A stretch of 37,893 nt of DNA from Prevotella sp. (GTDB lineage: Bacteria > Bacteroidota > Bacteroidia > Bacteroidales > Bacteroidaceae): NCBI GenBank assembly GCA_017650905.1, contig JAGCDZ010000056.1:1-37893 (forward strand), written 5' to 3'. The position numbers and the translations under genes are program-made. The notes under the pieces were generated by a model. The model was given only the letters and a program-made list of their open reading frames with translations. It made no database searches and was not told the origin of the DNA. This document shows positions 1-37,893 of this stretch, piece by piece (position 1 is the stretch's first letter; each line of letters opens with the position of its first letter).

Positions 1-12
1 ACAAACACCCCC

Positions 13-26
13 CTTTTGTACAAAAG
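13..26. promoter_or_regulatory. 14-bp palindrome upstream of the acpP promoter
   Basis: CTTTTGTACAAAAG is a perfect palindrome that ends 23 nt before the -33 element of the acpP promoter. Its position and symmetry suggest a dimeric regulator site. A different 14-bp palindrome lies 22 nt before the -33 element of the sigma-factor gene at 24843. The regulator is unknown. Confidence 0.4.
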
Positions 27-49
27 AATGATAGTTTTTCTTAAAAAAA

Positions 50-81
50 TTTGCGTAACTCAAAGAAAATGTGTTACTTTG
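50..81 (+). promoter_or_regulatory. acpP promoter, Bacteroidota type
   Basis: TTTG (50-53) is followed after 20 nt by TTACTTTG (74-81), one mismatch from the -7 consensus TAnnTTTG, then CA. This predicts a 5' leader of about 70 nt before the acpP start at 156. Confidence 0.6.
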
Positions 82-155
82 CACCCGATTTCGGCAAAAG
101 CCGTCAAAATTTCAAGATAGCAAAATCATTATTAACATTTTAAAGTATTACAATT

Positions 156-392
156 ATGTCAGAAATTGAAAGCAAAGTAAAGGCTATTATCGTAGACAAA
201 CTGGGTGTTGATGAGGCTGAGGTTAAGCCCGAGGCAAGTTTCACAAACGATCTGGGCGCAGATTCACTGGATACCGTTGAGCTCATTATGGAATTTGAGA
301 AGGAGTTCGGTATCTCTATCCCCGACGATAAGGCTGAGAAGATCGGTACCGTAGGTGATGCTATCACTTATATCGAGGAGAACGCAAAATAA
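156..392 (+). CDS. acpP: Acyl carrier protein
   Basis: Carries growing acyl chains during type II fatty acid synthesis in the cytoplasm. The 78-aa length is standard. Ser37 in the GADSLD motif is the expected 4'-phosphopantetheine attachment site, and the protein is strongly acidic, as ACPs are. It has its own promoter and is followed by fabF on the same strand, the usual pairing. A perfect 16-bp hairpin lies between the two genes and may let acpP be expressed above fabF. The identification is secure. Confidence 0.97.
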
Positions 393-405
393 ATCAAGTT
401 GACAA

Positions 406-441
406 CATAATGGTTGCTTCGTACCCGAAGCAACCATTATG
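406..441 (+). terminator. Perfect 16-bp hairpin between acpP and fabF (attenuator or mRNA processing site)
   Basis: The arms 406-421 and 426-441 are exact inverted complements with a 4-nt loop (TACC). The sequence after it, CTTTAATTTT, is only a broken U-tract. A leaky terminator or a 3'-stabilising structure would fit the usual need for far more ACP than KAS II. The hairpin is directly visible; its role is inferred. Confidence 0.6.
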
Positions 442-456
442 CTTTAATTTTAGCTT

Positions 457-1719
457 ATGGAATTAAAAAGAGTAGTTGTAACAGGTCTTGGCGCAGTAAC
501 GCCAGTGGGCAACACTCCTGAAGAGATGTGGAATAACCTGCTCAACGGAGTAAGCGGCGCAGCACCTATTACACTTTTTGATGCAAGTAATTTTAAGACA
601 CAGTTCGCTTGTGAGGTAAAGAACCTCAATATCAATGATTTTATCGACCGCAAGGAGGCTCGTAAGATGGACCGCTATACCCAGCTGGCCCTCATTGCCG
701 CCAAGCAGGCTGTCGAGGACAGTAAGATGGATCTCGATACTGTAGACAAGAACCGCATTGGTGTGGTCTTTGGCGTAGGTATTGGTGGAATTAAGACCTT
801 CGAGGAAGAGGTAAAGTACTATGGTGTACATGAGGCCGATGGTCCTAAGTTCAATCCTTTCTTCATTCCGAAGATGATTGCTGACATCGCAGCTGGTCAG
901 ATTTCGATTATGTATGGCTTCCATGGCCCCAACTATATCACCGCTTCTGCTTGTGCATCTTCATCGAATGCACTCGCTGATGCATTCAATCTTATTCGTT
1001 TAGGTAAGGCCAACGCCATCGTTGCTGGTGGTGCTGAGGCAGCTATCTGCGCTACGGGCGTAGGTGGTTTCAATGCGATGCATGCCCTCTCAACCCGTAA
1101 TGATGAGCCAGAGAAGGCCAGCCGTCCATTCAGTGCAAGTCGCGATGGATTCATCATGGCTGAGGGTTCTGGTTGCTTGATTCTTGAGGAGCTGGAGCAC
1201 GCTAAGGCTCGTGGAGCTAAGATCTATGCTGAGATGGTGGGTGCTGGTATGAGTGCTGATGCTCACCACATCACCGCTTCTCATCCAGAGGGTCTGGGTG
1301 CCAAGCTCGTCATGCAGAATGCGCTCGAGGATGCTGGCATGAAGCCAGAGGATATTGACTATATCAATGTTCATGGTACTTCTACCCACGTTGGTGATAT
1401 CTCTGAGGCCAAGGCCATCAAGGAGGTGTTCGGCGATGCAGCATTCAAACTGAACATTTCGTCTACGAAGTCAATGACAGGTCACCTGCTGGGTGCTGCT
1501 GGTGCCGTTGAGGCAATGGCTACTGTACTCGCAGTGAAGAACGATATCATTCCTCCCACCATCAACCATGAGGAGGGCGATGAGGATCCTGAGATTGACT
1601 ATAATCTGAACTTCACATTCAACAAGGCCCAGAAGCGTGAGGTGCGTGCTGGTCTCAGCAATACCTTCGGCTTTGGTGGTCACAATGCTTGTGTCGTCTT
1701 TAAAAAGTATGTGGATTAG
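457..1719 (+). CDS. fabF: Beta-ketoacyl-ACP synthase II
   Basis: Condenses malonyl-ACP with acyl-ACP in fatty acid elongation. At 420 aa it has the normal KAS II length. The Cys-His-His triad is visible as Cys166 (TASACASS), His306 (NVHGTSTH) and His343 (SMTGHLLGAAG), with the conserved Lys338 just before the last His. The Gly/Phe-rich C-terminal gating region (NTFGFGGHN) is intact. It lies downstream of acpP, and its last 11 nt overlap the chosen start of rnc, so the two may be translationally coupled. Confidence 0.97.
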   Translation: MELKRVVVTGLGAVTPVGNTPEEMWNNLLNGVSGAAPITLFDASNFKTQFACEVKNLNINDFIDRKEARKMDRYTQLALIAAKQAVEDSKMDLDTVDKNRIGVVFGVGIGGIKTFEEEVKYYGVHEADGPKFNPFFIPKMIADIAAGQISIMYGFHGPNYITASACASSSNALADAFNLIRLGKANAIVAGGAEAAICATGVGGFNAMHALSTRNDEPEKASRPFSASRDGFIMAEGSGCLILEELEHAKARGAKIYAEMVGAGMSADAHHITASHPEGLGAKLVMQNALEDAGMKPEDIDYINVHGTSTHVGDISEAKAIKEVFGDAAFKLNISSTKSMTGHLLGAAGAVEAMATVLAVKNDIIPPTINHEEGDEDPEIDYNLNFTFNKAQKREVRAGLSNTFGFGGHNACVVFKKYVD

Positions 1720-2755
1720 TAATATCATTGACCATATCAAGCTCCCTTTCCGCAAGGAGAAGGAGCTTTTTTCTTCTCTTTACGAGATACTCGGATTCTA
1801 TCCGCACAACATTGAGTATTACCGTCAGGCACTCATGCATAAGAGCATCGGCAGGCGCAACGATAAGGGCAAGCCGCTGAACAATGAGCGTCTGGAGTTT
1901 TTAGGTGATGCCATCCTCGATGCGATAGTGGGACATATCGTCTATTCTCAGTATGAGGGTAAGCGTGAGGGTTTTCTCACTAACACCAGAAGCAAGCTTG
2001 TCAGTCGTGAGACATTGGGTAAGCTCGCTAATGAGATGGGACTCTCGCAACTCCTTCTCTCAGCAGGACGCAGCAATTCTCACAATAGCTACGTGGGCGG
2101 CAATGCCTTCGAAGCTCTTGTGGGTGCCATCTATCTGGATCGAGGCTACGATGCCTGTATGTGGTTCTGGCAGAATCGCGTGCTGGGCAAATATATCAAT
2201 ATCGACAAGGTGGCCTTCAAGGAGGTTAATTTCAAGTCGAAGTTGTTGGAGTGGAGCCAGAAGAACAAGGTACGCATGGAGTATCGCATGCTGAAGCAGA
2301 AGCAGGATGATAATGGTAGTCCGATTTTCAGTTTTCAGGTCGTTATCGAAGGTATTGAGGGCGAGCGTGGCTCAGGCTATTCCAAAAAAGAGGCTCAACA
2401 ATTAGCCTCTAAAGATACTTTGCAGAAACTGAAGCGTGAACCTCAGTTTGTGGATGCTATCTTCAAGGCAAAGTCTGACCGTACGAAGATGGAGGAAACG
2501 CCTACGATGCTCGTGCCTGATCCGGAGAAAGAACAAGAGGACTTTATCATTGAGCAGAAACAGGAAGAACCTGATTCCTCGGATAAGTCAGCGTATTCAG
2601 AGTCTTCTGAAAACTCAGAGCATTCCGATAATTCTGAATATTCAGAATCTTCTGATTCTTCTGATGACTTCGACCTCTCTGATATCACGCATAAGGAGAA
2701 ATCCCGCGAGGATATCATCGCTGAGGCAGAAGCCGCAGCCTTCGCAGAAGCTTGA
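1709..2755 (+). CDS. rnc: Ribonuclease III with a long acidic Ser-rich C-terminal tail
   Basis: Cleaves double-stranded RNA, as in rRNA and mRNA processing. The ORF is open further upstream, but the ATG at 1709 is preferred: it gives a normal RNase III N-terminus and only an 11-nt overlap with fabF. The protein is 348 aa. The signature NERLEFLGDA (residues 59-68) and the downstream EALVGAIYLD helix are present. Asn132 appears to sit where E. coli has Asp114. A dsRNA-binding domain covers roughly residues 168-245. The remaining 100 or so residues are unusual: about ten X-Ser-Glu/Asp tripeptides, then an Ala/Glu-rich end. The E. coli enzyme (226 aa) has no such tail. The last 27 codons recur at 5156-5236. 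Confidence 0.95.
   Translation: MWISNIIDHIKLPFRKEKELFSSLYEILGFYPHNIEYYRQALMHKSIGRRNDKGKPLNNERLEFLGDAILDAIVGHIVYSQYEGKREGFLTNTRSKLVSRETLGKLANEMGLSQLLLSAGRSNSHNSYVGGNAFEALVGAIYLDRGYDACMWFWQNRVLGKYINIDKVAFKEVNFKSKLLEWSQKNKVRMEYRMLKQKQDDNGSPIFSFQVVIEGIEGERGSGYSKKEAQQLASKDTLQKLKREPQFVDAIFKAKSDRTKMEETPTMLVPDPEKEQEDFIIEQKQEEPDSSDKSAYSESSENSEHSDNSEYSESSDSSDDFDLSDITHKEKSREDIIAEAEAAAFAEA
2631..2648. repeat. 18-bp perfect palindrome inside the rnc tail
   Basis: ATTCTGAATATTCAGAAT lies in the stretch that encodes the X-S-E/D tripeptides. It probably arises from repeated Ser and Glu codons, which are partly complementary to each other, and need not be a binding site. Confidence 0.4.
2675..2755 (+). repeat. 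Direct repeat copy A: 3' end of rnc
   Basis: This 81-nt segment aligns without gaps to 5156-5236, with 70 of 81 identical bases by manual count. Both copies end at the stop codon of the same reading frame. Copy A is the genuine C-terminus of RNase III. Confidence 0.85.
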
Positions 2756-2770
2756 TTTTTACCCTTATAT

Positions 2771-2809
2771 TTATTCCCAGTATGGGTGTTCTCATGCTGG
2801 GAATAATTT
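2771..2809 (+). terminator. rnc terminator hairpin
   Basis: The arms 2771-2784 and 2793-2806 form a 14-bp stem with one G.U pair and an 8-nt loop, followed by a short T run. It begins 16 nt after the rnc stop. It contains two degenerate versions of the TTCCCA-N3-TGGGAA unit found at 5265-5323. It may also terminate the serpin transcript arriving on the other strand. Confidence 0.7.
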
Positions 2810-2832
2810 GTGAATAATTGTTGGACCTATTG

Positions 2833-4170
2833 CTAAACTCCAGTAAACTTGCCAACGAAGAGGATAACGCCAGATGAGGCTTCGCGGATGACATAGACGA
2901 AGGGACGATTGGCGTGGAAGCTGGCCTTGGGATATTCTATTGGCTGAGAAATAGCAGACTTTTCCATCATGCCAGCCACAGTGATAGCAGCGGCTTCAGA
3001 GCCTTCCTCGTTGACTTTGATCTTCGCCTTCTGGCGCATCATGGCGATATAGACAGGCGCTTCGCACATATTAGGGATTTCTGCTAAATAAGAGTTGAAA
3101 GCCAGTTTGATGCCCATCTTCTGCATCAGTCCTGCAAGACCATCATTAATGTCAAGTTCATCAGTATCTGAACTTGTCTCAAAACGTGGCAACTTTATGT
3201 CTACCTCGTAAGGACGGGCTTCGTTCATGGGTAGAAAGACATCGAACCATTTATTGTCCATTGGATAATACTGTGCCATGCCTAAATCAGCCATATAATT
3301 TATGATGTCATCTGTAGTTTTTCCTTCTTCTGGCAGTATGATCGTCATATTCCAATAGCCGTTGCCATAGGGCATCTCAACAGCAGCATAAATATCGTTT
3401 TTCAAGTATCTGATAAGCACATTCTGGTGCATCAGGGGTAGTTTGGTCTTGCCTTTATCAGTGGAAAAGGTCTCTTCCTTGGTGTTCTTCTGGTCGAACT
3501 TCGAAGCCCAGTCGGCTTTGAAGTAGATGGCATTAAGCAGATACGACATCATCGCAGGATCAACCTCATCGAGGATGGTGGGAATCATGCCGTTGGTCTT
3601 CTCGTTGCACCAGCCGTTGATATGGCCAAGTGTCTGTGGCGACGAGAAGTCGAGTGACTCAGCCTTCGCATCATAATAAGTCTGTGTATCCTGCTCAAAC
3701 TGAGGCTTCAGGGTATAGTCCTTATTCACAAAGATGGCATTAGCGATGTTCAGCGTCACCTTGTCATCCACCTTGGGCAGACCATCAATCAGTTTCTTGC
3801 AGTAATCATTCACCGCCTTGATGCCTCCCTCATGGAAGCCTAAGGTCTGCTCCAATTCCTTCTCTGTCTCTCCCTCAGCTGCATCGTTCACCATGCCTAA
3901 AACGTAGGTAATGCTCAGTGGCGAGTAGATGAAACTCTTGCCGCTTTGGTCTACATCATTCACCGTCTTCAGGAAGTTCAGTGTAAACTGGTTGTTGTCG
4001 TTGGCAAAGACTCTCTGCGCCTCTGTCAACTGTATCGGCTGTGCCTCCGACAACATATTCACCACTTGCTTGGCCTCACCCAAGTCCTCCTCAACATCTG
4101 ATGATGAGGAACACGACAGCATTGAACAGTTCAGCACTACGGCTGCCAACCAAAATAGATTCTTCTTCAT
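2833..4170 (-). CDS. Serpin-family protease inhibitor, lipoprotein
   Basis: A surface or periplasmic serine- or cysteine-protease inhibitor. The 445-aa protein starts with a lipoprotein signal peptide ending near Leu-Ser-Cys, so it should be lipid-anchored. The serpin signature FHANRPFVYVI is at about residues 418-428. The reactive-loop hinge is of the inhibitory type: Glu388, Gly390, Ser391, Glu392, then three Ala. Counting from the hinge puts P1 at Lys404 and P1' at Ser405, which predicts inhibition of trypsin-like proteases. Miropin of Tannerella forsythia is a known Bacteroidota relative. It begins 24 nt after the lipoprotein gene at 4195-4977, so the two are probably one operon. The pair is flanked by the two copies of the rnc 3' end. 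Confidence 0.93.
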   Translation of the reverse strand: MKKNLFWLAAVVLNCSMLSCSSSSDVEEDLGEAKQVVNMLSEAQPIQLTEAQRVFANDNNQFTLNFLKTVNDVDQSGKSFIYSPLSITYVLGMVNDAAEGETEKELEQTLGFHEGGIKAVNDYCKKLIDGLPKVDDKVTLNIANAIFVNKDYTLKPQFEQDTQTYYDAKAESLDFSSPQTLGHINGWCNEKTNGMIPTILDEVDPAMMSYLLNAIYFKADWASKFDQKNTKEETFSTDKGKTKLPLMHQNVLIRYLKNDIYAAVEMPYGNGYWNMTIILPEEGKTTDDIINYMADLGMAQYYPMDNKWFDVFLPMNEARPYEVDIKLPRFETSSDTDELDINDGLAGLMQKMGIKLAFNSYLAEIPNMCEAPVYIAMMRQKAKIKVNEEGSEAAAITVAGMMEKSAISQPIEYPKASFHANRPFVYVIREASSGVILFVGKFTGV

Positions 4171-4194
4171 ATAGTGTTATGTTTGCAAGGTTGT

Positions 4195-4977
4195 TTATTC
4201 AATAATCTCTGGATTTGAGTCCATACGCTGGTATTCAATGACTCCTACATTACTATCCATCATCCACCAATCTTCAATGGTCAGCCTGTCGCGGGTTAGT
4301 TTTGTAACGGTACGTCCGCCTTCAAACATCCAAATACCGATGCGCCCGTCATATCCTTTATACCAATAGGTGGTTTCGTAGCGATGCAAGTTGTCTGTAG
4401 GATCTTTGCGCCACCAATATTTGGCAAGTTTTTTCTCTCCATCGCCGAAAGCTGGCTCATTGGAAAACCAGACACCGTTGTTCTGCTGAACACCATCTTT
4501 TACGACGACCCAACAACCAGGAAGCAGACTCTCATCAAAGGCTGACGATTCAACTATTCTGAACTTAAAGTATTCATCTTTAGAATAATAGAGTCTTAAT
4601 TCCCTATCGTTTATCTCATAGGTAGAGACATCACAAATATGTGTCAGATAAAAATCATCTGGGTCAGAACCTTCATCATAGACCTTTGTTATGTCCGGAT
4701 GACTTAAACTTATATTATGACCTGTACAATTGTACTTACCTTCCATATGATTTCCGTATGCCCAGCCTGTATAGGTTCCGTCAGGAAGAAATACAATGAT
4801 GTACTCAAAACCTTTGGCTTCCTTTAATATAGCATTGGATTCATTTCCATAACTAACCAACTTCCATGTCTTTTTATATAATGTTGATTCGTTATTTGTA
4901 TCATTGTCATCACTACTGCTGCATCCTGCTAACATCAGCAAACAGATGCTTATCCATAATAGACTTTTAATTTTCAT
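4195..4977 (-). CDS. Hypothetical lipoprotein (lipocalin-like N-terminal half possible)
   Basis: I do not recognise a firm family. The 260-aa protein begins with a clear lipoprotein signal peptide (lipobox LAGC at residues 16-19) and an Asp/Asn-rich linker. The next 100 residues have the pattern of Bacteroidota lipocalin-like domains: a WKLVSYG start, a phrase like FLPDGTYTGWAYG, and alternating strands. The second half is Trp/Tyr/Gly-rich and unassigned. It lies immediately upstream of the serpin gene and is probably co-transcribed with it. A role beside the inhibitor is inferred only from position. No clear promoter was found between 4978 and 5120. Confidence 0.8.
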   Translation of the reverse strand: MKIKSLLWISICLLMLAGCSSSDDNDTNNESTLYKKTWKLVSYGNESNAILKEAKGFEYIIVFLPDGTYTGWAYGNHMEGKYNCTGHNISLSHPDITKVYDEGSDPDDFYLTHICDVSTYEINDRELRLYYSKDEYFKFRIVESSAFDESLLPGCWVVVKDGVQQNNGVWFSNEPAFGDGEKKLAKYWWRKDPTDNLHRYETTYWYKGYDGRIGIWMFEGGRTVTKLTRDRLTIEDWWMMDSNVGVIEYQRMDSNPEIIE

Positions 4978-5125
4978 TTTTGCATACTTTTTGGATTCTT
5001 TCTACTAATATAATACTGAAAAGCCTCAAATCTTGCATGGAAAAGTGTTAAAGAATTCAAAAATCCAGCAAAATCATACAAGATTTGCGTAATTTTGGAT
5101 TATTAAAGTAGAACATAAGGAAAAG

Positions 5126-5236
5126 ATGGTCGGACAACTTGTTGAGCGCATACATCTCTCTCATATCACGCACAAGGAGAACTCTCGCGAAGATATCATC
5201 GCTGAGGCTGAAGCAGCTGCCTTCGCTGAAGGCTGA
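5126..5236 (+). pseudogene. Detached copy of the rnc 3' end (36-codon remnant)
   Basis: An ATG-initiated 36-codon frame whose last 27 codons match the RNase III C-terminus, with only three amino-acid changes (Asp to His, Lys to Asn, final Ala to Gly). Seven of the other base differences are third-position silent changes. This suggests that both versions spent time as functional protein ends, rather than one being a fresh duplicate that then decayed. No RNase III or dsRBD sequence precedes it. It is followed by a palindromic terminator related to that of rnc. It is either a duplication scar or the original 3' end of rnc left behind when 2.4 kb was inserted. Confidence 0.75.
5156..5236 (+). repeat. 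Direct repeat copy B of the rnc 3' end
   Basis: Partner of 2675-2755, at an offset of 2481 nt. Together the copies bracket the serpin and lipoprotein operon. Confidence 0.85.
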
Positions 5237-5261
5237 GAATGTTTCTCTCCTTAAGCATATT

Positions 5262-5326
5262 TTATTCCCACCTTGGGAACAAAATATTCCCACACTGGGA
5301 ATGAAATGTTCCCAAGGTGGGAATAA
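5262..5326. terminator. Triple phased palindrome and bidirectional terminator
   Basis: The outer arms 5262-5280 and 5308-5326 are perfect 19-bp complements that enclose a 7-bp hairpin (5286-5302). The same bases can instead fold as three separate hairpins: TTCCCA-N3-TGGGAA at 5265-5279, 5287-5301 and 5309-5323, exactly 22 nt apart. It lies between the rnc remnant (+) and the end of the barrel gene (-), so termination for both strands is the simplest role. Confidence 0.65.
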
Positions 5327-5347
5327 TTATACCCTCCTAAGACAAGT

Positions 5348-6025
5348 TTAGAAGTTCACACCAATCGTAGCGAAGAGGCTACCTGTGTGGGCATCGTCAA
5401 AGTAGTCGCGACTGATATTAGACAGACCAAAATCATAGCCTACTTCTGCATAAAGGTAGTTGAACTGGAAGCCACATCCCACCTTTATACCCCCATCGAA
5501 GCGATTGAAAGCATCGTCATCGTAGGAACTGTAAGCCTGACGATGGCCAAAATCCTTGATTTTACCACTGACGCCTGCAGCGACATAGCCGCCCAAGAAA
5601 GGTTGGACGCTGAAATCACGATCCACCCTGCAGTCGTATTTCAGCAATAGCGGAACTTCCAGATAGTCCAGGTTATACGTGAACTTCCTGCCATCGAAAT
5701 TGCCTTTTCCACCTTTTTCAATAAAGGAAAGGCCTGTCTCAAAGTAGATAGGTGCCTGAGGTGCCACTTGGAATCCTGCTACAACTCCTACATTCAGACC
5801 TGTACGCATCGTACCACCATCAAGATACTTGTCATCGGAACTGACCGTTGAGAAAGCACCACCTACACGGAAGCCGACATAGGAGTTAACAGGGTTGTGA
5901 CGATAACTTGGGCGAGTATAGCTACTATATCCGTAACGCGACCCGTAGTGACGGGGTCGGCCATATTGTGCCATCATTGGCAATGTGAGCATCAGGCTCA
6001 GCATAGCAATCATAATCTTTTTCAT
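5348..6025 (-). CDS. Outer-membrane beta-barrel protein (porin-like)
   Basis: A small predicted outer-membrane barrel of 225 aa. It has a Sec signal peptide ending near Ala-Gln (residues 19-20), a Tyr/Arg/Ser-rich N-terminal stretch, and then alternating amphipathic strands with features of the Bacteroidota OMP_b-brl type (VGFRVGGAFS, FETGLSFIEKGG, LEVPLLLKYDC, AEVGYDFGLSN). It ends in an aromatic residue (VNF), as barrel proteins do. The ligand or role is unknown. A perfect promoter lies just upstream (6055-6086). It is transcribed divergently from the flavoprotein gene at 6207. Confidence 0.85.
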   Translation of the reverse strand: MKKIMIAMLSLMLTLPMMAQYGRPRHYGSRYGYSSYTRPSYRHNPVNSYVGFRVGGAFSTVSSDDKYLDGGTMRTGLNVGVVAGFQVAPQAPIYFETGLSFIEKGGKGNFDGRKFTYNLDYLEVPLLLKYDCRVDRDFSVQPFLGGYVAAGVSGKIKDFGHRQAYSSYDDDAFNRFDGGIKVGCGFQFNYLYAEVGYDFGLSNISRDYFDDAHTGSLFATIGVNF

Positions 6026-6054
6026 AAGCCAAACATTTTAAAGATTTCACGCTG

Positions 6055-6086
6055 CAAAGATAGACAGAAACTCAGGCCCATTCAAA
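6055..6086 (-). promoter_or_regulatory. Promoter of the barrel-protein gene
   Basis: On the minus strand, TTTG (6086-6083), a 20-nt spacer, and TATCTTTG (6062-6055) followed by CA. This matches the Bacteroidota -33/-7 consensus exactly and leaves a leader of roughly 25 nt. Confidence 0.8.
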
Positions 6087-6170
6087 GGATTTCCCCTAAA
6101 AGAACGCGGAAAATCCCTACTTCTGCCCTGCACTTTTGGTGTCGGGGTCTGCGAAATAATAAGCCAAATG

Positions 6171-6202
6171 TTTGGAAGTTCCAAGAATTCTTCCTATCTT
6201 TG
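6171..6202 (+). promoter_or_regulatory. Promoter of the geranylgeranyl-reductase-like gene
   Basis: TTTG (6171-6174), a 20-nt spacer, and TATCTTTG (6195-6202) followed by CA. Only four bases separate the -7 box from the ATG at 6207, so the transcript should be leaderless or nearly so. Confidence 0.85.
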
Positions 6203-6206
6203 CAAT

Positions 6207-7208
6207 ATGTTGAATACGCAAGTTGTAATTATAGGAGCAGGACCAGCGGGAAGTGTCTGCGGGTATCTGCTGAAGAAGGCGGGTGTGGATTGCGTCATTG
6301 TCGACCATGCCTCGTTTCCAAGGGAGAAGATCTGTGGCGGAGGCCTTACACCGAAGGCTTACGAACAGCTTGACGAACTGATATCAGGACTGAAATACGA
6401 CTATCAGGGTGTGAGTCATGCCAGATTTATGATGGACGGCAAGACCATCTGCGAAATAGATATCGACAAGGAGTTGAGAATGGTTCGCCGTAAGGATTTC
6501 GACTACATGCTTTTGCAGGCCTATCTCGGCATTGGCGGCTCTCTGATGAAAGGCGGATTCTCTGGCTTTGAACAGCAGGGCGACGGAAAGATTCTGGTAA
6601 GGCTCAAATCCGGCAACGAGATGCTATGTGATTATCTGGTTGGAGCTGATGGTGCCAATAGTCTGGTCAGGCGATCGCTGAAGGGCGAGTACAAGGGCAA
6701 TACCCTTTGGTTGGAGCAATATACCGAGAAAGGAAGCAATGAATTTATCTTTGAATACCTGAAGACCTACGAAAAGGGTTATTTCTTCCGCTTTCCCAGT
6801 GTTGGTCGCGATGTCGTTGGTGTGGGAGGCTTCAATCATACCATCCCTGATTTCAAGACTGTGCTGGCTCAGAAAGGCATTCCGGAAACGCAGTTGCGTG
6901 GGGCGTATATCCCTGTGGAAACCATTGCTTCACCCAACGACAAGGTAATCCTGATTGGCGATGCAGGTGGATTCGCCAACAAACTGTCATATGAAGGACT
7001 GTATTATGCCATCGCGACTGCGCAGAATGCCTATAAGGCAATCGTCGAGGGGAGGCCTTTCTTGGAGACGAACAAGTACATTTTCAAACGGAAACGCAGA
7101 GAAACGTATATCACGCGGTTGTTCTTTAGTCCGTTCGGTCTTTTTCTGGTGAGAACTGGTGCCCACAGCCCTTGGCTGATAAAGAAAGTCTTCCAGCGGT
7201 ACATGTAG
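6207..7208 (+). CDS. Geranylgeranyl reductase family FAD-dependent oxidoreductase
   Basis: A flavoprotein of the family that includes geranylgeranyl and digeranylgeranyl-glycerophospholipid reductases. The substrate here is unknown but is likely an isoprenoid or lipid. The 333-aa protein has the N-terminal Rossmann motif GAGPAGS, then the family pattern PREKICGGGLTP, a mid-protein VGADGANS motif, and LIGDAGG near residue 250 for the FAD ribityl contact. The frame is open further upstream, but the ATG at 6207 is required because the promoter overlaps the longer version, and the Rossmann strand begins at once after it. Confidence 0.9.
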   Translation: MLNTQVVIIGAGPAGSVCGYLLKKAGVDCVIVDHASFPREKICGGGLTPKAYEQLDELISGLKYDYQGVSHARFMMDGKTICEIDIDKELRMVRRKDFDYMLLQAYLGIGGSLMKGGFSGFEQQGDGKILVRLKSGNEMLCDYLVGADGANSLVRRSLKGEYKGNTLWLEQYTEKGSNEFIFEYLKTYEKGYFFRFPSVGRDVVGVGGFNHTIPDFKTVLAQKGIPETQLRGAYIPVETIASPNDKVILIGDAGGFANKLSYEGLYYAIATAQNAYKAIVEGRPFLETNKYIFKRKRRETYITRLFFSPFGLFLVRTGAHSPWLIKKVFQRYM

Positions 7209-7265
7209 ATGATACCTTATTATATAAAAAATCGTAAATTATTCCCCCGTTACAATGGAATTGCG

Positions 7266-7273
7266 TAAATTTG
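7266..7273 (+). promoter_or_regulatory. -7 element of the GH3 gene
   Basis: TAAATTTG followed by CA, ending 22 nt before the ATG at 7296. The surrounding block GTAAATTTGCACGC is identical to the promoter of the nuclease gene (18225-18238), which has the same spacing to its start. No good -33 TTTG is visible. Confidence 0.6.
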
Positions 7274-7295
7274 CACGCGAAATGCGCAATTTGAA

Positions 7296-8801
7296 ATGAG
7301 TATTACTCGTATAGTAAGAAAGGTGTTTGAGTCTCGCCAACTGGAGTTGGAGAAGCATCAGAACGAGGGAAAGGCGTTGCAGGAAGCAGTGCTGGGTCGT
7401 TTGATTGTTGAGGCTAAGGACACGGAATATGGCCGTAATCATGCCTTTACCACGATGAAAGGCTATGAGGATTTTGCAAGGCATATTCCTATCAATACCT
7501 ATGAGGAACTGAAGGACAGCATCGACCGCATGCGACACGGAGAGGCGGATATCCTTTGGCCTGGTCGCGTGAAATGGTATGCCAAGTCGTCAGGCACAAC
7601 CAATGATAAGTCAAAGTTTATTCCTGTCAGTCGGGAGGGTTTGAAGCGGATGCATTACAAAGGCGGTTTCGATGCTGTGGCGATGTATCTGCAGAATAAT
7701 CCCCAATCTCGTATTTTCGACGGACGTGCACTGATTCTGGGTGGCAGTCATTCGCCGAACTATAATCTAAAGGGTTCTTTGGTGGGCGATCTCAGTGCTA
7801 TCCTGATAGAGAATATCAATCCGCTGGCTAATCTGGTGCGTGTTCCTAAGAAGAAGACGGCTCTGATTCCTGATTTCGAGATCAAGCGCGACAAGATAGC
7901 CCATGAGGCAATGAACAAGAATGTAACGAACATCTCTGGTGTGCCCTCGTGGATGCTCTCCGTGCTTACCAGGATGATGGAGATTACTGGCAAAACGCAC
8001 TTGGAGGAAGTATGGCCTAATCTTGAGATATTTTTCCACGGAGGTGTGGCCTTTACGCCTTATCGGAAACAATATGAGCAGCTCATCACTTCACCCAAGA
8101 TGCATTATATGGAAACGTATAATGCCAGCGAGGGATTCTTTGGCTTGCAGAACGATCCGAACGATAAGTCGATGCTGCTGATGCTCGATTATGATGTATT
8201 CTATGAGTTTATTCCGATGGATGGTGGCGATGCCGTTCCTCTCTGGGGTGTGGAGACAGGCAAGAACTATGCGATGGTGATTTCTACTTGTTGTGGACTC
8301 TGGCGATATGAGATAGGAGATACCATTCAGTTTACTTCAATTAATCCATATAAGTTTATCATCACGGGTCGCACGAAGCATTTTATCAATGCCTTTGGCG
8401 AAGAGCTTATTATTGACAATGCGGAGAAGGGGTTGGCCTATGCCTGTGAACAGACAGGGGCAGAGGTTTCTGAATACACCGCAGCACCCGTGTTTATGGA
8501 TGCGAATGCGAAGTGCCGTCACCAATGGCTTATCGAGTTTGCCAAGCGTCCTAAAGATCTGCAGTTGTTCTCAGACCTGCTCGACAAGCGCCTACAGGAG
8601 ATCAATTCCGACTATGAGGCTAAGCGCTATAAGAACATCACCCTGCAGCACCTCGAGATTATTGAGGCGCGTCCGAATCTCTTTAACGATTGGTTGAAAC
8701 TTCGCGGAAAATTGGGTGGACAGCATAAGGTACCCCGCTTGAGTAATAGCCGTGAGACCATAGAGCAACTGCTTGGGTTAAATAATGAAAGAATGAAATA
8801 A
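7296..8801 (+). CDS. GH3 (auxin-responsive promoter) family acyl-adenylating protein
   Basis: A member of the GH3 branch of the ANL adenylating enzymes, which in plants join amino acids to hormone carboxylates. The bacterial substrate is unknown. The 501-aa protein carries the three nucleotide-binding motifs: SSGTTNDKSK (residues 98-107), YNASEGFFG near 270, and YEIGD followed by the long FIITGRTKHFINAFGEE block. Its stop overlaps the next start by one base (TAATG), so the Ig-like lipoprotein is translationally coupled. The last codons contain an AATGAAAG-type repeat that is complementary to the signal-peptide region of the next gene. Confidence 0.9.
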   Translation: MSITRIVRKVFESRQLELEKHQNEGKALQEAVLGRLIVEAKDTEYGRNHAFTTMKGYEDFARHIPINTYEELKDSIDRMRHGEADILWPGRVKWYAKSSGTTNDKSKFIPVSREGLKRMHYKGGFDAVAMYLQNNPQSRIFDGRALILGGSHSPNYNLKGSLVGDLSAILIENINPLANLVRVPKKKTALIPDFEIKRDKIAHEAMNKNVTNISGVPSWMLSVLTRMMEITGKTHLEEVWPNLEIFFHGGVAFTPYRKQYEQLITSPKMHYMETYNASEGFFGLQNDPNDKSMLLMLDYDVFYEFIPMDGGDAVPLWGVETGKNYAMVISTCCGLWRYEIGDTIQFTSINPYKFIITGRTKHFINAFGEELIIDNAEKGLAYACEQTGAEVSEYTAAPVFMDANAKCRHQWLIEFAKRPKDLQLFSDLLDKRLQEINSDYEAKRYKNITLQHLEIIEARPNLFNDWLKLRGKLGGQHKVPRLSNSRETIEQLLGLNNERMK

Positions 8802-8907
8802 TGAAAGTAATTAGAAAGAAATATCAAATGCTTTTCAAGAGTGGAAAGGTGTACAAGAGAAATTCCTTGTACAGGGCTTTTCTCATTCTTTCATTCTTTC
8901 AATTATT
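8781..8907 (+). promoter_or_regulatory. Inverted repeat around the start of the Ig-like lipoprotein gene
   Basis: 8781-8798 (AATAATGAAAGAATGAAA) is complementary to 8889-8907 apart from one bulged base. The first arm ends just before the ATG at 8801. The second arm encodes part of the signal-peptide core. A stem of about 18 bp in the mRNA would enclose the start codon. The same layout occurs at 30531-30609. Confidence 0.5.
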
Positions 8908-10822
8908 CATTTTCTTCTCCTGTGCCCGAATGGGACAGCCCGATGGCGGCTGGTATGACGACGATCCTCCACAGGTAGTAGGGAGCACGCCAGAAGACAG
9001 GGCAACCAATGTCAAGACAAACAAAATTACCATCTATTTTGATGAATATATCAAGATTGATAATCCTACGGAAAAGGTAATCGTTTCGCCACCACAACTT
9101 GAAACACCGGAAATCAAGGGAGCTGGCAAGAAAATTGTGGTGGAGTTGAAAGATACGTTGAAAGAAAATTCCACCTATACCATCGACTTCAGCGATGCCA
9201 TTACTGACAATAATGAAGGTAATCCTATGGGCAACTATACCTTCACCTTTTCTACAGGTGAACAGATTGACACCTTTGAGATAGCCGGTTATGTATTAGA
9301 TGCCAGTAATCTGGAGCCTATCAAGGGTATTGCAGTGGGACTCTATGATGATTTGTCAGATACCGCTTTTACCACGAAGCCGTTGATGCGTATATCACGT
9401 ACGGACAGTCGAGGTCATTTTATAGTGAGGGGTGTGGCACCTGGTACCTATCGTGCATATGCCCTTCAGGATATGGATGGCGATTTCTGCTTCAAGCAGA
9501 TGAGTGAGATGATTGCCTTCACCCACGAGACATTTAGTCCTTCGTCGAAACCCGATACCCGTACGGACACAATCTGGCGTGATTCGCTGCATATCGATGC
9601 ATTTAGACAAGTGCCTTATACCCATTTCCTGCCCGACGATGTTACTCTCTTAGCGTTTACACATCCTCAGACAGACCGCTATCTGCTCAAGTCGGAACGT
9701 GCAGAGCCAGAAAAGTTCTCCTTATATTTCACTTATGGCGACTCTATACTGCCCGAAATCACAGGCCTGAACTTTAATGCTGACAGTGCTTTCGTCATCG
9801 AGAGCAACGAGAAGCGCGACACCATCCATTATTGGCTTCGTGATACAATGCTCATCAATCAGGACACCCTGCGGATGGATATTACCTATCAAATGACCGA
9901 TACGTTGGGAAATCTTGTGCTTAACACAGACTCTGCAGTAGAGATGCTGCCCAAGGTGTCGTATGAAAAGCGTATGAAGGAATTGAACAAGGAGATAGAG
10001 AAGTGGCAGAAGCAACAAGAGAAGAAAAAGAAAAATGACATGCCCTATGACTCCATCTATCCAATCAAGCCCTTAGAGCCCAAATATAATGTGCCTTCTT
10101 CTGCTACACCAGACTCGCGATTGACCATAGAGATGCCAACACCATTGGAGGTCTGTGATACATCGATGGTACATCTCTATTCGAAAATTGACACAGTATG
10201 GTATCAGGCTCCTTGTGAGTTCCGGCAAATGGCGAATTCAATGCGAAAATATGAACTGTTGGTTGATTGGCGACTGGAGACAGAATATAGCTTTGAGGTC
10301 GACTCTGCTGCTTTCATCGATATCTATGGCAAGGCATCGAAACCCTTTAAGCAAGGTATCAAGGTGAAAGGTCCTGATGAGTTCAGCCTGCTGATGGTGA
10401 ATGTCAGTGGCTTGGATGTGGCAGACACTTCGATTGTTGTGCAATTGTTAGATAATTCAGATAATCCAGTGAGAGAGGAGCGTGTGAAGAACGGTAGGGT
10501 GCGGTTTGAATACCTCGCATCAGGCAAGTACTATATGCGTGCCTTTGTGGATGCCAACGGCAATGGTATTTGGGATACTGGCGATTATGCAGCTGATCGA
10601 CAGGCTGAGTCGGTTTATTACTATTCTCAGCAGATAGAATGTAAGGAGAAATGGGATGTTACCAAGTCTTGGAATCTGACAGAGGTGGCCCGATTCCGCC
10701 AGAAGCCTGATGCCATCACCAAGCAGAAGCCCGATAAAGAAAAGAAGTTGAAGAACCGTAACTTTGAACGGGCTAAGCAGCTGGGAAAGGAATATCTCAA
10801 GACCAAGGGAGTGAACCTATAA
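8801..10822 (+). CDS. Ig-like (Big_5) domain lipoprotein
   Basis: A large envelope protein of 673 aa, probably surface or periplasmic and lipid-anchored. A positively charged N-terminus and hydrophobic stretch end at Phe-Ser-Cys near residue 40. Residues of about 55-153 form a Big_5-type Ig-like domain (pattern STPEDRATNVKTNKITIYFDEYI ending in FTFSTG, shown only in outline). A carboxypeptidase-regulatory-like segment follows (GYVLDASNLEPIKGI, then RGVAPGTYRAYA), and a similar tail appears near residue 580. The middle holds a charged, Lys-rich linker. The signal peptide is encoded by tandem TTTCATTC repeats. It is translationally coupled to the GH3 gene and followed by a DUF3108 gene. The function is unknown. 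Confidence 0.82.
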   Translation: MKVIRKKYQMLFKSGKVYKRNSLYRAFLILSFFQLFIFFSCARMGQPDGGWYDDDPPQVVGSTPEDRATNVKTNKITIYFDEYIKIDNPTEKVIVSPPQLETPEIKGAGKKIVVELKDTLKENSTYTIDFSDAITDNNEGNPMGNYTFTFSTGEQIDTFEIAGYVLDASNLEPIKGIAVGLYDDLSDTAFTTKPLMRISRTDSRGHFIVRGVAPGTYRAYALQDMDGDFCFKQMSEMIAFTHETFSPSSKPDTRTDTIWRDSLHIDAFRQVPYTHFLPDDVTLLAFTHPQTDRYLLKSERAEPEKFSLYFTYGDSILPEITGLNFNADSAFVIESNEKRDTIHYWLRDTMLINQDTLRMDITYQMTDTLGNLVLNTDSAVEMLPKVSYEKRMKELNKEIEKWQKQQEKKKKNDMPYDSIYPIKPLEPKYNVPSSATPDSRLTIEMPTPLEVCDTSMVHLYSKIDTVWYQAPCEFRQMANSMRKYELLVDWRLETEYSFEVDSAAFIDIYGKASKPFKQGIKVKGPDEFSLLMVNVSGLDVADTSIVVQLLDNSDNPVREERVKNGRVRFEYLASGKYYMRAFVDANGNGIWDTGDYAADRQAESVYYYSQQIECKEKWDVTKSWNLTEVARFRQKPDAITKQKPDKEKKLKNRNFERAKQLGKEYLKTKGVNL

Positions 10823-10846
10823 CATAAAGTGATAATAAGATTAAAA

Positions 10847-11662
10847 ATGAATATGACAATGAAAAGAATCGTAATTTACCTCTTTGCCCTTATGCCTTTG
10901 ATGGCTCATGCGCAGTGTGGCATTGAGAATACATCCTTTAAGTCAGGAGAGGTGCTGGAATATGACCTTAAGTTCAATTGGAAACTTATTTGGTTTACGG
11001 TAGGTACCGCAACGATGGACACCAAGATGACGAAGTTTGAAGGCAAGGATGCATGGCGTTCATATCTGATAACGAGAGGTAACAATACCCTCGACAAGTA
11101 TTTCACGATGCGTGACACCTTGCTTAGTTATTGTAATCCGGATCTTTCACCTCTTTATTTCCGTAAAGGAGCCCGTGAGGGAAGCCGTTACTATGTCGAT
11201 GAGGTGTGGTATTCTTATCCAGGTGGCAACTGTCAGTTGAAGAAGCATCGTATCGATGCCGATGGTGAGGTGCATTGGAAGACGAGTACCTACAAGAACT
11301 GTATCTACGACATGATGTCGATCTTCCTTCGTGCCCGCAATTTCGATGCATCGAAACTGAAGAAGGGTGAGGTCATTCCCATGCCTATCAGTGATGCTCG
11401 TCGTCTGTCAAACTCATGGTTGAGCTATCGTGGTAAGACCAATTACAAAATGGACAGCACCAAGGAGAAATTCCGCTGTCTGGTCTTCTCGTTCTGGGAG
11501 AACGAGGACGGTAAGAGTCATGAACTGATTCGCTTTTATGTGACAGACGATCAGAACCACATTCCCGTGCGTCTTGACATGTTCCTCAGTTTCGGTTCTG
11601 CCAAGGCCTTCCTCAAGAGTTATAAAGGGGTACGTGGTCCGATGACATCGAAAGTCAATTAA
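10847..11662 (+). CDS. DUF3108 domain-containing exported protein
   Basis: A predicted periplasmic protein of about 270 aa with a signal peptide (MKRIVIYLFALMPLMAHA then Gln-Cys). The phrase GEVLEYDLKFNW followed by GTATM at the mature N-terminus is typical of DUF3108. The function is unknown. The start is uncertain: a GTG at 10829 and ATGs at 10847, 10853 and 10859 are all in frame, and the last gives the most compact signal peptide. It follows the Ig-like lipoprotein by about 25 nt and is probably in the same operon. Its stop overlaps, on the opposite strand, the stop of the peptide gene at 11659-11778. Confidence 0.8.
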   Translation: MNMTMKRIVIYLFALMPLMAHAQCGIENTSFKSGEVLEYDLKFNWKLIWFTVGTATMDTKMTKFEGKDAWRSYLITRGNNTLDKYFTMRDTLLSYCNPDLSPLYFRKGAREGSRYYVDEVWYSYPGGNCQLKKHRIDADGEVHWKTSTYKNCIYDMMSIFLRARNFDASKLKKGEVIPMPISDARRLSNSWLSYRGKTNYKMDSTKEKFRCLVFSFWENEDGKSHELIRFYVTDDQNHIPVRLDMFLSFGSAKAFLKSYKGVRGPMTSKVN

Positions 11663-11778
11663 TCATTATAGTGGTGGGCCTGGTTCATGCCTCCCGTCAC
11701 TCTTGATAATTCATCCAAACTGAGCGGGCGTCGTTCTGGCGTCAGCTCTTTTTTGTTCTTTTGGGTATCTTTACTCAT
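11659..11778 (-). CDS. Putative double-glycine-leader peptide precursor (39 aa)
   Basis: A 39-codon ORF, too short for routine gene calling, 12 nt after the stop of the second ABC exporter and on the same strand. The N-terminal 17 residues are charged (Lys/Glu/Arg-rich). Residues 18-30 read PLSLDELSRVTGG, a textbook C39-peptidase leader end: Leu and Glu at the expected spacing, a hydrophobic Val at -4 and Gly-Gly at -2/-1. Residues 31-39, MNQAHHYND, would be the released product, only nine residues long with a His-His-Tyr centre. No Cys is present and no modification enzyme is nearby. The C39 exporter two genes upstream is the obvious processing partner. The ORF is directly visible; cleavage and export are inferred. 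Confidence 0.75.
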   Translation of the reverse strand: MSKDTQKNKKELTPERRPLSLDELSRVTGGMNQAHHYND

Positions 11779-11790
11779 CCTATCTTTGAT

Positions 11791-13959
11791 TTATAATTGG
11801 CGTATTGATAATTCATAGAAAAGTCCCTTGCGTGCCATTAGTTCTTCGTAAGTTCCCTGTTCGGCAATCTTACCTTTATCGAGTACAATGATACGATCGC
11901 AATGGCGAATGGTGGACAAACGTTGGGCAATGACGACACGGGTGCAGTGAAGCCGGTCGAGATTTTCACTGACCTGTTTCTGCGAGATATTATCGAGTGC
12001 AGATGTGGCCTCGTCGAAGAAGATGATGTCAGGCTTGGATATCAGTGCCCTGGCGATGAGAATGCGCTGCTTCTGACCGCCGCTGAAACCACTGCCGCTT
12101 TCATTGACTAATGTGTTCAAGCCCATAGGCATCCTGCGTACATCCTCCTCAAGACTAGCCATCCGCAAGGCATCCCAGGCATCTTCATGAGTGGCCCATG
12201 GAGCCGTAATGGTGATATTCTGGAACAAATCACCCGTAAAGAGATTGCCACTTTGCAGACAGCAACCTATCTTACGCCGCAAACTGGTCTTGTCAACTTT
12301 AGCCAGGTCGTAGTTATCGTAATAGATACCACCGGAGAGCGGTTGTTCAAAGCCTAACAACAGGCGCATGAACGTAGACTTACCACTTCCTGATTTGCCA
12401 ACAAGGCCTACATACTCGCCAGGCTCTATGCGTAACGATAGATTATCGAGCACCAGAGGCCCTTCTTCTTCATAGCGGAAACTTAGTCCGCTTACATCAA
12501 TGCCACCCAACAGGTCTTCTACTTGTGGGGCTTTGGCTTCCATTTCAGGAACAGCTTCCAGAATAGGTTTCACAGATCTCAAAAGGGGCTTTATCCTGGC
12601 CAATGAAGGTACTACATTTTTCATCTCTGCCATAGCTGCCGTCATCATACCGAATGCAGAACTGAAGGCGATATAGTCTGACGGGGCAATGTTGTTGGAT
12701 AAGGTAGACCAGAAGATGAGCATGGTGCCTCCGATACTGAGGAAAGCTGTCAGAGCAGTATATAAGCGGGAGATAAAGGCAGGATTATAGAGCGGTTTCG
12801 CCTGGTCTGTATAATGGTCAAGCCATCTGGTAAACGCACGGTTCTCAGAACCTGTCAGTTTGATTTTCTGAATACCGGCAAACATATTATATTCCAGACC
12901 ACTGAGCTTGGTGGCCTTTTCTGTGTACATGGTTTGAATTCTGACCGTACGCCTGTATACCAGTACAAGGATTAAGACCTGAAGGGCGAGAATGCCAAGG
13001 GCTGGGAAGAGCAGATACTTTCCGTATATCCACAATTGCATGAGGTAAATCAGAGAAAGAACAGCTGAAAGACCTGCACCAATAATGGTTTCATTGATCA
13101 TGCCAGAAAGCACAGATACATTATTCAATTTAGCACTCAGTTCACCGCTCGCATGTTTTGAGAAGAAAGTAGGCGAGAGCAAGAAGGTGCGTGCCATGAT
13201 AGAGTTTTGGGTGTGAAGGTCTACGATATGCTGTACACGCGTGATGTAGAGATTGCGGGTGAGTGTGAGCAACATTGTACCGACGGTGGCACCTAGCAAC
13301 AATCCCGTGATAGGCAATAGATCGGAAGAGTCGCCGGTTGGAATCACCGTGTCGAAAATGAGTTTGTTGGCCATCGGGGTAAACATACCCAGCAAAACCA
13401 CGACGAGGGCCGCCAGACAGAGCATCGAAGCATTGGGCCCGGAGACCACATCCCAGGCAAAATTAATAAGATCTTTGATGTCTAGGGCACGTAGCGGCAA
13501 GGGTTTGGTAAACTGAATGGCCGTAGGCTTCAGTTCGTGTTCCATCTCCTTCTTGTTGATAGTCCTTATAATACCGTTATGGTCACGATAATAATAGCCC
13601 AATCCACTACTGGTAGGTATTAGTGCCAACAACTGACCATCTTTGGCATAGCCAAGTAGGGGACCGACACATTCGTGCCACCATTCACCAATCAGTCGGA
13701 TACGGCGCATAAGGATACCACGGGGCCGAAGAATACCCATTAGCTGCTCCTCTGGAGAGAAGATATCATTTTCCTCCAAGTCGTAGTCCTTGATGTCTAA
13801 GGCATCGAGCAATTGTCTGAGTGCCGATTGGCTCGTCTGGGGAATTGCCCTTTTCTTGCGCAAGAATCCTAATCTTTGGGCACCACGGTCCAAAGCTTCT
13901 GCAAGGAGGGTTTTCTCCAGTTGCTTTCGTTTGTTGATCTGTTTAATATAGATGGCCAT
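11791..13959 (-). CDS. NHLP-type bacteriocin export ABC transporter, permease/ATPase without peptidase
   Basis: The second half-exporter of a peptide export system, 722 aa. Residues 1-160 form a soluble N-terminal domain without a C39 catalytic Cys. About five transmembrane segments follow, then an ATPase domain: Walker A GKSGSGKST, signature FSGGQKQR, Walker B IIFFDEATSALD. The switch (H-loop) position reads VIAQRLSTI: Gln (codon at 11923-11925) replaces the usual His, so one ATP site may be degenerate if it pairs with the C39 exporter. The gene starts 2 nt after the stop of that exporter and ends 12 nt before the peptide ORF. The overall architecture matches the permease/ATPase subunit of NHLM/NHLP clusters. 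Confidence 0.88.
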   Translation of the reverse strand: MAIYIKQINKRKQLEKTLLAEALDRGAQRLGFLRKKRAIPQTSQSALRQLLDALDIKDYDLEENDIFSPEEQLMGILRPRGILMRRIRLIGEWWHECVGPLLGYAKDGQLLALIPTSSGLGYYYRDHNGIIRTINKKEMEHELKPTAIQFTKPLPLRALDIKDLINFAWDVVSGPNASMLCLAALVVVLLGMFTPMANKLIFDTVIPTGDSSDLLPITGLLLGATVGTMLLTLTRNLYITRVQHIVDLHTQNSIMARTFLLSPTFFSKHASGELSAKLNNVSVLSGMINETIIGAGLSAVLSLIYLMQLWIYGKYLLFPALGILALQVLILVLVYRRTVRIQTMYTEKATKLSGLEYNMFAGIQKIKLTGSENRAFTRWLDHYTDQAKPLYNPAFISRLYTALTAFLSIGGTMLIFWSTLSNNIAPSDYIAFSSAFGMMTAAMAEMKNVVPSLARIKPLLRSVKPILEAVPEMEAKAPQVEDLLGGIDVSGLSFRYEEEGPLVLDNLSLRIEPGEYVGLVGKSGSGKSTFMRLLLGFEQPLSGGIYYDNYDLAKVDKTSLRRKIGCCLQSGNLFTGDLFQNITITAPWATHEDAWDALRMASLEEDVRRMPMGLNTLVNESGSGFSGGQKQRILIARALISKPDIIFFDEATSALDNISQKQVSENLDRLHCTRVVIAQRLSTIRHCDRIIVLDKGKIAEQGTYEELMARKGLFYELSIRQL

Positions 13960-13961
13960 GG

Positions 13962-16094
13962 CTATTCACTTCTCATTAAATCTCTGTAAAGTCCTTCCTG
14001 TTCTATCAGTTGGTCGTGGGTGCCGCGCTGCAGGATTTTCCCTTGGTCCATGACGAGTATTTCGTCACAGTCACGGATAGTTGAGAGACGGTGGGCAATA
14101 ATAATCTGTGTGGGTCCCATCATCCGAATCGCGGCCATTACCTCATCCTCAGTTTTCGGATCAAGGGCAGAAGTGGCCTCGTCCATGATTAGCACGGCAG
14201 GTTCCTTGGCTAAGGCAGTAGCAATTTCCATTCTCTGGCGCTGACCACCAGAGAAGTTTTGTCCGCCTCTGACGAGTATTGTTCCGAAACCATCAGGACG
14301 ACTGACGATGTCATCACGTATCTGGGCATCGTTACAAGCCATCATCAGGGTAAAGTCTTCAATGCTTTCGTCCCACATGCGGATATTCTGTGCAACGGTA
14401 TCGTCGAAGAGCACCACATTCTGGTCGATGACGGCCACAGAATTTGTCAATTCCTCAGAAGAGATGCTTTCAATGGGTCTTCCATCAAAAAGTATTTCTC
14501 CTGACCAAGGCTTGTATAAGCCAGAAATAAGTTTGGCAAGTGTCGATTTTCCACAACCGCTGCTACCCACGAAGGCCACACTGCGGCCTGGTTCTATTCG
14601 CAAGTTGAAGTTCTCGATGAGTGGAGGCAGCAGGGTAGAATACCCAAAGGTGACGTTTTTGAGTTCCACAAGTCCACCCAATTTGCCCTCATACATGTCG
14701 CCCTCATTCTCACGATGGTCTTCTGGAAATTTCATCACATCTTCGATGCGCTCCATCTGACTGCGCATCACCACGATGTTCTTTGAAGCGTTGACGATGT
14801 CATTGACTGGTGAAAGAAACGACGACATGAAACCCTGGAAGGCCAGGAGCATACCCACAGACAGTTCGCCTTTCAGAATGAGCAGAGCACCAAGTACAAG
14901 AATGGTGGTGTTGACCAGTCCGTTCACGAGAATAGGTAGTAGTCCCATCTTCAGTTGTTGGTCTGTGGCATTACCTTCCATATTGAATTTCTTGGCCCAA
15001 AGACCACTCCAGTATTCAAAGAAACCAGTTTCAGCGCCGGCAGCCTTGATACTTTCCATGTTGTCTATACAAGATACGGTCGCTGAGAAATATTTGCCTG
15101 TGCTCTGTTCCATCGAATGGATGAGATTGATGCGTTGAGCAGAATGGTATTGTACGATGACCAGATTGACCACAGCAGCAATGATGCCTACCAAAGTCAG
15201 TGTCACCGAATAGCTGAGCATCAGGGCGAGATAGAGTCCGAGTAAGGCGATGTTGATGATTTGTGGAGCCAGCACTTCCACGAGCGAGTGGGTAATAGTC
15301 TCATTCAGGTGCTGACGCTGCTGTAGCTCACCCACGCTTCGCATGGCAAAGAATGAAATGGGCAGTCGCAGCACGTGGTTGAGATACTTCACATTTCCTT
15401 TCAGTGCCAGCGATCCTGCTATTCGTTTGGCATAACGTGCCTGTAGTAATACCAGTACAAATTGGAACAAAGCCACCGTTCCCATGAGCAGGAAAAAGGT
15501 AGAACTCCAGTCACGATTCTTGCCTGAAAGAATCTCATCCAGGAACGTACGGGTAAAAAGTGGAATGACGAGTGCAACAAAAGCAGCTAAAAGGGCGAAG
15601 ACAAAGGTGAGCCAGAAAGCCTCGCCTGCGCCTTGCAGGTATTTTCTGACATACGATAAGATACGGGTACGATGTCCGTCTTGTTCAAAGGCCTCCGTTG
15701 GGGCAAATGTCAGTGCCACACCCGTGAAGGATTTCCTGAAATCATCGATGGGAACTTCTACAGGACCAGCATTGGGGTCGTTCAGACAGGCGGCCCCTTT
15801 CTTAAATCCTCTGAAGACGACAAAATGATTAAAGTTCCAATGGATGATAGCGGGCTGCATGCCCTCGAGGGCCTCGGGTGTCACCTGATAACCCTTTGCC
15901 TTTAAGCCGTACTTTTTGGCAGCTAATACAATATCTTTTGCAGAACTGCCATCACGTGAAACGCCACAGGCTGCACGTACCTTTTCCAAGGGCAGCCACT
16001 TGCCGTAATGCGCCAGAATCATTGTCAGTGAGGCAGCGCCACACTCTACAGATTCCATCTGCATTACCATTGGCATTTTCACGACCTTGCTCAT
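13962..16094 (-). CDS. C39 peptidase-containing bacteriocin export ABC transporter (NHLP family)
   Basis: Removes a double-glycine leader and exports the released peptide across the inner membrane. The 710-aa protein has an N-terminal C39 peptidase domain with Gln12 (oxyanion hole), Cys18 (ESVECGAASL), His90 (FNHFVVF) and Asp106 (LNDPN). A six-helix membrane domain (about residues 160-440) and an ATPase follow: Walker A GSSGCGKST, signature FSGGQRQR, Walker B VLIMDEATSALD, and an intact H-loop His (IIIAHRLST). It starts 1 nt after the HlyD-like gene and is followed at once by the second ABC half. The likely local cargo is the 39-aa precursor at 11659-11778. Confidence 0.93.
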   Translation of the reverse strand: MSKVVKMPMVMQMESVECGAASLTMILAHYGKWLPLEKVRAACGVSRDGSSAKDIVLAAKKYGLKAKGYQVTPEALEGMQPAIIHWNFNHFVVFRGFKKGAACLNDPNAGPVEVPIDDFRKSFTGVALTFAPTEAFEQDGHRTRILSYVRKYLQGAGEAFWLTFVFALLAAFVALVIPLFTRTFLDEILSGKNRDWSSTFFLLMGTVALFQFVLVLLQARYAKRIAGSLALKGNVKYLNHVLRLPISFFAMRSVGELQQRQHLNETITHSLVEVLAPQIINIALLGLYLALMLSYSVTLTLVGIIAAVVNLVIVQYHSAQRINLIHSMEQSTGKYFSATVSCIDNMESIKAAGAETGFFEYWSGLWAKKFNMEGNATDQQLKMGLLPILVNGLVNTTILVLGALLILKGELSVGMLLAFQGFMSSFLSPVNDIVNASKNIVVMRSQMERIEDVMKFPEDHRENEGDMYEGKLGGLVELKNVTFGYSTLLPPLIENFNLRIEPGRSVAFVGSSGCGKSTLAKLISGLYKPWSGEILFDGRPIESISSEELTNSVAVIDQNVVLFDDTVAQNIRMWDESIEDFTLMMACNDAQIRDDIVSRPDGFGTILVRGGQNFSGGQRQRMEIATALAKEPAVLIMDEATSALDPKTEDEVMAAIRMMGPTQIIIAHRLSTIRDCDEILVMDQGKILQRGTHDQLIEQEGLYRDLMRSE

Positions 16095-16095
16095 A

Positions 16096-16791
16096 TCAAT
16101 TGCCTGTAGCCGATTCTATTGCATTGTCAACGGCACCGATGAGCACACGCCATACGGGCTTTTGCTGGGTGATGATCTGAATGTTACAAAGTGAACCAGT
16201 ATTTATCTTCAGGCCTTGGCTCTTTTCCCGACTCCATACCAGATGACCATCTTTCTCTTCGAGTATAACGCGTACCTCGTAGATAGCTTCACCATCTTTG
16301 ATGAACGCAGCTAAGGGATCCAACTTCAGCCGTCGTATAACATCTTCCTTAGTGGTTGGATATCGTTCGATTCCCTTCACTGTTCCGTAGGCATAACCCC
16401 AGTTCTCACGCTGCAGGTCAGCGGGTGTGGCCTGTACCTGTTGTTCTGGCTTCAATTTTCTCAGGTCGTTGAAGGTCACATAGCAGAGCATTTCCCGTCC
16501 TTGTGTCTCTGGCATTAACCAAGCTTGTCCATGACTCATCAATACACGGTCGTTGGTTTCGATGAGAGAGTCATTGACTGCTGTCATTTCGCCAAAGGGA
16601 AACACAATGCCTTGGGCTGTCACCTTGTCGTTGATGGTGCCGAAGGCACACCAATAAATGCCCACGGCTACCATAGCTAACATAGCACCTAACACCAATT
16701 TCAGCTTTGGCGAGGCCACACGCGCCATCTCCTCCGCTTCAATTTTGGCATCGATGGCTTCCAAGGCTTCCTTATTGAAAATGTCAGCCAT
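16096..16791 (-). CDS. Short HlyD-like bacteriocin secretion protein (NHLP system adaptor)
   Basis: A predicted periplasmic adaptor of a peptide exporter. The 231-aa protein has a soluble N-terminus, one transmembrane helix at about residues 29-50 (LKLVLGAMLAMVAVGIYWCAF), and then the typical segment GTINDKVTAQGIVFP with a beta-rich domain. It lacks the long coiled-coil arms and lipoyl halves of full HlyD proteins and is short for this group. It might not reach an outer-membrane channel. It starts 8 nt after the STAS gene stop and is 1 nt ahead of the C39 exporter, so they share an operon. Confidence 0.82.
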   Translation of the reverse strand: MADIFNKEALEAIDAKIEAEEMARVASPKLKLVLGAMLAMVAVGIYWCAFGTINDKVTAQGIVFPFGEMTAVNDSLIETNDRVLMSHGQAWLMPETQGREMLCYVTFNDLRKLKPEQQVQATPADLQRENWGYAYGTVKGIERYPTTKEDVIRRLKLDPLAAFIKDGEAIYEVRVILEEKDGHLVWSREKSQGLKINTGSLCNIQIITQQKPVWRVLIGAVDNAIESATGN

Positions 16792-16799
16792 ATTTCTGT

Positions 16800-17102
16800 T
16801 TATTGTTCAATGGTGATAATACGGGTAAAGCCGGTCATGTGAAAGATCTTGAAGATAGGGGCACTTACATGCGTCAACTTAATCTGTCCGTCGAGCTTAC
16901 GGGTCACGATGCGCATCATCTCTTGAATGACACGAAGACCAGAACTTGAGATGTATTGCAAGTCTGTGCAATCAAACTCCAGGTCTATGCCCTTTTCCAG
17001 CACAGCCTCTACCTCACGCTCAAATTGTGTGGCATTCAGGGTATCCACGCGTTCTCCGGTTTTTACAATGGTCTTTCCACCTTCTTTTTTAATCTGTGTC
17101 AT
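16800..17102 (-). CDS. STAS-domain anti-sigma factor antagonist-like protein
   Basis: A single STAS domain of 100 aa. The motif YISSSGLRVI (residues 50-59) aligns with the SpoIIAA phosphorylation site, so Ser54 is the likely switch residue. In known systems such proteins bind an anti-sigma kinase and are controlled by PP2C phosphatases. Neither partner gene is present in this window. It is 8 nt ahead of the HlyD-like gene, within the peptide-export operon. That links export to partner-switching or to a structural role at the membrane; which one is unknown. Confidence 0.88.
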   Translation of the reverse strand: MTQIKKEGGKTIVKTGERVDTLNATQFEREVEAVLEKGIDLEFDCTDLQYISSSGLRVIQEMMRIVTRKLDGQIKLTHVSAPIFKIFHMTGFTRIITIEQ

Positions 17103-17134
17103 AAATCTAAATAATCTGAGTGTTCTGATAAATC

Positions 17135-18106
17135 TTATAATATTTCATCAAAGGGGGTTGCGTTCACGCAGCGCAGGTTCTTTTCCAACTGGGCCGTACT
17201 GCTGGCACCTACCAGTACCGATGTGACACCCTTTTGATGGAGAATCCAGGCTAAGGCCATCTCTGCCAGCGTCTCCCCACGGTTCTGCGCCACCTCATTA
17301 TAATGGCGTAACTTTGCAAGCAATTCTGGTGTGAGCATGTCCTCTGTCAAGAATTTACCTTTCGACATACGAGAGTCCTGAGGGATGCCGTTTAGATAGC
17401 GGTCTGTCAGCAATCCTTGTGCCAAAGGAGAGAAGGAGATAAAACCGATGCCTTCCTCTGCGCAGAAATCGAGAATACCCTCTTCCTGCGGCTCACGGTC
17501 AAGCATGTTCAGTTTTCCTTGATAGATGAGCAGAGGCACGTCGCGCTCCTTCAGATATTTCGCAGCAAAACGCGTAGCTTCCAGCGGCCAACGGGAAATG
17601 CCGACATAGAGTGCCTTACCGGCTCGCACAATATCCACCAGGGCTTGGAGAGTTTCTTCCAAAGGCGTCACAGGATCGTAGCGATGGCTATAGAACAGGT
17701 CGACATAGTCGATTTTCATTCGTTTCAGACTCTGATCCAACGAGGCGATAAGGTATTTGCGTGAGCCCCAGTCGCCGTAAGGACCAGGCCACATGTCATA
17801 GCCGGCCTTCGACGAGATAAAAAGTTCATCGCGATACGGACGGAAATCCTCATCCATCAGTTTTCCCATGGTCTCTTCAGCAGAGCCATAGACGGGACCA
17901 TAGTTGTTGGCCAGGTCGAAATGGGTGATGCCATGATCAAAGGCATAATGGGTTATCTCACGACTGCGTTCGTAAGGGTCGACACTACCGAAATTATGCC
18001 AGAAGCCGAGGCTTACCTTGGGTAGCAACACTCCCGATCGCCCACAGCGTTCATATTCCATTCCGTTGCAGTAACGGTCTTTGTTAGCGTAATACAGTTC
18101 TTTCAT
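17135..18106 (-). CDS. Aldo/keto reductase, YghZ/L-glyceraldehyde-3-phosphate reductase-like
   Basis: An NADPH-dependent aldehyde or ketone reductase of 323 aa. The frame is open upstream, but the ATG at 18106 is chosen because the promoter (18123-18130) lies within the longer form and the family N-terminus starts there. Conserved residues include Asp and Tyr in FDLANNYG, Lys in ISSKAGYD and His in FYSHRYD. The phrases GYDMWPGPYGDWGSRKYL and LDQSLKRM are typical of the YghZ subfamily. It is the first gene of a minus-strand run, 32 nt ahead of the STAS gene, and no promoter is seen between them, so it may drive the peptide-export genes. Confidence 0.9.
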   Translation of the reverse strand: MKELYYANKDRYCNGMEYERCGRSGVLLPKVSLGFWHNFGSVDPYERSREITHYAFDHGITHFDLANNYGPVYGSAEETMGKLMDEDFRPYRDELFISSKAGYDMWPGPYGDWGSRKYLIASLDQSLKRMKIDYVDLFYSHRYDPVTPLEETLQALVDIVRAGKALYVGISRWPLEATRFAAKYLKERDVPLLIYQGKLNMLDREPQEEGILDFCAEEGIGFISFSPLAQGLLTDRYLNGIPQDSRMSKGKFLTEDMLTPELLAKLRHYNEVAQNRGETLAEMALAWILHQKGVTSVLVGASSTAQLEKNLRCVNATPFDEIL

Positions 18107-18122
18107 ATTGGTCGAATTTTTG

Positions 18123-18130
18123 CAAAGGTA
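18123..18130 (-). promoter_or_regulatory. -7 element of the aldo/keto reductase operon
   Basis: TACCTTTG followed by CA on the minus strand, 16 nt before the ATG. The -33 element is not clear. It may be the only promoter for the whole peptide-export operon. Confidence 0.6.
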
Positions 18131-18139
18131 ATTATTTTT

Positions 18140-18222
18140 ATTGAACATTGAACATTGAAAATTGAAAATTTTACATGCGGTTGCAAATTTTTCACTTTTA
18201 CTCTTCACTTTTCACTTCTTTT
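18140..18222. repeat. Heptamer-type tandem repeats between divergent genes
   Basis: Two GAACATT units then two GAAAATT units (18142-18170), followed by TTCACTTTTACTCTTCAC-like repeats (18190-18217). The repeats fill the space between the two divergent -7 elements. Confidence 0.6.
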
Positions 18223-18225
18223 TTG

Positions 18226-18233
18226 TAAATTTG
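18226..18233 (+). promoter_or_regulatory. -7 element of the nuclease gene
   Basis: TAAATTTG followed by CA, with 22 nt to the ATG at 18256. The context GTAAATTTGCACGC matches the GH3 promoter at 7265-7278 base for base. Confidence 0.6.
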
Positions 18234-18255
18234 CACGCAAAAAGTAACAGAAACG

Positions 18256-19122
18256 ATGACTAACCATCCCAATGAAGCCCCATATAAACTGACCCGATCG
18301 AAGGAGATGGAGGAAAAAATGCAGCGGTTTACCGATGCTGGAAAGTATGCTCAGGACCAGTTTATTGACTTTGAGCCCGAACGTCATATATACACTTACA
18401 ACGGTCAGGTTCGACTCCTACCTGTGAGTTCGCTGATTGCCTATTTTTTTGAGGAGTTCGATGCACAGGCTGTCGCCCAACGGCAATTCGAGCGCTACGG
18501 TACCCCTATCGAAGAGACATTGAAGAAATGGGAACGAATTGGCAAGATGGCCCGCGAGGTGGGCACATTCGTTCATGAACAGACAGAGAGCTATTTCCGT
18601 GATGGCACTTTTGCGACTGCTTGTCCTTTCACGTTTGAAGACCAGACAGAGATGATTGGTATTGAGAAGGAGCGTCAGTATTTTCTCCGATTCGTCAAAG
18701 ACTATGACATCCACCCTTACCGTCAGGAGTGGCCTGTCTACGACACAGACCTGAACGTCGCCGGTACCATCGACATGGTGTGCAGAATGGCTGACGGCGA
18801 GTTTACCATCTACGACTGGAAACGCAGTAGTAAGGTTGTGAACGCCCTTGGACAGCCCGTAGTGGAAGCTTTTGGCGGTAAACAGAGCTTCAATGGCATC
18901 TCGCTGCCCGACACTCCTTTCTATCACTACTGCATCCAGCAGAACCTCTATCGTTATATGCTCGAAGCCAATTATGGCGTGAAGGTAAAGGCGATGAATC
19001 TGGTAGTGCTTTGTGCCGACTATCCTTCGTATGTGGTGGTCAATGTGCCAAAGATGGATGAGGTTATCCAGCAGATCATTGCTGTCTGCCATGAAAAGGA
19101 TCTCGGTCACAAGTTACTTTAA
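18256..19122 (+). CDS. PD-(D/E)XK superfamily nuclease (RecB/Cas4-like fold)
   Basis: A predicted DNA nuclease of 288 aa. The core motifs are visible: a Glu in QEWPVYD, Asp in VAGTIDMVCR, Asp-x-Lys in TIYDWKRS, and a downstream QNLYRYMLE helix that fits the QxxxY motif of RecB-type nucleases. No helicase domain and no Cys cluster are present, so it is neither AddB nor classical Cas4. There is no CRISPR or phage context. It may act in repair or DNA uptake, which is inference only. Confidence 0.82.
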   Translation: MTNHPNEAPYKLTRSKEMEEKMQRFTDAGKYAQDQFIDFEPERHIYTYNGQVRLLPVSSLIAYFFEEFDAQAVAQRQFERYGTPIEETLKKWERIGKMAREVGTFVHEQTESYFRDGTFATACPFTFEDQTEMIGIEKERQYFLRFVKDYDIHPYRQEWPVYDTDLNVAGTIDMVCRMADGEFTIYDWKRSSKVVNALGQPVVEAFGGKQSFNGISLPDTPFYHYCIQQNLYRYMLEANYGVKVKAMNLVVLCADYPSYVVVNVPKMDEVIQQIIAVCHEKDLGHKLL

Positions 19123-19217
19123 CTCGTGATACCTCCTGCAAAGCCGAAAGATAAGCGACCTTGTGAAGGACGCTGTTATCATCAACGGCAAGAAAATGAT
19201 AATTAGATCATCATAAA

Positions 19218-20558
19218 ATGTCTGACCAATCCCTGAAGCGACAGTTGAAAGTACTCACCATCCCAGTGTTCATCGAGATGGCGCTGGTGATGCTCTTGGG
19301 TGCTGTCGACACCGTGATGCTGAGCCGTTATAGCGACAACAGCGTAGCGGCGGTGGGACTCGACAACCAACTTATCTCACTCGTTTTCCTCGTATATCAG
19401 TTCTTCTCGATGGGTGCTGCCATTCTTTGTGCGCAGTACATTGGGGCAGGACTGAGGAAGCGGCTGGTGCAGGTGGTGGGTATGGCGCTGGTAGTAAACC
19501 TGATGCTCGGCCTCGTGGTCAGTGCCTTACTCTTTTTTTACGCAGAACAATTACTGCAGCTAATGGGATTAAGGCCAGAGCTGATGGGCGACGGATTGGT
19601 GTACCTACGGTTAACGGGAGCGCTGTCGTTCTTCCAGGCGCTGTCGCTCACATTCTCAGCTTCACTAAGAAGTGCCGACAAGGTGGTCTATCCGATGGTA
19701 GTGACGGGTATCGTCAACGTTTTGAATATCTTAGGTAACTACGCACTGATTTTCGGACATTGGGGTTGTCCGCAGATGGGCGTCGAGGGTGCTGCCATCG
19801 CTACCGCTGCTAGCCGGGCAGTCGCCATGGTGCTGCTTGCCGTTATCCATTTCAAGGTGCATATCCCTCGCTTCCCGTTGTATTATTTCAGACCAATTCC
19901 CTGGAAGGAGCTGAAAAACCTGCTCTACATAGGCATTCCCGCCATGAGTGAGAATATCTCCTATTGTCTCTCACAGGTGGTCATTACTTTTTTCATCAAC
20001 CAGATTAGCAACGAGGCACTGGCTACGCGAACCTACTGCCACAACATGATCATGTTCGTCTATCTGTTCTGTATCAGCATCACGCAGGGTGGCGATATTC
20101 TTGTAGGGCATCTCGTTGGCCAGCGACGCCATCAGGCTGCTTATGTCCTCGGCAACTACTTTTTCCGCTGGTCAATGATTATTACGCTCACCGGCTCGGC
20201 GTTGCTTGCACTTTGTGGACGCAGTATCCTCAATGCCTTCACCGACAATCAGGAGATCATTACCATGGGTGTCTGGGTGCTTTTCGTCGATTGGTTTCTG
20301 GAGATTGGGCGCACGTCGAACATCTTTGCTGTTGGAACACTACGGGCCACGGGCGATGCCATCTATCCCGTTGTCATCGCTATCATCTTCAATTGGAGCA
20401 TCGCCGTTGGCGTGAGTTACGTCATCGGCATTCCGCTCGGCTATGGACTTGTGGGCATGTGGGTTGGTTTTGCCCTCGATGAGAACGTTCGCGGCATCAT
20501 CCTGATGCGCCGCTGGCGGTCGGGCAAGTGGAAAAACAAAGGATTTGTTGAAAAATGA
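19218..20558 (+). CDS. MATE family efflux transporter
   Basis: A multidrug or toxin extrusion pump of 446 aa with about twelve transmembrane helices, normally driven by Na+ or H+. The family pattern appears early (PVFIEMALVMLLGAVDTVMLSRYS) and in the second half (GIPAMSENISYCLSQVV), shown here in outline, consistent with the internal two-fold repeat of MATE proteins. The substrate is unknown. It starts about 95 nt after the nuclease; that gap holds no recognisable gene. Confidence 0.9.
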   Translation: MSDQSLKRQLKVLTIPVFIEMALVMLLGAVDTVMLSRYSDNSVAAVGLDNQLISLVFLVYQFFSMGAAILCAQYIGAGLRKRLVQVVGMALVVNLMLGLVVSALLFFYAEQLLQLMGLRPELMGDGLVYLRLTGALSFFQALSLTFSASLRSADKVVYPMVVTGIVNVLNILGNYALIFGHWGCPQMGVEGAAIATAASRAVAMVLLAVIHFKVHIPRFPLYYFRPIPWKELKNLLYIGIPAMSENISYCLSQVVITFFINQISNEALATRTYCHNMIMFVYLFCISITQGGDILVGHLVGQRRHQAAYVLGNYFFRWSMIITLTGSALLALCGRSILNAFTDNQEIITMGVWVLFVDWFLEIGRTSNIFAVGTLRATGDAIYPVVIAIIFNWSIAVGVSYVIGIPLGYGLVGMWVGFALDENVRGIILMRRWRSGKWKNKGFVEK

Positions 20559-20620
20559 TTGTATAGTGGTTTGCTTCAACAGATTTGGTATTTTCAATCC
20601 AAAAAAACGCAAAATAATTT

Positions 20621-20649
20621 TTTGCATTCGGAGGTTTTTATTATCTTTG
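20621..20649 (+). promoter_or_regulatory. Promoter of the importer ATPase gene
   Basis: TATCTTTG at 20642-20649 is a perfect -7 element. The nearest TTTG (20621-20624) is 17 nt upstream, slightly short. This is the only -7 box here not followed by CA. The leader to 20660 is about 6 nt. Confidence 0.6.
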
Positions 20650-20659
20650 TGGCGCAGAT

Positions 20660-21466
20660 ATGGAGATAGAGAGCATCATACTTAAAAACCTAAGTATCGG
20701 CTATCATACGAAAAACGGTACTCGTATGGTGGCGGATGGAATTAATGCGGCCATTCGACAAGAGGAATTGACGTGTTTGTTGGGAGCCAACGGTGTGGGT
20801 AAATCGACACTTTTACGGACACTCTCCGCCTTCCAGCCAAAACTTGGTGGGGAGATTCTGCTTTTCCCATCACTCAACACTCATCACCCAACACCTATCA
20901 CTTCTTTTTCTGATAAGGAACTGAGCCGGATAATTGGCGTAGTGCTGACAGAGAAGCCCGATATCAGGAACATGACGGTTCGCGAGTTGGTGGCCTTGGG
21001 ACGTTCACCCTATACGGGTTTCTGGGGAACACTTCACAATAAGGACTGGCAAGTGGTGGATGAAGCCATTGAGGCCGTGGGAATCAGCAACCTGCGTGAA
21101 CGGATGGTGCATACCCTCAGCGACGGAGAGCGACAGAAGGTGATGATTGCAAAGGCTCTGGCGCAACAGACGCCCGTCATCTTCCTTGATGAACCTACGG
21201 CCTTCCTCGATTTCCCTAGCAAGGTAGAAATGATGCAGTTGCTGCGCCGTCTGGCTAGAACGGCGCAAAAGACTATCTTCCTCTCGACGCACGACTTCGA
21301 GCTGGCCCTCCAAGTTGCAGACAGACTTTGGCTGATGGAAAGTAAAGGAGTCAGTATCGGGACGCCTCAGGAACTTGCGGAAAGCGGTGCCCTCGCCAGA
21401 TATGTAGAGCGACCGGGCATCACCTTCGATGCACAGACATTGACGGTGAGAGTTAATAGTGAATAG
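20660..21466 (+). CDS. ABC importer ATP-binding protein (FecE/BtuD type)
   Basis: The ATPase of a type II importer for iron chelates or cobalamin, 268 aa. Walker A GANGVGKSTL, signature LSDGERQKVMIAKAL, Walker B VIFLDEPTAFLD and the H-loop STHDFE are all present. The matching FecCD/BtuC permease is probably the gene at 22500-23498 on the opposite strand. The CobD-like gene 2 nt downstream favours a cobalamin or corrinoid substrate. No substrate-binding protein is in the window. Confidence 0.9.
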   Translation: MEIESIILKNLSIGYHTKNGTRMVADGINAAIRQEELTCLLGANGVGKSTLLRTLSAFQPKLGGEILLFPSLNTHHPTPITSFSDKELSRIIGVVLTEKPDIRNMTVRELVALGRSPYTGFWGTLHNKDWQVVDEAIEAVGISNLRERMVHTLSDGERQKVMIAKALAQQTPVIFLDEPTAFLDFPSKVEMMQLLRRLARTAQKTIFLSTHDFELALQVADRLWLMESKGVSIGTPQELAESGALARYVERPGITFDAQTLTVRVNSE

Positions 21467-21468
21467 TT

Positions 21469-22488
21469 ATGATCTTCGGACACGGTGATGACACCTATCG
21501 CTATGGCGACAAAGTAAAAATAAACTTCAGTTCTAACATCTATCAGAAAGCTGATCTGACAGGACTGGAGGAATATTTGTCGCAACACATCGATGCCATC
21601 CGACATTATCCGGCTCCTGTAGCTCAAGAGTTAGAGGAAATGATTGCCAGTAAACTCGAGATTCCTGCTAACATGGTAATGGTGACCAGCGGTGCCAATG
21701 AAGCCATCTACCTGATAGCACAGCTATATCGTGGCTGGACGTCAATCATTCCACAGCCTACCTATCACGAATATGAGGATGCTTGTAAGATGTTCGGTCA
21801 TTTGATATCCTATGAGCGCACTGATGAATTGGATATATTGCCCCAAGATCGCATCTATTGGCTTTGCAATCCTGACAATCCCACAGGCAATGTGATATTA
21901 AAACCGCTACTGATGCGCATCATCAAGCAACATCCGCGCTATCTATATGTACTTGACCAGTCGTATGCCGACTATACGATACAGGCAGTCATCAGGCCAA
22001 AGGAAATCGTAGATAGCTACAATGCGATGATGATTCGCTCGTTTTCTAAGAAATATTGTGTTCCAGGTCTTAGGTTAGGCTATTTCATTGCCTCGCCCAT
22101 CATCATAGAACGGATGCGACAGATACGGCAGCCTTGGACGGTGAATATACTAGCTATCGAAGCAGGAAAGTATCTGATAGAGCACGACCCAAAGGTACTA
22201 CCTGACATGCAAGTATATCTTGCTGAAGCCCAACGGTTGAAGAACGAATTGCAAAAAATTGAAGGGCTGATGGTGATGGATACCTTTACCCACTATATGC
22301 TTGTTAATATCGACTGGACCTCTTCGCTGGAACTGAAAAACTGGTTGATAAAGCATCATGGCATATTGATTCGCGATGCCTCCAACTTCCATGGGCTTGA
22401 TGACCACTGTTTTCGTGTGGCCGCCCAGTCACCCGAAGAAAACGATGCCCTCATCACAGCCATCAAGGAATTCAAAGCCACGAAGTAA
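21469..22488 (+). CDS. Class I/II aminotransferase, CobD (threonine-phosphate decarboxylase)-like
   Basis: A PLP-dependent fold I enzyme of 339 aa. Lys194 in SFSKKYCVPGLRLGY is the Schiff-base lysine, with NPDNPTG (134-140) and Asp163/Tyr166 for PLP. The N-terminus (HGDDTYRYG, then INFSSNI and RHYP) resembles CobD, which makes aminopropanol phosphate for the cobalamin nucleotide loop. HisC-type histidinol-phosphate aminotransferase is the alternative. It begins 2 nt after the importer ATPase in an AATAGTGAATAG repeat and ends 11 nt from the convergent permease. The position beside a BtuCD-like importer supports corrinoid salvage. Confidence 0.8.
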   Translation: MIFGHGDDTYRYGDKVKINFSSNIYQKADLTGLEEYLSQHIDAIRHYPAPVAQELEEMIASKLEIPANMVMVTSGANEAIYLIAQLYRGWTSIIPQPTYHEYEDACKMFGHLISYERTDELDILPQDRIYWLCNPDNPTGNVILKPLLMRIIKQHPRYLYVLDQSYADYTIQAVIRPKEIVDSYNAMMIRSFSKKYCVPGLRLGYFIASPIIIERMRQIRQPWTVNILAIEAGKYLIEHDPKVLPDMQVYLAEAQRLKNELQKIEGLMVMDTFTHYMLVNIDWTSSLELKNWLIKHHGILIRDASNFHGLDDHCFRVAAQSPEENDALITAIKEFKATK

Positions 22489-22499
22489 TTTCCCACTTT

Positions 22500-23498
22500 T
22501 CACTTCTTCATGATAACGTAGATGATGACAGGCGCACCTATGATTGGTGTGACAGCGTTTAGCGGTATAACTCCATTTTCGCCAGGCAGGAAACAGACAA
22601 GATTGCAGATGAGGGCTATTACGGCTCCGCAGAGTATCGTAGCAGGCAGGAGAACACGGTGATTGTCTGTGGAAAGTAACAATCTGGCAATATGGGGTAC
22701 TGCCAGACCAATGAAGGCCACAGGACCACAGAAGGCAGTGGTGATGGCAGTGAGAATGCCTGTCACAATCAGCAGCCAATTACGGGTTCGGAGGATATTG
22801 ATACCCAAGTTCTCTGCATATTGGTCACCCAACATGAGGGCATTCAGCGGTTTGATGAGCAGCAGCGCACCTATCAGTCCTGCGATAGTGACAGTGGCAA
22901 AAACGGGCATTGTCTGCATCGATACACCTCCGAAGGAGCCCATGCCCCACACCATATACGATTTCACGCCTTCGTCAGTAGCAAAGAAATTGAGCAGCGA
23001 GATGGCAGAGTTGCTGATATAGCCAATCATGATACCGATGATAAGCAGCATCACATTGTTACGCACAAGGGTGGAGAAGAAAAAGATAAGGGCCATCACA
23101 GCCATAGCGCCCACAAAGGCTGCAGCCAAAATGGCTACAAAGCCGGAGAGACTGACGGAGCCTGCTGAGATGCTGCCACCAAGAAGCAACATGACCAAAG
23201 CCACGCCAAGACCTGCACCGCTGTTGATACCAAAGATACTTGGACCAGCCAAGGGGTTTCTGAAAGCCGTTTGTAGCATCAGTCCGCTCACAGCCAATGC
23301 TCCTCCGCAGAGAGTCGCAGTAATGGCTTGTGGTAATCGAGATTCGAGAATGATATATCGCCAGGAAGGCTTGGCACTATCATCGCCCATAAGGATGCTG
23401 ACGACATCGCCCACAGGAATCCTGACCGACCCCATCACCAGATTCAGCGCAAACAGGATGATGATCATTATCCCCAGCAGTATGATTTGCTTCTTCAT
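22500..23498 (-). CDS. FecCD/BtuC family ABC importer permease
   Basis: A membrane subunit of a siderophore, heme or cobalamin importer, 332 aa with about ten transmembrane helices. The family signatures SRLPQAITATLCGGALAVSG and NPLAGPSIFGINSGAGLGV and the late GLAVPHIAR region are visible. It lies convergent to its likely ATPase partner, which is unusual because such subunits are normally on one strand. It is the third gene of a minus-strand run after the Fur-type regulator and the HAD gene, with a 32-nt gap from HAD, so metal control of its expression is plausible. Confidence 0.9.
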   Translation of the reverse strand: MKKQIILLGIMIIILFALNLVMGSVRIPVGDVVSILMGDDSAKPSWRYIILESRLPQAITATLCGGALAVSGLMLQTAFRNPLAGPSIFGINSGAGLGVALVMLLLGGSISAGSVSLSGFVAILAAAFVGAMAVMALIFFFSTLVRNNVMLLIIGIMIGYISNSAISLLNFFATDEGVKSYMVWGMGSFGGVSMQTMPVFATVTIAGLIGALLLIKPLNALMLGDQYAENLGINILRTRNWLLIVTGILTAITTAFCGPVAFIGLAVPHIARLLLSTDNHRVLLPATILCGAVIALICNLVCFLPGENGVIPLNAVTPIIGAPVIIYVIMKK

Positions 23499-23530
23499 AT
23501 GTCCTGAATTCTTTGAACTCCCAGTCTCCT

Positions 23531-24229
23531 TTAAATATACTTCAGTATCTCGCTAAAATGTTCTATCTTCACCATCTGCTCGTGGTCGAAGTCTTCCACA
23601 TGCTCTAATTGCCAGGTTACATGGAAGGGGATATAGATGGCTGAAGCACCGATGGCCAAGGCTGGAGCAATGTCGCTTTTCAATGAGTTACCGACCATCA
23701 GCAGTTCTGAGGGGTGAATATGCTGGTGCTCGCAGAGGGCGATAAACTCGGCCTGTGATTTGTCGGAGGTGATTTCCACATCGTCGAAGTATTTCAGCAA
23801 GCCCGAGCGCTTGAGCTTGTTCTCCTGGTCCTGCAATTCGCCTTTGGTAAACACTACCATCTTACATCCGTCATCATCCATCTTTCTTCTCAACTCTCTC
23901 AGCGTCTCTTCTACTTCCGGCAATGGGGTGGCGGGCAGATGGAGCAGTCGTTTGCAGTCCTTCAGCAGTTCGGAGAGGGTAGAGGTGCTCAGGTCGTTGC
24001 CAGCCACTCGCATGGCAGTCTCGAGGATGCTGATGGTGAAAGCCTTGCAGCCATAGCCAAGGTCGGCCATATTGCCTGATTCCGTGTTAAAAAGTTCTTG
24101 TTTCGGATTCTCGCAATAGGGCGCAATAAGGCTATAGAGGTGTTCCTCCACTTCCTCGAAATGTGACTGGCAGTCCCACAACGTATCATCCGCATCGAAG
24201 GCGATTATTTTGATTGGCAGTTTGGACAT
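23531..24229 (-). CDS. HAD-superfamily hydrolase
   Basis: A predicted small-molecule phosphatase of 232 aa. Motif I FDADDT gives the nucleophile Asp12 and the acid Asp14. Motif II is Thr in VVFTKGE, motif III Lys in ITSDKSQ, and motif IV GNSLKSD with the metal-binding Asp. The substrate is unknown. Its 5' end overlaps the 3' end of the Fur-family gene by 25 nt, so the two are translationally coupled. Confidence 0.87.
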   Translation of the reverse strand: MSKLPIKIIAFDADDTLWDCQSHFEEVEEHLYSLIAPYCENPKQELFNTESGNMADLGYGCKAFTISILETAMRVAGNDLSTSTLSELLKDCKRLLHLPATPLPEVEETLRELRRKMDDDGCKMVVFTKGELQDQENKLKRSGLLKYFDDVEITSDKSQAEFIALCEHQHIHPSELLMVGNSLKSDIAPALAIGASAIYIPFHVTWQLEHVEDFDHEQMVKIEHFSEILKYI

Positions 24230-24624
24230 ATTCCTTTAATCATGAGGTTAGCGGTCTTCTTCTCGAAACCTTTGGGAAGGCTGATTTCGGGTATTTCCGT
24301 ATAGTCGAGGCAATAGGTCTGTTGACACTGTTCACAGAAGAAATGCGGATGGATATCCTCATCATGGTCGTGGTCATGGCTGTGGCAGAGTTCATAGCGC
24401 ACACCCTCGCTTCCCCCTTCGATGACGTGCACGAGATGGTGCTCACGGAAAAGCGTCAGAGCCCGGAAGATATTCGACTTATCAATGGTCAAGATCTTCG
24501 TTTCCAGCTCTGCGAGAGTCACGGGATGCAGACTTTTAGCCAACTCCCGCACCACGACGATACGATTCGCTGTTGGCTTGATGCCATGCTCCTCTAACAG
24601 TTGTGTACAATTTGCCTCATTCAT
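24205..24624 (-). CDS. Fur/Zur-family transcriptional repressor
   Basis: A metal-responsive repressor of 139 aa. A winged-helix DNA-binding half (residues 1-70, KPTANRIVVVRELAK and SNIFRALTLFREH) is followed by a His/Asp-rich stretch (HSHDHDHD, about 81-88) and two CxxC pairs (Cys97/100 and Cys133/136) for structural zinc. Zn or Fe specificity cannot be read from sequence. The ATG at 24624 is chosen because the promoter (24632-24639) rules out the longer frame. This leaves almost no 5' leader. It precedes HAD and a FecCD permease, so it may control the nearby importer or itself. Confidence 0.88.
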   Translation of the reverse strand: MNEANCTQLLEEHGIKPTANRIVVVRELAKSLHPVTLAELETKILTIDKSNIFRALTLFREHHLVHVIEGGSEGVRYELCHSHDHDHDEDIHPHFFCEQCQQTYCLDYTEIPEISLPKGFEKKTANLMIKGICPNCQSK

Positions 24625-24631
24625 ACGCCTG

Positions 24632-24665
24632 CAAAGGTACGAAAAAAATGTGATAATCATGCAAA
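24632..24665 (-). promoter_or_regulatory. Promoter of the Fur-family operon
   Basis: TACCTTTG followed by CA at 24639-24632 on the minus strand, with TTTG at 24665-24662 and a 22-nt spacer. Seven bases separate the box from the ATG, so the mRNA should be leaderless or nearly so. Confidence 0.7.
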
Positions 24666-24748
24666 AAGTTTGGAGAATCACAAGAAAAGCACAGATTGTT
24701 TTCCTGACTTATAGCTCAAAATTCAACGGAAAGTAGACGATCAGACGT

Positions 24749-24762
24749 CCTAAACGTTTAGG
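24749..24762. promoter_or_regulatory. 14-bp palindrome CCTAAACGTTTAGG
   Basis: A perfect palindrome ending 22 nt before the -33 element of the sigma-factor gene. Its core TAAACGTTTAGG recurs at 27925-27936 upstream of the metallopeptidase-like gene. A shared regulator is suggested. Confidence 0.5.
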
Positions 24763-24784
24763 GCAGTTTATGGATGTTAAAGGA

Positions 24785-24816
24785 TTTGTTTGTTTCACGG
24801 GGGTTGTTTATCTTTG
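24785..24816 (+). promoter_or_regulatory. Promoter of the sigma-factor gene
   Basis: TTTG (24785-24788), a 20-nt spacer and TATCTTTG (24809-24816) followed by CA: an exact consensus match. The leader to 24843 is about 20 nt. Confidence 0.85.
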
Positions 24817-24842
24817 CAGTCGATTTTTAATAAACACTGAAA

Positions 24843-25712
24843 ATGAGACAAATCGCAATCACTAACCGAATTACCTCCCGCACCGAGGAGGCCATTGACA
24901 TGTACTTATCTGAAATCAAGCGTTACAGCATGCTGACAGTTGAAGAGGAGGTCGCTCTTGCCCAGACTATCCGTCGTGGTGGGCGCCAGGCCGAGGAAGC
25001 CAGAAAACGGCTGGCAGAGGGAAACCTGCGCTTCGTGGTGTCGATAGCAAAGCAATTTCAGGGCTTAGGCCTGCCGCTGGCGGATCTCATCAGCGAGGGC
25101 AATATCGGGTTGATGAAAGCCATCGACCGTTTCGACGATACGCGAGGCTTCAAGTTTGTTAGCTATGCCGTATTCTGGATCCGTCAGAGCATCCAGGAGG
25201 CTTTGTTGGAGAAAGGTCGCTTTGTACGCCTACCCCAGAGCCAGCTAAGGCAACTCAACAGAATCAGGAAGGAGGCAGATGCCTTCTTACAGAAATACCA
25301 GCGCGAGCCATCGGCAGCAGAAATAGCAGAACTGACAGCCATCGAAGAGACAGACCTGTCGGTGATGCTGGATGCTCCGGCCAAAGTGTGCAGTATCGAT
25401 GTGCCCTTGGCGACTGACAGCGAGATGCAAGTGGCCGACACACTTTCTGCCGGCAATGAATACTGCACCGACAGAGGTGTGCAGCACGAATCGCTTTGTA
25501 TAGATTTGAATGCCGTGCTTGGCAAGACGCTCAACAAGCGGGAGAAAAAACTGCTTAAACTCATGTATGGCATCGGCTGTGAACAACAGACGGTGAACAG
25601 CATAGCCGAGGATATGCGCCTCACCCGAGAGCGCGTCAGACAAATGAAAAGTCAGTGCCTGATGAAAGTGAGAAATAATAGCCGTTCACGGATACTCTAT
25701 GGGTATCAATGA
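24843..25712 (+). CDS. RpoD-family sigma factor, probably an alternative (group 2-like) one
   Basis: A sigma-70 protein of 289 aa. Region 1.2 begins EEAIDMYLSEI. Regions 2.1-2.4 are strongly conserved (GNLRFVVSIAK, DLISEGNIGLMKAIDRFD, GFKFVSYAVFWIRQSI). Region 4 contains the LTRERVRQMK helix-turn-helix. Compared with the usual Bacteroidota housekeeping sigma, regions 3 and 4.1 differ (Cys-rich SIDVPLATDS and NEYCTDRG stretches, an unusual EQQTVNSIAEDMR), so this is likely a paralogue rather than the primary factor. It has its own strong promoter. A hairpin covers its stop codon. Confidence 0.88.
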   Translation: MRQIAITNRITSRTEEAIDMYLSEIKRYSMLTVEEEVALAQTIRRGGRQAEEARKRLAEGNLRFVVSIAKQFQGLGLPLADLISEGNIGLMKAIDRFDDTRGFKFVSYAVFWIRQSIQEALLEKGRFVRLPQSQLRQLNRIRKEADAFLQKYQREPSAAEIAELTAIEETDLSVMLDAPAKVCSIDVPLATDSEMQVADTLSAGNEYCTDRGVQHESLCIDLNAVLGKTLNKREKKLLKLMYGIGCEQQTVNSIAEDMRLTRERVRQMKSQCLMKVRNNSRSRILYGYQ

Positions 25713-25729
25713 ACGGTCCTTGGGCAAGG
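25682..25729. terminator. Nested hairpins at the sigma-factor stop codon
   Basis: CCGTTCA (25682-25688) pairs with TGAACGG (25710-25716), and GATAC (25691-25695) with GTATC (25703-25707) inside it. A small CCTT/AAGG hairpin follows (25718-25729). No T run is present. It sits between convergent genes, so a terminator or mRNA-end structure is the likely role. Confidence 0.4.
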
Positions 25730-25739
25730 CTTACTTCAT

Positions 25740-26714
25740 TTAGTTGTCTGGGTTTGGATAATCTTCGATTGGGGGATAGGTGCCCTTTGGCATACGGAAA
25801 TCCCCCTCTCTCGTATTATCAATAGAGTAGCTATAAGAGCGATTCCGTTCTTCTATGATGGTGATATAGTCGCTTGGCAGATTGATGTAGTAATGATGGA
25901 CATCCTCGTTCTTGGCATCAGGCGTGACTTTGGCCAGGTTGTCGGGACATCTTTCGATGGTATACCATTTCAAGTCGCCTTTGCTGTTGAGGTTTTTCCA
26001 GGTTGTGTTTAACGCTCGTTTGATATGTGCGAATAGCTGGGTGAAATCCTCGGCAGTCACCTCTTTTGATTCCACGCCGTAAAGCATCTCATAAAAGCTG
26101 ACGAGCTTGCCGTTGCTACCCGCGATCTGGTGCTTCAACCCTTTGTTGATCTGAGCCCTTGTCATGGCCTGACGGGGATGGAGCAGCATCCAGATATAGA
26201 TGGCTTTCTGAAGACCAGAAGTGAAACGGATAACCTGTTCTTTATGATCTTTATGATCACACATCACGATTTGGCATACACCGTCGACGCCGTTCTGAAA
26301 ATCCTTGTTCTCCCGGATCTCAATATGGTATTGAGGCTGCTGTGCAGACATTTCCCAAAGGTCATCGTTGCCTTCCAAAGACTCAAGACCGATTTGTCTG
26401 ATCAAGAGTTGTAATATCTTGGCGACGCCTTGCTTGCCGCAGAGTTTCTCAAGCTCCTGCATGATTTCGCCTTCATTGCAGTTATCGTCCATCATCTGCT
26501 GTAACTGGTCGATTACGGAGCGTTTGGTGTCGGAAACAGATGTATTCTGAAGGAGAAAGCCAAAAGCAGCGAAACCAACAGGCTGGCAGGGTGTAGACGG
26601 TTGGTCCTGAAAGGCAGCAACGGGGGAGTCATCGCCTTCATTCAAGATCTCCATTAGTTCCGGGTCGCGATCCTCGAAAAGCCGCCGGAAAAGTTCAAAC
26701 TCGATGTCTTGCAT
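25740..26714 (-). CDS. Hypothetical protein, partner of the metallopeptidase-like gene
   Basis: I do not recognise a family. The 324-aa soluble protein has an acidic N-terminus, a central helical part with LQKAIYIWMLLHPRQAMTRAQIN (about residues 175-200, in outline) that could belong to a winged-helix fold, and a Pro-rich end (YPPIEDYPNPDN). There is no signal peptide. The ATG at 26714 is preferred to an in-frame TTG at 26726. It overlaps the upstream gene by 20 nt, so the products are probably made in a fixed ratio and may act together. Confidence 0.72.
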   Translation of the reverse strand: MQDIEFELFRRLFEDRDPELMEILNEGDDSPVAAFQDQPSTPCQPVGFAAFGFLLQNTSVSDTKRSVIDQLQQMMDDNCNEGEIMQELEKLCGKQGVAKILQLLIRQIGLESLEGNDDLWEMSAQQPQYHIEIRENKDFQNGVDGVCQIVMCDHKDHKEQVIRFTSGLQKAIYIWMLLHPRQAMTRAQINKGLKHQIAGSNGKLVSFYEMLYGVESKEVTAEDFTQLFAHIKRALNTTWKNLNSKGDLKWYTIERCPDNLAKVTPDAKNEDVHHYYINLPSDYITIIEERNRSYSYSIDNTREGDFRMPKGTYPPIEDYPNPDN

Positions 26715-27792
26715 ATTTTTTATCAATGTAGTTTAATAGTTTTGCTAATTGGGGAACACAGTTGTATGGCAGTTCGGGGAACCCATTGACAAATTCTGCA
26801 ATATAGTCCTTAACAGCTTGTGACTGCTTGTCGAGAAGGAAGGAGAAGCTGTTGTACAACAGACTGATTTCCAGTTCAGTATGAAAGAGCTCGATACCCA
26901 GGCTATAGTAGCACCTCTTTTTGAGGCGACGCTTGGTATAGACCATCGAGTAGGCGGTATCAAACACGTTTAGTAATTCGCCATGAGGATAGAAGAACCT
27001 TGATATCTCAACGAAGGAATGCAGGATTTCCAGTGACAGGCACTCAGCTATCGGCTCTTCAATCTCAGGGATATAGGGCTTGGGCAACAAGAGCGGGAAA
27101 CGGTCGAATAAAGCATGGCACATCTCATGAAGAAATACTGCCACGACAATGTATCTGCGAGGACTGCGTATACGTCGGGCCGTCGCTGTGATGTTGTCCA
27201 TGAACAGATGCACTTCGGGCACATCATTGTTATTGTTGGTTTGATAAGGGAAATAGCAGCCCAACAATTCGATATTCACCGGTCTTGAAACCGTCTCAAC
27301 AGGAGCTTCTGTAGCTAGCTGTGCATCATCAAAAAACTGGTGTTGGTTGCACTCCATCTGCCAGCGCTTGATTTCGTTGGCATAGAATCCATGCTCCAGA
27401 ATATCTTCCGAGTCATACAGGCTGCGTTCTTCCTCTATCTCGTCTTCATCAGCCAGATGTTTGTACGAATCGAACGAAGACTGACAGAAACGAACCCCGT
27501 TGAAAGTGTCAAATAAATTGCCAAGAAAGAAATCTCTGTAACTTAATCTGGAAGAAATAAAACGTGGACTGAACCTTAATAATCTGTAGAAATCATGATG
27601 AATAAACTTTCCTAGAAAATCCAATTCCTCTTGAGTAAGACAATTTTCAGATGACAAATACGGGTCTGTGAAGTCCACAATGAAAGTCCTGCTGGATTTA
27701 CCCATATTTGGCCTGATGCTATAACGAGAGTCATAGATGTCTTTCCCGTTAATAACATTGTTTGCCTTACTGTGGTTGATGACTTGTTCCAT
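26695..27792 (-). CDS. Putative zinc metallopeptidase (HExxH) protein
   Basis: A 365-aa protein without a signal peptide and of no family I can name. Residues 222-226 read His-Glu-Met-Cys-His, an HExxH zinc site, within a hydrophobic helix (VVAVFLHEMCHALFD). Twenty to 24 residues later come Glu245/Glu246 and Glu250 (EEPIAEC), suitable for a third, gluzincin-type ligand. The N-terminal 200 residues are unassigned. It is the first gene of a two-gene operon with its own -7 box (27889-27896) and a TAAACGTTTAGG palindrome upstream. The catalytic assignment rests on the motif only. Confidence 0.7.
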   Translation of the reverse strand: MEQVINHSKANNVINGKDIYDSRYSIRPNMGKSSRTFIVDFTDPYLSSENCLTQEELDFLGKFIHHDFYRLLRFSPRFISSRLSYRDFFLGNLFDTFNGVRFCQSSFDSYKHLADEDEIEEERSLYDSEDILEHGFYANEIKRWQMECNQHQFFDDAQLATEAPVETVSRPVNIELLGCYFPYQTNNNNDVPEVHLFMDNITATARRIRSPRRYIVVAVFLHEMCHALFDRFPLLLPKPYIPEIEEPIAECLSLEILHSFVEISRFFYPHGELLNVFDTAYSMVYTKRRLKKRCYYSLGIELFHTELEISLLYNSFSFLLDKQSQAVKDYIAEFVNGFPELPYNCVPQLAKLLNYIDKKYARHRV

Positions 27793-27888
27793 ACTGTTTG
27801 CAAATTTAAATGAATTGAATGATAATTACAAGTTTTTTTGAGATTTTAACCAAAGAGGTTACTTATATTTTAATGAGTTTCATGGGTG

Positions 27889-27896
27889 CAAAGATA
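27889..27896 (-). promoter_or_regulatory. -7 element of the metallopeptidase-like operon
   Basis: TATCTTTG followed by CA on the minus strand, about 96 nt upstream of the ATG at 27792. No -33 TTTG is seen. The leader is long and AT-rich and holds no obvious gene. Confidence 0.6.
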
Positions 27897-27898
27897 AG

Positions 27899-27954
27899 AA
27901 GAAATGGGATCATCTCCCATTTCTTAAACGTTTAGGACTGCCTCTCAAGAGGCA
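27899..27954 (-). terminator. Two hairpins plus a palindrome downstream of yifB
   Basis: An 11-bp stem (27899-27909 with 27915-27925, 5-nt loop) and a 7-bp stem (27939-27945 with 27948-27954) flank the near-palindrome at 27923-27936. Read on the minus strand they follow the yifB stop (27971). No clear U-tract follows, so they may be terminator or operator elements. Confidence 0.45.
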
Positions 27955-27970
27955 AACTCATCACAAATTA

Positions 27971-29518
27971 TTAAATACCTCTCTCTGACCAGTCACCTCT
28001 GTCAAGGTTTCGATAGCCAATGGCTTCTGCGATATGTTGGCTTTGGATTTTCTCTGAACCCTCGAGGTCAGCGATGGTGCGAGCAACTTTAAGGATGCGA
28101 CCATAGGCACGGGCAGAGAGCGAGAGGCGTTCCATCGCCATACGGAGCATATCGAGACATTGCAGGTCGGGTTCCGCATACAAATGAATCATTCGCTCCG
28201 TCATTTGGGCGTTGCAGTGGATGTGTTTGTAGTCCTTGTAGCGCTGCTCCTGAATCTGGCGAGCCTTGATCACCCGTTCACGGATCACGCTGCTGGGTTC
28301 ACCAGGCTCCATCTGAGACAATTCTTTAAACGGCACCACTAAAACCTCGCAATGAATATCTATACGATCGAGTAGGGGACCACTAATCTTATTCATATAG
28401 CGTTGAATTTGGCCTGGGGTGCAGACACAGTGGTGCGTGGGGTCACCATAGTAACCGCAAGGACAGGGGTTCATCGAGGCGACAAACATGAACGAACATG
28501 GATATTCTACTGTGTATTTCGCACGACTGATGGTAATCTTGCGGTCTTCAAGGGGCTGACGAAGCACTTCGAGGGTGGTCTTGTTGAATTCTGGCAACTC
28601 ATCGAGGAAAAGGACGCCATTATGAGCCATACTCACTTCGCCAGGCAAGGCTCTGTTGCCGCCTCCCGTCATCGCTACCTGCGACACCGTGTGGTGCGGA
28701 CTGCGGAAGGGACGTTGTGAGATGAGTGATGTGCCGCTAGGCAGCTTTCCCGCTACAGAGTGTATCTGCGTAGTTTCCAGGCTCTCTGCCAGCGACAGGG
28801 GAGGCAGGATGCTGGGCAGGCGCTTTGCCATCATAGACTTACCGCTGCCCGGTGGACCTATCATAATCATGTTATGTCCACCGGCTGCCGCAACTTCCAA
28901 GGCACGTTTCACACTTTCCTGACCTTTTACATCCGCAAAGTCAAGGTCAAAGGAATACTGATGCTCGTAGAACTCACGACGGGTGTCAACTACGGTGGGT
29001 TCGTAACTGTCATTGCCATTGAGAAAGCTAATGACATCAGTCAAATTCTCCATACCATAGACGTCGAGTTGATTCACGACAGCGGCCTCGCGAGCATTCT
29101 CCTTTGGTACGATGAGACCTTTAAACTGCTCTTTCCTGGCGCGAATAGCTACAGGCAGGGCACCTGCTACAGGTTTCAGTTGTCCGTCGAGCCCCAATTC
29201 GCCAATCATCATAAACCTCGACAGCATATCATCCGCCACTTTGTTATGAGCCGCCAGAATGCCGATTGCCAAAGGCAGGTCGTAGCCGCTTCCCTCTTTG
29301 CGGATATCTGCAGGCGAGAGATTAATGGTGATTTCAGCTGTTGGCGGTTTGAAGCCGATATTACCTAAAGCGGCTCGGATACGGTCATAACTCTCCTTGA
29401 CGGCAGTATCAGCCAGTCCGGACAAATGAAACATCACCCCTCGGGTCATGCTAACCTCGACAGTGACTGTCGTTACTTCTAAGCCATTAACGGCTGCGCT
29501 GAATGTTTTTACTAGCAT
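27971..29518 (-). CDS. YifB/ComM-family Mg chelatase-like AAA+ ATPase
   Basis: A 515-aa AAA+ protein of the YifB/ComM family. ComM is known as a branch-migration helicase aiding natural transformation; the role in Bacteroidota is less clear. An N-terminal Lon-like fold (residues 1-170), Walker A GPPGSGKSMMAKRLP, Walker B LFLDELPEF, the Cys-containing loop NPCPCGYYGDPTHHCVC and the C-terminal Mg-chelatase domain are intact. It begins 34 nt after the thioredoxin-fold lipoprotein and is probably co-transcribed. Confidence 0.92.
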   Translation of the reverse strand: MLVKTFSAAVNGLEVTTVTVEVSMTRGVMFHLSGLADTAVKESYDRIRAALGNIGFKPPTAEITINLSPADIRKEGSGYDLPLAIGILAAHNKVADDMLSRFMMIGELGLDGQLKPVAGALPVAIRARKEQFKGLIVPKENAREAAVVNQLDVYGMENLTDVISFLNGNDSYEPTVVDTRREFYEHQYSFDLDFADVKGQESVKRALEVAAAGGHNMIMIGPPGSGKSMMAKRLPSILPPLSLAESLETTQIHSVAGKLPSGTSLISQRPFRSPHHTVSQVAMTGGGNRALPGEVSMAHNGVLFLDELPEFNKTTLEVLRQPLEDRKITISRAKYTVEYPCSFMFVASMNPCPCGYYGDPTHHCVCTPGQIQRYMNKISGPLLDRIDIHCEVLVVPFKELSQMEPGEPSSVIRERVIKARQIQEQRYKDYKHIHCNAQMTERMIHLYAEPDLQCLDMLRMAMERLSLSARAYGRILKVARTIADLEGSEKIQSQHIAEAIGYRNLDRGDWSERGI

Positions 29519-29552
29519 GTTGTTTAAAAGTTAACTGGTTATTATTGTATTT

Positions 29553-30593
29553 CTATTTCAGTAGTTCTTCTATCTTCCGTTCTAACTCATTTGTCGTTAT
29601 CGAGTGGGCAATGATTTTACCCTTACTGTCGGTGATGATATTGTCGGGCAGGAAATAGAGTCCTAATTGTCCCAAAATAGGCGTTTCCCACATCTTCCCG
29701 TCGCAGATGTTGTGCCACCGGATTGAGTCGCGGTCCATATTCTTGCGACATTCTTTCTTGCTGGCATCGAGACAGATGCTGACGAACTTCAGTTGGCTGC
29801 CGTGCATCCGCTCCAGCCGTTTCAGTTTGCGCTGGGCATTCTGGCTGTCGTAGTTCCATGAGGCCCAGGTACTGATGACGTTGACCTTCGCATATAAATC
29901 GACATTTGATACCGTCTTGCCATCGATGTCTGTTACTGTAAACTTGGGTAGCAGCCCTTTTTCTTTGTAATTTTTGAGACCTTCCAACTGCTTCTTCAGC
30001 TTGGCAATAGCATGATTCTCAGGTGAAGCATTCATAATGACAGTGGCCAATTCGAGGGCTTTGTCATAGTCGGGCGTCTGACTTTGAATGAAAACCTTGT
30101 TGAGGATATAGATACTTGCCAATGCCTGCGGATTGTCGTTGATGAATTCCTCTGCGGTCTTGACCACCTCTGGTGGTGTCATCTGGCTGGTCTGTAGCCT
30201 GAAGGCCGTCATCGCCTCATTTTCCTTGGTACCTTTTACCTCCACTTCTTTCAGGTGTGAAGCATCGCCCTCTACTGTCACTTTTTTGCCTGGTTGCCCG
30301 ATGATGGGCAATTCGGAAAAATTGGGGAAGACAATAACATAAGTACGCAAACCATCAAGTGTGGTACTATATTCAAAACTACCATTGATAATGGCGATGG
30401 TATCCAGTTTCTGCGAGGGACCGTCAGTGGCGTAGATGTAAAGTTCTCCCTGATTGAAGCCTTTGAACTTTCCTTTCATCTCGAAATGGTCGCCATCAGG
30501 ACCACAGGAAAGGGTGAATAGTGAAAAATGAATAGTGAATAATAACAGCAGGAAATGCCGTATATCCTTCGACATCTGTTTCATCGGCTGCAT
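29553..30593 (-). CDS. DUF4369 plus thioredoxin-fold lipoprotein lacking CxxC
   Basis: A TlpA/AhpC-like periplasmic lipoprotein of 346 aa. The signal peptide ends at Leu-Ser-Cys near residue 30. A DUF4369-type domain (GKFKGFNQGELYIY) and a helical linker precede a thioredoxin fold. Where active TlpA proteins have WCxxC, this one reads STWASWNYDSQN with no cysteine, so it should be redox-inactive. The start is uncertain (ATGs at 30593, 30584 and 30575). The region around the start is complementary to the repeat that encodes the signal-peptide core. It lies between the TPR lipoprotein and yifB on the same strand. Confidence 0.82.
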   Translation of the reverse strand: MQPMKQMSKDIRHFLLLLFTIHFSLFTLSCGPDGDHFEMKGKFKGFNQGELYIYATDGPSQKLDTIAIINGSFEYSTTLDGLRTYVIVFPNFSELPIIGQPGKKVTVEGDASHLKEVEVKGTKENEAMTAFRLQTSQMTPPEVVKTAEEFINDNPQALASIYILNKVFIQSQTPDYDKALELATVIMNASPENHAIAKLKKQLEGLKNYKEKGLLPKFTVTDIDGKTVSNVDLYAKVNVISTWASWNYDSQNAQRKLKRLERMHGSQLKFVSICLDASKKECRKNMDRDSIRWHNICDGKMWETPILGQLGLYFLPDNIITDSKGKIIAHSITTNELERKIEELLK

Positions 30594-30609
30594 ATCACTA
30601 TTCACTATT
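30531..30609 (-). promoter_or_regulatory. Inverted repeat around the start of the thioredoxin-fold lipoprotein
   Basis: 30595-30609 can pair with 30531-30545 as 15 continuous bp, including two G.U pairs in the minus-strand mRNA. The first arm ends one base before the ATG at 30593, and the second encodes the signal-peptide core. It is built from AATAGTGA/TCACTATT repeats. Confidence 0.5.
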
Positions 30610-30655
30610 GACTTTGTCAGAATCGCGATTATCACTAATCACAATTCGCTATTCA

Positions 30656-32317
30656 TTATCTCTTCAGTTCCAGGTCGTTGGCTGCATACTTGGCATAGAA
30701 TGCATCTTGAACGGCCTTGTTGAGAGCCTCTTTCATATCATTCTTGTTACCCATGCGGTTGTAGAGAATGGCCTTCAGATATTCTGTTGTAGCATCGGGG
30801 TTCTTCACGTATTTCAGTGTGACGGCAGCCGATGCGTAGTTTTTGTTCAGAATCTGTGCAAGGGCAGCACTGTTAGAATAAATCTCTGCGAAATCCTGCT
30901 CTGCCTGTGCAAAATTACCTTGTGCAAGGTGCAGGTTGCCGAGCACCTCGTTCAGACCATTGGCACCAGTAGCAGCAGCAATATATCGCTCAGCAGTGCT
31001 CAAGTCACCAGACTGCAGGGCCAGCATGCCAAGATTAGCCTGAGCCTCGGGCAGATTAGCCGACAGGCTCTGTGCTTTCTGAATATACTGCTTAGCAGCA
31101 TCGTAGTTGCCACGTGCATACTGGATGGTTGCCAAGTTGTTATAAGCACGTGCATCGTTGGGGTACACTTCTGTGGCAATCTTATAGATATCCTCTTTTT
31201 CGTTGAGGCTCTCCTTCAAAGCTGCACCATAGAGCAACTCCTCGATGCTCAGTTTGGTGGCATCATTCTTGATTTGAGCAACAATCTGATCGTCAGAACG
31301 GCCTACGGTCTCATAATTGATGGTCAAACGGGCACGACGCAGCTGGGGCAAGATGCCATCAGCTAACTCACGGAAGGCAGAGCTGATGTTCTTAATCTGC
31401 TGCTCACGCTCCTCAGGATCCTTATACATAGAGAGAACGCGCAAGATGACATCTTTGTCCTGAATGTCGCTGGCCTTCACCAACTCCTGGAATCCCTCCC
31501 AGTCCTGAGCGGTATACTTGGCATCGACATTAGCCTGCATCTGAATGCGCTTCAGCTCTTGGTTCACATACTGCTCAGAGTTCTTCTGACGCTCAGCAGC
31601 CAGACGGTCGTTGATGGAGAAGCCACCATCGGGTGATGCGTAGGCGGATACTTCTACATTCTCAAGGTTCAGACCCTCACGGTCGGCATTGATTTTCTGG
31701 AGCATCTTCACAAACTCCTGCACAGAGTTGTTGGCCAATTCGCTCTTGCGGAGGTTTGCCTGCTGAATCAGGAACTTGATATTAGCTTCCTGTTTCTGCT
31801 TATTGATGCGCTGGTAAGCATCTGGCGAGATGGCTGTCTGAGCAGAGGTCAGCGTCTTCTTATAAAGTTCAGAAGTAGCAATGATTCCTTCAGCAACTTT
31901 CACCTCGGGCACCTTCATCTGCTTATTGCCGATACGAGCCAAGAAGGTCAAATACATATCGGCCTTGTTGTCGTCAGCATACTGGAAGTTGGTCTTCATC
32001 GTGTAGTTGCCACCTAGACGATAGGAGATGGTCTGATCGTTGCCCATCACCTTCTCACCTTGGAATGTAGCACTATTGCCCTTCACGATAGTACCATTTG
32101 AGTAACGCAACTCAGGCATGACGGTCACTACAGCCTTACGTTTCATGTATTTCTCTGGGAAATGACCATTGATGGTAGCGGGTACCGTTCCTGCTTGTGT
32201 CTCCAGAGGATTGGGGGTCACATTGAAGTTATCGGCCGATAAGGGGCCCAACTTGGAGCATGATGCGAAAAGCATCATTGTAGCAGCCGATAAAAGAAAA
32301 AGATGTTTGTTCTGCAT
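30656..32317 (-). CDS. TPR lipoprotein with an OmpA-like segment
   Basis: An envelope protein of 553 aa. The start is placed at 32317 because it gives a lipoprotein signal peptide ending FASC; the longer open frame would run through the tRNA gene. The N-terminal half is beta-rich. The stretch VEVSAYASPDGGFSIND with nearby RLAAERQ (residues about 215-240) resembles the OmpA C-terminal peptidoglycan-binding motif. The last 170 residues form tetratricopeptide repeats (ARAYNNLATIQYARGNYDAAKQYI-type, in outline). A role in cell-envelope assembly is plausible. No promoter lies between it and the tRNA, so they may be co-transcribed. Confidence 0.83.
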   Translation of the reverse strand: MQNKHLFLLSAATMMLFASCSKLGPLSADNFNVTPNPLETQAGTVPATINGHFPEKYMKRKAVVTVMPELRYSNGTIVKGNSATFQGEKVMGNDQTISYRLGGNYTMKTNFQYADDNKADMYLTFLARIGNKQMKVPEVKVAEGIIATSELYKKTLTSAQTAISPDAYQRINKQKQEANIKFLIQQANLRKSELANNSVQEFVKMLQKINADREGLNLENVEVSAYASPDGGFSINDRLAAERQKNSEQYVNQELKRIQMQANVDAKYTAQDWEGFQELVKASDIQDKDVILRVLSMYKDPEEREQQIKNISSAFRELADGILPQLRRARLTINYETVGRSDDQIVAQIKNDATKLSIEELLYGAALKESLNEKEDIYKIATEVYPNDARAYNNLATIQYARGNYDAAKQYIQKAQSLSANLPEAQANLGMLALQSGDLSTAERYIAAATGANGLNEVLGNLHLAQGNFAQAEQDFAEIYSNSAALAQILNKNYASAAVTLKYVKNPDATTEYLKAILYNRMGNKNDMKEALNKAVQDAFYAKYAANDLELKR

Positions 32318-32360
32318 AAAAATAATTCGAATTGTTTTTAAGGATATAATGTGTGCCATG

Positions 32361-32380
32361 AGCGGGCATTGCAGCCCGCT
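32361..32380 (-). terminator. GC-rich hairpin between tRNA-Leu and the TPR gene
   Basis: AGCGGGC (32361-32367) pairs with GCCCGCT (32374-32380) around a 6-nt loop. No T run follows on either strand. It may define the 3' end of the tRNA precursor. Confidence 0.35.
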
Positions 32381-32409
32381 TGGGGCATTTCTTGCCAAAG
32401 CAAGCGTTG

Positions 32410-32495
32410 TGCCGCGAGCGGGACTCGAACCCGCACGACCGTTTCGGGTCAAGGGATTTTAAGTCCCTCGTGTCTACCAATTCCACCATTGCGGC
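32410..32495 (-). tRNA. tRNA-Leu (anticodon UAA)
   Basis: An 86-nt cloverleaf with a long variable arm, as expected for a class II tRNA. The anticodon loop CTTAAAA carries TAA. The T-arm is GCGGG-TTCGAGT-CCCGC. The acceptor stem pairs well except for A6 opposite C67. The discriminator is A73, and CCA is not encoded. It has a perfect promoter at 32509-32540. Confidence 0.93.
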
Positions 32496-32508
32496 GCGTT
32501 TTCATGTG

Positions 32509-32540
32509 CAAAGGTACGGCTAATTCCCGAAACCGCCAAA
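32509..32540 (-). promoter_or_regulatory. tRNA-Leu promoter
   Basis: On the minus strand, TTTG (32540-32537), a 20-nt spacer, and TACCTTTG (32516-32509) followed by CA: an exact consensus match. Confidence 0.8.
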
Positions 32541-32554
32541 TATTTTATCAATTA

Positions 32555-32587
32555 TTTAGGAGCATCAAGAAATTTTTGTTACCTTTG
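32555..32587 (+). promoter_or_regulatory. argS promoter
   Basis: TACCTTTG (32580-32587) followed by CA, with TTTA (32555-32558) at the -33 position after a 21-nt spacer. It is divergent from the tRNA promoter. Confidence 0.65.
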
Positions 32588-32605
32588 CACCCAAATTTAG
32601 TTGAG

Positions 32606-32625
32606 AGTTTATAGTTTATAGTTTA
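32606..32625 (+). repeat. AGTTTAT heptamer repeat in the argS leader
   Basis: AGTTTAT repeats almost three times and ends four bases before the argS ATG. The same heptamer array precedes tsf (35961-35991). Confidence 0.7.
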
Positions 32626-32628
32626 GAG

Positions 32629-34416
32629 ATGAATATAGAAGCATTGATAAGTAAAGCTGCAGGTGAGGCTGTGAAGGCCCTCTATGGTATGGATGCTATG
32701 GAAAAGATGCTGCAGTTGCAGAAAACGAGAAGTGAGTTCGAGGGAAATCTGACATTGGTGGTGTTCCCCTTTGTAAAGGCTGCCAAGAAGAGTCCTGAGC
32801 AGACGGCCCGGGAAATTGGCGATTATCTAGTACAGAATTGCTCCGCTGTGGAGAAGTTCAATGTGGTAAAGGGCTTTCTCAACCTGAGTATTGGTGATGG
32901 TGCATGGGTGGAGTTGCTTAGTGCCATCGATGCCGATGACAATTTTGGATTGAAGCAGGCCACTGCTGATTCTCCTCTCGTGATGATTGAATATTCTTCA
33001 CCTAATACGAATAAGCCCCTCCACCTCGGCCATGTGCGTAACAACCTGCTTGGCTGGTCGCTGGCTCAGATTATGGAAGCCAACGGCAACAAGGTGGTGA
33101 AGACCAATATCGTGAACGATCGTGGTATCCATATCTGTAAGTCGATGCTCGCCTGGCTGAAATACGGCAATGGTGAGACACCGGAAACTTCCGGCAAGAA
33201 GGGTGACCATCTGATTGGCGACTATTATGTGGCCTTCGACAAGCACTACCGCGAGGAAATCAAGGAACTCGTGGCCCAGGGTATGGACGAGGAGCAGGCC
33301 AAACAAGAGGCTCCCCTCATCAAGGAAGCCCATGAGATGCTGGTCAAGTGGGAACAGAACGATCCTGAGGTGCGTACCCTTTGGGAGAAGATGAACAACT
33401 GGGTGTATGCCGGCTTCGACGAGACTTACAAGAAACTGGGTGTCAGCTTTGATAAGATCTATTACGAGTCGCAGACCTACTTAAAAGGTAAGGCAAAGGT
33501 AGAGGAAGGTCTTGCCAAAGGCCTCTTTGAACGTCACAAAGATAATTCAGTATGGGCAGACCTCACTAATGAGGGCCTTGATAAAAAACTGTTGTTGCGT
33601 TCCGACGGCACCAGTGTCTATATGACACAGGACATCGGTACTGCCGAGATGCGATTCCAGGACTATCCCATCGATAAGATGATCTATGTCGTAGGCAATG
33701 AGCAGAACTATCACTTCCAAGTACTCTCCATTCTACTTGACCGCTTAGGTTTTAAATGGGGCAAAGAATTGGTACATTTCTCATACGGAATGGTGGAATT
33801 GCCTAATGGTAAGATGAAGAGTCGCGAGGGAACCGTCGTTGATGCTGACGACCTGATGCAGTTGATGGTGGATGATGCCTTGAAGACCTCTCTCGAACTG
33901 GGTAAGTTTGCTGATATGACCGATGAGGAGCGCAATGAGATTGCCCGCATCGTGGGTATGGGTGCTTTGAAGTATTTCATCCTCAAGGTTGATGCCCGCA
34001 AGAACATGCTCTTCAATCCTGAGGAGAGTATCGACTTTAATGGTAATACAGGTCCGTTTATTCAGTATACCTATGCCCGCATCCGCTCGATTCTGCGCAA
34101 GGCTGAAGGCTTGTCTAGTTCAACTAGTCTGACTAGTATGACTAGCCTTAACGAAAAAGAGGTTGAGCTGATTCAGAAGATGAACGAGTTCGGGGCTGCT
34201 GTCGAGCAGGCCGGTAAGGACTACTCACCCTCTGGCATCGCCAACTATTGCTACGAGCTCACAAAGGTGTTCAACCAGTTTTATCACGACTACTCGATCC
34301 TCAATGAGCCCGATGAGCAGAAGAAGCTCTTCCGCCTCGTATTGGCCAAAAATGTGGCAAAGATTATAAAGAACGGTATGGGTCTGCTTGGCATCGAAGT
34401 GCCAGAGCGTATGTAA
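32629..34416 (+). CDS. argS: Arginyl-tRNA synthetase
   Basis: Charges tRNA-Arg in the cytoplasm. At 595 aa it has the normal length. The class I HIGH motif is HLGH (residues 132-135) within SSPNTNKPLHLGHVRNNLLG. The KMSKS equivalent is GKMKSREG, typical for ArgRS. The DALR anticodon-binding domain is at the C-terminus. Residues 496-507 are an odd low-complexity insert (T-S-L, T-S-M, T-S-L) encoded by 9-nt tandem repeats, at the junction to the anticodon-binding domain. RNase HI follows after 8 nt. Confidence 0.95.
   Translation: MNIEALISKAAGEAVKALYGMDAMEKMLQLQKTRSEFEGNLTLVVFPFVKAAKKSPEQTAREIGDYLVQNCSAVEKFNVVKGFLNLSIGDGAWVELLSAIDADDNFGLKQATADSPLVMIEYSSPNTNKPLHLGHVRNNLLGWSLAQIMEANGNKVVKTNIVNDRGIHICKSMLAWLKYGNGETPETSGKKGDHLIGDYYVAFDKHYREEIKELVAQGMDEEQAKQEAPLIKEAHEMLVKWEQNDPEVRTLWEKMNNWVYAGFDETYKKLGVSFDKIYYESQTYLKGKAKVEEGLAKGLFERHKDNSVWADLTNEGLDKKLLLRSDGTSVYMTQDIGTAEMRFQDYPIDKMIYVVGNEQNYHFQVLSILLDRLGFKWGKELVHFSYGMVELPNGKMKSREGTVVDADDLMQLMVDDALKTSLELGKFADMTDEERNEIARIVGMGALKYFILKVDARKNMLFNPEESIDFNGNTGPFIQYTYARIRSILRKAEGLSSSTSLTSMTSLNEKEVELIQKMNEFGAAVEQAGKDYSPSGIANYCYELTKVFNQFYHDYSILNEPDEQKKLFRLVLAKNVAKIIKNGMGLLGIEVPERM
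34114..34149 (+). repeat. 9-nt in-frame tandem repeat inside argS
   Basis: Units ACTAGTCTG, ACTAGTATG and ACTAGCCTT are preceded by a weaker unit TCTAGTTCA. Each keeps the reading frame and encodes Thr/Ser-Ser-Leu/Met/Ser. Confidence 0.75.
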
Positions 34417-34424
34417 GTTTATAG

Positions 34425-34889
34425 ATGACTACTCAGAACCCTCCCGATTATCGTCACGATACTGTGCTGCCCTTACATCCTGAGGTAAAGGCAGATGCTT
34501 GGGCTGTGGATGCGGCTTGTAGCGGTAATCCCGGACCGATGGAGTATCAGGCTATCGACTTGCAGACGGGCTATCGTGTCTTTCATTTCGGCCCGATTCA
34601 TGGCACGAATAATATTGGGGAGTTTCTTGCCATCGTCCATGCCCTTGCTCTTTGCTGGAACCAGGGCCTGCACGAAAAGACCATCTATTCAGACTCTTAC
34701 AACGCCATTCTCTGGGTTCAGAAGCGCAAGTGCAAAACCAAGCTCGAGCGCACGCCGCAGACGGAGAAGCTCTATCAGATCATTCTGCGTGCTGAGCAAT
34801 GGCTCAATACGCACAACTTCCGAAATCCCATCATCAAGTGGGAAACGTCGAAATGGGGCGAGGTGCCCGCAGACTTCGGCAGGAAATAA
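34425..34889 (+). CDS. rnhA: Ribonuclease HI
   Basis: Degrades the RNA strand of RNA-DNA hybrids. The 154-aa protein has all four carboxylates: Asp29 (AVDAACSGNPGP), Glu66 (TNNIGEFLAI), Asp90 (IYSDSYNA) and Asp150 (VPADFGRK). The pattern is closer to the Bacillus halodurans type than to E. coli RnhA. There is no N-terminal hybrid-binding domain. It starts 8 nt after argS and is followed by a strong terminator. Confidence 0.88.
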   Translation: MTTQNPPDYRHDTVLPLHPEVKADAWAVDAACSGNPGPMEYQAIDLQTGYRVFHFGPIHGTNNIGEFLAIVHALALCWNQGLHEKTIYSDSYNAILWVQKRKCKTKLERTPQTEKLYQIILRAEQWLNTHNFRNPIIKWETSKWGEVPADFGRK

Positions 34890-34907
34890 GGATTCTTTAT
34901 AAGACAC

Positions 34908-34946
34908 AAAAAATCGGCATTGCAAACGCAGTGCCGATTCTTTTTT
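34908..34946. terminator. Bidirectional rho-independent terminator
   Basis: A 12-bp stem (34912-34923 with 34928-34939, one G.U) with loop AAAC. T6 follows on + (34941-34946) and A6 precedes it (34908-34913), giving a T run on -. It serves rnhA (+) and tsf (-). Confidence 0.92.
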
Positions 34947-34960
34947 ATGTAGACTAATGA

Positions 34961-35956
34961 TTAGTCAGCTACGAGTGTAAAGCGCTTGAAGGCAACAATC
35001 TTCAGATCCTTGTCCTGCTTAGCGAGCCACTGGGCAACAGTAGCCTTGTCGCCATCGCCGAACTGGAACTCCTGGTCAACCAGGCAGCTCTCCTTCAGGA
35101 ACTTCTGAACACGACCTTTGGCGATGTTCTCAATCATAGGCATCTTCAGCTGAGCCTCACCCTCGACCTTTGCCTCAGCAATGATTTTACGGGCTTCGTC
35201 AGCCTGCTCCTTGGTGAGCCAACCCTTAGCTGTGTTGCTCTCGATGTGATCCTCTGAGTCAACGAGGTTGGGGTTGATACCAGCCTTCTTGAGCTTCATC
35301 TCCACGAACTTCTCAACCTGCTCCAGCTTGGTCTTCTCAACGGCAGTCTTGTGCTCCTCGTCGAGAATCTTCTGCTCAACGCTCTGGGCGTCGAGAGCCA
35401 CGGGCTTCATGGCTGCCACCTGCATGGCCAGAAGGTGACCCTGCTCAGCAGCGGGCTTATTGGTCTGTACCATAGTGCAGAGGGTGTGCTTACCCATGTG
35501 GTCATAGATCTCCACGTTGTCACCCTCGAGTGTGAGGTAACCGTCGAGTTCCATCTTTTCACCAGTGATACCAGAACGCTGTGTGACAGCCTCCTGAGCA
35601 CTCTGACCGTTGATGTCGAGGGCCTTTACAGCCTCAAGGTCAGCAGCCTTGGCGGCGATAGCAGCGTCGAGGATGCTCTGCGTCAGAGCGATGAAATCGG
35701 CACCATTGGCCACGAAGTCGGTCTCGCACTTCAGGGCGAGCATAGCAGCAAAGCCGTCCACCTTCTTTACGAGTACACAACCATTAGATGTCTCACGGTC
35801 GCTACGCTTGGCAGCGATAGCCAGGCCACGCTCACGGAGCAGTTCCTTAGCCTTGTCGAAGTCGCCTTCAGCCTCGGTCAGAGCCTTCTTAACGTCAGCC
35901 AGACCTGCGCCGGTCATTGCGCGAAGCTTCTTAATATCGTCAATTGAAATTGCCAT
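34961..35956 (-). CDS. tsf: Elongation factor Ts
   Basis: The nucleotide-exchange factor for EF-Tu. The 331-aa protein has the N-terminal UBA-like domain (LRAMTGAGLADVKKAL), the ETDFVA motif and the long core. It follows rpsB after 39 nt, the conserved order. That gap is almost filled by AGTTTAT-type heptamers. It ends at the bidirectional terminator. Confidence 0.96.
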   Translation of the reverse strand: MAISIDDIKKLRAMTGAGLADVKKALTEAEGDFDKAKELLRERGLAIAAKRSDRETSNGCVLVKKVDGFAAMLALKCETDFVANGADFIALTQSILDAAIAAKAADLEAVKALDINGQSAQEAVTQRSGITGEKMELDGYLTLEGDNVEIYDHMGKHTLCTMVQTNKPAAEQGHLLAMQVAAMKPVALDAQSVEQKILDEEHKTAVEKTKLEQVEKFVEMKLKKAGINPNLVDSEDHIESNTAKGWLTKEQADEARKIIAEAKVEGEAQLKMPMIENIAKGRVQKFLKESCLVDQEFQFGDGDKATVAQWLAKQDKDLKIVAFKRFTLVAD

Positions 35957-35960
35957 AATT

Positions 35961-35991
35961 CTATAAACTATAAACTTTAAACTATAAACTA
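35961..35991 (-). repeat. AGTTTAT heptamer repeats before tsf
   Basis: On the minus strand the rpsB-tsf gap reads as AGTTTAT-type units with small variants, ending just before the tsf ATG. It is the same family as the array before argS. Confidence 0.7.
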
Positions 35992-35995
35992 TTTA

Positions 35996-36853
35996 TTACT
36001 CAGCAGCGGGAGCCTCTTCTTCTGCAGCGGGAGTTGCTTCCTCAACAGGAGCCTCAGCTACGGGAGCCTCTTCCTTGCGGGCCTTGCGGGCCTGACGACG
36101 GGGCTTTACCTCCTCCTCGTCAACCTCAGCCTGAGCGTCAGCAGCCTTCTCGTCAGCCTTCTCTGCCTTGCGCTCCTCGATACCCTCAGCCATAGCGGCG
36201 CAGCAAGCATTGAGGATAATCTCAACACTATCCTTTGCATCGTCGTTGGCAGGGATTACGAAGTCGATGTTGTTGGGGTCAGAGTTGGTATCAACGATAC
36301 CGAATACAGGGATACCCAGACGGTTAGCCTCGCGAACGGCAATCTGCTCTTTCAGCACGTCTACAACGAACAGAGCGCTGGGCAGACGGGTCAGGTCGGC
36401 GATAGAACCGAGGTTCTTCTCCAGCTTGGCGCGCTGACGGGTAATCTGCAGCAGCTCGCGCTTTGACAGGTTACCGTATGTACCATCATTCATCAACTTG
36501 TCGATGTTCGCCATTTTCTTCACGGCCTTGCGAATCGTGGGGAAGTTGGTGAGCATACCACCGGGCCAACGCTCGATGACATAAGGCATATTAATGCTTG
36601 TAGCCTTCTCTGCAATAACTTCCTTGGTCTGTTTTTTAGTAGCGACGAACAGCACTTTCTTGCCACTCTTGGCAATCTGTTTCAGTGCCTCGGCAGCCTC
36701 ATCAATCTTGGCGGCTGTCTTGTGCAGGTCGATGATATGAATACCATTACGCTCGGTATAAATGTAGGGAGCCATTGCGGGGTTCCACTTACGCTTCAGG
36801 TGGCCGAAGTGACAGCCTGCCTGCAGCAACTGGTCAAAATTTGTTCTTGCCAT
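35996..36853 (-). CDS. rpsB: 30S ribosomal protein S2
   Basis: A small-subunit ribosomal protein, 285 aa. The start (TNFDQLLQAGCHFGH then KRKWNPAMAPYIYTERNGIHIIDL, in outline) is typical of uS2. The last 60 residues form a low-complexity tail rich in Ala, Glu and Lys, beyond the E. coli S2 length (241 aa). It is first of the rpsB-tsf pair and follows rpsI by 114 nt; that leader contains a 10-bp hairpin. Confidence 0.96.
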   Translation of the reverse strand: MARTNFDQLLQAGCHFGHLKRKWNPAMAPYIYTERNGIHIIDLHKTAAKIDEAAEALKQIAKSGKKVLFVATKKQTKEVIAEKATSINMPYVIERWPGGMLTNFPTIRKAVKKMANIDKLMNDGTYGNLSKRELLQITRQRAKLEKNLGSIADLTRLPSALFVVDVLKEQIAVREANRLGIPVFGIVDTNSDPNNIDFVIPANDDAKDSVEIILNACCAAMAEGIEERKAEKADEKAADAQAEVDEEEVKPRRQARKARKEEAPVAEAPVEEATPAAEEEAPAAE

Positions 36854-36934
36854 TTTGTTTTCTTACTTTTTAAATTGTTTACTTTCTTTTTAATTCTTCT
36901 TAGAATCAGCCCGATGGTAGTCCAAAGGAATCCA

Positions 36935-36957
36935 GCGGGTTTAGATACTAAACTCGT
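36935..36957 (-). promoter_or_regulatory. Hairpin in the rpsI-rpsB spacer
   Basis: 36935-36944 pairs with 36948-36957 as a 10-bp stem with two G.U pairs and a 3-nt loop. It lies early in the rpsB leader. S2 is known to control its own mRNA in E. coli; a comparable role here is a guess. No T run is present. Confidence 0.35.
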
Positions 36958-36967
36958 CCAGTATCGA

Positions 36968-37354
36968 TTAACGCTTACTGAACTGGAAGCGACGACGAGC
37001 CTTGGGCTGACCTGGCTTCTTACGCTCTACCTCACGGCTGTCACGTGTCAGGAAACCTTCGTCCTTCAGCTTCTTCTTGTCTTCTTCGTTGATTTTCACC
37101 AAAGCGCGGGCGATAGCGAGGCGCAGAGCCTGGCTCTGACCAGTGAAACCGCCACCGTCGAGGTTGGCCTTGATGTCATACTTCTCAGCGACCTCCAGCA
37201 GGTTCAGCGGCTGCTTCACCACATACTGCAGGATAGCTGACGGGAAATAAACTTCTAAATCCTTCTTGTTGATCGTGATCTTGCCTGTACCCTCAGTAAC
37301 ATATACGCGGGCAATTGAGCTCTTACGACGACCTATTGCGTTAATTACTTCCAT
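36968..37354 (-). CDS. rpsI: 30S ribosomal protein S9
   Basis: A small-subunit ribosomal protein of 128 aa. IGRRKSSIARVYV at the start and a C-terminus ending FSKR, which reaches the P-site tRNA, identify uS9. It lies 9 nt after rplM, the conserved order. Confidence 0.97.
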   Translation of the reverse strand: MEVINAIGRRKSSIARVYVTEGTGKITINKKDLEVYFPSAILQYVVKQPLNLLEVAEKYDIKANLDGGGFTGQSQALRLAIARALVKINEEDKKKLKDEGFLTRDSREVERKKPGQPKARRRFQFSKR

Positions 37355-37363
37355 CTTTCCTTA

Positions 37364-37825
37364 TTATTTATACTGGTTAATATCAATTGCCTTTGGCTTC
37401 TGAGCCTCGTGCGGATGTTCTGTGCCCTCATAGATGTAGAGGTTGTTCAGCAGGCTGCGTCCGAGGGGACCCTTTGGCAGCATACCCTTCACGGCGTGAC
37501 GGAGGAATTTCTCCACACCACCATTGCGCTTGCGAAGCTCAGCAGGCGTCTGGAAGCGCTGGCCACCAGGATAACCTGTGTAGCGGGTGTAGACCTTATC
37601 GGTCTCTTTCTTACCAGTAAATACCACCTTATCGGCATTGATAAGGATCACATTGTCACCGCAATCAACATGCGGGGTGAAAGTTGGCTTGTACTTTCCG
37701 CGAATCAGTTTTGCTACCTTAGAAGCGAGACGACCAACAACCTGGTCTGTGGCATCAATCACCACCCACTCCTTCTTCGCTGTTTCCTTGTTCACGGAAA
37801 TAGTCTTGTAACTTAAAGTGTTCAT
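37364..37825 (-). CDS. rplM: 50S ribosomal protein L13
   Basis: A large-subunit ribosomal protein of 153 aa. The ATG at 37825 gives the normal uL13 N-terminus; an upstream ATG would add 21 atypical residues. Family features include VVDATDQVVGRLAS-type text (here VVIDATDQVVGRLASKVAK), HVDCGDNVIL and AVKGMLPKGPLGR. It is the first gene of the rplM-rpsI-rpsB-tsf run. Its promoter is not recognisable in the 68 nt left in the window. Confidence 0.96.
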   Translation of the reverse strand: MNTLSYKTISVNKETAKKEWVVIDATDQVVGRLASKVAKLIRGKYKPTFTPHVDCGDNVILINADKVVFTGKKETDKVYTRYTGYPGGQRFQTPAELRKRNGGVEKFLRHAVKGMLPKGPLGRSLLNNLYIYEGTEHPHEAQKPKAIDINQYK

Positions 37826-37893
37826 TTTTAATTTTACTACTAAAAAACAGTTTAACTTATTAATTAATGTACGCACATAAACCCACATCCGAG

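Follow-up and report, generated by a model that had tools for sequence, protein, structure and literature searches.

The window that we analyzed, a 37,893-nucleotide stretch of DNA from a rumen-type Prevotella, contains a 39-amino acid double-glycine precursor ORF (11659..11778, minus strand, stop codon included) directly behind the genes of a C39 peptidase-containing exporter. Judged by its sequence, this ORF is a genuine double-glycine precursor gene that is conserved in its clade. We propose that it probably encodes a mini-precursor that is driven by its leader and tolerant of cargo, for a reduced exporter of the NHLM type whose operon also carries a partner-switch (STAS) gene. The alternative readings that we weigh below overlap with this one, and the likelihoods that we assign to them need not sum to one.

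A first-pass annotation of the same DNA had reported a 39-codon double-glycine ORF directly behind the second ABC gene (ABC2), and we found that this ORF is real. Read from 11778 to 11659 on the minus strand, it starts 12 bp after the ABC2 stop codon, overlaps the stop of a convergent DUF3108 gene by 4 bp, and translates as the leader MSKDTQKNKKELTPERRPLSLDELSRVTGG followed by the tail MNQAHHYND. The leader spans 30 codons (11689..11778, minus strand) and has the form ...L(-12)SLDE(-8)L(-7)SRV(-4)TGG, with L-12, E-8, L-7, V-4 and GG before the predicted cleavage site. The available part of PMC6959990 gives L-12, E-8, L-7, G-2 and G-1 as the double-glycine leader consensus of C39 substrates; the window leader has each of these residues, as expected of the textbook C39 leader that the annotation had recognized, and we predict that it is the module for docking and cleavage. 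A strict filter for double-glycine leaders retained one ORF in the window; across 200 dinucleotide shuffles the average was 0.005 (a match in 1 of 200 shuffled windows). Given this control and a GG ORF at the same position in 8 of 8 orthologous loci, we rejected a chance ORF as an explanation.

These orthologous loci came from ABC2 searches of 150 and then 398 genus genomes, drawn from the larger genus, and of the GTDB contig collection, from which the best 80 matches were used. The resulting set contains at least eight distinct loci with an ABC2 at least 80% identical to that of the window (the window, L037, L038, L039, L057, L058, L059 and L150); L058/L151/L137 are one contig, as are L059/L138, and each was counted once. 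Among the matches listed, a GG ORF lies 9-13 bp behind ABC2 in all eight distinct loci, and it was neither absent nor frameshifted in any of the eight that keep the transporter, the outcome on which the annotation had staked its claim. The orthologous leaders have a hydrophobic residue (L or I) at -12, L-7 and V-4 in 8 of 8 loci and E-8 in 5 of 8, and none contains a frameshift or stop; the hydrophobic positions and the GG are retained throughout. The ORF, its leader, the synteny and this pattern of conservation were observed directly. Leader dN/dS was 0.17-0.67 (10 of 10 pairs among the five closest orthologues), as compared to 0.018-0.079 for the transporter, adaptor and STAS genes of the five closest loci. 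When the 39-mer itself was used as query, it matched in 3 of 150 genomes, a number that is small because leader and tail diverge fast. The window peptide matched no NCBIfam family at E<=0.1, including the NHLP (TIGR03793) and Nif11-like (TIGR03798) precursor models, and no Pfam model, which counts against the precursor reading. The leader, the position and the orthologues support the view that the ORF is a genuine double-glycine precursor beside its likely C39 exporter.

The predicted nine-residue tail, MNQAHHYND (11662..11688, minus strand), is not conserved among the orthologue sequences. Seven different tails occur in the eight loci: MNQAHHYND, VNQARHQD, VTAPSMSSENVPPYSSSRKP, VTALSTTSDHEPPYNS, VTAPSTSSGHVHPYNSSKKP, VHKNRPQP (common to the close pair L058 and L059) and IHGYSVGKRGKNAN. 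The annotation had asked whether an alignment of related ORFs would find the leader and the last nine residues conserved; the leader was, and the tails were variable. The relative with 95% ABC2 identity has the tail VNQARHQD, and the tails of the other loci are unrelated. The DUF3108 gene that converges on the precursor (10829..11662, plus strand, PF11306) accounts for some of this variation. In the window, 26 bases separate the GG codons from the opposite-strand DUF3108 stop; the distance is 30 bases in L037 and 1 base in each of L038, L057 and L150. In the latter three loci, the ORF enters the DUF3108 gene in antisense; all five closest loci have an intact DUF3108 C-terminus of almost the same sequence, and therefore the "product" in these three is simply the antisense of the neighboring gene. 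Compared pairwise, the tails of L038, L057 and L150 differ by 0-0.5 synonymous and 5-7 non-synonymous changes, which is what selection on the antisense DUF3108 frame would produce. The outgroup loci L039, L058 and L059 keep 27-37 bases and a separate tail, and one or several deletions therefore probably gave rise to the short gap; a protein tree left the branching order of L038, L057 and L150 unsettled.

These data bear on the function that the annotation had assigned to MNQAHHYND, which it read as a dedicated signal or metal-binding nonapeptide. A short, unmodified tail behind a canonical leader within an exporter operon fits that reading, but the His-His-Tyr motif occurs in the window only, is missing from the 95%-identical relative and is absent from all others of the eight loci, three tails are antisense sequence, and we recognized no receptor gene in the window operon. 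A conserved His-His-Tyr metal site was thus rejected, given that the motif is absent from the orthologue tails. A fixed signal or metal-binding peptide is probably not what the nine residues represent, and we consider a dedicated role for them very unlikely. Taken as a whole, the interpretation offered by the annotation is partly supported.

The gene order on the minus strand of the window is aldo/keto reductase, STAS, HlyD-like, C39-ABC, ABC2 and the 39-codon ORF; NCBIfam and Pfam scans bore out the STAS, HlyD-like and ABC neighbors named by the annotation. ABC2 (11791..13959, minus strand, 722 aa) is a permease/ATPase without a peptidase, and its residues 65-722 match TIGR03797, its best NCBIfam model, at 674.9 bits, below the cut-off of 709.4. 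ABC1 (13962..16094, minus strand, 710 aa) has C39 peptidase, permease and ATPase parts and is the sole exporter component above a curated cut-off (TIGR03796, 876.8 bits against 853.3); its PF03412 match is also over cut-off. Residues 8-706 of ABC1 match the solved exporter 4ry2/4s0f, an "ABC-type bacteriocin transporter", of which 4s0f is PCAT1 (PMC6959990, as far as its available text goes); the higher-scoring structures were P-glycoproteins, matched in the ABC part only. The HlyD-like adaptor (16096..16791, minus strand, 231 aa) scored 81.6 bits against its best model, TIGR03794, below the cut-off of 156.2. The STAS protein (16800..17102, minus strand, 100 aa) is of the anti-sigma-antagonist type (PF01740, 51.6 bits; TIGR00377, 58.6 over 53.45), and the aldo/keto reductase (17135..18106, minus strand, PF00248, start codon chosen by eye) is, by synteny, a conserved upstream neighbor in the clade. 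As the annotation had stated, no modification enzyme was seen: apart from the peptide, six proteins of the operon and its flanks were scanned, none of this kind, and the remaining window was read by eye.

The annotation had further described a complete export unit, a description that we find too strong. In each of the 9 window-clade loci that were aligned with fuller loci (L085 included), ~50 adaptor residues are missing, and the rest of the adaptor is well conserved; the adaptor of a fuller locus in the same genome, L003, has 278 aa. By its position and sequence, we take the missing segment to be the lipoyl-like barrel. Neither the short nor the fuller form of the adaptor had a match in Pfam, and no homologue of the L003 TolC was found within 8 kb in the nine window-clade loci. 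On this gene content, the exporter is NHLM-type and reduced, and not a complete export unit.

With its PF01740 match, the STAS gene represents the antagonist of an Rsb-type partner switch in the window operon; an RsbW kinase and a SpoIIE phosphatase were both absent from the operon, and proteins of both types are encoded elsewhere in the genome. An RsbW homologue is present in 3 of 8 orthologues, adjoining STAS in L039 and fused to STAS in one frame in L058 (6375-7124) and L059 (2078-2836), where the fusion lies in a window-type operon; it is not in the operon in the other five. The window genome contains 12 SpoIIE, 6 STAS and 10 HATPase_c_2 matches (5 of these 10 over cut-off), and with so many such genes a partner switch dedicated to the exporter was not supported. 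Of 54 distinct Bacteroidales-type loci with C39, 22 have a STAS, RsbW or SpoIIE homologue within 8 kb, as do 9 of 30 other loci (Firmicutes, Spirochaetes, Acidobacteria); these counts lack a matched control, and weak SpoIIE matches (L057, L073) are among them. MlaB, itself a STAS protein, binds an ABC ATPase. We propose that the STAS protein could place the exporter under partner-switch control, perhaps served in trans by the RsbW- and SpoIIE-type proteins encoded elsewhere in the genome.

The fuller paralogue L003 (contig C22) opens with a GG precursor of 39 aa and, behind it, a stable hairpin (-26.3 kcal/mol, z -4.77). RsbW, STAS, HlyD, C39-ABC and ABC2 come next, and beyond ABC2 lie genes for an NMT1/THI5-like binding protein, a phosphatase of the dCACHE-HAMP-SpoIIE type, a second HlyD and TolC. 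Between L003 and its close relative L040 the hairpin is kept, 2 of 69 leader nucleotides are changed, and the tail between leader and hairpin is scrambled; leader dS is 0.08 (1 change in 13 sites) versus 0.52-1.11 for the operon genes. This combination, with sensor-like genes inside the L003 operon, would suit a special case of our preferred explanation in which the tail is a deliberately variable, lineage-specific recognition peptide, akin to a pherotype, that is sensed outside the cell; the NMT1-type binding protein and dCACHE-SpoIIE of L003 are a possible sensor. The window operon, however, has no sensor gene, and in three orthologues the tail is nothing but DUF3108 antisense, and we regard this special case as rather unlikely. 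The same genome contains a third, distant NHLM-like locus (L056, G000:C107:10500-29500; ABC2 ~40%), in which the first ABC has 576 aa and where a genome-wide C39 search found no peptidase domain.

The L003 precursor also passes TIGR03949 and TIGR01847 through its leader, and when 10 related precursors were compared with NCBIfam, most matches were to bacteriocin-leader models and below threshold, with the L003 precursor alone over cut-offs. An unmodified bacteriocin or microcin is a further reading of the window product, as this leader type is shared with class II bacteriocins. Its tail is nine polar residues, no immunity gene was recognized among the 6 other scanned proteins, and the window peptide has no bacteriocin model match in NCBIfam or Pfam, all of which make such a product extremely improbable.

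The reduced state of the window operon could also mean that the precursor is decaying, the operon having lost its original product, with the leader lingering under weak selection and the exporter kept for other cargo. The adaptor deletion in all nine clade loci, the TolC homologue missing within 8 kb, the position of RsbW outside the operon in 5 of 8 orthologues and the antisense tails in 3 of 8 would all be expected, as would the constraint on the leader (dN/dS up to 0.67), which is much weaker than that on the transporter. Against this stand the leaders without frameshift or stop in 8 of 8 loci, with their hydrophobic positions and GG retained, and the lack of an obvious other cargo in the genome of the window. 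There, 5 sites matched in a search with a DNA pattern: two are the precursors of the window and L003, and we judged the other three from their frames to be non-precursors. This search, in a genome that is 71.55% complete and with a pattern that covers only E-L/F-x-x-V/A-x-G-G spellings, thus found just one other such leader. We hold decay to be somewhat unlikely.

Precursors with similar leaders elsewhere in Prevotella, in tandem or scattered, fit our preferred reading of a cargo-tolerant mini-precursor. With the L003 precursor as query, matches were found in 11 of 398 genus genomes at E<=0.05, up to 11 per genome. In the fetched stretches, of which one batch was read on the plus strand and another on both strands, GG precursors cluster in sets of 4 to 12 that span a few kilobases and are in part broken up by other genes; many lie on contigs or stretches without an exporter. 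Four copies of one leader type share almost the same DNA from ~30 bp ahead of the start codon through the GG codons and differ in their tails, as if the leader travels as a cassette. Over 101 distinct precursors (106 rows with duplicates collapsed), which are not independent because several come from one genome, tail length has a median of 14 residues and a range of 0-47. Leucine occupies -12 in 87 of the 101, and this position is the only independent check because the expression used for the collection requires hydrophobic -7/-4 and polar -8/-9. The count includes exporter group L081, with long Cys-containing tails, and omits L059 11887-12084, which ends VVGS, not GG; the precursors of L042 and L047 have N-terminal extensions from using the first start codon. 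No modification enzyme was found among 10 flanking proteins of five unlinked-precursor loci (L227, L230, L231, L233, L234).

Most tails of these related precursors are dissimilar, and a few tail families recur. Among unlinked precursors, a GEFTxYDxSxRPR tail is found in four loci of three genomes (L227, L229, L231, L237) and the tail GKAGKVSKKVIK in two genomes (L229 and L239). RPSW tails, of 13 residues (AQxxxRPSWxRxx), are conserved in four distinct loci (L042/L091, L051, L072 and L087) in which the precursor lies directly upstream of the adaptor gene and ABC2 is ~60-66% identical to that of the window. The RPSW tails are an exception to tail variability and suggest a specific product, and the recurring tails of all three families likely matter as such. 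Together with VHKNRPQP, shared by L058 and L059, these conserved tails may serve particular functions, a point that weighs against our preferred reading.

Several precursors depart from the simple arrangement of leader and short tail. By eye, GG precursors in L039 (6705-6905), L061, L069, L152, L154 and L156 have an N-terminal membrane-spanning stretch before the leader, which would leave the leader anchored after cleavage; some are coiled-coil-like in part, and their tails are mostly basic and short. Two successive leader-like GG motifs occur in each of the precursors L043 9795-9962, L044 4542-4715 and L067 3184-3312. In L230, the precursor-type N-termini (MAEDLNK..) of 1976-2836 and 3024-4007 continue without a break into lipoprotein-like proteins, of which the second has leucine-rich repeats, as if a leader had been placed before another gene. 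In L228 (8771-10578), four GG precursors in tandem immediately precede an aldo/keto reductase gene; judged by eye, this reductase is similar to the one that precedes the window operon.

At the other extreme are leaders that have almost no tail. In a sister exporter group (ABC2 ~47%), the precursor ends 0-3 residues after GG in eight distinct loci: there is no residue in L053 and L225, AA in L055, TII in L054/L083, TIL in L082, L224 and L226, and RGV in L222. The adaptor gene follows these leaders in 8 of 8 loci, with some overlapping its start codon. A profile of four tail-less leaders matched in 6 of 398 genomes, at seven places, and 7 of 7 were of the tail-less type. This group favors the idea that a leader can be retained in its own right. 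It also raises a further reading, in which the leader itself is the functional product, a built-in regulator that occupies or gates the exporter, and the tail of the window peptide is irrelevant. We consider this reading because stand-alone leaders resemble the cleavage product of a C39 peptidase, because eight sister-group loci have 0-3 residues after GG with the adaptor gene next, and because three orthologues of the window gene keep the leader while their tail is antisense of a neighbor; nevertheless, we judge it decidedly unlikely for the window gene.

Returning to the mini-precursor as the explanation that we favor, we propose that the precursor is translated for the C39/ABC2 exporter of NHLM type whose genes lie immediately upstream. 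In this scheme the leader would be the constant, selected module, which binds to the C39 domain and is cleaved behind GG, and the residues beyond GG would cross the membrane; we propose these steps because of the leader consensus and because specificity is reported to lie in the leader only in the PCAT1 system (PMC6959990, available part). The tail would then be changeable cargo rather than a fixed bioactive nonapeptide. That of the window may be a lineage-specific peptide or the passenger of a cut-down exporter, a state indicated by the shortened adaptor, the lack of an outer-membrane channel gene and the location of RsbW outside the operon in the window subclade. If this pattern holds, rumen-type Prevotella would combine one exporter type with a reusable leader before many different short tails, a natural, cargo-tolerant form of small-peptide secretion in a major gut genus with no modification enzyme in the scanned flanks. 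It also makes testable whether a C39 exporter needs cargo or whether the leader alone acts on the exporter.

In the open-access papers that we searched, we recognized no account of such a precursor class in Prevotella and no paper linking partner-switch homologues with these exporters. A survey of Bacteroidales RiPPs (PMC10352776) mentions C39 exporters and, in the part of its text available, not NHLM, NHLP or SpoIIE; a survey of a rumen collection (PMC13289728) does not mention NHLM in the part available. The NHLM/NHLP export genes TIGR03794, TIGR03796 and TIGR03797 are described by Haft, Basu and Mitchell (2010, PMC2887384), and there, as in the window, adaptor, C39 ABC and second ABC lie side by side. 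The window C39 ABC is over its cut-off, whereas the ABC2 and the shortened adaptor are below theirs, the precursor matches no NHLP or Nif11 leader model, and the scanned proteins include no TOMM or lanthionine enzyme. PCAT1 is the same kind of C39 exporter with the same L-12, E-8, L-7, GG leader consensus, but PCATs are typically homodimers and the PCAT1 substrate has 90 residues (PMC6959990, available part), compared to a C39 ABC with a second ABC gene and a nine-residue tail in the window. The Bordetella BtrU/BtrV/BtrW partner switch, with its SpoIIE, STAS and kinase proteins, is reported to govern type III secretion (PMC7498569) and is a precedent for such control of a secretion process; that machine is a different one, and the window operon has only the STAS gene. 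Bacteroidetocins (PMC6671954, available part) are also peptides of Bacteroidetes species, but they are toxins related to class IIa bacteriocins, a relation for which the model scans of the window peptide gave no match. The small secreted double-glycine proteins of Synechococcus elongatus (PMC4997328, available part) offer a Gram-negative example with a non-bacteriocin role, in biofilm; they belong to another phylum. In relation to these systems, the export genes are known ones, and the window adds a leader gene that is conserved in its clade and a tail that is not.
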